NCBI GenBank assembly: GCA_902525625.1
Contig: CABZHM010000008.1
Coordinates: 1-49,003, forward strand
Source of the DNA: an uncultured Pelagibacteraceae bacterium
GTDB lineage: Bacteria > Pseudomonadota > Alphaproteobacteria > Pelagibacterales > Pelagibacteraceae
Direction of reading: 5' to 3'
Length of the DNA: 49,003 bases
The notes below the pieces were generated by a model that was given only the letters and a program-made list of their open reading frames with translations, made no database searches and was not told where the DNA came from. The position numbers were made by a program, and so were the translations under genes. Shown here in pieces: positions 1-49,003 of the stretch (positions are counted from its first letter, which is position 1; every line of letters begins with the position of its first letter).

Positions 1-1
1 C

Positions 2-682
2 TATATTAAAAACTGTTTCGATATTGCAATAGCATTAATTAAATCAGATTTTTCTAATAAGCTCATTAACGGACCAATTTCAAAAAAAAATTTTTTAAAA
101 AAAAAATTTATAGGAATTACAGAATTTTTCGCAAAAAAATTTCATCAAAAAAAAATTGCGATGTTAATCTACAACAAAGAGCTTTCAGTGGCTCCAGTTA
201 CCACTCACTTGCCCATAAAGAATGTCGCGACTAAAATAACTGAAAAATTAATTTGGGAAAAAATTATTCTGATTGATAATTTTTATAGAAAATACATTGG
301 GTTAAAACCAAAAATTGCAATTACAGGCCTTAACCCACACTGTGAAAGTATTAATAAAATTAATGAAGATGAAATAATCATCAAACCTACTGTAAAAAAA
401 CTTAAAAAAAACGGATATAAAGTATCTGGACCTTTTTCTGCTGATACTATTTTTTTAAAAAAAAATAGAAAAAAATTTGATGTGATTGTAGGTATGTACC
501 ACGACCAAGTTTTAACGCCAATTAAAACAATTTTTGAGTATGATGCCATTAATATTACGCTAGGTTTGCCTTTTATAAGAATTTCTCCAGACCACGGTCC
601 AAATGAACAAATGGTCGGTAAAAATTTATCCGATCCATTAAGCTTGATAAACGCTATTACTTTTTTTGAGAGAATAAAGTGA
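2..682 (+). CDS. pdxA: 4-hydroxythreonine-4-phosphate dehydrogenase, 3' part (5' end outside window)
   Basis: PdxA oxidises 4-phosphohydroxy-L-threonine in the DXP-dependent route to vitamin B6, in the cytoplasm. The frame is open from base 2, so the gene enters from upstream and about 226 residues (the C-terminal two thirds of a roughly 330-residue family) are visible. Family signatures are the NGPISK segment near the left edge, APVTTHLP, GLNPHCES, the metal/active-site stretch YHDQVLTPIK and the late SPDHG motif. The first internal ATG at 161 lies in the middle of the conserved domain and is not a start. After SPDHG the sequence reads PNEQMVG rather than the usual TAxDIAG, so this end has drifted. 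The stop overlaps the rsmA GTG start (GTGA), as expected for a pdxA-rsmA operon. Confidence 0.93.
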   Translation, partial: YIKNCFDIAIALIKSDFSNKLINGPISKKNFLKKKFIGITEFFAKKFHQKKIAMLIYNKELSVAPVTTHLPIKNVATKITEKLIWEKIILIDNFYRKYIGLKPKIAITGLNPHCESINKINEDEIIIKPTVKKLKKNGYKVSGPFSADTIFLKKNRKKFDVIVGMYHDQVLTPIKTIFEYDAINITLGLPFIRISPDHGPNEQMVGKNLSDPLSLINAITFFERIK

Positions 683-1467
683 TTAAAATAAAAAAAAGTT
701 TAGGTCAAAACTTTTTAGTGGATGAAAAAATTTTAAAACAAATTGTAGATATTACTGAAATTCAAGATCGATCTATACTTGAAGTTGGTCCTGGAACTGG
801 AAATCTAACTTCATTTATATTAAAAAATAAGCCAAAAAAAGTTTTTGTAGTTGAAAAAGATAAAAATCTTGTTTTAGGTTTAAGAGAAAAGTTTAAAGAT
901 TTTTTAGTTATTTTAAACGAAGATATACTTAATATTAATGAAAAAAATTTTTCAAAAGATAAACTAATTGTTTTTGGAAATTTACCATACAATATATCCA
1001 CTGAAATACTTTGCAAATGGATATTAAATTTAAATAATAATGAATTTTGGTTTGAAAGTCTAATTTTAATGTTTCAAAAAGAGGTGGCTGATAGGATAGT
1101 GGCAGATGTAAATACTTCAGAGTATGGTAGGTTATCAATATTGGCAAAATGGAAATTGGATATCACACGAGTTTGTAACATTAAACCTTCTTGTTTTTTT
1201 CCGAAACCAAAGATTGAAAGTTCATTACTGTTTTTTAAACCAAAAAGAAATTTTTTTAAAATAGATAATCCTAAAAATATTGAGTTGGTTACAAGGCATT
1301 TTTTTAATCACAGAAGAAAAATGATTAAAAAACCTTTTAATCAACTATTTAACGGAAATAACAATATTCAAAAAAAATTAAAATTAAATTTGAATTTAAG
1401 ACCGCAAAACTTAAACTTCAATACTTACTATAATTTAATTAAAGAATATGAAAATTTAAGAAGTTAG
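679..1467 (+). CDS. rsmA: 16S rRNA (adenine(1518)-N(6)/adenine(1519)-N(6))-dimethyltransferase
   Basis: RsmA (KsgA) dimethylates two adjacent adenines in helix 45 of 16S rRNA late in small-subunit assembly. At 262 residues it has normal length. The N-terminal [11 protein letters not shown] motif, the SAM-binding [11 protein letters not shown] (residues 34-44) and the catalytic NLPYNIS (101-107) are all present, followed by a small basic C-terminal domain with HRRKMIKK. It starts with GTG, sharing four bases with the pdxA stop, so the two are translationally coupled. Its 3' end overlaps the 3' end of convergent gmk by 12 bases. The pdxA-rsmA pairing is common in proteobacteria. Confidence 0.96.
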
Positions 1468-2088
1468 TTTTTCTACATGACTTTTAATAAATTCTTGGTC
1501 ATAATCTTTAGGTCCATTATCTAATTCGGCCCTAATTAACTTCAAAATTCTTAACATACATTCGTTGAGATTTTCATTAATCACGACGTAATCGTAATTA
1601 ATCCATTGTAAAACATCGTGTCTAAATTGATTCATTCTTTTTTCAACCATTAAACTATCATTTAAATGTCTATTTGATAATCTTTTGAATAAAATTTCTT
1701 TACTAGGTGGTAAAATAAAAAAAGTGACAAGCCTGTAGTCAAGTTTTTTATTTTTTATTTGATCAGCACCCTGCCAATCGATATCAAACAAAATATTCTT
1801 TCCTTTTTTAAGACTGTTGATTACGGGTGTTCTAGTTGTTCCATACAAATTTTCAAAAACTCTTGCATACTCAAGAAACTGATCATTTTTTATAAGTTTT
1901 TCAAATTCTGTTTCATTAATAAAATAATAATCTTTATTATGAATTTCATTTTTTCTTGGTGCCCTAGTGGTATGTGAAATTGAAATTTCAAAATTTGGAT
2001 ATTTAGATAACAATCCAACGAGGGTGGTTTTTCCTGCTCCAGACGGAGAGGATAAAATTATCATTACCCCATCTTTATCTGTGGGCAT
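1456..2088 (-). CDS. gmk: guanylate kinase
   Basis: Guanylate kinase phosphorylates GMP to GDP with ATP and feeds GTP and ppGpp pools; guaA and guaB lie about 43 kb away in the same window. The protein is about 210 residues with the P-loop [11 protein letters not shown] near the N-terminus, the GMP-binding [11 protein letters not shown] stretch, the DIDWQGA segment and a lid arginine region. An ATG at 2088 is taken as start; an in-frame TTG immediately upstream (2091) and a further internal ATG just before the P-loop are alternatives. It follows acpP by only a few bases, so it is probably transcribed with fabD-fabG-acpP. No strong Shine-Dalgarno is visible, which suggests coupling to acpP. 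Confidence 0.95.
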
Positions 2089-2094
2089 CAAATA

Positions 2095-2334
2095 TTAGTT
2101 GGCTTTTCCTTCTATAAACTTTACAGCATCACCCACTGTCAAAATTTTCTCAGCTTCACTATCAGAAATTTCAGAACCAAATTCTTCCTCAAAAGCCATC
2201 ACTAACTCAACAGTATCTAGGCTGTCTGCTCCCAAATCGTCTATAAAACTTGATTCTTCTGTAACCTTCGTTTCATCAATACCTAAGTGATCTGCAACTA
2301 TTTTTTTTACTTTACTTGAAACATCATCTGACAT
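2095..2334 (-). CDS. acpP: acyl carrier protein
   Basis: ACP carries growing acyl chains on a phosphopantetheine arm during type II fatty acid synthesis. The 79-residue acidic protein has the [11 protein letters not shown] motif with the modified serine at residue 38. An AAGGAT ribosome site lies a few bases upstream of the ATG. It is third in fabD-fabG-acpP-gmk. In most alphaproteobacteria fabF and mltG follow acpP, but here gmk follows after a very short gap. Confidence 0.97.
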
Positions 2335-2384
2335 TTTGATCCTTATATTGTTTTAAATTCTTATTAGTTTAATTACTTATTTTG

Positions 2385-3122
2385 TCAAGCCATATACATG
2401 CCCCCATTAACATGTAAAGTTTCACCATTAATATAATCAGAAAGATCAGAGGCTAAAAAAAGTACAGCATTTGCGACATCCTCGGGTTTACCCAATCTTC
2501 CAGATGGTATTTTAGATATTATGATCTCTTTAAATTTTGGATCAATTTTATCTGTCATCGCTGTTTTGATAAAACCTGGTGAGATACAATTTATATTTAT
2601 ATTTTTTCTTGCATATTCAATGGCTAATGTCTTTGACATTGCAATTATGCCAGCTTTTGCAGCAGTATAATTTGCTTGTCCTAAATTACCGGTATGACCT
2701 ACTACAGAAGTAATATTGATAACTTTTCCTTTTTTATTTTTCAACATTTTTTTTATTGAATATTTGTTCAATAAAAACGTGGAGTTTAAATTTATATCTA
2801 TAACTTTTTGCCACTCTTCAAAATTCATCCTAATCGCTAAATTATCTTTTGTTATACCTGCATTATTAATTATACAATCTAAATTTCCTCCTAATTCATT
2901 TGTGGCATTTTCTATAAATTCCTCAATTTTTTCACTTTGAGAAATATCAAATTTTAAAATTTTCAAATTCTTAAATTTAGACTTTAGTTCATCAAGTTTC
3001 TCTTTTTTTGTTCCTGTTGCAAGAATATTAGCACCATTCTTAAAAAGTTTTTCAACAATAGAATTACCAATTCCTCCTGAAGCACCTGTTACAATGATAT
3101 TTTTTTTTGCAATTTCATTCAT
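2385..3122 (-). CDS. fabG: 3-oxoacyl-[acyl-carrier-protein] reductase
   Basis: FabG reduces beta-ketoacyl-ACP to 3-hydroxyacyl-ACP with NADPH. The protein is a 245-residue short-chain dehydrogenase with the cofactor motif TGASGGIG (residues 12-19), NNAG (86-89), catalytic Ser139, Tyr152 and Lys156 (YTAAK), and the C-terminal substrate and tetramer region ending in NGGMYMA. The length and sequence are typical of FabG and closer to it than to general SDRs, and the genomic neighbours FabD and ACP agree. The start codon overlaps the fabD stop by four bases (ATGA). Confidence 0.96.
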   Translation of the reverse strand: MNEIAKKNIIVTGASGGIGNSIVEKLFKNGANILATGTKKEKLDELKSKFKNLKILKFDISQSEKIEEFIENATNELGGNLDCIINNAGITKDNLAIRMNFEEWQKVIDINLNSTFLLNKYSIKKMLKNKKGKVINITSVVGHTGNLGQANYTAAKAGIIAMSKTLAIEYARKNININCISPGFIKTAMTDKIDPKFKEIIISKIPSGRLGKPEDVANAVLFLASDLSDYINGETLHVNGGMYMA

Positions 3123-4045
3123 AAATTTAAATCTTTTATATCACTATCACTATTTATTGTATTAATTTTTACATTTTTATTAATCCTTTTTACTAAGCCT
3201 GACAAAACTTTTCCAGGACCTATTTCAATAAAATGGCTTACTCCTTTATCAGTCATTTTAATGACACTCTCCCTCCACCTAACCCTACTTTCAATTTGAT
3301 CAATTAACAATTTTGTAAGCTCATCTCTACTTGAAATCTCATTTGCTGTTACATTTGATACTAAAATATTGTTACCTTCGTGAAAAGATAATTTTTCAAT
3401 TTCCTTTTTCATAATTTTAGTGGCACTTCCCATCAGTTTACAATGAAATGGTGCACTGACTGGCAGTCTTATATTCTTAATTTTTTTCAATTTAAGGATA
3501 TCAATTAATTTATCTAAATCATCATTTTTACCACTCAAAACGAGTTGACCTTCTGAGTTATCATTTGCAATTTCAACATTGAAATTATTTAAATTGTCAT
3601 TAAGAATTTTTTCTATCTCATAAACTGATGTGCCAATAACAGCAAGCATCCCTCCTAATCCTTTTGGTACAGAGTTTTGCATTGCATCTCCTCTTGTTCT
3701 TAAAAGTTTTAATGTGTCAGAAAAGTCTAAATAACCTGCTGAAGATAAAGCTGAATATTCACCTAATGAATGTCCAGCAAAATATTTTGCTTTACCTAAA
3801 TCTATATTAAATTCTTTTGTAATTACTTTGTATATTGAGAAACTAATTAAAAATATTGCAGGTTGAGTATTTACAGTTAAGTCAAGTTCCTCTTTAGGAC
3901 CATCTAAAATAATTTTTGATAATTTAAATCCTAAAACGTTATCTGCCTTTTCAAAAAGATCTTGCACCAAATGATACTTTTCAAAAAATTCCTTTCCCAT
4001 TCCAACTAATTGAGATCCCTGACCTGGAAAAATTACTGAAAACAT
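3119..4045 (-). CDS. fabD: malonyl-CoA:ACP transacylase
   Basis: FabD moves malonyl from CoA to ACP to supply chain-extension units. The 308-residue sequence has the N-terminal FPGQGSQ oxyanion motif, the GHSLGEY nucleophile elbow with catalytic Ser93, and the second catalytic residue His201 in the SAPFHCKLM segment. It heads the fabD-fabG-acpP-gmk transcription unit and is divergent from rpsF; the 79-base region between them carries the promoters. Confidence 0.96.
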   Translation of the reverse strand: MFSVIFPGQGSQLVGMGKEFFEKYHLVQDLFEKADNVLGFKLSKIILDGPKEELDLTVNTQPAIFLISFSIYKVITKEFNIDLGKAKYFAGHSLGEYSALSSAGYLDFSDTLKLLRTRGDAMQNSVPKGLGGMLAVIGTSVYEIEKILNDNLNNFNVEIANDNSEGQLVLSGKNDDLDKLIDILKLKKIKNIRLPVSAPFHCKLMGSATKIMKKEIEKLSFHEGNNILVSNVTANEISSRDELTKLLIDQIESRVRWRESVIKMTDKGVSHFIEIGPGKVLSGLVKRINKNVKINTINSDSDIKDLNL

Positions 4046-4068
4046 AAAAAAAACCTATTTTTTTAACT

Positions 4069-4103
4069 TTTAACTATTGTAATTAAAGATTTATAATAGT
4101 ATA
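4069..4103. promoter_or_regulatory. Candidate promoter region between fabD and rpsF
   Basis: The divergent gap contains a perfect TATAAT at 4092-4097 on +, with a weak TTTAAC 17 bases upstream, which would start rpsF transcription near 4104. The element is nearly self-complementary: TATACT reads on the minus strand at 4098-4103, facing fabD. No good -35 box is seen for the minus direction. This is a pattern match only, in very AT-rich DNA. Confidence 0.4.
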
Positions 4104-4124
4104 TCCTCATTTTTTTAAATTTAG

Positions 4125-4469
4125 ATGAATTTATACGAACACACAATTATAGCAAGACAAGACGCCTCACCGAGTGAAATTAAACAGTTAACTGAAAAAT
4201 ATTCTGAGATTGTTGAAAAAAATGATGGTGAAGTTATTAAAACTGAGAATTGGGGAATATTAAATCTTTCATACCTAATAAAAAAAAACAAAAAAGGTAG
4301 TTACATACATTTTAAAATAAAGTGTAACGGTAAAGCTATAAATGAATTAGAAAAAAACGAAGCAATAGATAAAAAGCTACTTAGATATTTGACAGTCAAA
4401 GTAAAAAATTTTGATTTAGATACTAATTATTTTTCTAAAAAAGAGGAAACTGAAAAAAATAATAAATAA
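4125..4469 (+). CDS. rpsF: 30S ribosomal protein S6
   Basis: S6 binds S18 and the central domain of 16S rRNA in the platform of the small subunit. The 114-residue protein starts MNLYEHTIIARQD, matching the family beta-alpha-beta fold, and has the NWGxxxLSYxIKKxKKGxY region typical of S6. The lysine-rich C-terminal tail is variable in the family. It begins the conserved rpsF-rpsR-rplI operon that continues into dnaB. Confidence 0.96.
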   Translation: MNLYEHTIIARQDASPSEIKQLTEKYSEIVEKNDGEVIKTENWGILNLSYLIKKNKKGSYIHFKIKCNGKAINELEKNEAIDKKLLRYLTVKVKNFDLDTNYFSKKEETEKNNK

Positions 4470-4487
4470 ATAATTAAGGAAATTATC

Positions 4488-4760
4488 ATGCCAAAAAGAC
4501 AAAGTGGAAATAAAAGAAATAAACAGAGTAATTTTGCAAAATTAAGTATTTTTCAACCAAATAAGTATAAATTTAAAAAGAACTGTCCACTTTCTATAAA
4601 AGGAGCTCCTAAAATTGACTATAAAAATATTAAATTGCTGAAAAAATATACATCAGAAAACGGCAAAATTTTACCTTCACGTATCACTAACGTCAGTCAA
4701 AAAAAACAAAGAGAACTTTCATTGTCAATTAAAAGAGCTAGAAATTTAGCTCTGCTATAA
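4488..4760 (+). CDS. rpsR: 30S ribosomal protein S18
   Basis: S18 pairs with S6 on the small-subunit platform. The protein is 90 residues with the conserved core [23 protein letters not shown] (shown here in part as [10 protein letters not shown] and KILPSRIT) and the RARNLALL end. The N-terminus is longer and more basic than in E. coli (75 residues), as is usual in alphaproteobacteria. An AAGGAA ribosome site precedes the ATG. Confidence 0.96.
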
Positions 4761-4761
4761 A

Positions 4762-5220
4762 ATGAAAGTCATATTATTAGAAAATCTTAAAAAAATCGGA
4801 TCTATCGGAGAAATCATAGATGTTAAGCGAGGTTTTGCAAGAAACTTTCTAATTGCAAATAAAAAAGCTTTATACGCCTCAAAAGAAAATATTTCAAAGG
4901 TTGATAAAATTAAATTAGAATTATCAAAAAAAGACAGTGAAAAGAAACAGGAAGCAAAGAAAATATCCGAAAAAATAAATAAGAGAGAGTATAAAATAAA
5001 AAAATTGTGTACTGAAAGTAATGAGTTATATGGTTCAGTAAAACCAACTGAGATATCAAAATTGATAAAAGATAATGACTCTCAAGAAATTAAACCCTCT
5101 ATGATACAACCAGTTAAAGACATAAAATCTTTAGGAAAATTTAAAGTTAAAATAAGCTTACACCCAGAAGTTGATGCAGAAATATTGATAAATGTAGTTT
5201 CATCAGAAACAATTCAATAA
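4762..5220 (+). CDS. rplI: 50S ribosomal protein L9
   Basis: L9 binds 23S rRNA near the base of the L1 stalk and helps maintain reading frame. The 152-residue protein has the N-terminal VILLENLKKIGSIGEIIDVKRGFARNFL signature (quoted in part: GSIGEIIDVKRGFARNFL), a long charged connecting helix rich in lysine and glutamate, and the C-terminal domain with LYGSVKPTEI. It starts one base after the rpsR stop. Confidence 0.96.
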   Translation: MKVILLENLKKIGSIGEIIDVKRGFARNFLIANKKALYASKENISKVDKIKLELSKKDSEKKQEAKKISEKINKREYKIKKLCTESNELYGSVKPTEISKLIKDNDSQEIKPSMIQPVKDIKSLGKFKVKISLHPEVDAEILINVVSSETIQ

Positions 5221-5287
5221 TTATACAACTTTTTCCCCAACAAATTTTAAGAAAAAATCTATCATTAATATTTGTTATAAGTACTTT

Positions 5288-6709
5288 ATGGAAAAAAATT
5301 TTAAAGTTTTAAAAGACAGTTTTAAAGAATTACCAAACAATATTGAAGCAGAACAAGCAGTAATTGGCTCTATCTTAGTTTCAAATGAAATTTTTGATGA
5401 AATTAATCTTATTTTATCTAACAATAACTTCTATGACCCTATACACCAAAAAATATTTTCAGCTATAGAAAATCTAATTTTTAGAGGAATGTTAGCAAAC
5501 CCTATAACTTTAAAAAACTACTTTGAGGATGAAAAAGATGAAATTAATGTTCCAGATTATTTAGTAAAGGTAACAAAGTTTTCTACATCCATAAGACAGG
5601 CAATAGAATATTCAAAAATAATTTATGATATGTTTGTAAGAAGAGAATTAATAAAAATTTCTGAAAATACTATTGATACAGCTAAGCTAAATGATTTAAG
5701 TACATCAGGACAAGACATAATTGAAGATTCAGAAAAATTATTATATGAACTTGCTGAAAAAGGTACCTTTTATTCTTCATTGATTAGTTTTGATAAAGCT
5801 TTACGTCAAACAATTGATATGGCCTCAGCCGCATATAAAAATGAGGAGGGAATTGTAGGTGTTCCAACTGGATTGAGAGATTTAGATGATAGATTGGGTG
5901 GCCTTCATAAATCTGATCTCATTATTATAGCTGGTAGACCTGGTATGGGAAAAACGGCACTAGCAACGAATATAGCGTTCAATGCTGCTCAAAAATTGCA
6001 GGACAATGGAAAAGAAAAAGCTTCCGTTGCTTTTTTTTCACTAGAAATGTCATCAGAACAACTTTCAACAAGAATTTTAGCTGAGCAATCAAAAATAAAA
6101 TCAAATGATATTAGACGTGGAAGAATTTCAGATGAACAATTTGATAGATTTTTAGAAACCTCAAAAAATATTTCTGAACTACCTTTGTATATTGATGAAA
6201 CCCCAGCACTTACTATTGCAGCAATGAGTAATAGAGCTAGAAGAATAAAGAGGCTCCATGGATTAGATTTGATAATTGTTGATTATATCCAATTAATGAG
6301 AGGTAGTCTGAATTACAAAGATGGAAGAGTTCAAGAGGTTTCCGAAATTACTCAGGGCCTTAAAGCTATAGCCAAGGAATTATCTATACCTGTAGTAGCT
6401 TTATCTCAATTATCTAGACAAGTTGAACAGAGGGATAACAAAAAACCACAATTGTCAGATCTAAGAGAGTCTGGCTCAATAGAGCAGGATGCTGATGTTG
6501 TTATGTTTGTATATAGAGAATCGTATTATTTGGAAAATAAAGAACCAAAACCAGCAACAGTAGAACATGCTGAATGGCAAGCAAAAATGAATGAAGTTTC
6601 AAATTTAGCAGAATTAATCATCGGTAAACAAAGACATGGGCCAACTGGAAATGTATTCTTAGAATTTGAGGCAATGTTTACCAAATTTAAAGATACTCAA
6701 AATAGTTAA
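5288..6709 (+). CDS. dnaB: replicative DNA helicase DnaB
   Basis: DnaB is the hexameric helicase that unwinds the fork and binds primase. The 473-residue protein has an N-terminal helical domain (LPNNIEAEQAVIGSIL near residue 15), the RecA-like domain with Walker A GRPGMGKTAL (about 216-225), SLEMS motif H1a region, Walker B LIIVDYIQLM, and the C-terminal DLRESGSIEQDADVV and KQRHGPTG motifs. No intein is present. It follows rplI by 67 bases, and the rpsF-rpsR-rplI-dnaB order is common in bacteria. Confidence 0.97.
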   Translation: MEKNFKVLKDSFKELPNNIEAEQAVIGSILVSNEIFDEINLILSNNNFYDPIHQKIFSAIENLIFRGMLANPITLKNYFEDEKDEINVPDYLVKVTKFSTSIRQAIEYSKIIYDMFVRRELIKISENTIDTAKLNDLSTSGQDIIEDSEKLLYELAEKGTFYSSLISFDKALRQTIDMASAAYKNEEGIVGVPTGLRDLDDRLGGLHKSDLIIIAGRPGMGKTALATNIAFNAAQKLQDNGKEKASVAFFSLEMSSEQLSTRILAEQSKIKSNDIRRGRISDEQFDRFLETSKNISELPLYIDETPALTIAAMSNRARRIKRLHGLDLIIVDYIQLMRGSLNYKDGRVQEVSEITQGLKAIAKELSIPVVALSQLSRQVEQRDNKKPQLSDLRESGSIEQDADVVMFVYRESYYLENKEPKPATVEHAEWQAKMNEVSNLAELIIGKQRHGPTGNVFLEFEAMFTKFKDTQNS

Positions 6710-6728
6710 ATTCAAATATAAATGGGCA

Positions 6729-9113
6729 ATGTTTGCCGATTTTTACCAAAATTTTGTTTTAAGAAATCCAAAGTTAACCTTTATAATTTTATTAATTGCA
6801 TTATTTACTTTTGGATATCATTCAAAGGATTTCAGATTAGACGCATCTTCAGAAACTTTATTAATAGATGGTGATCCTGATCTTGAATATATGCAAGAGA
6901 TAAATAAGCGTTACGGATCAAAAGATTTTTTAATTTTAACCTATACACCAAATGAAGGTATGATATCAGATACCTCGATAAATAATCTTTTAAGTCTCAA
7001 GTATAAAATTCAAAGTTTAGAATGGGTACATAGCGTGGTTACTTTGCTAGATATTCCGTTATTAAATAATTCAGAAGCTCCGTTACAAGAAAGATTGGAA
7101 AATTTTAAAACTCTTAAAGATGAAGATGTAAATAAAGATAGAGGTTTTAAAGAAATAATTAGTAGTCCAGTTTTTAGAAACTTCGTTATTAGTGAAGACG
7201 GTAAAACTACTGGAATCATTGTTTATTTTAAAAAAAATAATCCTATAGATGATATTAAAAATAAATCAAAAGAGGAAATTGAAATTTATAAGGACCAGAT
7301 AAAAAAACAAAATCATAAAAATATTATTGAAATAAGAGATGTAATTAAAAGTTATGAAAATATAGGTAAAATTCATTTAGGTGGTATACCTATGATTGCA
7401 GATGATATGATGACATTTATTAAAAGTGACATAGTTGTTTTTGGATTGGGTGTCTTTTTATTTATAATTTTTACTCTATGGTATATCTTTAGAAAATTAA
7501 TTTGGATATTAGTACCAATAAGCAGCTGCTTTTTCTCAGTAATTATAATGACTGGTTTACTTGGTTTGTTAGGATGGAAAGTAACTGTGATTTCCTCAAA
7601 TTTTATTGCCTTAATGTTAATTTTAACTATGGCAATGAATATCCATATGAGCACACGTTTTTTACAACTAAAAGAAAATTTTGCTAATAAAAATATTTTA
7701 GATCTTTTAATTTTAACTACTAAGAAAATGTTTTGGCCAATCTTATATACTGTAATGACAACAATTATCGCTTTTTTGTCTTTAATTTTTAGTGAAATAA
7801 AACCTATAATAGATTTTGGCTGGATGATGACAATGGGGTTAGTAATCTCATTCATTATTACATTTACGTTACTACCAACCCTTATTAATTTTGTGCCAAA
7901 AGAAAATGTTTCTCTTGTTAAATATGAAAAATCTAAGATTACATCTTTCTTTTCAAAGCTTTCACAGGAATATCAAAAGTCAATTTTTATCCTAACTGGA
8001 ATTGTTATTTTATTTAGCATCATTGGTATTAGCCGTCTTGAAGTTGAAAATAGTTTTATAAATTATTTTAGTAAAAAGACTGAAATTTATAAAGGCATGA
8101 AACTCATTGATGAAAAATTAGGTGGTACCACACCTTTAGAAGTAATTCTAAAATTTCCAAAAAACAAAGCAGAAACTAACGATGATGAATTTGAAGATTG
8201 GGAAAATGAAAATAACGAAGAGGATGAAAAAAAATATTGGTTTACAAAAGATAAAATCGATAAAATTACATTAGTTCATAACTATTTAGACAGTCTACCG
8301 GAGATCGGTAAGGTTATATCTTTTTCTTCAATTATCGATGTCGCAACTTTGCTAAACAATAATAAACCATTAGGAACTTTAGAATTAGGAGTTCTCTATT
8401 CAAAAATTCCTGAAAGTATTAGAACAGAAATTGTTGATCCGTATATTTCTATAAAAGATAATGAAGCCAGGATAAATCTCAGAATTATAGACTCTAAAAA
8501 AGACTTAAGAAGAGATGATTTAATAAACAAAATAAATTATGACTTACAAAACAAATTAGGATTTGAAAAAAAAGAATTTAAAATTGCTGGAGTTCTGATT
8601 TTATTTAACAATTTACTTCAAAGTTTATTTAAATCACAAATTTTAACCTTGGGATTTGTTATTATTGGTATTTTTGTGATGTTTCTAATTCTTTTTAAAA
8701 ATATAAAACTTTCTTTGATTGGTGTAGTTCCAAATTTTATAGCAGCTTTTTTCATTTTGGGAATTATTGGTCTACTTGGTATTCCTTTAGATATGATGAC
8801 AATTACAATAGCAGCTATAACTATAGGTATAGCTGTTGATAATAGTATTCATTATATTTATCGTTTTAAAGAAGAATATAAAAATCTGAATAATTATAAT
8901 GAAACAGTCAAAATTTGTCATTCAACAGTTGGAAAGGCAATTTTAAATACATCAATCACCATTGTTTTTGGTTTTTCAATATTAATTTTATCTAATTTTA
9001 TTCCTACAATTTATTTTGGTATTTTTACAGGAATCGCTATGTTGCTTGCGATGATATCTGTTTTAACTCTTTTGCCATCCTTAATCTTATTGATTAAACC
9101 ATTTGAAAAATAA
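6729..9113 (+). CDS. RND-superfamily (MMPL-type) membrane exporter
   Basis: This is a large inner-membrane protein of about 795 residues, built as two similar halves, each with one membrane helix, a large extracytoplasmic loop and five further helices. The first half has a cluster of hydrophobic segments between about 7410 and 7890, the second between about 8640 and 9100. The motif TIGIAVDNSIHYIYRF in the second half matches the MMPL/RND family, whose members export lipids or hydrophobic compounds. The substrate is not determinable. I chose the ATG at 6729, whose protein begins MFADFYQNF, over a longer frame from 6666 that overlaps dnaB. The second loop carries an unusually acidic insert (about 8171-8240). 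cvpA follows after 8 bases. Confidence 0.85.
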   Translation: MFADFYQNFVLRNPKLTFIILLIALFTFGYHSKDFRLDASSETLLIDGDPDLEYMQEINKRYGSKDFLILTYTPNEGMISDTSINNLLSLKYKIQSLEWVHSVVTLLDIPLLNNSEAPLQERLENFKTLKDEDVNKDRGFKEIISSPVFRNFVISEDGKTTGIIVYFKKNNPIDDIKNKSKEEIEIYKDQIKKQNHKNIIEIRDVIKSYENIGKIHLGGIPMIADDMMTFIKSDIVVFGLGVFLFIIFTLWYIFRKLIWILVPISSCFFSVIIMTGLLGLLGWKVTVISSNFIALMLILTMAMNIHMSTRFLQLKENFANKNILDLLILTTKKMFWPILYTVMTTIIAFLSLIFSEIKPIIDFGWMMTMGLVISFIITFTLLPTLINFVPKENVSLVKYEKSKITSFFSKLSQEYQKSIFILTGIVILFSIIGISRLEVENSFINYFSKKTEIYKGMKLIDEKLGGTTPLEVILKFPKNKAETNDDEFEDWENENNEEDEKKYWFTKDKIDKITLVHNYLDSLPEIGKVISFSSIIDVATLLNNNKPLGTLELGVLYSKIPESIRTEIVDPYISIKDNEARINLRIIDSKKDLRRDDLINKINYDLQNKLGFEKKEFKIAGVLILFNNLLQSLFKSQILTLGFVIIGIFVMFLILFKNIKLSLIGVVPNFIAAFFILGIIGLLGIPLDMMTITIAAITIGIAVDNSIHYIYRFKEEYKNLNNYNETVKICHSTVGKAILNTSITIVFGFSILILSNFIPTIYFGIFTGIAMLLAMISVLTLLPSLILLIKPFEK

Positions 9114-9121
9114 AATTTAAA

Positions 9122-9664
9122 ATGGAAATTTTAAAAGAGTTTTATAATTCAATATCAGTTTTAGATTTGATTTACTCAATAATAACAATATTATCTTTGA
9201 TTAAATGCTATATAAAAGGTTTTGTATTAAGTGTACTGGCTATGGCCAAATGGTTATTAGCATATGTTTTAACTTTAATTATTTTTCCAAGAATTAAACC
9301 TTATGTCAAAGATATTATAGACAATGAATATATTTTAGATATTGCTCTAGGTATAAGTATTTTTATAATAGTAATATTTTTTATCTTATTGATTAATAAA
9401 GGAATTAGCAAAGCTGTTAAATATACGGGGCTTGGAAATTTAGACACAATATTCGGCTTTTTTTTTGGATTCGCAAGATCTTACATAATCGCTGTTTGTA
9501 TATTTTCAGCAGCACATATTGTTTATAATCATGATAAATGGCCGATAAATCATAATAAATCATACATCTTTCCATATTTGAAAAAAGGTAGTAATTATTT
9601 ATTAAAAGAATTTCCAAATGAAAAAACTTATCAAGACTCTAAAGAAAAAATTGAGGAACTTTAA
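9122..9664 (+). CDS. cvpA: CvpA family membrane protein
   Basis: The 180-residue protein has four predicted membrane segments (LIYSIITILSLIKCYIKGF, AKWLLAYVLTLIIF, ILDIALGISIFIIVIFFILL and FFFGFARSYIIAVCIF) and the family signature of a glycine-rich loop before the last helix (GLGNLDTIFGFFFGFARS). CvpA was named for a role in colicin V production in E. coli; its biochemical function is unclear. It sits directly upstream of purF, the classic arrangement. Its 3' end overlaps the purF reading frame by 47 bases if purF starts at 9618. Confidence 0.88.
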   Translation: MEILKEFYNSISVLDLIYSIITILSLIKCYIKGFVLSVLAMAKWLLAYVLTLIIFPRIKPYVKDIIDNEYILDIALGISIFIIVIFFILLINKGISKAVKYTGLGNLDTIFGFFFGFARSYIIAVCIFSAAHIVYNHDKWPINHNKSYIFPYLKKGSNYLLKEFPNEKTYQDSKEKIEEL

Positions 9665-11099
9665 TCCAAAGCTCAAAGAGGAATGTGGAGTATTTGGTAT
9701 AAGTGATAACAAAGATGCTGCAGCTCTAACTGCTTTAGGTTTGCATGCACTTCAACATAGAGGTCAGGAAGGTTGTGGAATAGTATCATTTGATGGATCA
9801 CATTATTTTTCTGAAAAAAGATTTGGTTTAGTTGGAGATAACTTTAATAAAGAAAAGATATTAAATAGATTGAAAGGTAATTACGCGATCGGGCATAATA
9901 GATATAGTACCACTGGTGAAAATACTTTAAGAAATATACAGCCTTTTTTTGCTGATACCAATGCAGGTGGTGTTGGTGTTGCGCACAATGGTAATCTTAC
10001 AAACTCTATTTCATTAAGAAAAAAATTAGTCGATCAAGGTGCTATTTTTTACACAACCTCAGATACTGAGACTATTGTTCAATTGATAGCAAGATCAAAA
10101 AGAAAAAAAACTATTGATAAAATTGTAGACGCGATATTTCAAATCCAAGGAGGTTACTCTTTGGTCATGCTGACTCAGACTTCTTTGATAGGTGTGAGAG
10201 ATCCCTATGGAATAAGACCACTTGTAATTGGTAAACTTAATAATAGTTTTGTTCTTTCATCGGAGACTTGTGCTTTAGATATAATTGGTGCAAAATTTGT
10301 AAGGGAAGTTGAAAATGGAGAAATTGTTTTAATAGAAGATAATAAGATTAAAAGTATTAAACCTTTTCCTCCTAAAAAAATAAGACCATGTGTTTTTGAA
10401 TATATTTACTTTTCAAGACCTGATAGTATTTTGAATGGTAAAAGTGCTTACGAACATCGAAAAAATCTTGGTAAGGAATTGGCTAAAGAAAACAATTTGA
10501 AATCAGATATAGTTGTTTCAGTTCCAGACTCTGGTAATGCCGCAGCTCTTGGTTTTGCTCAATATCTTAATATCAACTTTGAATTAGGACTCACAAGAAA
10601 TCATTATGTTGGTAGAACTTTCATAGAACCACTTCAAAAGATAAGAAGTTTAGGCGTAAAATTAAAATTAAATGCTAATCAATCAACTATTAAAAATAAG
10701 AAAATAATTCTCGTAGATGACTCATTGGTTAGAGGAACCACTTCTCATAAGATAATAAAAATGCTTTATGACGCGGGTGCAAAAGAAGTTCATATGAAAA
10801 TTGCATGTCCTGAAATAAAGTTTCCAGATTTTTATGGAGTCGATACACCTACAAAGAAAGAATTACTCGCGGCAAATAAAACTAATGATGAAATTTGTAA
10901 ATATATTGGTGCTAAAACCTTAACTTTTTTATCAATTGATGGACTATATAGAGCTATAGGTTTTAATAAGAGGAATGATGCTTATCCTCAATTGACAGAC
11001 CATTATTTTACTGGTGATTATCCCGTTAAACCAATTGATGAACTTGGAGATAATAAGATTACACAACTCTCATTGCTAAGTTCAGCATCGAATAATTAA
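9618..11099 (+). CDS. purF: amidophosphoribosyltransferase
   Basis: PurF makes phosphoribosylamine from PRPP and glutamine, the first committed step of purine synthesis. The glutaminase domain starts with the nucleophile Cys23 in EECGVFG after a 22-residue leader that would be removed, and continues with LQHRGQEGCGI, HNGNLTN and the DTET segment. The PRPP-binding loop is IILVDDSLVRGTTS. The Fe-S cysteines of the Bacillus type are mostly lost: CVFEYIYF is kept, but the later positions read FPDFYG and TDHYFTG, as in the E. coli-type enzyme that lacks the cluster. The ATG at 9618 lies inside cvpA; an in-frame TTG at 9651 would give a shorter leader. Confidence 0.95.
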   Translation: MKKLIKTLKKKLRNFNPKLKEECGVFGISDNKDAAALTALGLHALQHRGQEGCGIVSFDGSHYFSEKRFGLVGDNFNKEKILNRLKGNYAIGHNRYSTTGENTLRNIQPFFADTNAGGVGVAHNGNLTNSISLRKKLVDQGAIFYTTSDTETIVQLIARSKRKKTIDKIVDAIFQIQGGYSLVMLTQTSLIGVRDPYGIRPLVIGKLNNSFVLSSETCALDIIGAKFVREVENGEIVLIEDNKIKSIKPFPPKKIRPCVFEYIYFSRPDSILNGKSAYEHRKNLGKELAKENNLKSDIVVSVPDSGNAAALGFAQYLNINFELGLTRNHYVGRTFIEPLQKIRSLGVKLKLNANQSTIKNKKIILVDDSLVRGTTSHKIIKMLYDAGAKEVHMKIACPEIKFPDFYGVDTPTKKELLAANKTNDEICKYIGAKTLTFLSIDGLYRAIGFNKRNDAYPQLTDHYFTGDYPVKPIDELGDNKITQLSLLSSASNN

Positions 11100-11102
11100 T
11101 TT

Positions 11103-11660
11103 ATGAAAAAAGTTAGTTTTACAGAAATGAAAAATGGGACAAAAGATGATTATCTTTTTCTAGATAAAAATGAAAAAAATTATGCTAGTAAAACGGCGGG
11201 TAGAATATTAAAGTTTATGTCAGGTTTAACCAAGACACTAGAAGGTTACCAAATTTCAAGGTTGGAACATTCACTTCAAAGTGCAACTAGAGCATATAAG
11301 AATGGGGAGAGTGAAGAAATGGTTGTAGCTGCGTTATTACATGATATTGGAGATGAACTTGCTCCAATGAATCACTCTGAATATGCTGCTGCAATATTGA
11401 AACCCTATGTGTCAGAGAGAACATATTGGATAGTTGAAAAACATGGAGAATTCCAAATGTTTTATTATGCTCATCATTTAGGTGGAGATAAAAATAAAAG
11501 AGATAAATACAAGGGACATAAATACTACCAAGCAACTATAGACTTTTGTGAGAAATACGATCAAAATTCATTTGACCCCAATTATAAATCTTTTCCACTA
11601 AATTTTTTTAAACCTATGGTTAAGAAAATTTTTTCGAGAAAACCATATTCATTAATTTAA
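11103..11660 (+). CDS. HD-domain protein resembling PhnZ/TmpB-type diiron oxygenases
   Basis: The 185-residue protein has an HD metal-binding core: His56 (RLEHSLQ), His80-Asp81 (ALLHDIGD), His91 (NHSEYAA), His114 (EKHGEF) and a late aspartate (KYDQNSF, about 153). The 24-residue spacing from His56 to His80 and the QxxRLEHSLQSA lead-in resemble the mixed-valent diiron HD oxygenases PhnZ and TmpB, which break C-P bonds, more than phosphohydrolases. Genes of this type are often called only 'HD domain protein'. It begins three bases after purF, so it is likely in the same transcript, but no phosphonate gene is nearby. Substrate unknown; the oxygenase idea is an inference. Confidence 0.75.
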   Translation: MKKVSFTEMKNGTKDDYLFLDKNEKNYASKTAGRILKFMSGLTKTLEGYQISRLEHSLQSATRAYKNGESEEMVVAALLHDIGDELAPMNHSEYAAAILKPYVSERTYWIVEKHGEFQMFYYAHHLGGDKNKRDKYKGHKYYQATIDFCEKYDQNSFDPNYKSFPLNFFKPMVKKIFSRKPYSLI

Positions 11661-11690
11661 ATTTAAAATAAAATATTTATTGAAATTTAC

Positions 11691-12986
11691 ATGATTGATA
11701 CAAAAGATGAGATAATTAAGTATTTTAGTTCAGGTTTTAAAGAATCCAAAAATTTTAAAATAGGAATTGAACATGAAAAATTTTTATTTGATGATAAAAC
11801 TAATAAAAGATTAGATTATCTAAAAATAAAAGAAATGTTTTCAGCTCTTATTGAATTTGGCTGGAACCCAATTGTTGAACAAGATAACATCATTGGTCTT
11901 AATAAAGGTGGAAAAAATATTACTCTAGAACCAGGTAATCAAATAGAGCTATCTGGTGATAAGCTTAATAACATTCATGAGGGTTGTGCAGAATCACAGG
12001 ATTATTTGTTTGAACTAAGACAAGTTACAAAAAAACTTGGAATTAATATTGTCAGTGCTGGTTTCGATCCAATCTCGAAACTTAAGGAAATACCAAATAA
12101 TCCAAAGCAAAGGTATAAATTGATGACCAAGGATATGCCTTTGGGAGGTAGCTTAAGTTTGGATATGATGTATAGAACTTGTGGGACTCAGATAAATTTA
12201 GACTACAGTTCAGAGGAAGATTTTATTAAAAAATTTAAAATTGTTAATTCAATAGTTCCAATCTCAATAGCATTATTTGCTAATTCTTCTATAGTCGAAA
12301 AAAAACAAACAAGATACCTATCTTATCGCTCTAAGGTTTGGCAAAATACCTCGAGGGGAGGATTGCCGAAAATATTTTTCGATGATTTAGATTTTGAGAA
12401 ATATGCTGATTTCATAATCGACTTTCCAATTTTATTTATTCAGGATGGATTAAGATATATTTCTGGCAAAAGTTATAAATTTAGTAATTTTATGAATGGC
12501 GAAATAAATGAAATTAATAATAGACTTCCCTCTCAAAAGGATTTGTCTACTCATTTGAGCACGATATTTACAGAAAATAGATTAAAAAAATATATAGAGG
12601 TAAGGTCTATGGATACTTGCGGATGGGATTGCTTGTGTTCAGGTCCAGCCTTTTTTGTTGGCATACTTTACGGAAATCTGAATGAAATTTATGAATTAGT
12701 CTCCAAGTGGGACAAAGATAAAATCATTAATGCTTATTTAGAAGCACCTCATAAAGGTTTCAATACTCAATTAATGGGTAAAGATCTTTTCTATTGGTCG
12801 TCAACTTTGTTAGATTTATCAAAAAAAGGACTTGAAAAAAGGGACATTCTTAATAAAGGTGGAAGGAATGAAGTTATATTTTTAAGTCATTTAAAAAAAA
12901 TCATCAATAATAGAACAACAAATGCTGATCATATGATAAGTAAATTTTCAAAAAATGAAGATTTAAATGTACTGTATGACAAATAA
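11691..12986 (+). CDS. gshA: glutamate-cysteine ligase (plant/alphaproteobacterial GCS2 type)
   Basis: This enzyme joins glutamate and cysteine with ATP to give gamma-glutamylcysteine, the first and rate-limiting step of glutathione synthesis. The 431-residue length and the motifs GIEHEKFLFD, LEPGNQIELSG, YRTCGTQINLDY and the late EVRSMDTCGWD fit the GCS2 family of alphaproteobacteria and plants rather than the E. coli GshA fold class. gshB overlaps its 3' end, giving a two-gene glutathione operon, followed by an EamA transporter. Confidence 0.92.
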   Translation: MIDTKDEIIKYFSSGFKESKNFKIGIEHEKFLFDDKTNKRLDYLKIKEMFSALIEFGWNPIVEQDNIIGLNKGGKNITLEPGNQIELSGDKLNNIHEGCAESQDYLFELRQVTKKLGINIVSAGFDPISKLKEIPNNPKQRYKLMTKDMPLGGSLSLDMMYRTCGTQINLDYSSEEDFIKKFKIVNSIVPISIALFANSSIVEKKQTRYLSYRSKVWQNTSRGGLPKIFFDDLDFEKYADFIIDFPILFIQDGLRYISGKSYKFSNFMNGEINEINNRLPSQKDLSTHLSTIFTENRLKKYIEVRSMDTCGWDCLCSGPAFFVGILYGNLNEIYELVSKWDKDKIINAYLEAPHKGFNTQLMGKDLFYWSSTLLDLSKKGLEKRDILNKGGRNEVIFLSHLKKIINNRTTNADHMISKFSKNEDLNVLYDK

Positions 12987-13902
12987 AATAGTTGCTATTC
13001 AGGGAAACCATCCAACGAGTCTCAACCCTTTAACAGATACAACTATATTTTTAGCAAATGAAATACAAAAAAAAAATTATGAAATTTTTTATTATGAGCC
13101 AAAAAACTTATCAATAATAAATTCAAAAGTTTTGGCAAATGGTTTTTTTATTAAATTTGAATATAAAAAAAAAAGTTTTTTTAAAATTTTAAAAAGCAAA
13201 AAATTGGATCTTTCTAAATGTAAGTACCTATTAATTAGACAAGACCCTCCTTTTAACCTAGAGTATATTTCATCAACTTTTATTTTAGATACAATTAAGA
13301 ATAAAGTTAAAATTATTAATGATCCAACTTCAATTAGAAATGTTTCTGAAAAACTTTATTCCACTAGCTTTCAAAGATTTATGCCTAAAACAATATTTAC
13401 TCAGGATATTCATAAAATTAAAAGTTTTTTTAATAGAAATAAGAAAATTGTTATAAAACCAATCCACAGTTTCAGCGGCAACGATATTCATCTTATCAGA
13501 ATTTTTAGATCTAAATTTATAGGTAAATTTATAAAAAAACATGGATATGTCATGTGTCAAAAATTTTTACCTAAAATTAAAAATGGCGATAAAAGGGTGT
13601 TTATAATTAATGGCAAGGTATGTGGAGCTATATCTAGAATTCCTAAAAAAGGGTCTTTTTTGAGCAATATGAGTAAAGGCGCTAAGCCAGTGATTATAAA
13701 TTTAACAAGAAATGAAAAAAAAATATCAAATATTGTTGGAAAAGATTTAAAAAAAAAGAATATTTTTTTTGCTGGTATCGACTTTATTGATCAAAAGCTT
13801 AACGGTGATATCAATATTACCTCTCCTACTGGGTTAAAAACTTATTATGATCTTTCAAAAATTAATCTTGCTAAAACTTTTTGGAAAGAGCTTAAAGTGT
13901 GA
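12976..13902 (+). CDS. gshB: glutathione synthetase
   Basis: GshB adds glycine to gamma-glutamylcysteine with ATP. The protein (about 308 residues) has an N-terminal pre-ATP-grasp domain with the RQDPPFNLEYISSTFIL segment, the ATP-grasp motif KIVIKPIHSFSGNDI (usually KPLxGxGGxxI), a CQKFLP segment and a C-terminal FAGIDFIDQKLNGDINITSP that matches the family's AGxDxIxxxLxEINVTSP (quoted in parts). The glycine-rich loop is altered from GGxG to SFSGN. I chose ATG 12976 (MTNKIVAIQ); an ATG at 12967 adds three residues. It overlaps the gshA stop by 11 bases. Confidence 0.88.
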   Translation: MTNKIVAIQGNHPTSLNPLTDTTIFLANEIQKKNYEIFYYEPKNLSIINSKVLANGFFIKFEYKKKSFFKILKSKKLDLSKCKYLLIRQDPPFNLEYISSTFILDTIKNKVKIINDPTSIRNVSEKLYSTSFQRFMPKTIFTQDIHKIKSFFNRNKKIVIKPIHSFSGNDIHLIRIFRSKFIGKFIKKHGYVMCQKFLPKIKNGDKRVFIINGKVCGAISRIPKKGSFLSNMSKGAKPVIINLTRNEKKISNIVGKDLKKKNIFFAGIDFIDQKLNGDINITSPTGLKTYYDLSKINLAKTFWKELKV

Positions 13903-14759
13903 AAAATTTAACTGACCAGCAAAAAGGCTCTTTACTTGCTTTTGTAGCTGTAGTGTTTATCACACCAGATTCATTATTTATAAGACTTTCAAATCTTGAT
14001 ACATGGGGCCTAGTTTTTTATCGAGGTATCATACCTTTTTTTACCGTTTTTTTTTGTATGTTGTTAATTTACAAATTAAATTTTTTTAAGATTCTTTTTA
14101 ACTCTGGTTTTCACGGAATAATTTATATCGCAACTTTTAGTATAACGAATATTACTTTTGTTGTTTCAATTCAAAATACGAATGTTGCAAACACTCTTGT
14201 TATGATCGCTACTGCTCCAATGTTATCTGCAATTCTTAGCGCTATTTTTTTAAAAGAGCCACCTGATCGCAAAACGTTTATTTCTATAATAATAACTTTT
14301 ATTTCAATAGTTTATATTTTTTTCGACTCTATAAAGATTGGAAATTTTTATGGAGATATTTTAGGTTTTGTAACTGCTCTTGGTTTGGCTGTAGGCGCTA
14401 TAACAATTAGATCTGCTAAAACAAAGAACTTAGTGCCTGCAGCTGTAGTAGGTAAATTATTTGTTGCTTCTTTTGCCTTATTTTTTATTGAGAGTTTTAC
14501 ACTTATTGACAAAGATCTATTTATTGTTCCCCTGATGTGTATTTTGTGTGTTGCAATACCATTCGTACTAGTGACTATAGCTCCAAGATTTATACCTGCA
14601 GCTGAAGTTAATCTTTTTTTTCTACTGGAGACTATTATTGGCCCTATTTGGGTCTGGGTTATTATTAATGAGAAACCTAGTGTAGAAACACTCCAGGGTG
14701 GAGCAATTATAATTACTACCATTGCAATACATTCATTTTTAAAATTAAGAAAAAATTAA
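13899..14759 (+). CDS. EamA/DMT-family transporter next to gshAB
   Basis: The 286-residue protein consists of about ten hydrophobic helices in two EamA repeats, for example FVAVVFITPDSLFIRLS at the start and PLMCILCVAIPFVLVTIAP later. The conserved end-of-repeat glutamate-proline signature appears as ANTLVMIATAPMLSAILS and AEVNLFFLLETIIGPIWVW. DMT proteins export or import small metabolites; substrate cannot be read from sequence. It uses a GTG start overlapping the gshB stop by four bases, so it is part of the glutathione operon. A role with thiols, peptides or amino acids is a guess from that context. Confidence 0.85.
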   Translation: MKNLTDQQKGSLLAFVAVVFITPDSLFIRLSNLDTWGLVFYRGIIPFFTVFFCMLLIYKLNFFKILFNSGFHGIIYIATFSITNITFVVSIQNTNVANTLVMIATAPMLSAILSAIFLKEPPDRKTFISIIITFISIVYIFFDSIKIGNFYGDILGFVTALGLAVGAITIRSAKTKNLVPAAVVGKLFVASFALFFIESFTLIDKDLFIVPLMCILCVAIPFVLVTIAPRFIPAAEVNLFFLLETIIGPIWVWVIINEKPSVETLQGGAIIITTIAIHSFLKLRKN

Positions 14760-14815
14760 ACTTGTCACAATTAAGACTTGATTTAATAATACATCGCGAA
14801 TAGTTACAGCTTCTT

Positions 14816-16171
14816 ATGAACAAAGTTTTAAAAAATTCTTGGGCACTATTTTTGGGTATGGGATGTATTATGATGGCCTACGGTTTTCAGGGTTCTCTCT
14901 TAGGAGTAAGAGCAGTGCAAGAAGAATTTAGCTTAACCTCGACTGGTTTCATGATGTCAGGATATTTTGTTGGTTATTTTATAGGTGCAGCAACTATTCC
15001 CAATATTATATCTAGAGTCGGTCATATAAGGGTTTTTGCTGCATTTGCATCATTATCATCTTTGGTTATTTTAATGCACTCGATAATAGTTAATCCTTTA
15101 GTGTGGTTTTTTTTTCGAGTTCTGACTGGGATAAGCATGGTTTGCATCTATACTGTTGCTGAAAGCTGGCTTAACGATAGATCAAGTAACAAAAACAGAG
15201 GAAGTGTATTGTCCATCTACATGGTCATACTTTATGGAACAATGGGAATTGGGATGTTTTTATTAAACTTTAGTAGTCCTCTTAATTTTCAGCCTTTTAT
15301 TCTAGTTTCCGTGATAACATCAGTTGCTCTAATTCCTATTTTGTTAACTAAAAAAAAACCACCTACCTTTAAAAGAATTAAAGTTATGACACTTAAAGAT
15401 CTCTATGAATCATCTCCTTTTGGGATGGTAAGCTCTTTTTTTTATGGAACTATACAGGCAGCACTTTTTACCCTATTAGCTGTGTATGCAACCTCAATGA
15501 ATTTTACAATATTAGAGATTTCGATTGTAACGTTTCTGCTTGCTGTATCTGGAGCTATTTCTCAATTTCCGGTAGGAAAAATATCGGATATGTATGATCG
15601 AAGAAAAGTAATTGTTTTTGCTAGTTTTGGTGCGGCAGCTTTCGCAATTATAACAATTTTAGTTACTAGACAGATGTATTTACCAGGTGAGCTTGCAACA
15701 AGTAAAACCTGGTTCTATATTTTTTTGGTTCTTTTTTCATTTTGTAGTTTGCCAATGTTTTCTTTAATTTTAGCCCATACTAATGATTTCATTCCAAAAG
15801 AAAAATTTGTAGCTGCTGGTGCAGGTCTTCAATTTGTATTTGGTTTGGGAGCGATAAGTGGTCCTTTTTTATGCTCGATATTTATGGATTTAGTTGGTCC
15901 AAATGGTTTTTTTGTTTTTTTATTTTTTTTTCATTCAATAATCGGTTTTTTTGGGATGTACAGAATGAAGGTAAGAAAAACTGTTGAAAACCCTGACTCT
16001 CAGTTTGTAGCAATGCCCCAAACAATTACGCCAGCCGGTATTGAGCTAAATCCATCGACAAAGCATATTGAAGAGCCTTATTCTGATAAGGTTAAGGAGA
16101 TACTTAAAAGAAAAGGTGTAAAATATAAAAAAGAAGAGGAAGAAGTAGAGCCAGATAATCAGCTCAATTAA
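14816..16171 (+). CDS. MFS transporter
   Basis: The 451-residue protein has about twelve membrane segments. The helix 2-3 region (GYFVGYFIGAATIPNIISRVGHIRVF) and the equivalent loop in the second half, QFPVGKISDMYDRRKVIVF, both match the MFS signature (G-x-x-x-D-x-x-x-R-R); they are given here in part as GKISDMYDRRK. A charged, soluble C-terminal tail of about 60 residues follows the last helix, starting near KVRKTVENPD, and ends in EEEEVEPDNQLN. Substrate unknown. It starts 56 bases after the preceding EamA gene and could be in the same unit. Confidence 0.87.
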   Translation: MNKVLKNSWALFLGMGCIMMAYGFQGSLLGVRAVQEEFSLTSTGFMMSGYFVGYFIGAATIPNIISRVGHIRVFAAFASLSSLVILMHSIIVNPLVWFFFRVLTGISMVCIYTVAESWLNDRSSNKNRGSVLSIYMVILYGTMGIGMFLLNFSSPLNFQPFILVSVITSVALIPILLTKKKPPTFKRIKVMTLKDLYESSPFGMVSSFFYGTIQAALFTLLAVYATSMNFTILEISIVTFLLAVSGAISQFPVGKISDMYDRRKVIVFASFGAAAFAIITILVTRQMYLPGELATSKTWFYIFLVLFSFCSLPMFSLILAHTNDFIPKEKFVAAGAGLQFVFGLGAISGPFLCSIFMDLVGPNGFFVFLFFFHSIIGFFGMYRMKVRKTVENPDSQFVAMPQTITPAGIELNPSTKHIEEPYSDKVKEILKRKGVKYKKEEEEVEPDNQLN

Positions 16172-16181
16172 CTATCCCTCG

Positions 16182-16195
16182 CAGGTTGTAACCTG
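16182..16195 (+). terminator. Possible short hairpin after the MFS gene
   Basis: CAGGTTGTAACCTG forms a five to six base-pair stem with a tiny loop, eleven bases after the MFS stop. It is not followed at once by a T-run, so it may be a 3' end stabiliser or chance. The rest of this 106-base gap is AT-rich with no other signal I can support. Confidence 0.25.
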
Positions 16196-16277
16196 GTAAG
16201 CTTTACTTTTAAATAACATTTGTGAAATTTTTTATTGAATAATAATTATTTCTCTAGTGAAATAATGTTTTTATAAA

Positions 16278-17012
16278 ATGAAAACAAAAAAAAAATCACG
16301 AAGTAAAGTAAGTAAAGAGAAGCATGGACTTTCGAAAATTGCTTCTTTCACTACAAAATCTATTACTTCTGCGATATCAAATTATAAAAAAAATAAAGAA
16401 CAAAATAAAATTAGGGCAATAAAATTACAAAAACTTGAGGAAAGAAACTCTTTTTTTAAAGAAAGAAAAGATTTGAAACTTTGGGAAGATAAATTAATTA
16501 AAGAAAATAATAAATTAAAAATAAGTGAAGATGAAATAAGATTAAAAGAAAAAGAAATAAAATTAAAAGATGAAAAACTAAAAATTGAGAGCGAAAGATT
16601 AGTTAGAAAAGACGAAGAATTAGTTCTAGCAGCAAAAGAGTTAAGGGAAAAAGAAAAACAATTAAAAGTAAGAGAAGAAGAACAAAATAGAAAAGATATT
16701 GACTTAAAAGTTAGAGAAAACGAATTACATCAAAGAGATCTTAAAGAACAAAGGCGTAAAAATAGAGAATTAAAAAAATTAAAAGAAGAGGAGGATAAAG
16801 AGAAAGAAGTTGAATATATAAAAATTAGAGAGTGGGAGGACAAATTCGATAGAGAAAAAAAACTTAACGAACAAGAGGAAATGAAAAGAGAACAAAAATT
16901 ATTACAAAAAGAGATGGAAAGACGTGCTAAATTTGAGAATATAAATGATAATAATGAAAGTTCTTTAAGCCAGTTGGAAAAATTTAATATCGACAAATCG
17001 AAAGAAAACTAA
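16278..17012 (+). CDS. Charged long-helix protein with a heptad leucine stripe
   Basis: I do not recognise this 244-residue protein. Three parts are visible: a strongly basic, Lys/Ser-rich N-terminus (residues 1-50), a long helix-favouring middle (about 50-220) made mostly of K, E, R, D and L, and a short Asn/Ser-rich tail. From residue 66 to 150 a Leu or Ile recurs every seven residues at 12 of 13 positions (Q136 is the exception). There is no signal peptide, no membrane helix and no cysteine. It could be a coiled coil or a single stable helix; the basic end could bind nucleic acid or membrane. The coding strand is extremely purine-rich. No function is proposed. Confidence 0.75.
   Translation: MKTKKKSRSKVSKEKHGLSKIASFTTKSITSAISNYKKNKEQNKIRAIKLQKLEERNSFFKERKDLKLWEDKLIKENNKLKISEDEIRLKEKEIKLKDEKLKIESERLVRKDEELVLAAKELREKEKQLKVREEEQNRKDIDLKVRENELHQRDLKEQRRKNRELKKLKEEEDKEKEVEYIKIREWEDKFDREKKLNEQEEMKREQKLLQKEMERRAKFENINDNNESSLSQLEKFNIDKSKEN
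16473..16745 (+). repeat. Thirteen degenerate heptad repeats in the charged helix protein
   Basis: Each 21-base unit encodes seven residues of the form L-K-[LIV]-x-E-x-[KE], for example LKLWEDK, IRLKEKE, IKLKDEK, LKVREEE and LKVRENE. Leu/Ile positions are 66, 73, 80, 87, 94, 101, 108, 115, 122, 129, 143 and 150. The units are diverged at DNA level, so the repeat is kept at protein level. Confidence 0.8.
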
Positions 17013-17015
17013 CAA

Positions 17016-17039
17016 AAAGCTCAATTTCCTTATTGCTTT
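17016..17039. terminator. Possible shared hairpin between convergent genes
   Basis: AAAGC-TC-AAT and ATTGCTTT can form a stem of eight pairs with a two-base bulge, spanning the 17-base gap between the charged helix gene and the convergent amidinotransferase gene and including the latter's stop. It could end transcription from both sides, but it is weak and lacks clear T-runs. Confidence 0.25.
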
Positions 17040-18145
17040 GGAAAATAATCTTTTAGATCTCCATCTCTATATACATCTGCTGTACTGCAATGAAGACCAC
17101 CTCCGAATGCATATGCATCTCTTAAATCAATCGGAATAACTTCCAACCCCAATTTATCAAGTTGTTCTGCTTGATATTTTTCACTTTTTTCTACACAGAC
17201 TGTTTTTGGATCTAAAACTAGCACATTCATCGAAAGCCAAACTGAAGAATAACAAAGAGATGGTGGTTCATTATGTGCAGGTTGAGCAGCATCAATTATT
17301 TCCCATCCATTTTTTTCAAAAAGTTTTCTTTGTTCCTTAGGTAATCTTCTTTGAGGATTATTTATTATTAATCCTTCTTTAATTGGGGTAAAAGTAGCAT
17401 CTATATGTATTGGATATGGGTCTCCAGGAAAGTTTACAGCGTGAACTCTATGGTCTTTATAATGTCTTTTTAACCAATCTATACCTTTTAAATTTGTAGT
17501 AAATCCATGCTGAACTATTAAATCTTTTCCAAATCTTAAAACATCTGCAGCATCAAATAAAGGTTCCTCCTCAGTTGTTACAAAAAATTTATCCTCAGTC
17601 CATTGCAATCTCTTTTGTATATCGATTTTCTCTGACAAATAATCTTCTCTATAATCAGCATCAGTCAATCTCGGCTTAGGGGCAGATTCATGTCTCATAT
17701 TTAAGTCTTCCTCATAATACTTTTTTAAAAGAGGTCGATAACATAAATACTCAAACCATCTACATCTATAACTCATTGTAGCTTCTAAGATTTCACTTCC
17801 TACAGTAAGAAGAACATCTCTTGGAGGCATACACCCAAACATTGTTTCTGCTTTCCAATCTGGAGTAGAGATTTTTTGATTAAAATTAATTGGTTCTGGT
17901 CTATCAACTTTGATACCCCTTTTTTCTAAAGCATTTGAAAAATTATCTAAAAGTTCGTTTGCTTTATCAACACTATCTTTCGTTCTTGGACCAAACTTTC
18001 CTCTCATATCTGAGTCCTCTGGAACTTTTGCATCTACAGCTGGCTCTGGTGCAGGTATACAAGTGCCATCCGCCCTACCAACTATTACATGTTTTAGTGG
18101 ATCCCACTCATTCCAACTATTTACTACTGTTTTATTTTTGTTCAT
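17030..18145 (-). CDS. Glycine amidinotransferase-family protein (AGAT-like)
   Basis: Members of this family move the amidino group of arginine to an amine acceptor, glycine in the classic creatine pathway. The 371-residue protein aligns by motif with vertebrate AGAT: N-terminal WNEWDPLKHVIVGRADG, FDAADVLRFG with Asp201, PIHIDATF with His247 and GGGLHCSTADV with the nucleophile Cys353, so the catalytic triad is intact. Absence of a targeting peptide explains the shorter length. Related enzymes use other acceptors (for example inosamine phosphate or lysine), so guanidinoacetate as product is likely but not certain. An EamA transporter gene lies 45 bases upstream on the same strand. Confidence 0.87.
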   Translation of the reverse strand: MNKNKTVVNSWNEWDPLKHVIVGRADGTCIPAPEPAVDAKVPEDSDMRGKFGPRTKDSVDKANELLDNFSNALEKRGIKVDRPEPINFNQKISTPDWKAETMFGCMPPRDVLLTVGSEILEATMSYRCRWFEYLCYRPLLKKYYEEDLNMRHESAPKPRLTDADYREDYLSEKIDIQKRLQWTEDKFFVTTEEEPLFDAADVLRFGKDLIVQHGFTTNLKGIDWLKRHYKDHRVHAVNFPGDPYPIHIDATFTPIKEGLIINNPQRRLPKEQRKLFEKNGWEIIDAAQPAHNEPPSLCYSSVWLSMNVLVLDPKTVCVEKSEKYQAEQLDKLGLEVIPIDLRDAYAFGGGLHCSTADVYRDGDLKDYFPKQ

Positions 18146-18190
18146 TTCATTAAATATTAAGCGATATGGTATTTTTTTCTCAATGAAGTT

Positions 18191-19096
18191 TTAATTTAAT
18201 GCTATGTATCTTTTATTCCATCTGACTATTAGACTATAATAAAAAATAGAGATAAAAAGAAAAAATCCTCCAACTATAGTATTTGTTGAGGGGACTTCGT
18301 TTATACCAAATATTGGTAACCATACCCAAAAGATACCACCAATTACCTCTGTCAATGAAAGTAAAGTTAATTCAGCTGCAGGAATTGCTTTGGATCCAAT
18401 TGCATACAAAATCATACCCATACAAACTAAGGTTCCATGCAGAGAGAACAATGAAGAATTATAACTTGTTGACAAAAATGATTGGTTTTTCATAAGAATT
18501 ACTGAAGCAGCTATGACAAAACAAAATAATCCTGCAATAGCTACAGTAGTAAATTTTGGTGTTTCTTTTCGCCATCTAAGCGTTACAGAAAATACCGAAA
18601 AACCAATAGATGATGTAATGCCAAAAATAAAACCAATAACTGAGTTTTTTTCATTATTTCCAATTGCCATAATTACTATTCCAATAGTAGCAATAATTAT
18701 TGAAATCCAAACATTTAAGCTGATTTTTTCTTTTAAAAAAAGGAATGCAAGTAGAGCAGTAAAAAATGGCATTGCAGCCAAGCATAGTAAAGTGATAGCT
18801 GCGCTGGTATTTGTTATTGAGTAAATAAATGAAATCATAGCTACTCCTAATCCACAACCACCAATCAATCCTGATTTACCAACTTTTTTATAATTTTTAT
18901 AAAAATTTAAACCTTCCTCAAAATATAAATAAAGATTTAAAAGAATAAAAATTGTTAAACCCCGTCCAAAGATATACTGCCATGGCACTAGATTAGGGTC
19001 ATCCATATATCTTACTACTAACGGACCAAATGACCAGATGAGACCAGCAAATAATACAATCGGGACTGCTATTTTTTCGTTTTTAAGCTCTATCAT
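18191..19096 (-). CDS. EamA/DMT-family transporter upstream of the amidinotransferase
   Basis: About ten hydrophobic helices in two EamA halves make up this 301-residue protein (start MIELKNEKIAVPIVLFAG). Repeat ends are NTSAAITLLCLAAMPFFTAL and AAELTLLSLTEVIGGIFWVW. It precedes the amidinotransferase gene by 45 bases on the same strand, so the two are probably cotranscribed, and it may move a guanidino compound or its precursor. That substrate idea rests on position only. Confidence 0.85.
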   Translation of the reverse strand: MIELKNEKIAVPIVLFAGLIWSFGPLVVRYMDDPNLVPWQYIFGRGLTIFILLNLYLYFEEGLNFYKNYKKVGKSGLIGGCGLGVAMISFIYSITNTSAAITLLCLAAMPFFTALLAFLFLKEKISLNVWISIIIATIGIVIMAIGNNEKNSVIGFIFGITSSIGFSVFSVTLRWRKETPKFTTVAIAGLFCFVIAASVILMKNQSFLSTSYNSSLFSLHGTLVCMGMILYAIGSKAIPAAELTLLSLTEVIGGIFWVWLPIFGINEVPSTNTIVGGFFLFISIFYYSLIVRWNKRYIALN

Positions 19097-19238
19097 TTAT
19101 CTGTATTTAATTCTAATTTATTTCAACTACAACAAAAATAGATATTGTGGAAAAAGAATTTTTTTCTATTATTGTTGTTTTTTTCGCATTTAAAGTCTCA
19201 ACTGCAAAATTTATACTTTTTAATGTATAAATAAATAT
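19097..19238. other. Divergent intergenic region
   Basis: This 142-base gap separates the minus-strand EamA gene from the plus-strand scaffold gene and must hold promoters for both. It is AT-rich with long T and A runs; several TATAAA-like hexamers exist, but I cannot single out a promoter. No RNA gene or repeat is visible. Confidence 0.5.
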
Positions 19239-19637
19239 ATGAATTTAGAAATAATCAATATTGCAGCTAACACAAAAAATAATAAAGATATCAAGAATCA
19301 TACTCACTATATAAAATTAAAAAACTCTATATGTGGAGATGAAATTCAACTAAAGCTAATTATAAAAAGAGATAAAATTACTAATATTGGTTATCAAACA
19401 GACTCTTGTATATATTGCCAAGCATCTGCAAGCATATTATCAAAAATTTCTATGAATAGTAAAAAAAGTAAGATCATAAAATTATGTGATGAAGCAAAAT
19501 CATATTTTGACAAATATGAAAAAAATTCAAGTAAAAATTTTAGACCATTTTCAAAATTATTCTTAAAAGAAAATCTCTCTCGAAAAGATTGTATATTATT
19601 ACCTTTTAAAGCTATGAAAAAAATAGTATCAAATTAA
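19239..19637 (+). CDS. IscU/SufU-like iron-sulfur scaffold protein
   Basis: The 132-residue protein has the three cysteine positions of the NifU N-terminal / IscU / SufU fold: Cys in NSICGDE, Cys in DSCIYCQASAS, and Cys in RKDCILLPFKAM. The QASAS stretch is like SufU. An extra cysteine three residues after the second one forms a CxxC. IscU-family proteins assemble Fe-S clusters or, for SufU, carry sulfur from SufS using zinc. No suf or isc genes are nearby. It is followed after five bases by an HPP membrane protein. Divergence from bona fide IscU makes the exact role open. Confidence 0.75.
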   Translation: MNLEIINIAANTKNNKDIKNHTHYIKLKNSICGDEIQLKLIIKRDKITNIGYQTDSCIYCQASASILSKISMNSKKSKIIKLCDEAKSYFDKYEKNSSKNFRPFSKLFLKENLSRKDCILLPFKAMKKIVSN

Positions 19638-19642
19638 GTCTT

Positions 19643-20107
19643 ATGGATAAGATCAAAAAATCTTTTTTAGCTGGCTTATTTTCTATAATTACAATCGGAA
19701 TATTAACTGGCCTCACTTACAAAACTGAATTAGGTATTTTTTTACTAGCCTCGTTTGGATCGTCGATGGTTTTATTATATGGATATCCAGAAAGTCCATT
19801 CGCTCAACCTAAAAATGTTTTTTTTGGTCACTTCACAACTACATTAGTAGGATTATTTTTCCTTTATCTTTTTCCACTTCCTATTTTTTTTACAATTCCT
19901 CTAGCAGTAGGTGTTGGTGTTGGTTTAATGATACTGTTAAATGTCACACATCCACCTGCTGGTGGAAACCCAATTATTGTTATAATTGGTAGCGTCTCTT
20001 TTGATTATCTTTTTAGTCCAGTGATAACTGGATCTATAATAATCATTGTTTTTGCGATAGTAATCAATCGTTTTATTTTAAAAAAAATATACCCAAGTAA
20101 AAGATAA
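19643..20107 (+). CDS. HPP family integral membrane protein
   Basis: The 154-residue protein has four to five hydrophobic helices and the family signature THPPAGGNPIIVIIG, preceded by the ASFGSSMVLLYGYPESPFAQP segment typical of HPP proteins. Some HPP proteins have been described as nitrite transporters in cyanobacteria and chloroplasts, but function in most bacteria is unknown. It is tightly linked to the scaffold gene upstream and probably cotranscribed. Confidence 0.85.
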   Translation: MDKIKKSFLAGLFSIITIGILTGLTYKTELGIFLLASFGSSMVLLYGYPESPFAQPKNVFFGHFTTTLVGLFFLYLFPLPIFFTIPLAVGVGVGLMILLNVTHPPAGGNPIIVIIGSVSFDYLFSPVITGSIIIIVFAIVINRFILKKIYPSKR

Positions 20108-20165
20108 TTTATTTGCTTGATCCTTAAAAATAGGGTTAGATGTGGCAATTTAATTTTTAATTACA

Positions 20166-20171
20166 GAGGAG
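20166..20171 (+). promoter_or_regulatory. Ribosome binding site deciding the fdh start
   Basis: GAGGAG lies five bases before the ATG at 20177. This strong site, together with the family N-terminus (MKILCILYDDP), marks 20177 as the start instead of an in-frame ATG at 20117, which has no such site. Confidence 0.75.
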
Positions 20172-20176
20172 ATTTA

Positions 20177-21376
20177 ATGAAAATATTGTGCATATTGTAT
20201 GATGATCCTAAGGGAGGGATGCCAAAATCCTACGCGTTATCAGAACTACCAAAAATAGATAAATATCCGGATGGCATGACACTTCCTTCACCTAAAGAAA
20301 GAGATTATACACCAGGTCAGTTACTAGGATGTGTCTCTGGTGAACTTGGTTTAAGAAAATTTTTAGAAAGTAACGGACATGAATTTGTTGTTACAAATAG
20401 TAAAGATGGAGATGGTTGTGAAGCTGACAAACATATAGTTGATGCAGATATAGTCATATCTCAACCTTTTTTTCCTTACTACTTAACTAAAGAAAGAATA
20501 GCTAAGGCCAAAAATTTAAAGATGGCAATAACAGCTGGAATTGGATCAGACCACGTTGATTTACAAGCAGCAATGGATAACAAAATTGATGTTGTTGAAG
20601 TAACTTATTGTAATTCAAGATCAGTTGCTGAACATATTGTGATGATGATTGTCTCTATGGTTAGAGACTATCATAACCAACACCGAATAGTAAATGAGGG
20701 TGGTTGGAATATTGCTGATGCTGTTCAAAGATCTTATGATGTTGAAGGTATGCATATTGGTACTGTTGCAGCAGGAAGAATAGGATTAGATGCGTTAAGA
20801 AAAATGAAACCATTTGATACACATTTGCATTATTTTGATAGACACAGATTGCCTGATAGTGTTGAAAAAGAACTTAATTTAACATTTCACGAAACTGTAG
20901 AATCAATGGTCAAAGTTTGTGACGTTGTAACAATCAATTGTCCACTTCACCCAGAAACAGAAAACTTGTTTGATGATGCTATGATAAGCAAAATGAAAAA
21001 AGGTGCTTATATTGTCAATACAGCTAGAGGAAAGATTTGTAATCGAGATGCAATTGCAAAAGCTCTTAAAAGTGGTCAACTAAGTGGGTATGCTGGTGAT
21101 GTTTGGTTTCCACAACCTGCGCCAAATGATCATGTGTGGAGAAGTATGCCAAACCACGGTATGACACCTCACACTTCTGGTACATCTTTGACTGCGCAAT
21201 CAAGATACGCAGATGGTGTAAGAGAGATATTAGAATGTTTCTTTGATGGCAAAGAAATTAGAAATCAGTATTTAATTGTCAAAGATGGTCAATTAGCTGG
21301 TATGGGGGCTCACTCATACAGTAAAGGTTCAGCTACTGGCGGATCTGAGGAAGCAGCTAAATACCAAAAAAAATAG
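20177..21376 (+). CDS. fdh: NAD-dependent formate dehydrogenase
   Basis: This enzyme oxidises formate to CO2 with NAD+, giving NADH; in SAR11-type cells it is the end of one-carbon oxidation and an energy source. The protein of 399 residues is a D-2-hydroxyacid dehydrogenase-fold member with FDH-specific features: QPFFPYYLTKERIAKAKN, AGIGSDHVDL, the TYCNSRSVAEHIVMMI segment, NTARGKICNRDAI and the late MTPHTSGTSLTAQSRYADG. The substrate-binding Arg and the catalytic His of the family lie in the last two. A single-subunit, metal-free enzyme is expected, unlike Mo/W formate dehydrogenases. Confidence 0.93.
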   Translation: MKILCILYDDPKGGMPKSYALSELPKIDKYPDGMTLPSPKERDYTPGQLLGCVSGELGLRKFLESNGHEFVVTNSKDGDGCEADKHIVDADIVISQPFFPYYLTKERIAKAKNLKMAITAGIGSDHVDLQAAMDNKIDVVEVTYCNSRSVAEHIVMMIVSMVRDYHNQHRIVNEGGWNIADAVQRSYDVEGMHIGTVAAGRIGLDALRKMKPFDTHLHYFDRHRLPDSVEKELNLTFHETVESMVKVCDVVTINCPLHPETENLFDDAMISKMKKGAYIVNTARGKICNRDAIAKALKSGQLSGYAGDVWFPQPAPNDHVWRSMPNHGMTPHTSGTSLTAQSRYADGVREILECFFDGKEIRNQYLIVKDGQLAGMGAHSYSKGSATGGSEEAAKYQKK

Positions 21377-21391
21377 TTCATAGATTAAGTG

Positions 21392-21429
21392 ATTAAAGGT
21401 AGCCTACTCACAAAGTAGCTACCTTTAAT
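21392..21429 (+). terminator. Stable hairpin after fdh
   Basis: ATTAAAGGTAG-C-CTAC and GTAGCTACCTTTAAT form a 15 base-pair stem with one bulged C and a seven-base loop, starting 16 bases after the fdh stop. A T-run (about 21447-21454) follows only after a spacer, so it may act as a terminator or as a 3' end protecting the fdh transcript. Confidence 0.65.
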
Positions 21430-21468
21430 ATTCTAGACTCATCATATTTTTTTTGATTATGATGCATA

Positions 21469-22041
21469 ATGAAATATGTTATTGTAATTATCCTACTCTT
21501 ATTTAATGTTAATTCATACGCCTCACAAAAAGAAAGTGCATTTTTTGGTGGTGGATGCTTTTGGTGTGTAGAAGAGTCATTTGAAAAATTGCGAGGTGTA
21601 AAAGAGGTTATTTCTGGTTACTCAGGCGGTACAACTAATAATCCAACTTATAAAGAGGTAACTTATGGAAAAACTGGTCACTTTGAAGTTGTTAAAATAA
21701 TCTATGATAAAAAAATTATTTCTTATGAGGAATTATTAAAAAATTTATGGATCAATATAGATCCCTTTGATGCTTATGGACAATTTTGTGACAAAGGATA
21801 CAGTTATAGATCTGTTGTTTTTTATCAAAATGATAAAGAAAAAAATTTAATTGAAAAAAATATTGAAAAATTAGAGAGACGATTTAACAAAAAAGTTGTT
21901 ACTTATGTAAGAAACTTTGAAAAGTTTTTTAAAGCTGAAGAATACCATCAGGATTTTTATAAAGTCAAATTAGAAAGGTATTTAAGATATAAAAAGGCAT
22001 GTGGAAGAGAGGAAATTTTAAAGAGAATTTGGAGTCAGTAA
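21469..22041 (+). CDS. msrA: Peptide-methionine (S)-S-oxide reductase, exported
   Basis: MsrA repairs methionine-S-sulfoxide in proteins. The 190-residue protein has the family signature GGGCFWCVEESF with nucleophile Cys30, the GYSGG motif, the YRSVVFYQND segment and EEYHQDFY. A hydrophobic N-terminus (KYVIVIILLLFNVNSYAS) reads as a cleavable signal peptide, so it should act in the periplasm. A C-terminal cysteine (KKACGREE) may serve in resolving the disulfide. No MsrB is fused. selO begins five bases after the stop. Confidence 0.93.
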   Translation: MKYVIVIILLLFNVNSYASQKESAFFGGGCFWCVEESFEKLRGVKEVISGYSGGTTNNPTYKEVTYGKTGHFEVVKIIYDKKIISYEELLKNLWINIDPFDAYGQFCDKGYSYRSVVFYQNDKEKNLIEKNIEKLERRFNKKVVTYVRNFEKFFKAEEYHQDFYKVKLERYLRYKKACGREEILKRIWSQ

Positions 22042-22046
22042 CATAA

Positions 22047-23501
22047 ATGAAAACTAATATTAGTTGGAATTTTGATAACTCTTACTCGAGATTGTCTGAT
22101 GTGTTCAGAGAAAACATTAATCCTGTTGCAGTAAAAAGTCCAGATTTGGTTGTATTAAATGAGAATTTAGCCAAAGAATTAAACTTAAACTTTTACGAAA
22201 TAGATAGAGGTGAGTTATCGGCTTTATTAACTGGAAATATTTTACCAATTGGTAGTAATGCAATTGCTCAAGCCTATGCTGGTCATCAATTTGGCCACTT
22301 TACCATGCTTGGAGATGGTAGGGCTATTTTGATCGGTGAACATTTATCTAGTGAAAATAAGCGATATGATATTCAATTTAAAGGTTCAGGTAAAACATCC
22401 TTTTCACGAAATGGTGATGGAAGAGCAGCATTGGGTCCAATGTTAAGAGAATATATCATTAGTGAGGCGATGAATTCTTTAAATATTCCAACAACTAGAA
22501 GTCTTGCTGTTGTTAAAACAGGAGAGGAAGTTTTAAGAGAGAAAATTCTGCAAGGAGCAATTCTTACTCGTATAGCTTCAAGTCACATAAGAGTAGGAAC
22601 CTTCCAATATATATCAGCAAGACAAAATATAAACGAACTTAAAACAATTCTCAATTATACAATTGATAGACATTATCCCGAAATTAAAAAGTCGAAAAAT
22701 CCTACTTTAGAATTATTGATCAAAGTTATAGATAAACAGTGTGATTTAATTGTAAATTGGATGCGTGTTGGTTTTATACATGGAGTAATGAACACCGATA
22801 ATATGACTATTTCAGGTGAGACAATAGATTATGGACCGTGCGCATTTATGGATATTTATGACCCCAAAACTGTTTTTAGCTCAATTGATCATTTAGGCAG
22901 ATATGCTTATTGTAACCAACCATCCATTGCAAAATGGAATTTAGCAAGATTTGCTGAATGTTTGATACCTTTGATAGATAAAGATACAGATAAGGCAATA
23001 GATATAGCAACTGACCAAGTTAATTCTTTTCAAACTAAATATGAACAAAAATGGTTAAAGATGATGAGAAACAAATTGGGTTTATTTTCTACTGATAAGA
23101 TGGACAATTCATTAATATTAGATTTGTTAACATGGATGCATAGAAATAAAGTTGATTACACAAATACTTTTTGTCACTTAATGAACTCTGAATTTAAAAA
23201 AGAAAATATTTATAATGATTTAGATTTTAAAAATTGGAAAAAAAGATTAAAGGAAAGGCAACTAAAAAATAATACTTCTTATCATAAATCACTTAAATTG
23301 ATGAAAAAAAATAATCCTTTGGTTATACCAAGAAATCATAGAGTTGAAGAAGTGTTAAAATCTGCAGAAAACGGTGATTTAAAACCATTTATCAAATTTT
23401 TAAATGTTTTAATTGAACCATATAATGAACATAAAGATGTGTCTAATTACCAATCATTATCAGGTTATGAAGCAAATTATCAAACTTTTTGTGGAACTTG
23501 A
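22047..23501 (+). CDS. selO: Protein adenylyltransferase SelO (YdiU/UPF0061)
   Basis: SelO is a pseudokinase-fold enzyme that transfers AMP to proteins and is tied to redox stress. The 484-residue sequence has QAYAGHQFGHFTMLGDGRA, the nucleotide-binding QFKGSGKTSFSRNGDGRA, LGPMLREYIISEAMN, and the metal/active region FIHGVMNTDNMTISGETIDYGP (quoted in part as HGVMNTDNM). The C-terminus ends FCGT: a cysteine third from the end, at the position of selenocysteine in some eukaryotic members. It follows msrA by five bases. Confidence 0.94.
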   Translation: MKTNISWNFDNSYSRLSDVFRENINPVAVKSPDLVVLNENLAKELNLNFYEIDRGELSALLTGNILPIGSNAIAQAYAGHQFGHFTMLGDGRAILIGEHLSSENKRYDIQFKGSGKTSFSRNGDGRAALGPMLREYIISEAMNSLNIPTTRSLAVVKTGEEVLREKILQGAILTRIASSHIRVGTFQYISARQNINELKTILNYTIDRHYPEIKKSKNPTLELLIKVIDKQCDLIVNWMRVGFIHGVMNTDNMTISGETIDYGPCAFMDIYDPKTVFSSIDHLGRYAYCNQPSIAKWNLARFAECLIPLIDKDTDKAIDIATDQVNSFQTKYEQKWLKMMRNKLGLFSTDKMDNSLILDLLTWMHRNKVDYTNTFCHLMNSEFKKENIYNDLDFKNWKKRLKERQLKNNTSYHKSLKLMKKNNPLVIPRNHRVEEVLKSAENGDLKPFIKFLNVLIEPYNEHKDVSNYQSLSGYEANYQTFCGT

Positions 23502-23512
23502 TATAACTATCT

Positions 23513-24727
23513 TTAATTAGAATAATTAAATTTTGTTCTAATGAAAATAATTAAATTAATAATAAAAATATATCCCATAAGAATTATAAGGAATAAATCA
23601 ACTGAATGTTTTGTTAAAGTTATTAGTTTATCATAAGAGGATGATAAAATTTGATTTCTTTCAAAAATGACGAGAGTAGTTGTCAGTAAGAATTTGAAAG
23701 ATAAAAAAAATAAAATTAATTTTGTTAATCGCTTTTCTTCACCATTGTTTAAATTTTGAAATAAGTACGGCAATAAACCCAATAAAAAAATTTCTCTATA
23801 AAAAAAGTTTGTAAAAGCAAAATAACAAGTAAGTATGATTAATGATGATAAGAAAAATAATCTATTCTCAAATTCATTCTTCTTTAGAAAAAAAAAATTT
23901 TTATCAACCGAAAAAAAACATGTTCTATAAAAATATAGAAGAAAACAAAAAATTCCAAAGAAAATTATAAAAATATGGTAATTGTCATTATTTAATGGTC
24001 TAAAAAAATTAAAAATAGAAAATCCATAAACACCAGAACCAGTGAATTGTAATTTATTATTTATAATTTTTATTAAAGATTCTTTTTGTAAAAATATAAA
24101 AGTCGTAATAGTAAATATCGATATAATTAGATTAATCAAAATATTTTTTATTTTTTTTGTCATCAAAAAAATACCCATTAAAACAATTGGATAGAATTTT
24201 GTCATTGTAGTAAAAGTTACAACTAAATGGCTTAAAATTAAGTTTTTATATTTTGCAATTAAGAAAACAAATAAAAATATAATTATATCTATATTAGCTC
24301 TTTCAATAACTAATATAAATGGTGCGCTTAGAATAAAAATAAAGGAATAAAAAATATTACTTAATTTTTTATTAATTAAAAATAAACCTACTGAGAGATA
24401 TAAAAAAACTACATTTAAAATTACTGGAAAGATCGTAAAATAAAAATATAAATTTTTTTCAACTAATGGGAGATTTAAAAGAATTTTCCCATAAACGTGT
24501 TTACTTTTCCAAAAATCACATGGGTTCTCAATAAAAACATCATACCCTTTTCCATCACAAATATTTGCGATTACAACTATCTGCCAATCTCTAAAAAGTA
24601 TGATAACTCCATCTTTGACCACTGGTATAATTGTAGGATAGATGAAACTATTATAAATTAGTACTAAGATTATAGCTGAAAAAAAAATAGTTATTAGTAA
24701 ATTTGTAAAAATTTTTGATTTGTCCAT
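23513..24727 (-). CDS. Multi-spanning membrane protein, GT87/DUF2029-like
   Basis: A 404-residue protein with about ten hydrophobic helices. The region ERANIDIIIFLFVFLIAKYK, followed by TMTKFYPIVLMGIF, resembles the GxxDxxxxxxxxxxxxxxK...K.yPlll pattern of GT87-type (DUF2029) glycosyltransferases that use polyprenyl-phosphate sugars. An early extracytoplasmic loop contains CDGKGYDVFIENPCDFWK with two cysteines that could pair. There is no donor or acceptor information. It lies convergent to selO with only 11 bases between stops, and ends the run after the oxidoreductase gene. Confidence 0.65.
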   Translation of the reverse strand: MDKSKIFTNLLITIFFSAIILVLIYNSFIYPTIIPVVKDGVIILFRDWQIVVIANICDGKGYDVFIENPCDFWKSKHVYGKILLNLPLVEKNLYFYFTIFPVILNVVFLYLSVGLFLINKKLSNIFYSFIFILSAPFILVIERANIDIIIFLFVFLIAKYKNLILSHLVVTFTTMTKFYPIVLMGIFLMTKKIKNILINLIISIFTITTFIFLQKESLIKIINNKLQFTGSGVYGFSIFNFFRPLNNDNYHIFIIFFGIFCFLLYFYRTCFFSVDKNFFFLKKNEFENRLFFLSSLIILTCYFAFTNFFYREIFLLGLLPYLFQNLNNGEEKRLTKLILFFLSFKFLLTTTLVIFERNQILSSSYDKLITLTKHSVDLFLIILMGYIFIINLIIFIRTKFNYSN

Positions 24728-24744
24728 TAAATTTTTTTTATAAT

Positions 24745-25848
24745 TTAAAGAACATATGGCTCAGGTCTTGCTTCTTTTCCCAAAACTCTCTCAACAGCCA
24801 TATTAGAAATATCAATTGACTGATATGCTCCAGTTGTTATTAACTCTGTTAAAGCTCTTCCAATTCCTGGAGCCTGCATTAATCCTCTGCCTGTGAAGCC
24901 AGTTGCTAAATAAACATTATCAAACTTAGGATGTTTGCCCACAACAGCATTATTGTCTAATCTATTACAATCATAATATCCTGCCCACCCACCTGTTAAC
25001 TTCAACTCTTCAAATATTGGAATTCTATTTGCAAGTGCCGGCCAAACTAACTCCTCAAAATCATCCCACGCAGGTTCTAAATCCTTTGTATCAAAAACAG
25101 ATTTAGGTGAACCAGCTAAATACTCTTTTCCTTCAGGTCTCCAATAAACTCCGGATGGTAAATCTCCTGTTAAGGGCATTTCAGGAATATGTTTGGGGCA
25201 CTTCACACGAAATACAGTATGTTTTTGTGGTTCTACTGGTATATCTTCAAGTAATTCCTTAGTCCAACAACCAGCTGCAGAAATAATAGTTTTAGCCTTT
25301 ATTTCAGAAAGAGATTTTATATTTCCTTTAACAAATTCAGCTCCGAGTTCGGTAGCTTTATTTTTTAAAGCATTATGAAACATAAAGGGGTCTATCCAAC
25401 CCTCACTTTGATTATCGGTAAATGTAGCTGTTTCTATTCCATCAGCATTTATGTAAGGAAAATATTTTGACAACTCAGAACCTTTAATATTTTTAGTGCC
25501 AGCTTCACATTCCTGATGATTTTCTAGAGCCTTATATTGTTCCTCTGCATGTTCAGGTCCAAACATTAATAGATAACCATTGGGCACCATACTTGCTGTA
25601 GGATTTGGGTTTTTTTCAGTCTTAAGTAATTCTGGAATTTGAAAAATAAACTCTCTCGCAAATTTTCCTAGTAGAATATTTTCTTTTTGAAAAAATTGTC
25701 TTCTAAATCCACCTAGAGATAATGGAAATGATGCTGATTTATAAGTTGGATCCCTCTCTATAACTTTAACTTTTCTACCTTCTTTTGACAAAAAATAAGC
25801 AGTTGCTACTCCAATAATACCACCACCAACTATAACTACATCATTCAT
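24745..25848 (-). CDS. FAD-dependent oxidoreductase, DAO/glycine-sarcosine oxidase type
   Basis: The 367-residue protein begins with a Rossmann FAD motif VVIVGGGIIGVATAYFLSKEG and ends with the second FAD region YLATGFTGRGLMQAPGIG, as in the D-amino acid oxidase fold. Relatives oxidise sarcosine, glycine, dimethylglycine or other N-methyl amino acids. The segment SLGGFRRQFFQKEN after the FAD motif resembles FAD-dependent oxidoreductases of the sarcosine oxidase group. A link to glycine betaine breakdown feeding the glycine cleavage operon is plausible but not shown. The start at 25848 lies three bases from the tspO stop. Confidence 0.85.
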   Translation of the reverse strand: MNDVVIVGGGIIGVATAYFLSKEGRKVKVIERDPTYKSASFPLSLGGFRRQFFQKENILLGKFAREFIFQIPELLKTEKNPNPTASMVPNGYLLMFGPEHAEEQYKALENHQECEAGTKNIKGSELSKYFPYINADGIETATFTDNQSEGWIDPFMFHNALKNKATELGAEFVKGNIKSLSEIKAKTIISAAGCWTKELLEDIPVEPQKHTVFRVKCPKHIPEMPLTGDLPSGVYWRPEGKEYLAGSPKSVFDTKDLEPAWDDFEELVWPALANRIPIFEELKLTGGWAGYYDCNRLDNNAVVGKHPKFDNVYLATGFTGRGLMQAPGIGRALTELITTGAYQSIDISNMAVERVLGKEARPEPYVL

Positions 25849-25851
25849 ATT

Positions 25852-26319
25852 TTAATTAAGCACAACAAGATTTATATTAAGAAATAGTGCATAGAAACAC
25901 CAAAGTAAATAGGGAATCATTAAATAGTAACTTAATTTGTTAACGGATTTAAATCTTACGATTAACAAAAAAATAAATACTATCAATATTATTAAAACTA
26001 TCATAGCCAGAAATATTTTATGAAAAGCAAAAAAAATAATACTCCAAGTTGTATTTACAATTATATGGATAAAGTAAATATAAACTGTATTCATATCTCT
26101 ATTTTTACTATGCCAAAAATTCCATACTGCAATAGTCATCATAAAGTATAAAATAGTCCAAACAGGAGCAAAAACCCAATCTGGTGGATTAAAACCTGAT
26201 TTAATAAGTGTTGAATACCAGGGTTCTTTTAAATTAATTGAGACTGCACCCCCGATGAATGAGGCTGAAAAAGTTATTATAAAAAAAAGAATAAATGATA
26301 AAATTTTATTTTTAAGCAT
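25852..26319 (-). CDS. tspO: TspO/MBR family tryptophan-rich membrane protein
   Basis: TspO proteins are five-helix membrane proteins that bind porphyrins and are tied to oxygen, light and stress signalling. The 155-residue sequence carries the family signature PWYSTLIKSGFNPPDWVFAPVW (quoted in part as SGFNPPDWVFAPVW), WTILYFMMTIAVWNFW and a late aromatic LLWCFYALFLNIN segment. It is divergent from the SDR gene with 24 bases between starts. Confidence 0.92.
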   Translation of the reverse strand: MLKNKILSFILFFIITFSASFIGGAVSINLKEPWYSTLIKSGFNPPDWVFAPVWTILYFMMTIAVWNFWHSKNRDMNTVYIYFIHIIVNTTWSIIFFAFHKIFLAMIVLIILIVFIFLLIVRFKSVNKLSYYLMIPYLLWCFYALFLNINLVVLN

Positions 26320-26343
26320 AAAGATATTATATATCTTTAAAGA

Positions 26344-27105
26344 ATGAAAAAAAAAACAATTTGGATCACAGGTGGAAGTACAGGTATTGGTAAGGCGCTA
26401 GCATTAAATTTTGCTAATAAAGGTTGGAATGTTGCAATATCTGCTAGGAGAGAGAGTCTTCTAAAAGAAATAGCTGATGCAAATGCAAATATCACATCAT
26501 TTCCATTAGATGTCACGGATAAATCAAAATGCAAAGAAGTCTTTGAAGAAATTAGAAAAAAATTTGAAGATATTGATATTTGTTTTTTTTCTACAGGCAC
26601 TTGGAATCCTAAAAAAGAAAAAGATATCGATGTTGAACAGATTGAAGATGTATTTAAGATTAATTTTTTTGGAACATTAAATAGTATTAAGGCTGTAGAA
26701 GAATATTTTAAAAATAAAAGAGGTGGAAAAATCGCTATAGTTTCGTCTATAGCAGGCTATAGAGGACTACCTAATTCAACAGGTTATGGCCCATCAAAAT
26801 CAGCTTTAAATAATTTGGCTGAAAGTTTATATTTTGATTTTAGTCGTTCTAATGTTACTGTCTGTCTAGTTTCACCTGGTTTTATCAAAACTCCTATGAC
26901 AGATAAAAATGATTTTAAAATGCCTTTTTTAAAAACTGCAGAGTATGCCGCTGATAAAATATATGATGGATTGGTAAATAAAAATATTTTTGAAATTCAT
27001 TTTCCAAAATCTTTAACATTAATACTTAAATTTTTTAGTTTTTTGCCTAGTAAATTATATTTTAGTCTGATAAGTAAAATGACAAAATATCAAAAAAAAA
27101 ATTAG
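26344..27105 (+). CDS. Short-chain dehydrogenase/reductase
   Basis: A 253-residue SDR with cofactor motif TGGSTGIGKALAL, a helix-4 region reading FFSTGTW instead of NNAG, a catalytic serine in IVSSIAG and the YGPSK motif (Tyr and Lys). The C-terminus is hydrophobic (LILKFFSFLPSKLYFSLI), suggesting membrane contact, as in SDRs acting on lipids. SDRs of this kind accompany the CFA-synthase/DUF1365/DUF3833 gene set in other proteobacteria. It is convergent with the DUF3833 gene and their stops overlap. Confidence 0.87.
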   Translation: MKKKTIWITGGSTGIGKALALNFANKGWNVAISARRESLLKEIADANANITSFPLDVTDKSKCKEVFEEIRKKFEDIDICFFSTGTWNPKKEKDIDVEQIEDVFKINFFGTLNSIKAVEEYFKNKRGGKIAIVSSIAGYRGLPNSTGYGPSKSALNNLAESLYFDFSRSNVTVCLVSPGFIKTPMTDKNDFKMPFLKTAEYAADKIYDGLVNKNIFEIHFPKSLTLILKFFSFLPSKLYFSLISKMTKYQKKN

Positions 27106-27647
27106 TCTTTAACAAAAACGACTGTTAATTCTGCTACTTTAAAACCAAATTTAGTCATTGTTGCTTTATTTATAGCTACTCTATCATCTTGTTTAAAAAT
27201 CCAATCATCAAAAGTAATTTTAATTTCTTTACCTTTTACAGGAACCAACAAAACATATTCAAATTTAAAGGCTGGACCATAGGAATATCCCTTTGCTTTA
27301 CCTACTACATCGCCAGCTGTACCTTCGTAATTATTTTCATCAATTTTAGTAATTTGCCATTGTCTTGTTTGTATTTCACCATCATCCCAATTAAATTTTT
27401 CATCAAGAATTAATTGCTTACCATTCCATGTACCATCTAAATCTGCTGAGAATTGTCTTATAACTTTCCCAGATCTGTTTTGTAAAACACCCCAAGCTTT
27501 TACATTCCCTGATAAGTATTCCTCAATTATTAATCTAGGTTTTTTATTTATAAAGTCCTCTGGTTTCATTGAATTATTTGAACAGTTTGTAATTAAGAAT
27601 AAAGAAATTATCAATAAAATTGATTTAAAAAATTTAATGTCGCGCAC
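27102..27647 (-). CDS. DUF3833 family lipoprotein
   Basis: The 181-residue protein has a lipoprotein signal: a hydrophobic stretch (SILLIISLFLITNCSN) with a cysteine suitable for lipidation at about residue 22. The rest matches DUF3833 in pattern: DLDGTWNGKQLILDEKFNW, GEIQTRQW, a GDVVGKAKGYSYG segment and DDWIFKQDD. Its function is unknown; in other proteobacteria DUF3833 genes sit beside CFA synthase and DUF1365 genes, as here. Confidence 0.85.
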   Translation of the reverse strand: MRDIKFFKSILLIISLFLITNCSNNSMKPEDFINKKPRLIIEEYLSGNVKAWGVLQNRSGKVIRQFSADLDGTWNGKQLILDEKFNWDDGEIQTRQWQITKIDENNYEGTAGDVVGKAKGYSYGPAFKFEYVLLVPVKGKEIKITFDDWIFKQDDRVAINKATMTKFGFKVAELTVVFVKD

Positions 27648-27658
27648 TATCTCCTCTA

Positions 27659-28837
27659 TTATTTGTTTTGTATAGAAAATTGAATTAAATCAATATTTTT
27701 AGACTTAAAGCCTGCTTCACAATAAGATAAATAAAATTCCCACATTCTTTTAAATGTTAAATCAAAACCTTGTTTCTTAATTAGCTCCCATTTTCTGTTA
27801 AATTCATTTCTCCAAATTGCTAGTGTATTTGAGTAATGATCCGCGTAAGACTCATAAGATTTTATAGTTAAACCATTATTTGAAACAAATCTATCTATAC
27901 TCCCTTTGTTTGGAAGAAAGCCACCAGGAAAAATATATTTTTGAATGAAATCTTGTTTGTATTTGTACCTGTCAAAGAGATTATCATCAATAGTTATTGC
28001 TTGAATAGCAGCACTTCCATTGCTCGATAAATTATTTTTAATTGTTTTGAAGTAACCCTCCAAATAATTTTGACCTACCGCCTCAATCATTTCTATAGAT
28101 GCAATAGAATTATATTTATCTTTTAGGTCTCTGTAATCTTTTATTTCAATATTGACTTTTTCATTTAGCCCACATTTATGAATTCTTTCTCTCGCATACT
28201 CGAATTGTTTTTTTGAAATTGTAATACAATCCAATTTAACATCATATTTTTTTCCAAGATACTCAGCAAATCCTCCCCAACCACAACCTATTTCTAAGAC
28301 TTTATCTCCAATCCCAGGCTTAATTAAATCTATTAATTTTTGATATTTATTATTTTGAGCATCAGATAAATCTTTGTTCTTTTCGTCAAATATCGCGCTT
28401 GAGTAAGTTAATGTCTTGTCTAACCATAAAGAAAAGAATTCATTTCCAAGGTCATAATGTTTTGAAATGTTTTCTTTACTTCTATTTTTCGTGTTTTTTA
28501 TGAAAATTTTTTTCAAATAATTAATTAAAGGAAGATCTAACAATCCAGAAAATTTATGAATTTGTTTAATATTCCTTGCGGTAATCTCTATCAAATTAGA
28601 CAAGTTATTTGTCTCAAAATCATCCTTCATGTAAGACTCTGCAAGACCCACGCTACCCGCCTTAATTAAACTAGACGTAAAGTTTTTATTTTTTATCTTT
28701 ATATTTGCCTTTAAAGAGTCTTTGATATTACCAAAATTATAAGTTTTACCATCGTGGTTAGTTAGCTTCAAATGACCGACTTTTATATCTTTTAAGATTC
28801 CAAAGACAATTTTATCTGAAACAATATTTAAGTTCAT
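27659..28837 (-). CDS. cfa: Cyclopropane-fatty-acyl-phospholipid synthase-family methyltransferase
   Basis: This SAM-dependent enzyme family methylates unsaturated acyl chains in membrane lipids, giving cyclopropane or branched products. The 392-residue protein has an N-terminal lipid-binding domain, then HYDLGNEFFSLWLDKTLTYS, the SAM motif VLEIGCGWGGFAEYLG, IEMIEAVGQNYLEGYF and FIQKYIFPGGFLPN, all standard for the family. Start codon overlaps the DUF1365 stop by one base. The partner genes suggest it could be the methylase of a modified (for example furan) fatty acid pathway rather than a plain CFA synthase. Confidence 0.9.
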   Translation of the reverse strand: MNLNIVSDKIVFGILKDIKVGHLKLTNHDGKTYNFGNIKDSLKANIKIKNKNFTSSLIKAGSVGLAESYMKDDFETNNLSNLIEITARNIKQIHKFSGLLDLPLINYLKKIFIKNTKNRSKENISKHYDLGNEFFSLWLDKTLTYSSAIFDEKNKDLSDAQNNKYQKLIDLIKPGIGDKVLEIGCGWGGFAEYLGKKYDVKLDCITISKKQFEYARERIHKCGLNEKVNIEIKDYRDLKDKYNSIASIEMIEAVGQNYLEGYFKTIKNNLSSNGSAAIQAITIDDNLFDRYKYKQDFIQKYIFPGGFLPNKGSIDRFVSNNGLTIKSYESYADHYSNTLAIWRNEFNRKWELIKKQGFDLTFKRMWEFYLSYCEAGFKSKNIDLIQFSIQNK

Positions 28838-29598
28838 TATCGCTCAAAGGTAGTATTATTTTTAATTTTTAATCTTTTTTTTATAAATTTAATACCTTTG
28901 GTCCATAATTTAAACGCTTCAAAATGTATCGCAGATATTATTTTAAAAGTCATAAGTGGGTGTTTTATATATGATTTTAATAATTCTCTACTATTTAAGT
29001 CTTTTCTTATTCCATCCTGAGATGCATATAAAATTTTTTCATTTGATTGGTATTGATCTATAATGACAGATATTCTTTCACACGGTTTTAAAATTTTAAA
29101 AAAATAATTACAATTCATTTCTATGAATGGTGACACATGAAATTTTTTTGAACAGTTATGTTGAAAAAATTTAGAGTCATCTTCAACTTTAAAAATATAA
29201 GTATGTTGTTCACCAAACGTATTCTTAACTTCGTATAAAATAGCTATTAATTTATCTTTAATGTCGTAGATAAAAAAAACACTTAAGGGATTAAAAACAT
29301 ATCCAAAAATTCTTGGATAACATAAAAGTTTTATTCTAATATTTTTTGAGCTGATTTTATTTTCATCTAAATTTTTTTTTACCCATAAGGTTAATGAAGT
29401 TCCATCTCTACTCCCATGATCTTTTTCAAAAAAACTTATCAAATTAAATTTATTAAATGAAAAAAATTTAATATTTTTATCTAGCTGGTCTAACTCTGAT
29501 AAATCTATGAATAATGAAAATACATCATATTTAAAAAAATGATTTTTGGGTTTAAATCTTTTATGAATAACTGTGCCATTATAAATTGAACTAATCAT
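28837..29598 (-). CDS. DUF1365 family protein
   Basis: A 253-residue protein of DUF1365: start SSIYNGTVIHKRFKPKNHFF, central LCYPRIFGYVFNPLSVFFIY, the NTFGEQHTYIF segment and KKFHVSPFIEMNC. The family has no firmly assigned reaction but is always found with a flavin amine oxidase-like gene and a CFA synthase-like gene, as here. It overlaps the FAD gene's stop by eight bases and the cfa start by one base, so the three are translated as a unit. Confidence 0.9.
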   Translation of the reverse strand: MISSIYNGTVIHKRFKPKNHFFKYDVFSLFIDLSELDQLDKNIKFFSFNKFNLISFFEKDHGSRDGTSLTLWVKKNLDENKISSKNIRIKLLCYPRIFGYVFNPLSVFFIYDIKDKLIAILYEVKNTFGEQHTYIFKVEDDSKFFQHNCSKKFHVSPFIEMNCNYFFKILKPCERISVIIDQYQSNEKILYASQDGIRKDLNSRELLKSYIKHPLMTFKIISAIHFEAFKLWTKGIKFIKKRLKIKNNTTFER

Positions 29599-30829
29599 TT
29601 AAGTTTTTCAACATTTCAATTGACGATTTTATGCCATCCTCATGAAAACCGTAACCGAAATAACTTCCACAAAACAATATATTTTCTCTATTTTGAATGC
29701 TTTTTAAATTTTTTTGATTATCTAAAGCATTTTGATCATAATAAGGGTGTGTAAAATTAATTTTTTTTAAAATTTTATCATCAGATATTTTTCGTATAGG
29801 ATTTAAGGTCAAAAATATATTTTTTTCATTTTCCAAGTTTTGAAGAAGATTTAGCCAATATGAAAGCGAGTTTTTACTCGTATCCTTTTTATCAACAAAA
29901 GAATTCCATGAGGACCATACATTTTTATTTTTGGGCATCATATTTTCATCTGTATGCAATATTGCCAAATTTTTTCTGTAATTAAAATTTGATAAAATAT
30001 TTCTTTCTTCATCTAATGGATTATCTATCAAATTTAACGCCTCATTTGCATGAGTTGCTAGAATGACCTTGTCATAATAAAAAAATTCATTGTTGCCACC
30101 ATAATAGACTTGTAATCCTGATGAGATTCTTTTAACAGATTTTATCTTATAGTTTTTATAATATTGACCACTAATAAGGGATAAAACTTTATTGACATAT
30201 GCTCTGCTTCTTTGAGCAACAGTGTACCACTGAGGTCTATTTTTAAGTTTAAATAAGCCGTGATTTTGAAAAAATTTTAAAAAAAAACTCATAGGCATTT
30301 TCCCTGCCTCGTAGGGCGGCATAGACCAAATCGCAGATACCATAGGTATAATGTGATAATTGATAAAACCTCTAGACCATTTATTTTTTTTTAAAAAATC
30401 ATCTAAAGTTATTTTTTGATCAATTTCCAAAATACTATCACAAGTTTTATAAAATTTAAAAATATCAAAAAACATTTTGATAAATTCAATATTAAATAAA
30501 TTAGATTTATTAGCGAAGATACCCGATAAACCTTTACCACAATATTCATAATTAGTGTCTTCTACAGAAACAGAAAATGACATATCACTTTTTTCGATTT
30601 CAATATCAATCTCTTTAAAAAAATTTATTAAATTTGGATATGTCTGATGATTAAATACAATAAATCCTACATCGACAGATATTTTTTTTTTATTAAGAAT
30701 TACATCAACGGTATAGGAGTGACCTCCAAAATGATCTTCTTTCTCGAAAAGATCTACTTGATGATTTTTTGATAAATAATAAGCTGCGCTTAATCCTGAT
30801 ATGCCTGAGCCAATTACAGCTATTTTCAT
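29591..30829 (-). CDS. FAD/NAD(P)-binding amine oxidase-like protein
   Basis: A 412-residue flavoprotein with N-terminal KIAVIGSGISGLSAAYYLS, then FEKEDHFGGHSYTV (the GG doublet motif of the flavin amine oxidase/desaturase fold), and a C-terminal LFCGSYFGYGFHEDGIKSS that closes the FAD site. Family members include carotenoid desaturase-like and lipid-modifying oxidases. Gene order FAD protein-DUF1365-CFA-DUF3833 is a recurrent proteobacterial set. It starts three bases downstream of the gcvP stop on the same strand, so it might be read through from the gcv operon, though no biochemical link is evident. Confidence 0.88.
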   Translation of the reverse strand: MKIAVIGSGISGLSAAYYLSKNHQVDLFEKEDHFGGHSYTVDVILNKKKISVDVGFIVFNHQTYPNLINFFKEIDIEIEKSDMSFSVSVEDTNYEYCGKGLSGIFANKSNLFNIEFIKMFFDIFKFYKTCDSILEIDQKITLDDFLKKNKWSRGFINYHIIPMVSAIWSMPPYEAGKMPMSFFLKFFQNHGLFKLKNRPQWYTVAQRSRAYVNKVLSLISGQYYKNYKIKSVKRISSGLQVYYGGNNEFFYYDKVILATHANEALNLIDNPLDEERNILSNFNYRKNLAILHTDENMMPKNKNVWSSWNSFVDKKDTSKNSLSYWLNLLQNLENEKNIFLTLNPIRKISDDKILKKINFTHPYYDQNALDNQKNLKSIQNRENILFCGSYFGYGFHEDGIKSSIEMLKNLND

Positions 30830-30832
30830 TAA

Positions 30833-33703
30833 TTAAGCTGCATCTTCTTTAAATTCATCCATACTAGGACAAGTACAAAAGATATTCTTATCTCCATAAA
30901 CATTATCTACTCTTGCAACTGGTGGCCAAAATTTATTGAATTTTAAAAATTTAGCTGGATAGGCTGCTTCCTGTCTTGAATATTTATGCTTCCAATCATC
31001 TGATGCAAGCTCCATATCTGTATGAGGAGCATTCTTAATTGGATTATCAACTTTATCAAACTTTCCAGATTTAATTCTATCTATTTCTTGTTTGATATTA
31101 ATTAAAGTATCACAGAACCTGTCAAGCTCTGACAAACTCTCACTTTCAGTAGGCTCAATCATCATAGTCCCGGCAACTGGCCATGACATTGTTGGAGCAT
31201 GAAATCCATAATCTATTAATCTTTTTGCGATATCTTCTTCAGTAACTCCAGTCTCAGACTTAATTGTTCTGATATCAATTATACATTCATGTGCAACGTT
31301 ACCTTTAGAACCTTTATATAAAATAGGAAAATGATCTTTAAGTCTATTCGCAATATAATTGGCGTTTAAAATTGCAATTTTAGTAGCTAATTTAAGTCCC
31401 TCAGACCCCATCATCTTAATGTACATCCATGAAATTGACAAAATACTTGAGCTTCCCCATGGAGCAGCAGAAACTGCGCCAATTCCTGTTGCAGGTCCAC
31501 AATCTTTAACAACAGGATGATTTGGCAAATAAACTTGTAAGTGTCTTTTGCATGCAATAGGTCCCATTCCAGGTCCTCCCCCACCATGTGGAATACAAAA
31601 AGTTTTGTGTAAGTTAATATGACAAACGTCTGGACCAAAATTTCCGGGTTTTGCGATTCCTACTAGAGCATTTAAGTTTGCTCCATCCATATAAACTTGA
31701 CCTCCATGTTTATGAATTAAATTACAAATGTCTGATATTTTTTCCTCAAAAACTCCATGTGTAGATGGATATGTGACCATCAATGCTCCAAGGTTTTCAG
31801 AATGTAATTCAGCTTTTTTTTTTAAATCCTCAAAATCAACATTTCCCTCTTTATCGCAATTAACTACAACAACTTTCATTCCAACCATCTGAGCGCTTGC
31901 TGGATTAGTCCCATGTGCTGAGCTTGGTATCAAACATATATTTCTATTTTTTTCATCTCTGTCTAAATGATATTTTCTAATAACCATTAATCCTGCATAT
32001 TCCCCTTGTGCACCTGCATTTGGCTGAAGTGAAACTCCTGAAAAGCCAGTAATTGATCTTAGCCAATTTTTGAGATCTGTGAACATTGTTCTATATCCTT
32101 CCATCTGCTCAATAGGCACAAATGGATGAGGCTCAGCTAATTCTCTCCATGAAATAGGTATCATTTCTGCAGTAGCATTTAATTTCATCGTACATGAGCC
32201 TAGGGCAATCATTGTTCTATTCAGAGCTATATCTTTATCCTCTAGCCTCTTAAGATATCTAAGCATTTCTGTCTCTGAATGATATGAATTAAAAACAGGA
32301 TGTTCTAAGTATTTAGAAGTTCTTAACAAATTTTTTGGTAGATTAGGTAAACTTACTGTAGGATCTTCTTTTTTGATTGACTCCGCAGCGTTAAAAATTT
32401 TCAATAATTGATTTACTCTATAAACATTTTTCTTTTCATCAAAAGAAACGGCAAGTATTTCTGAATTTACTTTTCTTATATTTACTTTTTGAGCTAAAGC
32501 ATTTTTAAAAATTTGATCAGTTTTTTCTTTAGTAATAATTGCTACAGTATCAAAAAAATAATCTGAATATAATTCATATCCAGATTGCTTTATTTTATCA
32601 GCAAAATTTTTTGCTAATTGAGATACTCTTTCAGAAATATTTCTTATTCCATTTGGACCATGGTAAATAGCATATGCTGCAGAAACTATTGCTAATAAAG
32701 CTTGCGCAGTACAAATATTACTTGTAGCTTTATCTCTTCTAATATGTTGTTCTCTAGTTTGGAGTGACAATCTGTAAGCTTTATTTCCATGCCTATCTAC
32801 TGAAACACCAACTATTCTTCCTGGCATAGATCTTTTATATTCATCTTTCGTTGCAAAAAACGCTGCATGCGGTCCTCCATAACCCATTGGAATACCAAAC
32901 CTTTGAGAACTACCAACAGCAATATCAGCTCCAAGCTCTCTTGGTGTTTTTAATTTAGCAAGGGCCAGAAGATCACATGCTAAAATTGCTTTACCATTTT
33001 TTTTATGGATTTTACTTACTGCTTCACTAGGATCTTTAATATCACCTAAAGTTCCTGGGTACTGTAAAATACCACAAACAATATCTTCTTTTTGCTGTTC
33101 TAAAACTTTGTCCTCATTTCCAACAAGAACTTTTAAACCCATAGGCTCTGCCCTAGTTTTTATAACATTAATTGTTTGTGGATGGCAATTTTCTGAAACA
33201 AAAACTAAATTACTTTCACTTTTATTTAGTCTATGACTTAAACCCATAGCCTCTGCTGCTGCTGTACCCTCGTCAAGCAAAGATGCATTCGCAATATCCA
33301 TTCCTGTAAAATCAACAATCATTTGCTGAAAGTTTAATAACATTTCTAATCTACCTTGAGCTACCTCTGGCTGGTAAGGTGTATAAGAAGTATACCAACC
33401 TGGATTTTCTAATATATTTCTTAAAATTACATATGGTGTATACGTTCCATAATAACCCATGCCAATAAAATTTGAGTAAATTTGATTTTTTTTGGAAATT
33501 GCTTTTAGTTTTCTTAACGCTTCATATTCTGAATTCGACTCGCCAATATTGAGTTCACCCTTAAAATGTATTTTTTCTGGTACAGTATTGTTTATTAAAT
33601 CATCCAGAGATTTATAATTTAATTTTTTTAAAATTTTTAATTGATCATCTTCTGAAGGACCGATGTGTCTTTTTAAAAAATCTTTTTGTGAATTTTGTAA
33701 CAT
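30833..33703 (-). CDS. gcvP: Glycine dehydrogenase (decarboxylating), P protein
   Basis: P protein decarboxylates glycine with PLP and loads the aminomethyl group on the lipoyl arm of GcvH. The 956-residue length fits the single-chain form with both halves fused. Landmarks are KDFLKRHIGPSEDDQ at the start, FIGMGYYGTYTP, the glycine-rich QPNAGAQGEYAGL and the PLP lysine in INLHKTFCIPHGGGGPG. Its ATG overlaps the gcvH stop by one base. Control through the glycine riboswitch ahead of gcvT is expected if the operon is one transcript. Confidence 0.97.
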   Translation of the reverse strand: MLQNSQKDFLKRHIGPSEDDQLKILKKLNYKSLDDLINNTVPEKIHFKGELNIGESNSEYEALRKLKAISKKNQIYSNFIGMGYYGTYTPYVILRNILENPGWYTSYTPYQPEVAQGRLEMLLNFQQMIVDFTGMDIANASLLDEGTAAAEAMGLSHRLNKSESNLVFVSENCHPQTINVIKTRAEPMGLKVLVGNEDKVLEQQKEDIVCGILQYPGTLGDIKDPSEAVSKIHKKNGKAILACDLLALAKLKTPRELGADIAVGSSQRFGIPMGYGGPHAAFFATKDEYKRSMPGRIVGVSVDRHGNKAYRLSLQTREQHIRRDKATSNICTAQALLAIVSAAYAIYHGPNGIRNISERVSQLAKNFADKIKQSGYELYSDYFFDTVAIITKEKTDQIFKNALAQKVNIRKVNSEILAVSFDEKKNVYRVNQLLKIFNAAESIKKEDPTVSLPNLPKNLLRTSKYLEHPVFNSYHSETEMLRYLKRLEDKDIALNRTMIALGSCTMKLNATAEMIPISWRELAEPHPFVPIEQMEGYRTMFTDLKNWLRSITGFSGVSLQPNAGAQGEYAGLMVIRKYHLDRDEKNRNICLIPSSAHGTNPASAQMVGMKVVVVNCDKEGNVDFEDLKKKAELHSENLGALMVTYPSTHGVFEEKISDICNLIHKHGGQVYMDGANLNALVGIAKPGNFGPDVCHINLHKTFCIPHGGGGPGMGPIACKRHLQVYLPNHPVVKDCGPATGIGAVSAAPWGSSSILSISWMYIKMMGSEGLKLATKIAILNANYIANRLKDHFPILYKGSKGNVAHECIIDIRTIKSETGVTEEDIAKRLIDYGFHAPTMSWPVAGTMMIEPTESESLSELDRFCDTLINIKQEIDRIKSGKFDKVDNPIKNAPHTDMELASDDWKHKYSRQEAAYPAKFLKFNKFWPPVARVDNVYGDKNIFCTCPSMDEFKEDAA

Positions 33704-34083
33704 TATGTGGAGCTCTCCTTTGCAAATTTATCATATTCATCTTTATTCATTAAAGTATCCATCTCTGACTTATCTTTAATTTTCAATTTAAAGAACCAAG
33801 CAGAGTTTTCTGGATCCTGATTTATTTTTGATGGGTCATCAACAATAGATTGATTTAAATCAACAACTTCACCACTTACCGGTGTATACACGTCACTTGC
33901 AGCTTTTGTAGATTCAACTACCCCTGCTGTTCCATCTTTTTCTATATTAGATCCTTTATCTGGAAGTTCTGTAAAAACTATATCTCCGAGCAATTCTGTT
34001 GCATGCCTAGTTATCCCGATAGTGGCAATATCTCCCTCTAATTTAATCCACTCATGTTCTTTAGAATATTTTACTTCATTCAT
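33703..34083 (-). CDS. gcvH: Glycine cleavage system H protein
   Basis: GcvH carries the lipoyl arm that shuttles the aminomethyl group between P, T and L proteins. The 126-residue protein has [22 protein letters not shown] and the lipoylation motif [16 protein letters not shown] with Lys60. It overlaps gcvP and gcvT by one base at each end, so the three are tightly coupled. The L protein (lpd) is not in this window. Confidence 0.97.
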
Positions 34084-35186
34084 TAATTAACTCCCTTTAC
34101 ATAACTTTTTTTATAAAAAGGCAAACCACAAATTGTAGCTGGATGTTTTTTACCTCTGACCTCTAAAAATATTTTAGTATTTTTCTTTGAAAATTCATTT
34201 TCCACGTATCCCATGGCCACAGGGCCATTAACACTTGGTCCAAACGTTCCGCTTGTTATTTCGCCAATTTCTAAATCGGATTCATTGTATATTTTAGTTT
34301 TTTCTCTAGCAATTATTCTTCCCTCAGGCTTTATCCCTACTCTTATCTTGCTCACTCCATTGTTTAATTGATTAATAATTATATCTGATCCAATAAAGTT
34401 ACCTTTTAAAATTCTCTCTTTTGAAATAGCCCATTTCAAATTTGCCTCAACTGGAGTCTTGTCTTTACTTAGTTCATGACCATACAAGCATAGACCAGCT
34501 TCCAATCTTAATGTATCTCGTGCTCCAAGACCAATTAATTTTGCACCTTTATCAATTAATCTTCTTGTAAACCCGTCTGCAAATTCATTAGTTAGTGATA
34601 CCTCAAAACCATCTTCACCTGTATATCCTGATCTTGTAACATAAATATTGTGGTCATCCAGTGTGAACCAATTACCTGACATGAAATTTAAATTTTCAAC
34701 ACCTTGAATAACACTTTTAAGAATTTGTACAGATTTGGGTCCTTGGATTGCAATTAAAGATTTATCCTCATCCATGATCATTTTATATTTATTATTTAAT
34801 AGTCCCTTTAAAATTTTATAATCATTTTCTTTACAAGCAGCGTTTAGAATTATTAAAAAACCATCTTTAATTTTAGTAATTATTAAATCATCGTAAATTC
34901 CAGCATTGTCGCTCATTAAAAAACTATATTTTGAGTGATTTAGTTTTAAATTTTTTAAGTCTAGTGGAAAAATTCTCTCTAAATCATCAACTAAATCCTC
35001 TCGGCCATAAATAAATAATTGACCCATATGCGAAACATCAAAAATACCAGAATGGTTTCTTGTGAACCTATGTTCTTCAACAATACCCTCAGAATATTGA
35101 ATTGGCATTTGATATCCTGCGAATTCTACAAATTTTGCTTTGCTGTCTTGATGCAATTGATAAAGCGATGTTTTTTTTGTATCCAT
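34083..35186 (-). CDS. gcvT: Aminomethyltransferase, T protein
   Basis: GcvT transfers the methylene group from GcvH to tetrahydrofolate, releasing ammonia. The 367-residue protein has [26 protein letters not shown], the folate-binding [31 protein letters not shown], and GPVAMGYV near the end. It begins at ATG 35186 directly after the tandem glycine riboswitch; the start codon and the AGAG upstream of it can pair with a 12-base complement between the two aptamers. Confidence 0.97.
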
Positions 35187-35270
35187 ATTAACTCTTTTTA
35201 CCCATCTGTATATTTGCCTGAGAGTTTTGCTCCTTCGGCGAGAATTTAATCTCTTTCCAGAGTTAATATG
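35184..35270 (-). promoter_or_regulatory. Candidate gcvT ribosome-site sequestering helix
   Basis: In the mRNA, AGAGUUAAUAUG (35195 to 35184, ending with the gcvT start codon) is perfectly complementary to CAUAUUAACUCU (35270 to 35259), which lies between aptamer 1 and aptamer 2. The last three bases of the latter (35261-35259) also belong to the aptamer-2 P1 stem. The two pairings therefore compete in part, which makes this the likely expression platform. This is read directly from the sequence; the functional meaning is inferred. Confidence 0.65.
35205..35261 (-). ncRNA. Glycine riboswitch, aptamer 2
   Basis: The mRNA-sense strand has GGAAAGAG, then CGCCGAAGGAGCAA, then CUCUCAGGCAAA, the three conserved blocks of the glycine aptamer, closed by a short P1 UCUG (35261-35258) with CAGA (35208-35205). 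It lies 19 bases before the gcvT start. Confidence 0.9.
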
Positions 35271-35271
35271 T

Positions 35272-35346
35272 TACGGTCCATTTTGCCTGAGAGATTCCTG
35301 GGTGGTTGCTCCTTCGGCGCTACAAAAATTTGTAGTCTCTCCCGTA
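35272..35346 (-). ncRNA. Glycine riboswitch, aptamer 1
   Basis: The mRNA-sense strand has GGGAGAG, a hairpin made by CUACAAA and UUUGUAG, then CGCCGAAGGAGCAA and AUCUCUCAGGCAAAAUGGACC, all conserved in the family. P1 is UACGG (35346-35342) with CCGUA (35276-35272). Together with aptamer 2 it forms the usual tandem arrangement found ahead of gcv genes. Glycine is the known ligand of the class. The upstream stretch 35347-35387 is AT-rich and should hold the promoter; a TATGAT hexamer (35366-35361) is a possible -10 with no clear -35. Confidence 0.92.
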
Positions 35347-35387
35347 GTTAATTTCTTTATATCATAAATTAACATAAACATAAATCT

Positions 35388-36260
35388 TTAATATGCTTTC
35401 TTTTTATTTAAAAATTTATTCAAAAACTGCAAAACAACTGCAGTGATAACTATTGAGCCCCCAATTAAAACAAACATAGGCGGATTTTCATTCGCAAACA
35501 TCCAGGCCCACAATGGACCTAGAACAGCTTCTGTCAACATGATTATACCAACAAAAGCCGAAGGAGTTGACCTTGCACCAATTGTAATAAATATAAAACC
35601 AAAACCTAATTGAAAAAAACCTGCTAAAAATCCCAAAAAAATATCTTTTGAGGATATAATTATTGTTGGTGACATCAATAATCCAATTATCATTGCAAAT
35701 ATACCTGCCACTAATTGAAGTGGAATCATATCGACCTCAGGATACTTTCTTACAATTAATATTAAAATTGCAAAAGAAATAGGCATTACAAATGCCACAA
35801 GATTGCCTGTCATTTCACCAGGTGAGATTGAAGTTCCAAGCATCAAAAAAATACCTGAGATAGCAAGCAATATACAAAAGAAAGTAAGTTTAGATATTGT
35901 CTCCTTTAAAAAAACATAACCAAATATTGCCAAAAAAAGAGTTTGTGTTTGAATAATAAAATTTGTATTTGCCACAGTAGTTTCATACATAGCAAATACA
36001 TAACTAGCAAAACCTAAAGATAAAATAGCTCCACCAATAAATCCTGGAATTCCAGATTTAGTTAGAGCACTAAAAAATTTTTTTTTATAAGTGAAAAAAA
36101 GAAAAAAACTAACAACAATTATAAAAAAAAATGATCGCCAAAATAAAATTTGCCATAATGTTGATCCTTCAAAAGACTTAACAATTAATCCTCCAAAACT
36201 TAAGCTTACAGCACCAAAAAAAACCAGAAAAGGTCCAGGTAATGTTTTAATCACATTCAT
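35388..36260 (-). CDS. EamA/DMT-family transporter in the pxpBC operon
   Basis: A 290-residue protein with about ten hydrophobic helices and two EamA repeats (for example VSLSFGGLIVKSFEG near the start, ANTNFIIQTQTLFLAIFGYVF and PSAFVGIIMLTEAVLGPLWAW at repeat ends). Its ATG overlaps the pxpC stop by four bases, so it belongs to the pxpB-pxpC operon. Uptake or export of 5-oxoproline or a related amino acid is a guess from that linkage. About 40 bases separate its stop from the gcvT riboswitch. Confidence 0.85.
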   Translation of the reverse strand: MNVIKTLPGPFLVFFGAVSLSFGGLIVKSFEGSTLWQILFWRSFFFIIVVSFFLFFTYKKKFFSALTKSGIPGFIGGAILSLGFASYVFAMYETTVANTNFIIQTQTLFLAIFGYVFLKETISKLTFFCILLAISGIFLMLGTSISPGEMTGNLVAFVMPISFAILILIVRKYPEVDMIPLQLVAGIFAMIIGLLMSPTIIISSKDIFLGFLAGFFQLGFGFIFITIGARSTPSAFVGIIMLTEAVLGPLWAWMFANENPPMFVLIGGSIVITAVVLQFLNKFLNKKKAY

Positions 36261-37204
36261 TCAATTTGAGAAATTAAATTTTGAGTTTCTAAGTCATATA
36301 ACTTAAATAAATTTTCTGCGCTAGATAAGTCAACCTGCTTAAACTTTATTCTAGAACCTGGTGATAGTTGTACTAGTTTGTCATAATCAGCACTTATAAC
36401 TACTCCAATTTTTGGATAACCTCCTATGGTCCCATGATCTGAAAGCATAATAATAGGATTACCATCTGCAGGCACCTGTATGACTCCTTTTATTAGCCCT
36501 TCTGATTTGATGTTGGTATCAACTAGATTCTCTATCCTTGGACCTTCCAACCTCATGCCCATACGATCAGTTAACTTTGAAACAATAAATTCTTTTTCTA
36601 GAAAGATTTTTTTTCCTTTATCTGAAAAATAATCAAAATTTGTACCTTTTATTATTCTAATATTTTCTATTTTAGTATTTATATAATTTAATTTTTTTTC
36701 CATTGAATGATTATTCAATTTTGAAATATTTATTACTTGTTCATTTTCAAACTTTTTACCATCATTAGCACCAATGATTGCTTTTGTATTGGTAGAACAG
36801 CTAGACCATTGATATTTTAGATCTATTTGACCACCAATAGCAAAATATCCATATACAGACTTATTTGTCGACAAAATATCTACTTCATCACCATCTTCTA
36901 ATTTTAAAGCTTGATAACAGTTGCCATCAATAGTTATATCTTTTTTTTTAATCGTAAAATTTACGTCACCTGTGATTGCAATATTAATTTTATTTCCAAA
37001 AAATTTTAGTAAAGGTCCTTGGTATGCGAACTCTAAAGCAGGTGAATTTATCTTATTACCAACAAGTTTATTAGATAATGAATAATTTCTTCTATCCATT
37101 GCTCCACTAAAAGGAATTCCAACATGATAAAGATTTTTACGACCCTCATCTTGGAAAGTGGTGCTAATTCCTGCTCTAATAACTTTAAAGTAATTTTTAC
37201 TCAC
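36257..37204 (-). CDS. pxpC: 5-oxoprolinase subunit C (biotin-dependent carboxyltransferase-like)
   Basis: PxpC works with PxpA and PxpB to hydrolyse 5-oxoproline (pyroglutamate) to glutamate with ATP. The protein of about 315 residues matches the KipA/UreA-carboxyltransferase-like family: FKVIRAGISTTFQDEGR, GIPFSGAMDRRNYSLSNKLVGN, SDRMGMRLEGP-like TDRMGMRLEGPRIE and LSDHGTIGGYPKIGVV (quoted in parts). I chose the GTG at 37204, which overlaps the pxpB stop in AGTGAGTAA; a longer frame from 37255 would add 17 residues that lie inside pxpB. An EamA transporter gene follows. Confidence 0.88.
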   Translation of the reverse strand: MSKNYFKVIRAGISTTFQDEGRKNLYHVGIPFSGAMDRRNYSLSNKLVGNKINSPALEFAYQGPLLKFFGNKINIAITGDVNFTIKKKDITIDGNCYQALKLEDGDEVDILSTNKSVYGYFAIGGQIDLKYQWSSCSTNTKAIIGANDGKKFENEQVINISKLNNHSMEKKLNYINTKIENIRIIKGTNFDYFSDKGKKIFLEKEFIVSKLTDRMGMRLEGPRIENLVDTNIKSEGLIKGVIQVPADGNPIIMLSDHGTIGGYPKIGVVISADYDKLVQLSPGSRIKFKQVDLSSAENLFKLYDLETQNLISQIE

Positions 37205-37871
37205 TATAACTTTCAAATTGATTTTTTGATATTTCTTTAAACAAGACAATATCACCTGGATTTATTAAATTTGGACTCTCTTCTTTTGAGCTATCAAATA
37301 TTTTTATTGGACTATTGCCAATAACATTCCATCCACCTGGACTCTCAAAAGTATATATATTGGCAAACTGTTCGGTCAAAGCTACTGATCCTTTTGGAAC
37401 TTTAACTCTGGGAGTTTCGAGACGCTTGGCCCTCATATTTTTTGATAAGTCTCCTAAAAAAGGCATTCCTGCAATAAAACCTGTCATATAACAAAAGAAT
37501 TCTTTGTTAAAAAAATTTTCATAAATTCTTTCCCTTTTGAGCTTAAGTTTTTTTTCTAATCTGACTATGTCTAAAGCAAAATTTTCATCACAACATACAG
37601 GAACCTCAATTTTTTTATTTTCTAGATCATCTTCATTCGTAATATTAAGATTTTCTATCAACTTTTTTAAATTTTCAAAATTTGTTTTTTTTAAATCAAA
37701 AGAAATTATTAATTTATTATAAGATGGGGATAAATTATTTATTGATCCTATATTTTCTTTCTGAATACTTTTGAAATATCTAATTACTTGAGTATTAGTT
37801 TCTCTATTAACCTCTTTACCAAAGTCACAATACAATGCTGCGTCACCAAGATTTAATATATTTTTAATCAT
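37197..37871 (-). CDS. pxpB: 5-oxoprolinase subunit B (KipI/allophanate hydrolase subunit 1 family)
   Basis: A 224-residue protein of the KipI/PxpB family. The start LGDAALYCDFGKEVN, the FCYMTGFIAGMPFLGDL segment, TPRVKVPKGSVALTEQFANIY and TFESPGGWNVIGNSPI (quoted in parts) are typical. With PxpC it forms the ATP-using part of 5-oxoprolinase. It is transcribed away from pxpA with only about 21 bases between starts. Confidence 0.9.
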   Translation of the reverse strand: MIKNILNLGDAALYCDFGKEVNRETNTQVIRYFKSIQKENIGSINNLSPSYNKLIISFDLKKTNFENLKKLIENLNITNEDDLENKKIEVPVCCDENFALDIVRLEKKLKLKRERIYENFFNKEFFCYMTGFIAGMPFLGDLSKNMRAKRLETPRVKVPKGSVALTEQFANIYTFESPGGWNVIGNSPIKIFDSSKEESPNLINPGDIVLFKEISKNQFESYSE

Positions 37872-37892
37872 GCCATGATATACTTAACACTA

Positions 37893-38678
37893 ATGACAAT
37901 AGAAATTAATATAAATTGTGATTTAGGAGAAAAGTCAAAACATCACTCAAATAAACATGATCCAGAGTTATTGGAAATAGTTAATTCTGCAAATATTGCT
38001 TGTGGATACCATGCTGGTGATGAGGAAACTATGAGCCAAGTCATAGAGATATCAAAAAAAAATGGTGTAAGTATAGGTGCGCATCCATCTTTTAATGATC
38101 CAGAAAATTTTGGAAGAGAAAGAATAAATTTATCTGATCCAGAAATTGAAAAACTTATAATTGATCAATACGATATTCTTCAAAAGATAGCATCAGAACA
38201 AGGAGAAAACGTTACACATATTAAGCCTCATGGAGCTTTAAACAATATGGCTTGTGAAAATATCGATTTAGCAACAATACTTGCAAAAAGTATAAAGGGA
38301 ATTAATAAAGATTTAATTTATTTGGTTCCTACTGGATCTAAAATGGAGGAAGCTGCAAAAAAGCTTGATATGAAAATAGCTTGCGAGATATTTGCGGACA
38401 GAAATTATGAGGATGATGGTAATCTTATTTCCCGAAAAAAACCCAATGCCTTAATAACAGATCCAGAACAGGCAAAAATACACGTTTTAAGTATGGTTAA
38501 AAATCAGTCGCTTAATTGTCACAGCGGAAAGCAAATACCTTGTGAAATCGACTCTGTGTGTATACATGGAGACAATATGAGTTCGTTAGCAACAGCAAAA
38601 TCTATTAAAGATAACTTAAAAGGTAATGGGCTTAAACTAAAACCTTTAAACAGAATGAAGAAATTTAAAAATGATTAA
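37893..38678 (+). CDS. pxpA: 5-oxoprolinase subunit A (LamB/YcsF family)
   Basis: PxpA acts with PxpBC on 5-oxoproline. The protein of about 261 residues has the family signatures ININCDLGE near the start, SANIACGYHAGD, GAHPSFNDPENFGR, THIKPHGALNNMA and EIFADRNYEDDGNLISR. The family usually begins a few residues before NCDLGE, so ATG 37893 is preferred over ATG 37875. It is divergent from pxpB-pxpC, whereas many bacteria have all three in one operon. The following TPR gene overlaps its 3' end by eight bases. Confidence 0.92.
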   Translation: MTIEININCDLGEKSKHHSNKHDPELLEIVNSANIACGYHAGDEETMSQVIEISKKNGVSIGAHPSFNDPENFGRERINLSDPEIEKLIIDQYDILQKIASEQGENVTHIKPHGALNNMACENIDLATILAKSIKGINKDLIYLVPTGSKMEEAAKKLDMKIACEIFADRNYEDDGNLISRKKPNALITDPEQAKIHVLSMVKNQSLNCHSGKQIPCEIDSVCIHGDNMSSLATAKSIKDNLKGNGLKLKPLNRMKKFKND

Positions 38679-39171
38679 AAAAACACTTTTTACAATTTTA
38701 TTATCTATAACTTTAATATCAAATTCTTACTCTGCAGGATCTAGTAGTGGAGGGGAAGGTGACGGTCCAAAAACCAAAACAAATTATGAAAAAGCTGTGA
38801 AATTTATTAAATCTGCAAAAAAACATGAAAAAAAAGGAAAGACTGATAAAGCACAATCAAGTTATGAAAAAGCTTTAAAACTTTTACTTAAATCGAACAA
38901 CAAAAAACCAAATAAACCAGATACTTTAAATTATTTAGGCTTTACTTCTAGAAAACTAGGTGATTTTGAAAATGGAGAGAAATATTATCTTCAAGGTTTG
39001 GCTATCAATCCTTACCATATAGGTATTAATGAATATTTAGGTGAACTTTATGTAGCAACAAATAGACATAATCTTGCAGTTGAAAGATTAGAAATTTTAA
39101 AAGGTTGCGACTGTAAAGAATATGATGACCTTAAAGCGATTATTGCCGGAGAAAAGGTTTCTAAGTATTAA
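38671..39171 (+). CDS. Exported TPR-repeat protein
   Basis: The 166-residue protein begins with a signal peptide (IKKTLFTILLSITLISNSYSAG), so it is exported to the periplasm. Two or three TPR-type helix pairs follow: YEKAVKFIKSAKKHEKKGK and KAQSSYEKALKLLLKSNN, then TLNYLGFTSRKLGDFENGEKYYLQGLAINP and YLGELYVATNRHNLAVERLEIL. A CDC pair lies near the end. TPRs bind proteins; the partner is unknown. It overlaps pxpA and is convergent with dctM by four bases. Confidence 0.78.
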   Translation: MIKKTLFTILLSITLISNSYSAGSSSGGEGDGPKTKTNYEKAVKFIKSAKKHEKKGKTDKAQSSYEKALKLLLKSNNKKPNKPDTLNYLGFTSRKLGDFENGEKYYLQGLAINPYHIGINEYLGELYVATNRHNLAVERLEILKGCDCKEYDDLKAIIAGEKVSKY

Positions 39172-40478
39172 TTAATATTTTTAATCATTTGCTCTGGTAG
39201 CCACAAAGCAATCTCTGGAAAAATCACAACTAATACTACTGCTAAAACCATTAATAAAAATAATGGAAATGCACTTCGGGCAATATAGGCCATGTCTTTA
39301 TTTGCCATACCTTGCAGAACAAATAAATTAAAACCCACAGGTGGTGTTATTTGGGCCATTTCTACAACAATAACTAAAAATATACCAAACCAAATCATGT
39401 CGAAACCTGCTTGTCTAATCATTGGTTCTATAATAGCCATCGTCAATACTACAGCTGAGATACCATCAAGAAACATTCCTAAAATTATATAAAAAATCAT
39501 TAAAACAAAAATTAATACATAAGGGGATAAATCCATATTTTGAATCCACATTGCTAAGTTTCTGGGTAGACCTGTAAAACCCATTGCCAAAGATAAAAAA
39601 GTTGAGCCTGCTAAGATAAATGCAATCATACATGATGTTTTTGTTGCACCTAACAAAGATGTTTTAAAAGTTTCTAAAGTTAAACTTTTTTGAAAATAGG
39701 ACAAAATTAAAGCTCCAACAACTCCTAAAGATGCTGCCTCAGTAGCAGTAGCTATACCGGTATATATTGAACCTATAACAGCTGAGATTAAAAATATCAC
39801 AGGTAAAAGTTGTTTAGATCTTTTTATCTTTTCAAAAATTGAATATTCTTCAATAATTTTGGGCATTTCTTTTTTGTTAATTAAAGACCAAAAGATAACA
39901 TATGACATAAAAATTAATGCAATCATTATTCCAGGCAAGATTCCAGCTATAAATAATTTTGCAATAGACTCTTGAACAGCTACTCCATAAATAATCAAAA
40001 TTATTGATGGAGGTATCAATAAACCTAGTGTTCCAGAACCAGCGAGACTACCAAGTAAAATTTTCTCAGGATAATTTCTTTTTCTTAACTCGGGTATAGA
40101 CATCTTTCCTACAGTTGCAACTGTGGCTGCAGAGGAACCTGAAATTGCAGCAAATAAGGCGCAACCGACTATATTTACATGAATTAAACCTCCTGGTAAT
40201 TTTTGCATCCATGGAGATAAACCTTTAAATAAATTTTCAGATAGTCTTGTCCTAAATAGAATTTCTCCCATCCAAACAAATAAGGGTAATGCTGTAAGTG
40301 TCCATGATGACGAAGTCCCCCATATTGTTGTTGCCATTGCGTCTCCAACTGGTCTTGATGTAAATAGCATCATACCAATTGCAGATACTCCAATCATGCT
40401 TAAGGCTACCCAAATACCTGATCCAAGAAAGAACAGTAAAACACTTATAAAAAATATTGTTAATAAAATTTCTGCCAT
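39168..40478 (-). CDS. dctM: TRAP transporter large permease (DctM type)
   Basis: The large membrane subunit of a TRAP transporter drives uptake with a sodium or proton gradient. The 436-residue protein has about twelve membrane segments with the family stretches SGSSAATVATVGKMSIPEL, GSLAGSGTLGLLIPPSIILIIYGV, FLDGISAVVLTM and PPVGFNLFVLQG. It starts directly after dctQ. The substrate depends on the DctP partner. Confidence 0.93.
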   Translation of the reverse strand: MAEILLTIFFISVLLFFLGSGIWVALSMIGVSAIGMMLFTSRPVGDAMATTIWGTSSSWTLTALPLFVWMGEILFRTRLSENLFKGLSPWMQKLPGGLIHVNIVGCALFAAISGSSAATVATVGKMSIPELRKRNYPEKILLGSLAGSGTLGLLIPPSIILIIYGVAVQESIAKLFIAGILPGIMIALIFMSYVIFWSLINKKEMPKIIEEYSIFEKIKRSKQLLPVIFLISAVIGSIYTGIATATEAASLGVVGALILSYFQKSLTLETFKTSLLGATKTSCMIAFILAGSTFLSLAMGFTGLPRNLAMWIQNMDLSPYVLIFVLMIFYIILGMFLDGISAVVLTMAIIEPMIRQAGFDMIWFGIFLVIVVEMAQITPPVGFNLFVLQGMANKDMAYIARSAFPLFLLMVLAVVLVVIFPEIALWLPEQMIKNIN

Positions 40479-40961
40479 TTAATTTTTTTTAAAAATTAAA
40501 ATAAGTTGATGGAAAACACTTATAAAGAAAATAGTGGAACCAATCGCTACACTTGTTTGAGGAATCCAAATTAAAATTTCATCTGCGCCCTCACTTCTTT
40601 CTTGAAATTTATATGAAATAACTAACATTTTAAAAAAATAAAATGCCAAATACCCTGAAAAAAAAGTTGCTACACTTAGACACCAGATTTCAATAAATTT
40701 TCTCTTTAAACCTGATAATTTTTCAAGAAAAAGAGTAATCCTTATGTGACCGTTTTCAACAAAAGTATAGGCTAATGCAAAAAAAGAGGCTGCAGCCATA
40801 CAGTAACCTGAGTATTCCGCTAGACCCCTTATATAAAACCCAAATATTCTTGATGAAATACCTATTAAAATGAATACCGCCACCAAAATAAGAAATACTG
40901 CTGCGATATATCCAGAAAATTTATAAAGTTTATTTAAATTTTTATCTAAGATTTTAAACAT
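40479..40961 (-). CDS. dctQ: TRAP transporter small permease (DctQ type)
   Basis: A 160-residue protein with four hydrophobic helices (for example SGYIAAVFLILVAVFILIGISSR and LSVATFFSGYLAFYFF), and the conserved EYSGYCMAAASFFALAYTFVENGHIRI segment typical of DctQ (quoted in part: SFFALAYTFVENGHIRI). It pairs with the large permease immediately downstream and lies after the dctP gene with a hairpin between. Confidence 0.9.
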   Translation of the reverse strand: MFKILDKNLNKLYKFSGYIAAVFLILVAVFILIGISSRIFGFYIRGLAEYSGYCMAAASFFALAYTFVENGHIRITLFLEKLSGLKRKFIEIWCLSVATFFSGYLAFYFFKMLVISYKFQERSEGADEILIWIPQTSVAIGSTIFFISVFHQLILIFKKN

Positions 40962-40967
40962 AATAAT

Positions 40968-41000
40968 TTAAGGCCACCCAATATTCTTTAGTGGCCTTAA
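40968..41000 (-). terminator. Hairpin between dctP and dctQ
   Basis: TTAAGGCCAC and GTGGCCTTAA form a perfect ten base-pair stem with a 13-base loop, in the 50-base gap between dctP and dctQ. It is GC-richer than its surroundings and has no T-run on the minus strand after it, so it fits an mRNA-protecting or attenuating hairpin better than a full terminator. Confidence 0.6.
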
Positions 41001-41011
41001 TTAAAATTTGA

Positions 41012-41983
41012 TTATTTATAACTTGATAAAACGGCTGCCCCTCTTGAACCAGCTTTTTGAGACCATTCCTTTGCCATAGTCTCACCTACTTTTTCAAAAT
41101 GAGCTTGTAGAGGTGCATTTACTTTACCTACTACCATTCCAGCATTAGCTAAAGCTTTTTTGTCCCCGACATTTCCTTGTTTTGATAATTGCCAGCCTTT
41201 TCTCTCTGCTAAAGCTGCTTGTTTCATTACTAAATCTTTTGTAGCTTGATCAAGTTTGTTCCAAGAATCTTTATTTACAATCACCATATTTTTTGGAAAC
41301 CAAGCTGCTATATCATAAAAATATTTCACACCGTTTTCCCATATTTTGGAGTTTTTTCCTGTAGTAGGTGAAGTGATCATACTTTCAACAGCACCTGTAG
41401 AAAACGCTTGACTAATTTCAGCAGCTTCAATTTTTGTTGGCGCCATACCTGTTAGCTCAGCAATTCTAATTGTTGCAGAATTATATGCTCTGAACTTTAA
41501 ACCTTTAAGGTCATTGACAGAGTTGATTTCCTTTTTACTATATAAGCCTTGTGCAGGCCATGGCACAGCGTAAAGAAATATTAAGCCTTTTTCATCTAAG
41601 CCTTTGATGATCTCAGCTTTGGATGCTTTGTATAATTTCATTGCATCCGAGTAAGATGTTGCCAAAAATGGCTGTGAGTCTACTTCCAGCAAAGGATCTT
41701 CTTTACCTAAAGCTGACATAAATCTTTCTCCGATCTGAGCTTGACCTGTTCTCACAGCTCTAAAGATTTCTCCACCTTTAAATAGTGAGCCACCAGGATG
41801 AGTAACTATTGTCAGTTTTCCACCACTTTTTTCAGTTACATTTTTTGCAAATTCAGTTGCGTTTGCAGAATGAAAATTACCAGCACCATAAGCCAGTGCC
41901 ATGTCCCATTTTTCCGCAAAAGAAGAATTAATTGACAAAATTGATGAAACTAAAATAATTGATAAGTATTTTATGAATTTCAT
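41012..41983 (-). CDS. dctP: TRAP transporter solute-binding protein (DctP type)
   Basis: The periplasmic binding protein of the TRAP system captures the substrate. The 323-residue protein has a signal peptide (MKFIKYLSIILVSSILSINSSFA) ending before EKWDMALAYG. The DctP domain has GGSLFKGGEIFRAVRTGQAQIG and DLKGLKFRAYNSATIRIAE, where an arginine normally binds a substrate carboxylate. No known ligand class can be assigned from sequence. A strong GGAGGA site (41987-41992) lies before the ATG, in keeping with high expression. Confidence 0.93.
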   Translation of the reverse strand: MKFIKYLSIILVSSILSINSSFAEKWDMALAYGAGNFHSANATEFAKNVTEKSGGKLTIVTHPGGSLFKGGEIFRAVRTGQAQIGERFMSALGKEDPLLEVDSQPFLATSYSDAMKLYKASKAEIIKGLDEKGLIFLYAVPWPAQGLYSKKEINSVNDLKGLKFRAYNSATIRIAELTGMAPTKIEAAEISQAFSTGAVESMITSPTTGKNSKIWENGVKYFYDIAAWFPKNMVIVNKDSWNKLDQATKDLVMKQAALAERKGWQLSKQGNVGDKKALANAGMVVGKVNAPLQAHFEKVGETMAKEWSQKAGSRGAAVLSSYK

Positions 41984-41986
41984 TTA

Positions 41987-41992
41987 TCCTCC
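41987..41992 (-). promoter_or_regulatory. Strong ribosome binding site of dctP
   Basis: GGAGGA on the minus strand lies three bases before the dctP ATG, one of the strongest sites in the window. It suggests that the binding protein is made in excess of its permeases. The rest of the 113-base divergent region to terC is AT-rich; a TATAAT reads on the minus strand at 42049-42044, with no clear -35. Confidence 0.6.
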
Positions 41993-42096
41993 ATTTTTTT
42001 TAAAAGCATTTCATTATGTATTAAAATAATTATCAATAAAAAAATTATACTACTTTTAATTGAATAATTTAAAATATCTAATACTATAAGCCTACT

Positions 42097-42708
42097 TTGT
42101 TAGAAGAAGCACTCATATTAGTTCAGATTATTTTCATTGATATAATCTTGGCGGCAGATAATGCAATTATAATTGGATTGATTGCAGCTAATTTTGCACC
42201 AAAAAATAGAAGACAAATTATTTTATGGGGTGTGGCTGGAGCACTAATATTTAAAGTTATTTTTGCAGTATTTGCTACATATTTATTTGAATTTTATTTT
42301 ATAAAAATCTTAGGTGGCTTGCTCTTAATTTGGATTGTTAATGATTTAAGAAAAGATCTTTTTGAGATTAAAAAAGTTAAATCTCCAACTAAAAAATCAA
42401 AAGAACCTTCATATATTCAAAGTGTATATAAAGTTTTATTTGCAGATATTACAATAAGTTTTGATAACGTAATTGGAGTTGTTGGGGCAGCAAAGGGTAA
42501 TTTTAGTTTTATGATTTTCGGTCTTGTATTATCAGTTGTGCTTACAGGTGCTATGGCAACCTATCTTGCTAACTATATTCAAAAACATTTATGGATTGCT
42601 TATGTGGGTTTAGGGTTTATCTTACTTGTTGCTCTTCAACTGGTAATAGGTGGTCTAGTTGATCTAGATATATTGTCTATAAATGAGGAATTTAAAAAAT
42701 ATTTCTAA
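42097..42708 (+). CDS. TerC family integral membrane protein
   Basis: The 203-residue protein has about seven membrane segments and the two aspartate motifs of the TerC family: IILAADNAIIIGLIAA and ITISFDNVIGVVGAA. TerC-family proteins are tied to tellurite resistance and to metal (manganese) export in some bacteria. The likely start is TTG at 42097 because an in-frame stop lies 15 bases upstream and no ATG occurs before the family N-terminus. It is convergent with panB, with stops overlapping by four bases. Confidence 0.87.
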   Translation: MLEEALILVQIIFIDIILAADNAIIIGLIAANFAPKNRRQIILWGVAGALIFKVIFAVFATYLFEFYFIKILGGLLLIWIVNDLRKDLFEIKKVKSPTKKSKEPSYIQSVYKVLFADITISFDNVIGVVGAAKGNFSFMIFGLVLSVVLTGAMATYLANYIQKHLWIAYVGLGFILLVALQLVIGGLVDLDILSINEEFKKYF

Positions 42709-43475
42709 TAAGAATGTTTTTTTGTAGGATATTTTTTTTTCCTTACATCTGAGGCATACTTTCTAATACCAACATTGATATACTTTTTAACATTAGAAAA
42801 CCTTTTAACAAATTTAATGTTAGTATGATTTAATCCAATTAAATCATCAGTCACTAAAACTTGACCATCACAATACACAGATGAACCGATTCCAATAGTT
42901 GGAATATTTAATTTTTGAGTAATAAGTTTTGCAATTTCAGTTTTTACACACTCTAAAACAATTGCAAATACCCCGCTTTCTTGTAGCAACGTTGCATCGC
43001 TTATTAAGTTCTTTATCTCACTATTCGTTTTTCCCTTAGATTTAAATTTTTTTGTTGATTGAGGAAGTAGACCAATATGACCCATAACTGGGATTTTATT
43101 TTTAATTAAAAACTTTATTTGTTCGATAACCCTTTTGCCACCTTCTAATTTTACTGCATCACATTTAGTCTCTTTTAGAATTTTCTTGGAATTCTTTAAA
43201 GCTAGAGACTTTGTGCTGTAAGTTTTGAAAGGCATATCAACAACCATTAAACTTTTTTTAATGCCCAATCTAACACTTTTGGAGTGATTGATCATTTCTG
43301 TTAAAGTGACTTTTTTTGTTGAGGAATAATTATATAAAACAGAGCCTAATGAGTCTCCAACTAAAACAATGTCAACATGCTTATCTACCTCTTCTGCGAT
43401 ATTTTTTGAGTAAGCTGTAAGACAAACTATTTTAGATTTTTTTTTTTTATTGATTATTTTCTTAATCTTATCCAT
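42705..43475 (-). CDS. panB: 3-methyl-2-oxobutanoate hydroxymethyltransferase
   Basis: PanB adds a hydroxymethyl group from methylene-tetrahydrofolate to ketoisovalerate, the first step of pantothenate synthesis. The 256-residue sequence has ICLTAYS-like IVCLTAYSKNIAEEVD, VLVGDSLGSVLYNY, MVVDMPF, AVKLEGGKRV, PVMGHIGLLPQS and IGIGSSVYCDGQVLV, with a lysine-rich C-terminus. It overlaps the upstream FkbM gene by eight bases. panC is not in the window. Confidence 0.93.
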   Translation of the reverse strand: MDKIKKIINKKKKSKIVCLTAYSKNIAEEVDKHVDIVLVGDSLGSVLYNYSSTKKVTLTEMINHSKSVRLGIKKSLMVVDMPFKTYSTKSLALKNSKKILKETKCDAVKLEGGKRVIEQIKFLIKNKIPVMGHIGLLPQSTKKFKSKGKTNSEIKNLISDATLLQESGVFAIVLECVKTEIAKLITQKLNIPTIGIGSSVYCDGQVLVTDDLIGLNHTNIKFVKRFSNVKKYINVGIRKYASDVRKKKYPTKKHSY

Positions 43476-44331
43476 CTAAATAACTCATCCAATCTTTAGC
43501 TAAAGTAGATGAATTTCTTTTATCGTAAAGAGCTAAATAAAAGAAAGTTAAATCAAGACTATTATAAATAGCCGCCAAAACACTAAGCTTTAATAATCTT
43601 TCATCGTTTAGATTTTCTATTTTGTTAATGTGCTGAATAAAAACAGCATCAGTCCACATATGTTGAGATGCAACAGTTTTATCTTTATTTGCTACCAATG
43701 GCTTAAGAGTTCTACCAGATAATCCTAAAAATTTATTAAACATAAAGTTATACTGACTTAAGAACTTAGTTATGTCACCAAAAAGAGGTTGGTCATGATA
43801 AAGAGGTAAAAATTCCACTTCACATACTATTTTAAGCACATTATTTAGCAATTTCTTACTTCCTTTAAAAATATCTAACTCAGCACCTTGAACATCTATT
43901 TTAATGAAATCTATTGTATCAATAGAATATTTGTCTACAAAAAAATCAAGAGTTATTGTTTCAATTTCAGATTCTTTTTTTAAATACATATATTGTAATT
44001 CATGATATAAATTTAATAATTTTTCGTTTGGTTTATAGAGACTAGTACACATTGGATTTTCTGTAATATATAGTTTTCTTTTTTCATTATTTTCTCCAAG
44101 TGCAAATGGAAAATATTTAATGCCTTTATCAGCTTTAGAATTCATTTGGTCACATACTTCCTTTTCAATTTCAAATCCTATAATCTCACTGGATGGAAAG
44201 TATTTCAGTATTTTATGAAATCTTGGTTTCGAATTTCCTATGGGTAGTGCACCTATATCTACAAGAGTAAATTTACAATCAACTTTAGTCTTTTTAATAA
44301 TTTCTACAAGTTTTTCGAAAGGATCTTTCAT
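43468..44331 (-). CDS. FkbM family methyltransferase
   Basis: A 287-residue SAM-dependent methyltransferase of the FkbM type: FTLVDIGALPIGNSKP at the SAM-site start, EIIGFEIEKEVC, and the family hallmark IDFIKIDVQGAELDIFKGSKKLL, followed by VCEVEFLPLY. Such enzymes O-methylate sugars or natural products and often sit near surface-polysaccharide genes. Here the neighbours are panB (overlapping by eight bases) and guaA, so the target is unclear. Confidence 0.87.
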   Translation of the reverse strand: MKDPFEKLVEIIKKTKVDCKFTLVDIGALPIGNSKPRFHKILKYFPSSEIIGFEIEKEVCDQMNSKADKGIKYFPFALGENNEKRKLYITENPMCTSLYKPNEKLLNLYHELQYMYLKKESEIETITLDFFVDKYSIDTIDFIKIDVQGAELDIFKGSKKLLNNVLKIVCEVEFLPLYHDQPLFGDITKFLSQYNFMFNKFLGLSGRTLKPLVANKDKTVASQHMWTDAVFIQHINKIENLNDERLLKLSVLAAIYNSLDLTFFYLALYDKRNSSTLAKDWMSYLDG

Positions 44332-44340
44332 AAAAAATTA

Positions 44341-45903
44341 TTATTCTAATTCAATTGTGCTTGGTGGCTTAGATGTAATGTCATAGACTACTCTATTTAT
44401 CCCTCTTATACTATTTACGATTTTATTTGAAATCGTTTGAATAAAAGGCTTTTTAAATTCATAAAAGTCTGCTGTCATACCATCCTCAGAGGTAATAGCT
44501 CTCAATAGACACAAATATTCGTAAGTTCTATTATCACCCATTACACCCACAGTCTTAACAGGAAGTAACGCAGCATAAGCTTGCCAAATTTTGTCATAAA
44601 AACCATGTTCTTTTAAAGCAGTAATAAAATAATGATCAGCTTCTTTTAAAATTTTAATTTTTTCTTTTGTTATTTTTCCTGGCATTCTTATTGCTAAACC
44701 TGGTCCAGGAAAAGGATGTCTAGAGATAATTTCTTTATTTAAATTTAGATCTAAACCTAATTTTCTCACTTCATCCTTAAATAAAAATCTTAGAGGTTCT
44801 AATAATTTCAATTTCATTTTTTTTGGAAGGCCACCTACATTATGATGCGATTTAATTTTAGAGGTTTGGCTGCCTGTAACAGATTTACTCTCAATTAAGT
44901 CTGGATAAAGAGTTCCTTGAGCTAAAAATCTTACATTTTTAATTTTCTTGGCATATCTTTCAAAAATTTTTATAAAAAGATTTCCTATTATTTTTCTCTT
45001 TTTTTCTGGATCTGAAATATTTTTAAGTTTTCTTAAAAACTCTTTTTCAGCATTTACATAAATTAGATTAATTTTTAATCTTTTTTTAAATGTGTTAACC
45101 ACTTGTTGTTCCTCATTTTTTCTTAAAAGACCTGTATTTACAAAAATACAGTATAGTTTTTTTCCTATCGCTTTGTTTATTAATTGCGCAACTACACTAC
45201 TATCTACACCTCCAGACAAAGCACATATTACTTTATTTTTTCCAACTTCATTTCTTATGTCTTTTATTAATCTCATTTTTTGATTTTTTACTGACCAATT
45301 TTTTTTAATCTTACAAATTGAAAAAATGAAGTTTCTAATTATTATTTTACCATTCTCTGTGTGAGTTACTTCGGGATGAAATTGTACTCCATAAATTCTT
45401 TTCAAGCTGTTTTCGATAATTGCAAACTTTGAATTCTGACTAGAAGCAATAATTCTAAAATTTTTTGGCAATCTAGAAACTTGATCAGCATGACTCATCC
45501 AAACTTTTACATGTTTCCTATTTTTAAAATAATCTTTTATTAACTGACTATTATTTTTTTTAACGATATTAGCTAAACCGAATTCTCTATGTTTTGATTG
45601 TTTTACTATTCCACCTTTTATTTTAGACAAAATTTGGTGACCAAAGCAAATACCGAGTACTGGTATTTCATTTTCAATAATATTTTTATCAAATGAGTAT
45701 TCCTTAATATCGTAAACATTTAAAGGTCCACCTGATAAAATTATCCCTTTAATTTTTTTGTTTATATCTTTATTCTTTATTTTTTTATGACTAATGATTT
45801 CTGAAAATACACCAAGCTCTCTTATTCTTCTTGCGATCAATTGAGTAAACTGTGAACCAAAATCAATAATTAGAATTTTATCAAGACCTTTCTCAAGAGT
45901 CAT
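44341..45903 (-). CDS. guaA: GMP synthase (glutamine-hydrolysing)
   Basis: GuaA converts XMP to GMP using glutamine and ATP. The 520-residue protein has the class I glutamine amidotransferase domain ([32 protein letters not shown] with the nucleophile cysteine, [11 protein letters not shown]) and the ATP pyrophosphatase domain ([16 protein letters not shown]), ending [17 protein letters not shown]. It overlaps the upstream TPR gene by 11 bases and forms a guaB-TPR-guaA operon. Confidence 0.97.
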
Positions 45904-46330
45904 TTTTTGGCTCTAGATTAGCAAGTGTCTCTAAAATTTTTTTATTCTCATTGCATAAACTTTTACAAACCTCAGAAAATGTTTTCGATAAATCTTTGAC
46001 TTGGGAATAATTTGATTTTTTCAACCCTATTTTCATAAGCATTAAAATGGCTTCTTCATTATTTGGATCTATTAATAAAGTAGCATCTAAATTTTTTTCT
46101 TCTTTACCTTGATCTTCTTTAAAGTTGTAAATTTTAGCTAAATATAAATATGAATTTGAGTTTTTTGGATTAAAAACAATACTTCTTTCAAACATAAATT
46201 TCGCATCGTCAAATTTTTTATTTTCATAAAGAGCCAAACCTTTTGCAAAAAAGTTCTCACTTGCAAATGAACCAACAAATATGTTTATAAAAAAATATAT
46301 AAATATAGTTTTTTTACAAATATCTTTCAT
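45893..46330 (-). CDS. Small exported TPR-like protein between guaB and guaA
   Basis: The 145-residue protein has a hydrophobic N-terminus ([19 protein letters not shown]) that reads as a signal peptide or membrane anchor, then TPR-like helix pairs: [38 protein letters not shown] and [21 protein letters not shown] (quoted in parts). It overlaps guaB by one base and guaA by 11 bases, so its translation is coupled to both. Nothing links an exported TPR protein to GMP synthesis in known biochemistry. Confidence 0.75.
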
Positions 46331-47412
46331 TAGTATCTATTTTCATCCTCAACAATATCGACATTATGTACCATACTTTCATAAAATCCAGCTTTTGTAA
46401 TTTTTATAAATTGAGGTTTTTTCCTTAAGTATTTAATTTGTTTGGATCCAAGATACCCCATAGATGATTTTAAGCCGCCTACTAATTTAAAGATAACTTT
46501 ATCTACTTTCCCTTTATATTTTGCAAGACCTTCAACTCCCTCAGGAACATATTTAGAATTATCTTTTTGTTTAGATTGAAAGTATCTATCTGCGGACCCT
46601 TTATTCATAGCTCCAACAGACCCCATACCTCTAAAGCTTTTAAATAACTTTCCATTTTTTTTTATAAGTTTTCCTGGTGTTTCATCAGTTCCTGCAAACA
46701 AAGATCCGATCATAACTGCGTCAGCACCAGCAGCAAATGCTTTTGCCAAATCTCCAGAGTACTTAATACCTCCGTCAGATATTATTTTAACTTTACTTTT
46801 TTTTATAGCATTTCTAACATTTAAAATTGCAGTTAATTGAGGAACTCCAATACCTGCAACTAATCTTGTAGTACAAATAGAGCCAGGTCCTATTCCAACT
46901 TTAATTATATCAACCCCTAATTTATCTAAGTATTTTGCTGCATCTGCTGTTGCAATGTTTCCTGCACAAAGAGCAGTTTTTAAATTTTTTTCTTTTTTAA
47001 TTAACTTAATCATTTCCGAAACTTTTTTTGTATGTCCGTGTGCAGTATCTACAACTATCATGTTTATACCTTCTTTTAGAATTGCCTTAGCTCTAGCAAG
47101 CTCATTCGATCCAGCACCTACCGCAGCCCCAACTAATAATTTCTGTTTTTTAACTTTTTTTATTTCCTCAACTTGTTTTTTTATATTTAAATTACGATGG
47201 ATAATGCCAATACCTCCAGCTTTAGCTATAGCAATTGCCATTTTGCTCTCCGTCACAGTATCCATAGCTGAAGTTAATAATGGTATTCTTAGTTTAAGGA
47301 ATTTAGATAATATAATACTGGTGTCAACTTCCGACGGAAGTATATTTGAATATTTCGGAGCAAGTGTAACATCATCAAAGGTAAGAGCTTCTTTTATAGG
47401 ATCCATATTCAT
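46330..47412 (-). CDS. guaB: IMP dehydrogenase lacking the CBS (Bateman) domain
   Basis: GuaB oxidises IMP to XMP with NAD+, the rate-limiting step to GMP. The catalytic barrel is intact: [46 protein letters not shown] with Cys180, [19 protein letters not shown] and [10 protein letters not shown]. At 360 residues it is about 120 shorter than the usual 485-500: after [18 protein letters not shown] (residues 72-89) the chain goes straight to [10 protein letters not shown], where two CBS domains normally sit. No frameshift is seen, so the domain is cleanly absent. Confidence 0.95.
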
Positions 47413-47443
47413 TTATATATGATTCCTTGAAATATTAAAGTGA

Positions 47444-48055
47444 CTATCTAATTTTTTTACAAACTATAAAACTTTCTTTAGATTCTTTTCGGCTTGATAA
47501 AGGTTTAAAAACCTTTACTTCTTTAAATATTTTCTTTCCAAGTGCGACAATTTCATTAAAGGTGCTGCCCATAAAAATTTTTGAAATAAAATAACCTTTT
47601 GATGAAATTACTTTTTTTGAAAAAATCATTGCCTCTTTGCATAATTCTCCAGTTTGAATTGAGTCAAGGTTCTTTACACCAGTAGTATTTACAGCCATAT
47701 CAGACATGACCACATCAAATTCTTTTGTTAAATTTTCCTTAATTTTTTCTTGAATATCAGGCTCTGTAAAATCACCTTTAATATGAATTCCATTATCAAT
47801 CGGTAACAAGTCTTTTAAATCAATTGATATTATTTTACTATTTTTTATTGTTTTTGAAACATATTGAGACCAGCTTCCAGGAGATGCACCAATATCTAAA
47901 ATAAACATTCCGTTCTTAAAGATCTTAAATTTTTTATCTATTTCAATTAATTTATAAACTGATCGCGCTCTATAACCGTCGACTTTTGACTGGCGCACGT
48001 AAATATCTCTCTTTTGTTTATTGATCCAGTTTTTAGAAATTTTATTTTTTTTCAA
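47444..48055 (-). CDS. rlmE: 23S rRNA (uridine(2552)-2'-O)-methyltransferase
   Basis: RlmE (FtsJ/RrmJ) methylates U2552 in the A loop of 23S rRNA. The 203-residue protein has YVRQSKVDGYRARSVYKLIEID with the first catalytic lysine (quoted in part: YRARSVYKLIEID), the SAM motif FILDIGASPGSWSQYVS, the DVVMSDMAVNTTG aspartate, the FISKIFMG lysine and a late glutamate (RKESKESFIV), giving the K-D-K-E set. It follows the glycosyltransferase-like gene with no gap. Confidence 0.93.
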   Translation of the reverse strand: MKKNKISKNWINKQKRDIYVRQSKVDGYRARSVYKLIEIDKKFKIFKNGMFILDIGASPGSWSQYVSKTIKNSKIISIDLKDLLPIDNGIHIKGDFTEPDIQEKIKENLTKEFDVVMSDMAVNTTGVKNLDSIQTGELCKEAMIFSKKVISSKGYFISKIFMGSTFNEIVALGKKIFKEVKVFKPLSSRKESKESFIVCKKIR

Positions 48056-48967
48056 CTAATTATTATACCTTAAGCTTTTAATAACTTTTTTATCACTTAG
48101 TGTTTCAATCTCAATTTCAATACTTTTATTTATTCTCATGTCTTTACCATCTTTCCAAATGCCAGCTGCAAGGTGCATTATACCTATTTTATAATTGGGC
48201 AAGTATGGTTCAACGAAAGTACTATTAATTTCATCATATTTTGGCAGTAGATTACTTGCAATCCAATTACAATTAAGTGGTAAAAATTCTGTGGCTAAAT
48301 CATCAATATACACTGACATATTAATTGCTAAACCTTCAGATCCAAAAATATTTCCTGCTTTTAAGGTTTGTCTAAGATTATTCTGCCAACTTTCCCAACC
48401 AGGAGAATTTTTTTCTAAAGAAAAAACACCAATATTTATATGCGGTGCGAAGGCTAATTTTCTAGCTTTATCGTATGGTATTTTGGATTTCACTGCATGT
48501 TTAAAATTTTGTGATTTAATAATTGCTAGTTTTCCAAATAGCCAATTAACTTTTGACATAATTTTATACCCTGGGCCAAGTGTCTGTGTGATACCTAGTT
48601 TACCATTATCGCAAGCTTTAAAATATAATTCTACACACTCCCAATCATTCACCCAAGCATCACAATCAATCCATAAATATTTACTATAATTTGGGAAGTA
48701 CTTTGGCAAAAAAGCCCTGGAGACTTGACTTTTTAACCATTCTTTTCCTTTTACTTTAAATTCTGGAACTTCAATATCCCAATCTGCTTTTTTAATTTCA
48801 TCTACTTTTTTTGACAATAAATCTTTTTGATCTTGTGTTAATCCTGCATCTAAAACACAAATAGCTATTTTTTCACTTTCTTTAAATTTTTTAACAGAAT
48901 TAATCAGCTCATCTAATAGAGGAAAATATTTAGCATCAGCTAATGAAACAATTACTTTTTTTTTCAT
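48056..48967 (-). CDS. Glycosyltransferase-like protein (GT8-like fold)
   Basis: The 303-residue protein begins KKVIVSLADAKYFPLLDELINS and has KYLWIDCDAWVNDWE, whose D-C-D resembles the DxD metal/nucleotide-sugar motif of GT-A enzymes such as GT8. Later elements are HINIGVFSLEKNSPGWESW and IGIMHLAAGIWKDG, with a histidine where GT8 enzymes bind the metal. The donor and acceptor sugars are unknown. Its ATG overlaps the stop of a further upstream minus-strand gene (TAATG). Confidence 0.7.
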   Translation of the reverse strand: MKKKVIVSLADAKYFPLLDELINSVKKFKESEKIAICVLDAGLTQDQKDLLSKKVDEIKKADWDIEVPEFKVKGKEWLKSQVSRAFLPKYFPNYSKYLWIDCDAWVNDWECVELYFKACDNGKLGITQTLGPGYKIMSKVNWLFGKLAIIKSQNFKHAVKSKIPYDKARKLAFAPHINIGVFSLEKNSPGWESWQNNLRQTLKAGNIFGSEGLAINMSVYIDDLATEFLPLNCNWIASNLLPKYDEINSTFVEPYLPNYKIGIMHLAAGIWKDGKDMRINKSIEIEIETLSDKKVIKSLRYNN

Positions 48968-49002
48968 TAAAGTATATCTTCAAGGTCATCTTCGTCTTGA
49001 AT
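48967..49002 (-). CDS. Last codons of an upstream gene cut by the window edge
   Basis: Reading from the right edge on the minus strand, the frame gives IQDEDDLEDIL and a TAA that overlaps the next ATG in TAATG. This stop-start coupling is common in the window, so a real gene end is plausible. Only eleven residues can be seen, ending in an acidic tail; nothing can be said about function. Confidence 0.35.
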   Translation of the reverse strand: MQDEDDLEDIL

Positions 49003-49003
49003 T

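Follow-up and report, generated by a model that had tools for sequence, protein, structure and literature searches.

The locus analysed here raises the question of how a tandem glycine riboswitch, placed directly before a glycine cleavage operon, controls the genes that follow it. SAR11 bacteria are among the most abundant marine bacterial groups, and glycine is central to their carbon use. Glycine/serine reliance of SAR11 subclade I isolates is described in passages of PMC10030771. The window, by which the whole 49,003-nt stretch of Pelagibacteraceae DNA is meant, carries on its minus strand a gene for an EamA-type transporter (35388-36260), followed after a 201-nt gap by gcvT (34083-35186; TIGR00528, 328 bits; PF01571 and PF08669), gcvH (33703-34083; TIGR00527, 145.5 bits) and gcvP (30833-33703; TIGR00461, 1443 bits). 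The gcvT ATG at 35186-35184 is the first codon of ORF 34083-35186. The gap contains two glycine riboswitch aptamers (Rfam RF00504), aptamer 1 at 35264-35354 with 62.5 bits and aptamer 2 at 35196-35270 with 46.3 bits, both above the Rfam gathering threshold of 32 bits; cmscan lists aptamer 1 alone, and the second match came from a separate Rfam profile search. A pair of aptamers side by side ahead of a glycine cleavage operon is the arrangement of the gcvT class of ON switches. The same order, with a membrane protein, then a glycine riboswitch and then gcvT, appears for 'Cand. Pelagibacter ubique' in a table of PMC2704228. A second tandem glycine riboswitch is found on a different contig of the same genome, before a gene for malate synthase G (Pfam). 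The gcvH start at 34083 reads GGGAGUUAAUUAAUG, a ribosome site resembling that of gcvT, with no riboswitch in front.

An earlier interpretation of this DNA, the sequence-only reading, had proposed a switch that works without a terminator. In agreement with it, a scan of 34900-35500 gave a single terminator-like site, at 35426-35444 within the upstream gene, and none between aptamer 2 and gcvT; terminator-based switching was rejected on this ground. The linker between the aptamers offers another candidate expression platform: its sequence CATATTAACTCT (35270-35259) is a perfect 12-nt complement of AGAGTTAATATG (35195-35184), exactly as had been claimed for the SD-like AGAG and the AUG. The linker strand CAUAUUAACUCU (35259-35270) and the start strand AGAGUUAAUAUG (35184-35195), which comprises the SD-like AGAG, the spacer and the gcvT AUG, are both defined by sequence and covariation. 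UCU at 35261-35259, together with G35258, is able to pair with CAGA at 35208-35205, which forms P1 of aptamer 2, hereafter P1(II), with UCUG (35258-35261) as 5' strand and CAGA (35205-35208) as 3' strand. Positions 10-12 of the helix are therefore P1(II) bases, as had also been noticed before, and the linker UCU has two possible partners, the AGA of CAGA in P1(II) or the AGA of the ribosome site.

Twelve is the length of the longest Watson-Crick complement between the 21-nt start region and the 175 nt upstream of it. Such a complement is unlikely to have arisen by chance, because only one of 5,000 dinucleotide shuffles of these 175 nt reached 12 bp or more (it reached 13). Among 50 ORFs in the window that were called mechanically from an ATG and reach 120 aa or more, the gcvT start ranks first with 12, the next having 10. 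The minimum-energy fold of 35160-35370 (-45.6 kcal/mol) includes the entire 12-bp helix, with a z-score of -3.46; one of 200 shuffles equalled or bettered its energy. With G-U pairs allowed, a 14-base run also links the start region to sequence about 190 nt upstream of the AUG, a position beyond the transcript starts known from SAR11, for which reason this alternative partner was set aside. Passages of PMC5069720 describe SAR11 glycine-riboswitch transcripts in situ whose 5' ends lie at P1(I) or no more than 15 nt ahead of it and which run into gcvT. AGAG precedes four of the 53 ATG starts in the window, against one and one in two control stretches, and Shine-Dalgarno use in the window looks weak. 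The 16S-end pattern used for the anti-SD gave no match in the genome to which the window belongs, and the question of SD use therefore rests on the window counts.

Conservation of the helix was evaluated in 225 parsed tandem leaders (208 before gcvT and 17 before glcB, genomes being repeated among them). The 208 gcvT leaders comprise 153 distinct sequences, of which 150 were aligned; L265, L283 and L287 were left out. The helix pairs in 97.8% of 1,800 cells. Double-sided changes occupy 97 cells, at alignment column pairs 59/160, 60/159 and 63/156, against a shuffled mean of 31.4 and 0-2 for slid partners, and the covariation score is 0.205 against 0.103 for shuffles. Neither the count of double-changed pairs (three) nor that of further pair types (13 vs 11.7) exceeds shuffles in this alignment, so that its signal lies in the paired cells, the double-changed cells and the covariation score. 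Of the 150 leaders, 13 lack the outermost pair and 21 the innermost. The parsers demanded TCTGGAAA (or C/TTCTGGAAA), which fixes the P1(II) 5' strand and linker-side positions 10-12 of the helix. UCUG is constant in 150/150 leaders under this requirement, and CAGA, the rival of AGAG for UCU, is constant in 150/150 free of it; given this invariance, the alignment is evidence neither for nor against P1(II).

A second sample was arranged on a GcvT protein tree computed with FastTree. From 169 loci tried, 153 were parsed and 16 failed (several of them glcB or cut short), giving 143 distinct loci, 142 usable leaders and 282 branches; L335 was left out as it has no GUU[AU] anchor, the start of L034 was set wrongly (offset 4), and compensations were counted irrespective of branch supports. 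Positions 3-11 are paired in 138-142 of the 142 leaders, position 2 in 134, position 1 in 122, and the twelfth pair is kept in 131 and lost in 11. Just outside the helix, positions 0, -1 and -2 pair in only 49, 41 and 76 of 142 leaders (29-54%). An unbroken run through position 9 measures at least 8 bp in 141 leaders and at least 10 bp in 135. Compensations on the same branch were counted at positions 1 (two), 2 (two), 4 (one), 5 (two) and 6 (one). A lone leaf, L007, accounts for one each at positions 1, 2 and the outside position 0, and these may reflect misplacement of the leaf; with L007 excluded, six compensations are left, at positions 1, 2, 4, 5 (two) and 6, none of them outside the helix. 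Compensatory changes in SAR11 gcvT leaders, which the sequence-only reading had suggested looking for, are thus present on the tree. Among 37 distinct 9-bp duplexes, 307 of 333 cells are paired, a value that none of 5,000 shuffles reached (mean 254.5, maximum 276).

Deeper genera use other duplexes, such as AAUAAAC/GUUUAUU in genus g9, UUAUAUAAC/GUUAUAUAA in g5 and AUUAAAAC/GUUUUAAU in g12 (L330). The helix is near-universal among the SAR11 gcvT leaders parsed, the exceptions being L335, with no clear helix, and L336, with only 7 bp. The ribosome site pairs with riboswitch sequence in a way supported by covariation, as expected of a translational riboswitch that masks it. Inspection by eye found the helix kept in eight leaders whose aptamer 1 has an unusual 5' part, or one that seems to have been replaced (L171, L172, L219, L228, L194, L195, L199 and L205). 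Among 140 near-complete SAR11 genomes, at the thresholds used, a glycine riboswitch match is missing from 19 and a GcvT match from 20, and some, for example G368, G378 and G184, have a riboswitch match but no GcvT match.

The position of the start codon varies more than the helix does. The distance from the anchoring G to the A of the start codon is 6 nt in 103 leaders, which places this A within the helix, and 8-14 nt in 35. Of these 35, 29 have the AUG wholly outside the nine-pair stretch, and in the other six its A alone overlaps. Nine of nine Watson-Crick pairs are formed in 26 of the 29 leaders with an outside AUG and in 27 of the 35 shifted ones, compared with 64 of the 103 unshifted; in the remaining eight shifted leaders the stretch contains a wobble or one or two mismatches. 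At position 1, formerly the G of AUG, the shifted leaders have exchanged C-G for U-A or A-U, and their starts carry new helix letters, among them UGUAAUAAC/GUUAUUACA, AAUAUUAAC/GUUAAUAUU and the UUAUAUAAC/GUUAUAUAA pair of g5. Since the helix outlasts displacement of the AUG, it is the helix and not the AUG that is kept by selection, and the start AUG is ruled out as the conserved target. The earlier suggestion that the helix could hide both ribosome site and AUG consequently stands for the SD-like GAG and the spacer, which it covers judging from the sequences, and has to be given up as a rule for the AUG, usually but not always included and lying outside in 29 of 142 leaders. These lineages are natural experiments that set masking of the SD-like site against masking of the AUG.

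The direction of switching was addressed by folding models, which contain no glycine, tertiary contacts or pseudoknots. In 181 leaders, anchored at the first GUU[AU] after P1, holding P1(II) gives an ensemble whose energy is higher, by a median 5.5 kcal/mol, than when the inner pairs of the helix are held; this anchor is wrong in some leaders (e.g. L230), which blurs the SD figures. With P1(II) held, the median unpaired probability rises from about 0 to 0.67 for the SD-like bases and only to 0.06 for the AUG. The proposal that P1 peels the helix from the AGAG side is thus supported by the models for the SD-like bases; the AUG stays mostly paired, and its release would have to come from the ribosome or from aptamer docking. 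In a further computation on 141 of the 142 tree leaders, anchored at the last GUU[AU], the median cost of opening the start site is 8.8 kcal/mol without and 4.2 with P1(II); P1(II) reduces it in 139 of 141 leaders, with a median gain of 4.5 kcal/mol at 37 °C. At 20 °C the costs are 11.7 and 5.9, with a reduction in 138 of 141 leaders and a median gain of 5.1. Forming P1(II) itself costs a median 5.7 kcal/mol in the energy model, which glycine and tertiary contacts would have to pay. Exclusion between the helix and P1(II) is partial, positions 10-12 being shared while nine pairs can stay. These energies suggest the ON direction, which the sequence-only reading had named first, and do not give the size of the effect.

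Taken together, the sequences and models make it likely that the gcvTHP operon is controlled by a translational ON tandem glycine riboswitch whose expression platform is the inter-aptamer linker. As the linker-start pairing is kept while its letters change, glycine probably turns the gcv genes on by loosening this pairing. Without glycine, the linker and the P1(II) 5' strand would form a helix of about 12 bp, enclosing aptamer 2, with the SD-like GAG and the spacer of gcvT and usually with its AUG as well. On glycine binding, aptamer 2 would form P1 (UCUG/CAGA), aided by docking on aptamer 1 and by the P5 pseudoknot, and P1 would reclaim UCU from AGAG, freeing the SD-like bases. The residual 9-bp, A-U-rich helix could then be opened by the ribosome or by aptamer docking, which would finally expose the AUG and allow more protein to be made.

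The persistence of the helix where the AUG is displaced would also fit a constitutive structure, an extension of P1(II) that helps the leader to fold or shields it, from RNases for instance, with access to the start independent of glycine. Nine of the twelve pairs are compatible with P1(II), and the AUG is mostly paired even when P1 is held. This explanation is nevertheless quite unlikely, for bases 10-12 are common to P1(II) and the helix and both cannot be complete at once. An extension of P1 needs no AGAG/CUCU, yet position 10 pairs in 142 of 142 leaders and position 11 in 140, the linker letters being fixed by the parser and the start-side letters free. A helix covering the start would, moreover, be expected to depress translation.

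The P5 pseudoknot, invoked above for the glycine-dependent release of the start, is present in this leader: ACCCA in the P3b loop of aptamer 1 (35299-35303) can pair with UGGGU (35200-35204), which lies immediately 3' of P1(II), as judged from sequence and covariation. In the 150 aligned leaders, 91.0% of 597 cells are paired, and the 44 double changes all belong to one pair, at which 42 cells are unpaired in this register; with the tracts slid by +1, pairing is still 78.2%, with six double changes. P5 types in SAR11 include CCCC/GGGG, GCCC/GGGC, CCCUA/UAGGG and CCCAA/UUGGG. L074, a Rhodobacteraceae record, has P5 as CCUC/GAGG, a double change outside SAR11. P5 is already known and not new here; passages of PMC13104608 describe it and, citing Torgerson et al., report it in 66% of aminomethyltransferase glycine riboswitches and its absence from OFF versions. 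In the proposed mechanism it would link aptamer 1 to the strand that has to prevail in the exchange. A P0 helix with a kink-turn is frequent, not universal, in tandem glycine riboswitches. Leader-linker runs in the 142 leaders gave no P0 signal (mean 4.59 vs 4.51 shuffled), and at this shuffled level P0 was rejected as a rival partner of the linker.

Outside SAR11, 29 of 61 gcvT loci gave a parseable tandem riboswitch and 32 did not. All in-frame ATG, GTG and TTG candidates were considered, the best of one to four starts being taken per leader. By the same measure, runs of at least 8 pairs occur in 141 of 143 SAR11 leaders and of at least 10 in 135, while 25 of the 29 non-SAR11 leaders have at most 7; the four others are L067 (8), L069 (8), L090 (9) and L057 (11). 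A simpler control, with the tblastn match start as an approximate gene start, gave no non-SAR11 run above 7. The runs of L067 and L069 are ordinary, being matched by 626 and 770 of 5,000 shuffled linkers. That of L090 is equalled in 84 of 5,000 and lies at a TTG upstream of the likelier ATG start. In L057, a Rhodospirillaceae record, 11 linker positions (two as G-U) pair with the bases immediately preceding a candidate TTG start (locus position 1968), 65 nt after P1(II), and 8 of 5,000 linker shuffles equal this run; it may be an independent case or chance. Given this 11-bp pairing, a strict restriction to SAR11 is not borne out, and the helix is typical of SAR11 and rare elsewhere in the 29-leader sample.

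The same comparison bears on a further explanation, namely that the start strand is no more than an efficient ribosome site and its linker complement is inherited or drifting, or that the helix acts as a thermometer independent of glycine. The start strand alone is not peculiar, since the non-SAR11 leader L074 has the start GGAGUUAAUAUG with no matching linker, and the residual helix is A-U rich. The concentration of runs of at least 8 pairs in SAR11 (141/143 against 4/29 non-SAR11 tandem leaders) and the joint change of both strands on the GcvT tree, the linker being non-coding, render this very unlikely. Least probable of all is the OFF switch that had been offered as the alternative, in which P1(II) and the nine remaining pairs stack with glycine to seal a start that is looser without it: enforcing P1(II) on the window sequence does give this stacked form as the minimum-energy fold, but the helix without P1 has three more pairs, not fewer, and costs more to open in the leaders folded, P5 is present here and reported absent from OFF versions, and induction by glycine is what would be expected of glycine cleavage genes.

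Already known are the riboswitch, its genes and its SAR11 setting, and the title of Tripp et al. 2009 reportedly calls a riboswitch glycine-activated. Glycine riboswitches on glcB and gcvT, of the same class and in the same organism group as the window, have been described as to presence, genes and transcript starts in parts of PMC2211319, PMC2704228 and PMC5069720. No description of a linker-start helix in SAR11 was found in the portions of the glycine-riboswitch literature searched. The locus shares with tandem glycine ON switches of the gcvT class (RF00504) the two aptamers, the downstream gcv operon and P5, as far as passages of PMC13104608 describe them, and differs from them in that no P0 was detected and the linker pairs with the ribosome site. 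A close parallel in those passages is Neisseria gonorrhoeae gcvT, a translational glycine ON switch with its start masked by aptamer-2 sequence, no kink-turn or P0 and a possible P5; release by glycine is known there and would apply in SAR11 too. The mask proposed for N. gonorrhoeae consists of nucleotides of aptamer-2 P1, P3 and P3a and covers the bases immediately 5' of the AUG, whereas at the present locus the inter-aptamer linker and the P1(II) 5' strand would form the mask, 12 bp including the AUG. The Bacillus subtilis gcvT tandem, as cited in PMC13104608, is likewise an ON switch by helical switching, and has been studied via transcription termination, whereas no terminator was found between aptamer 2 and gcvT here.

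The helix provides a concrete, covariation-backed mechanism for possible glycine control of gcvTHP translation in SAR11, and the inter-aptamer linker, elsewhere part of the kink-turn joint, gains a second role. A bolder version, which is rather unlikely as a whole, would have the linker of the P0/kink-turn joint converted in SAR11 into an anti-ribosome-site strand, with the quaternary fold itself as expression platform: docking, pinned by P5 beside P1(II), would take UCU and pull the linker off the start in a two-stage release, of the SD-like site by strand exchange and then of the AUG by docking.

Leaders before glcB show a weaker version of the helix in the genus of the window (L002, at G000 contig C11:32801-32953, L245-L253 and L359-L375). 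Among 32 distinct glcB leaders, 25 pair CAUAACAC of the linker with GUGnUAUG of the start (one of them with a G-U) around one constant central mismatch, A opposite C, A or G, and one, L331, has a 9-pair helix like that of gcvT. Six leaders of the g4 type show no clear linker-start pairing, and hence not all SAR11 glycine switches need the helix. In these six (L255, L262, L264, L373, L374 and L377) the linkers are variable and the start is mostly constant (UUGGUGCUAUAUG in five of six); the partner of their GGUG might be CACC of aptamer 2 instead, which would resemble the Neisseria model.
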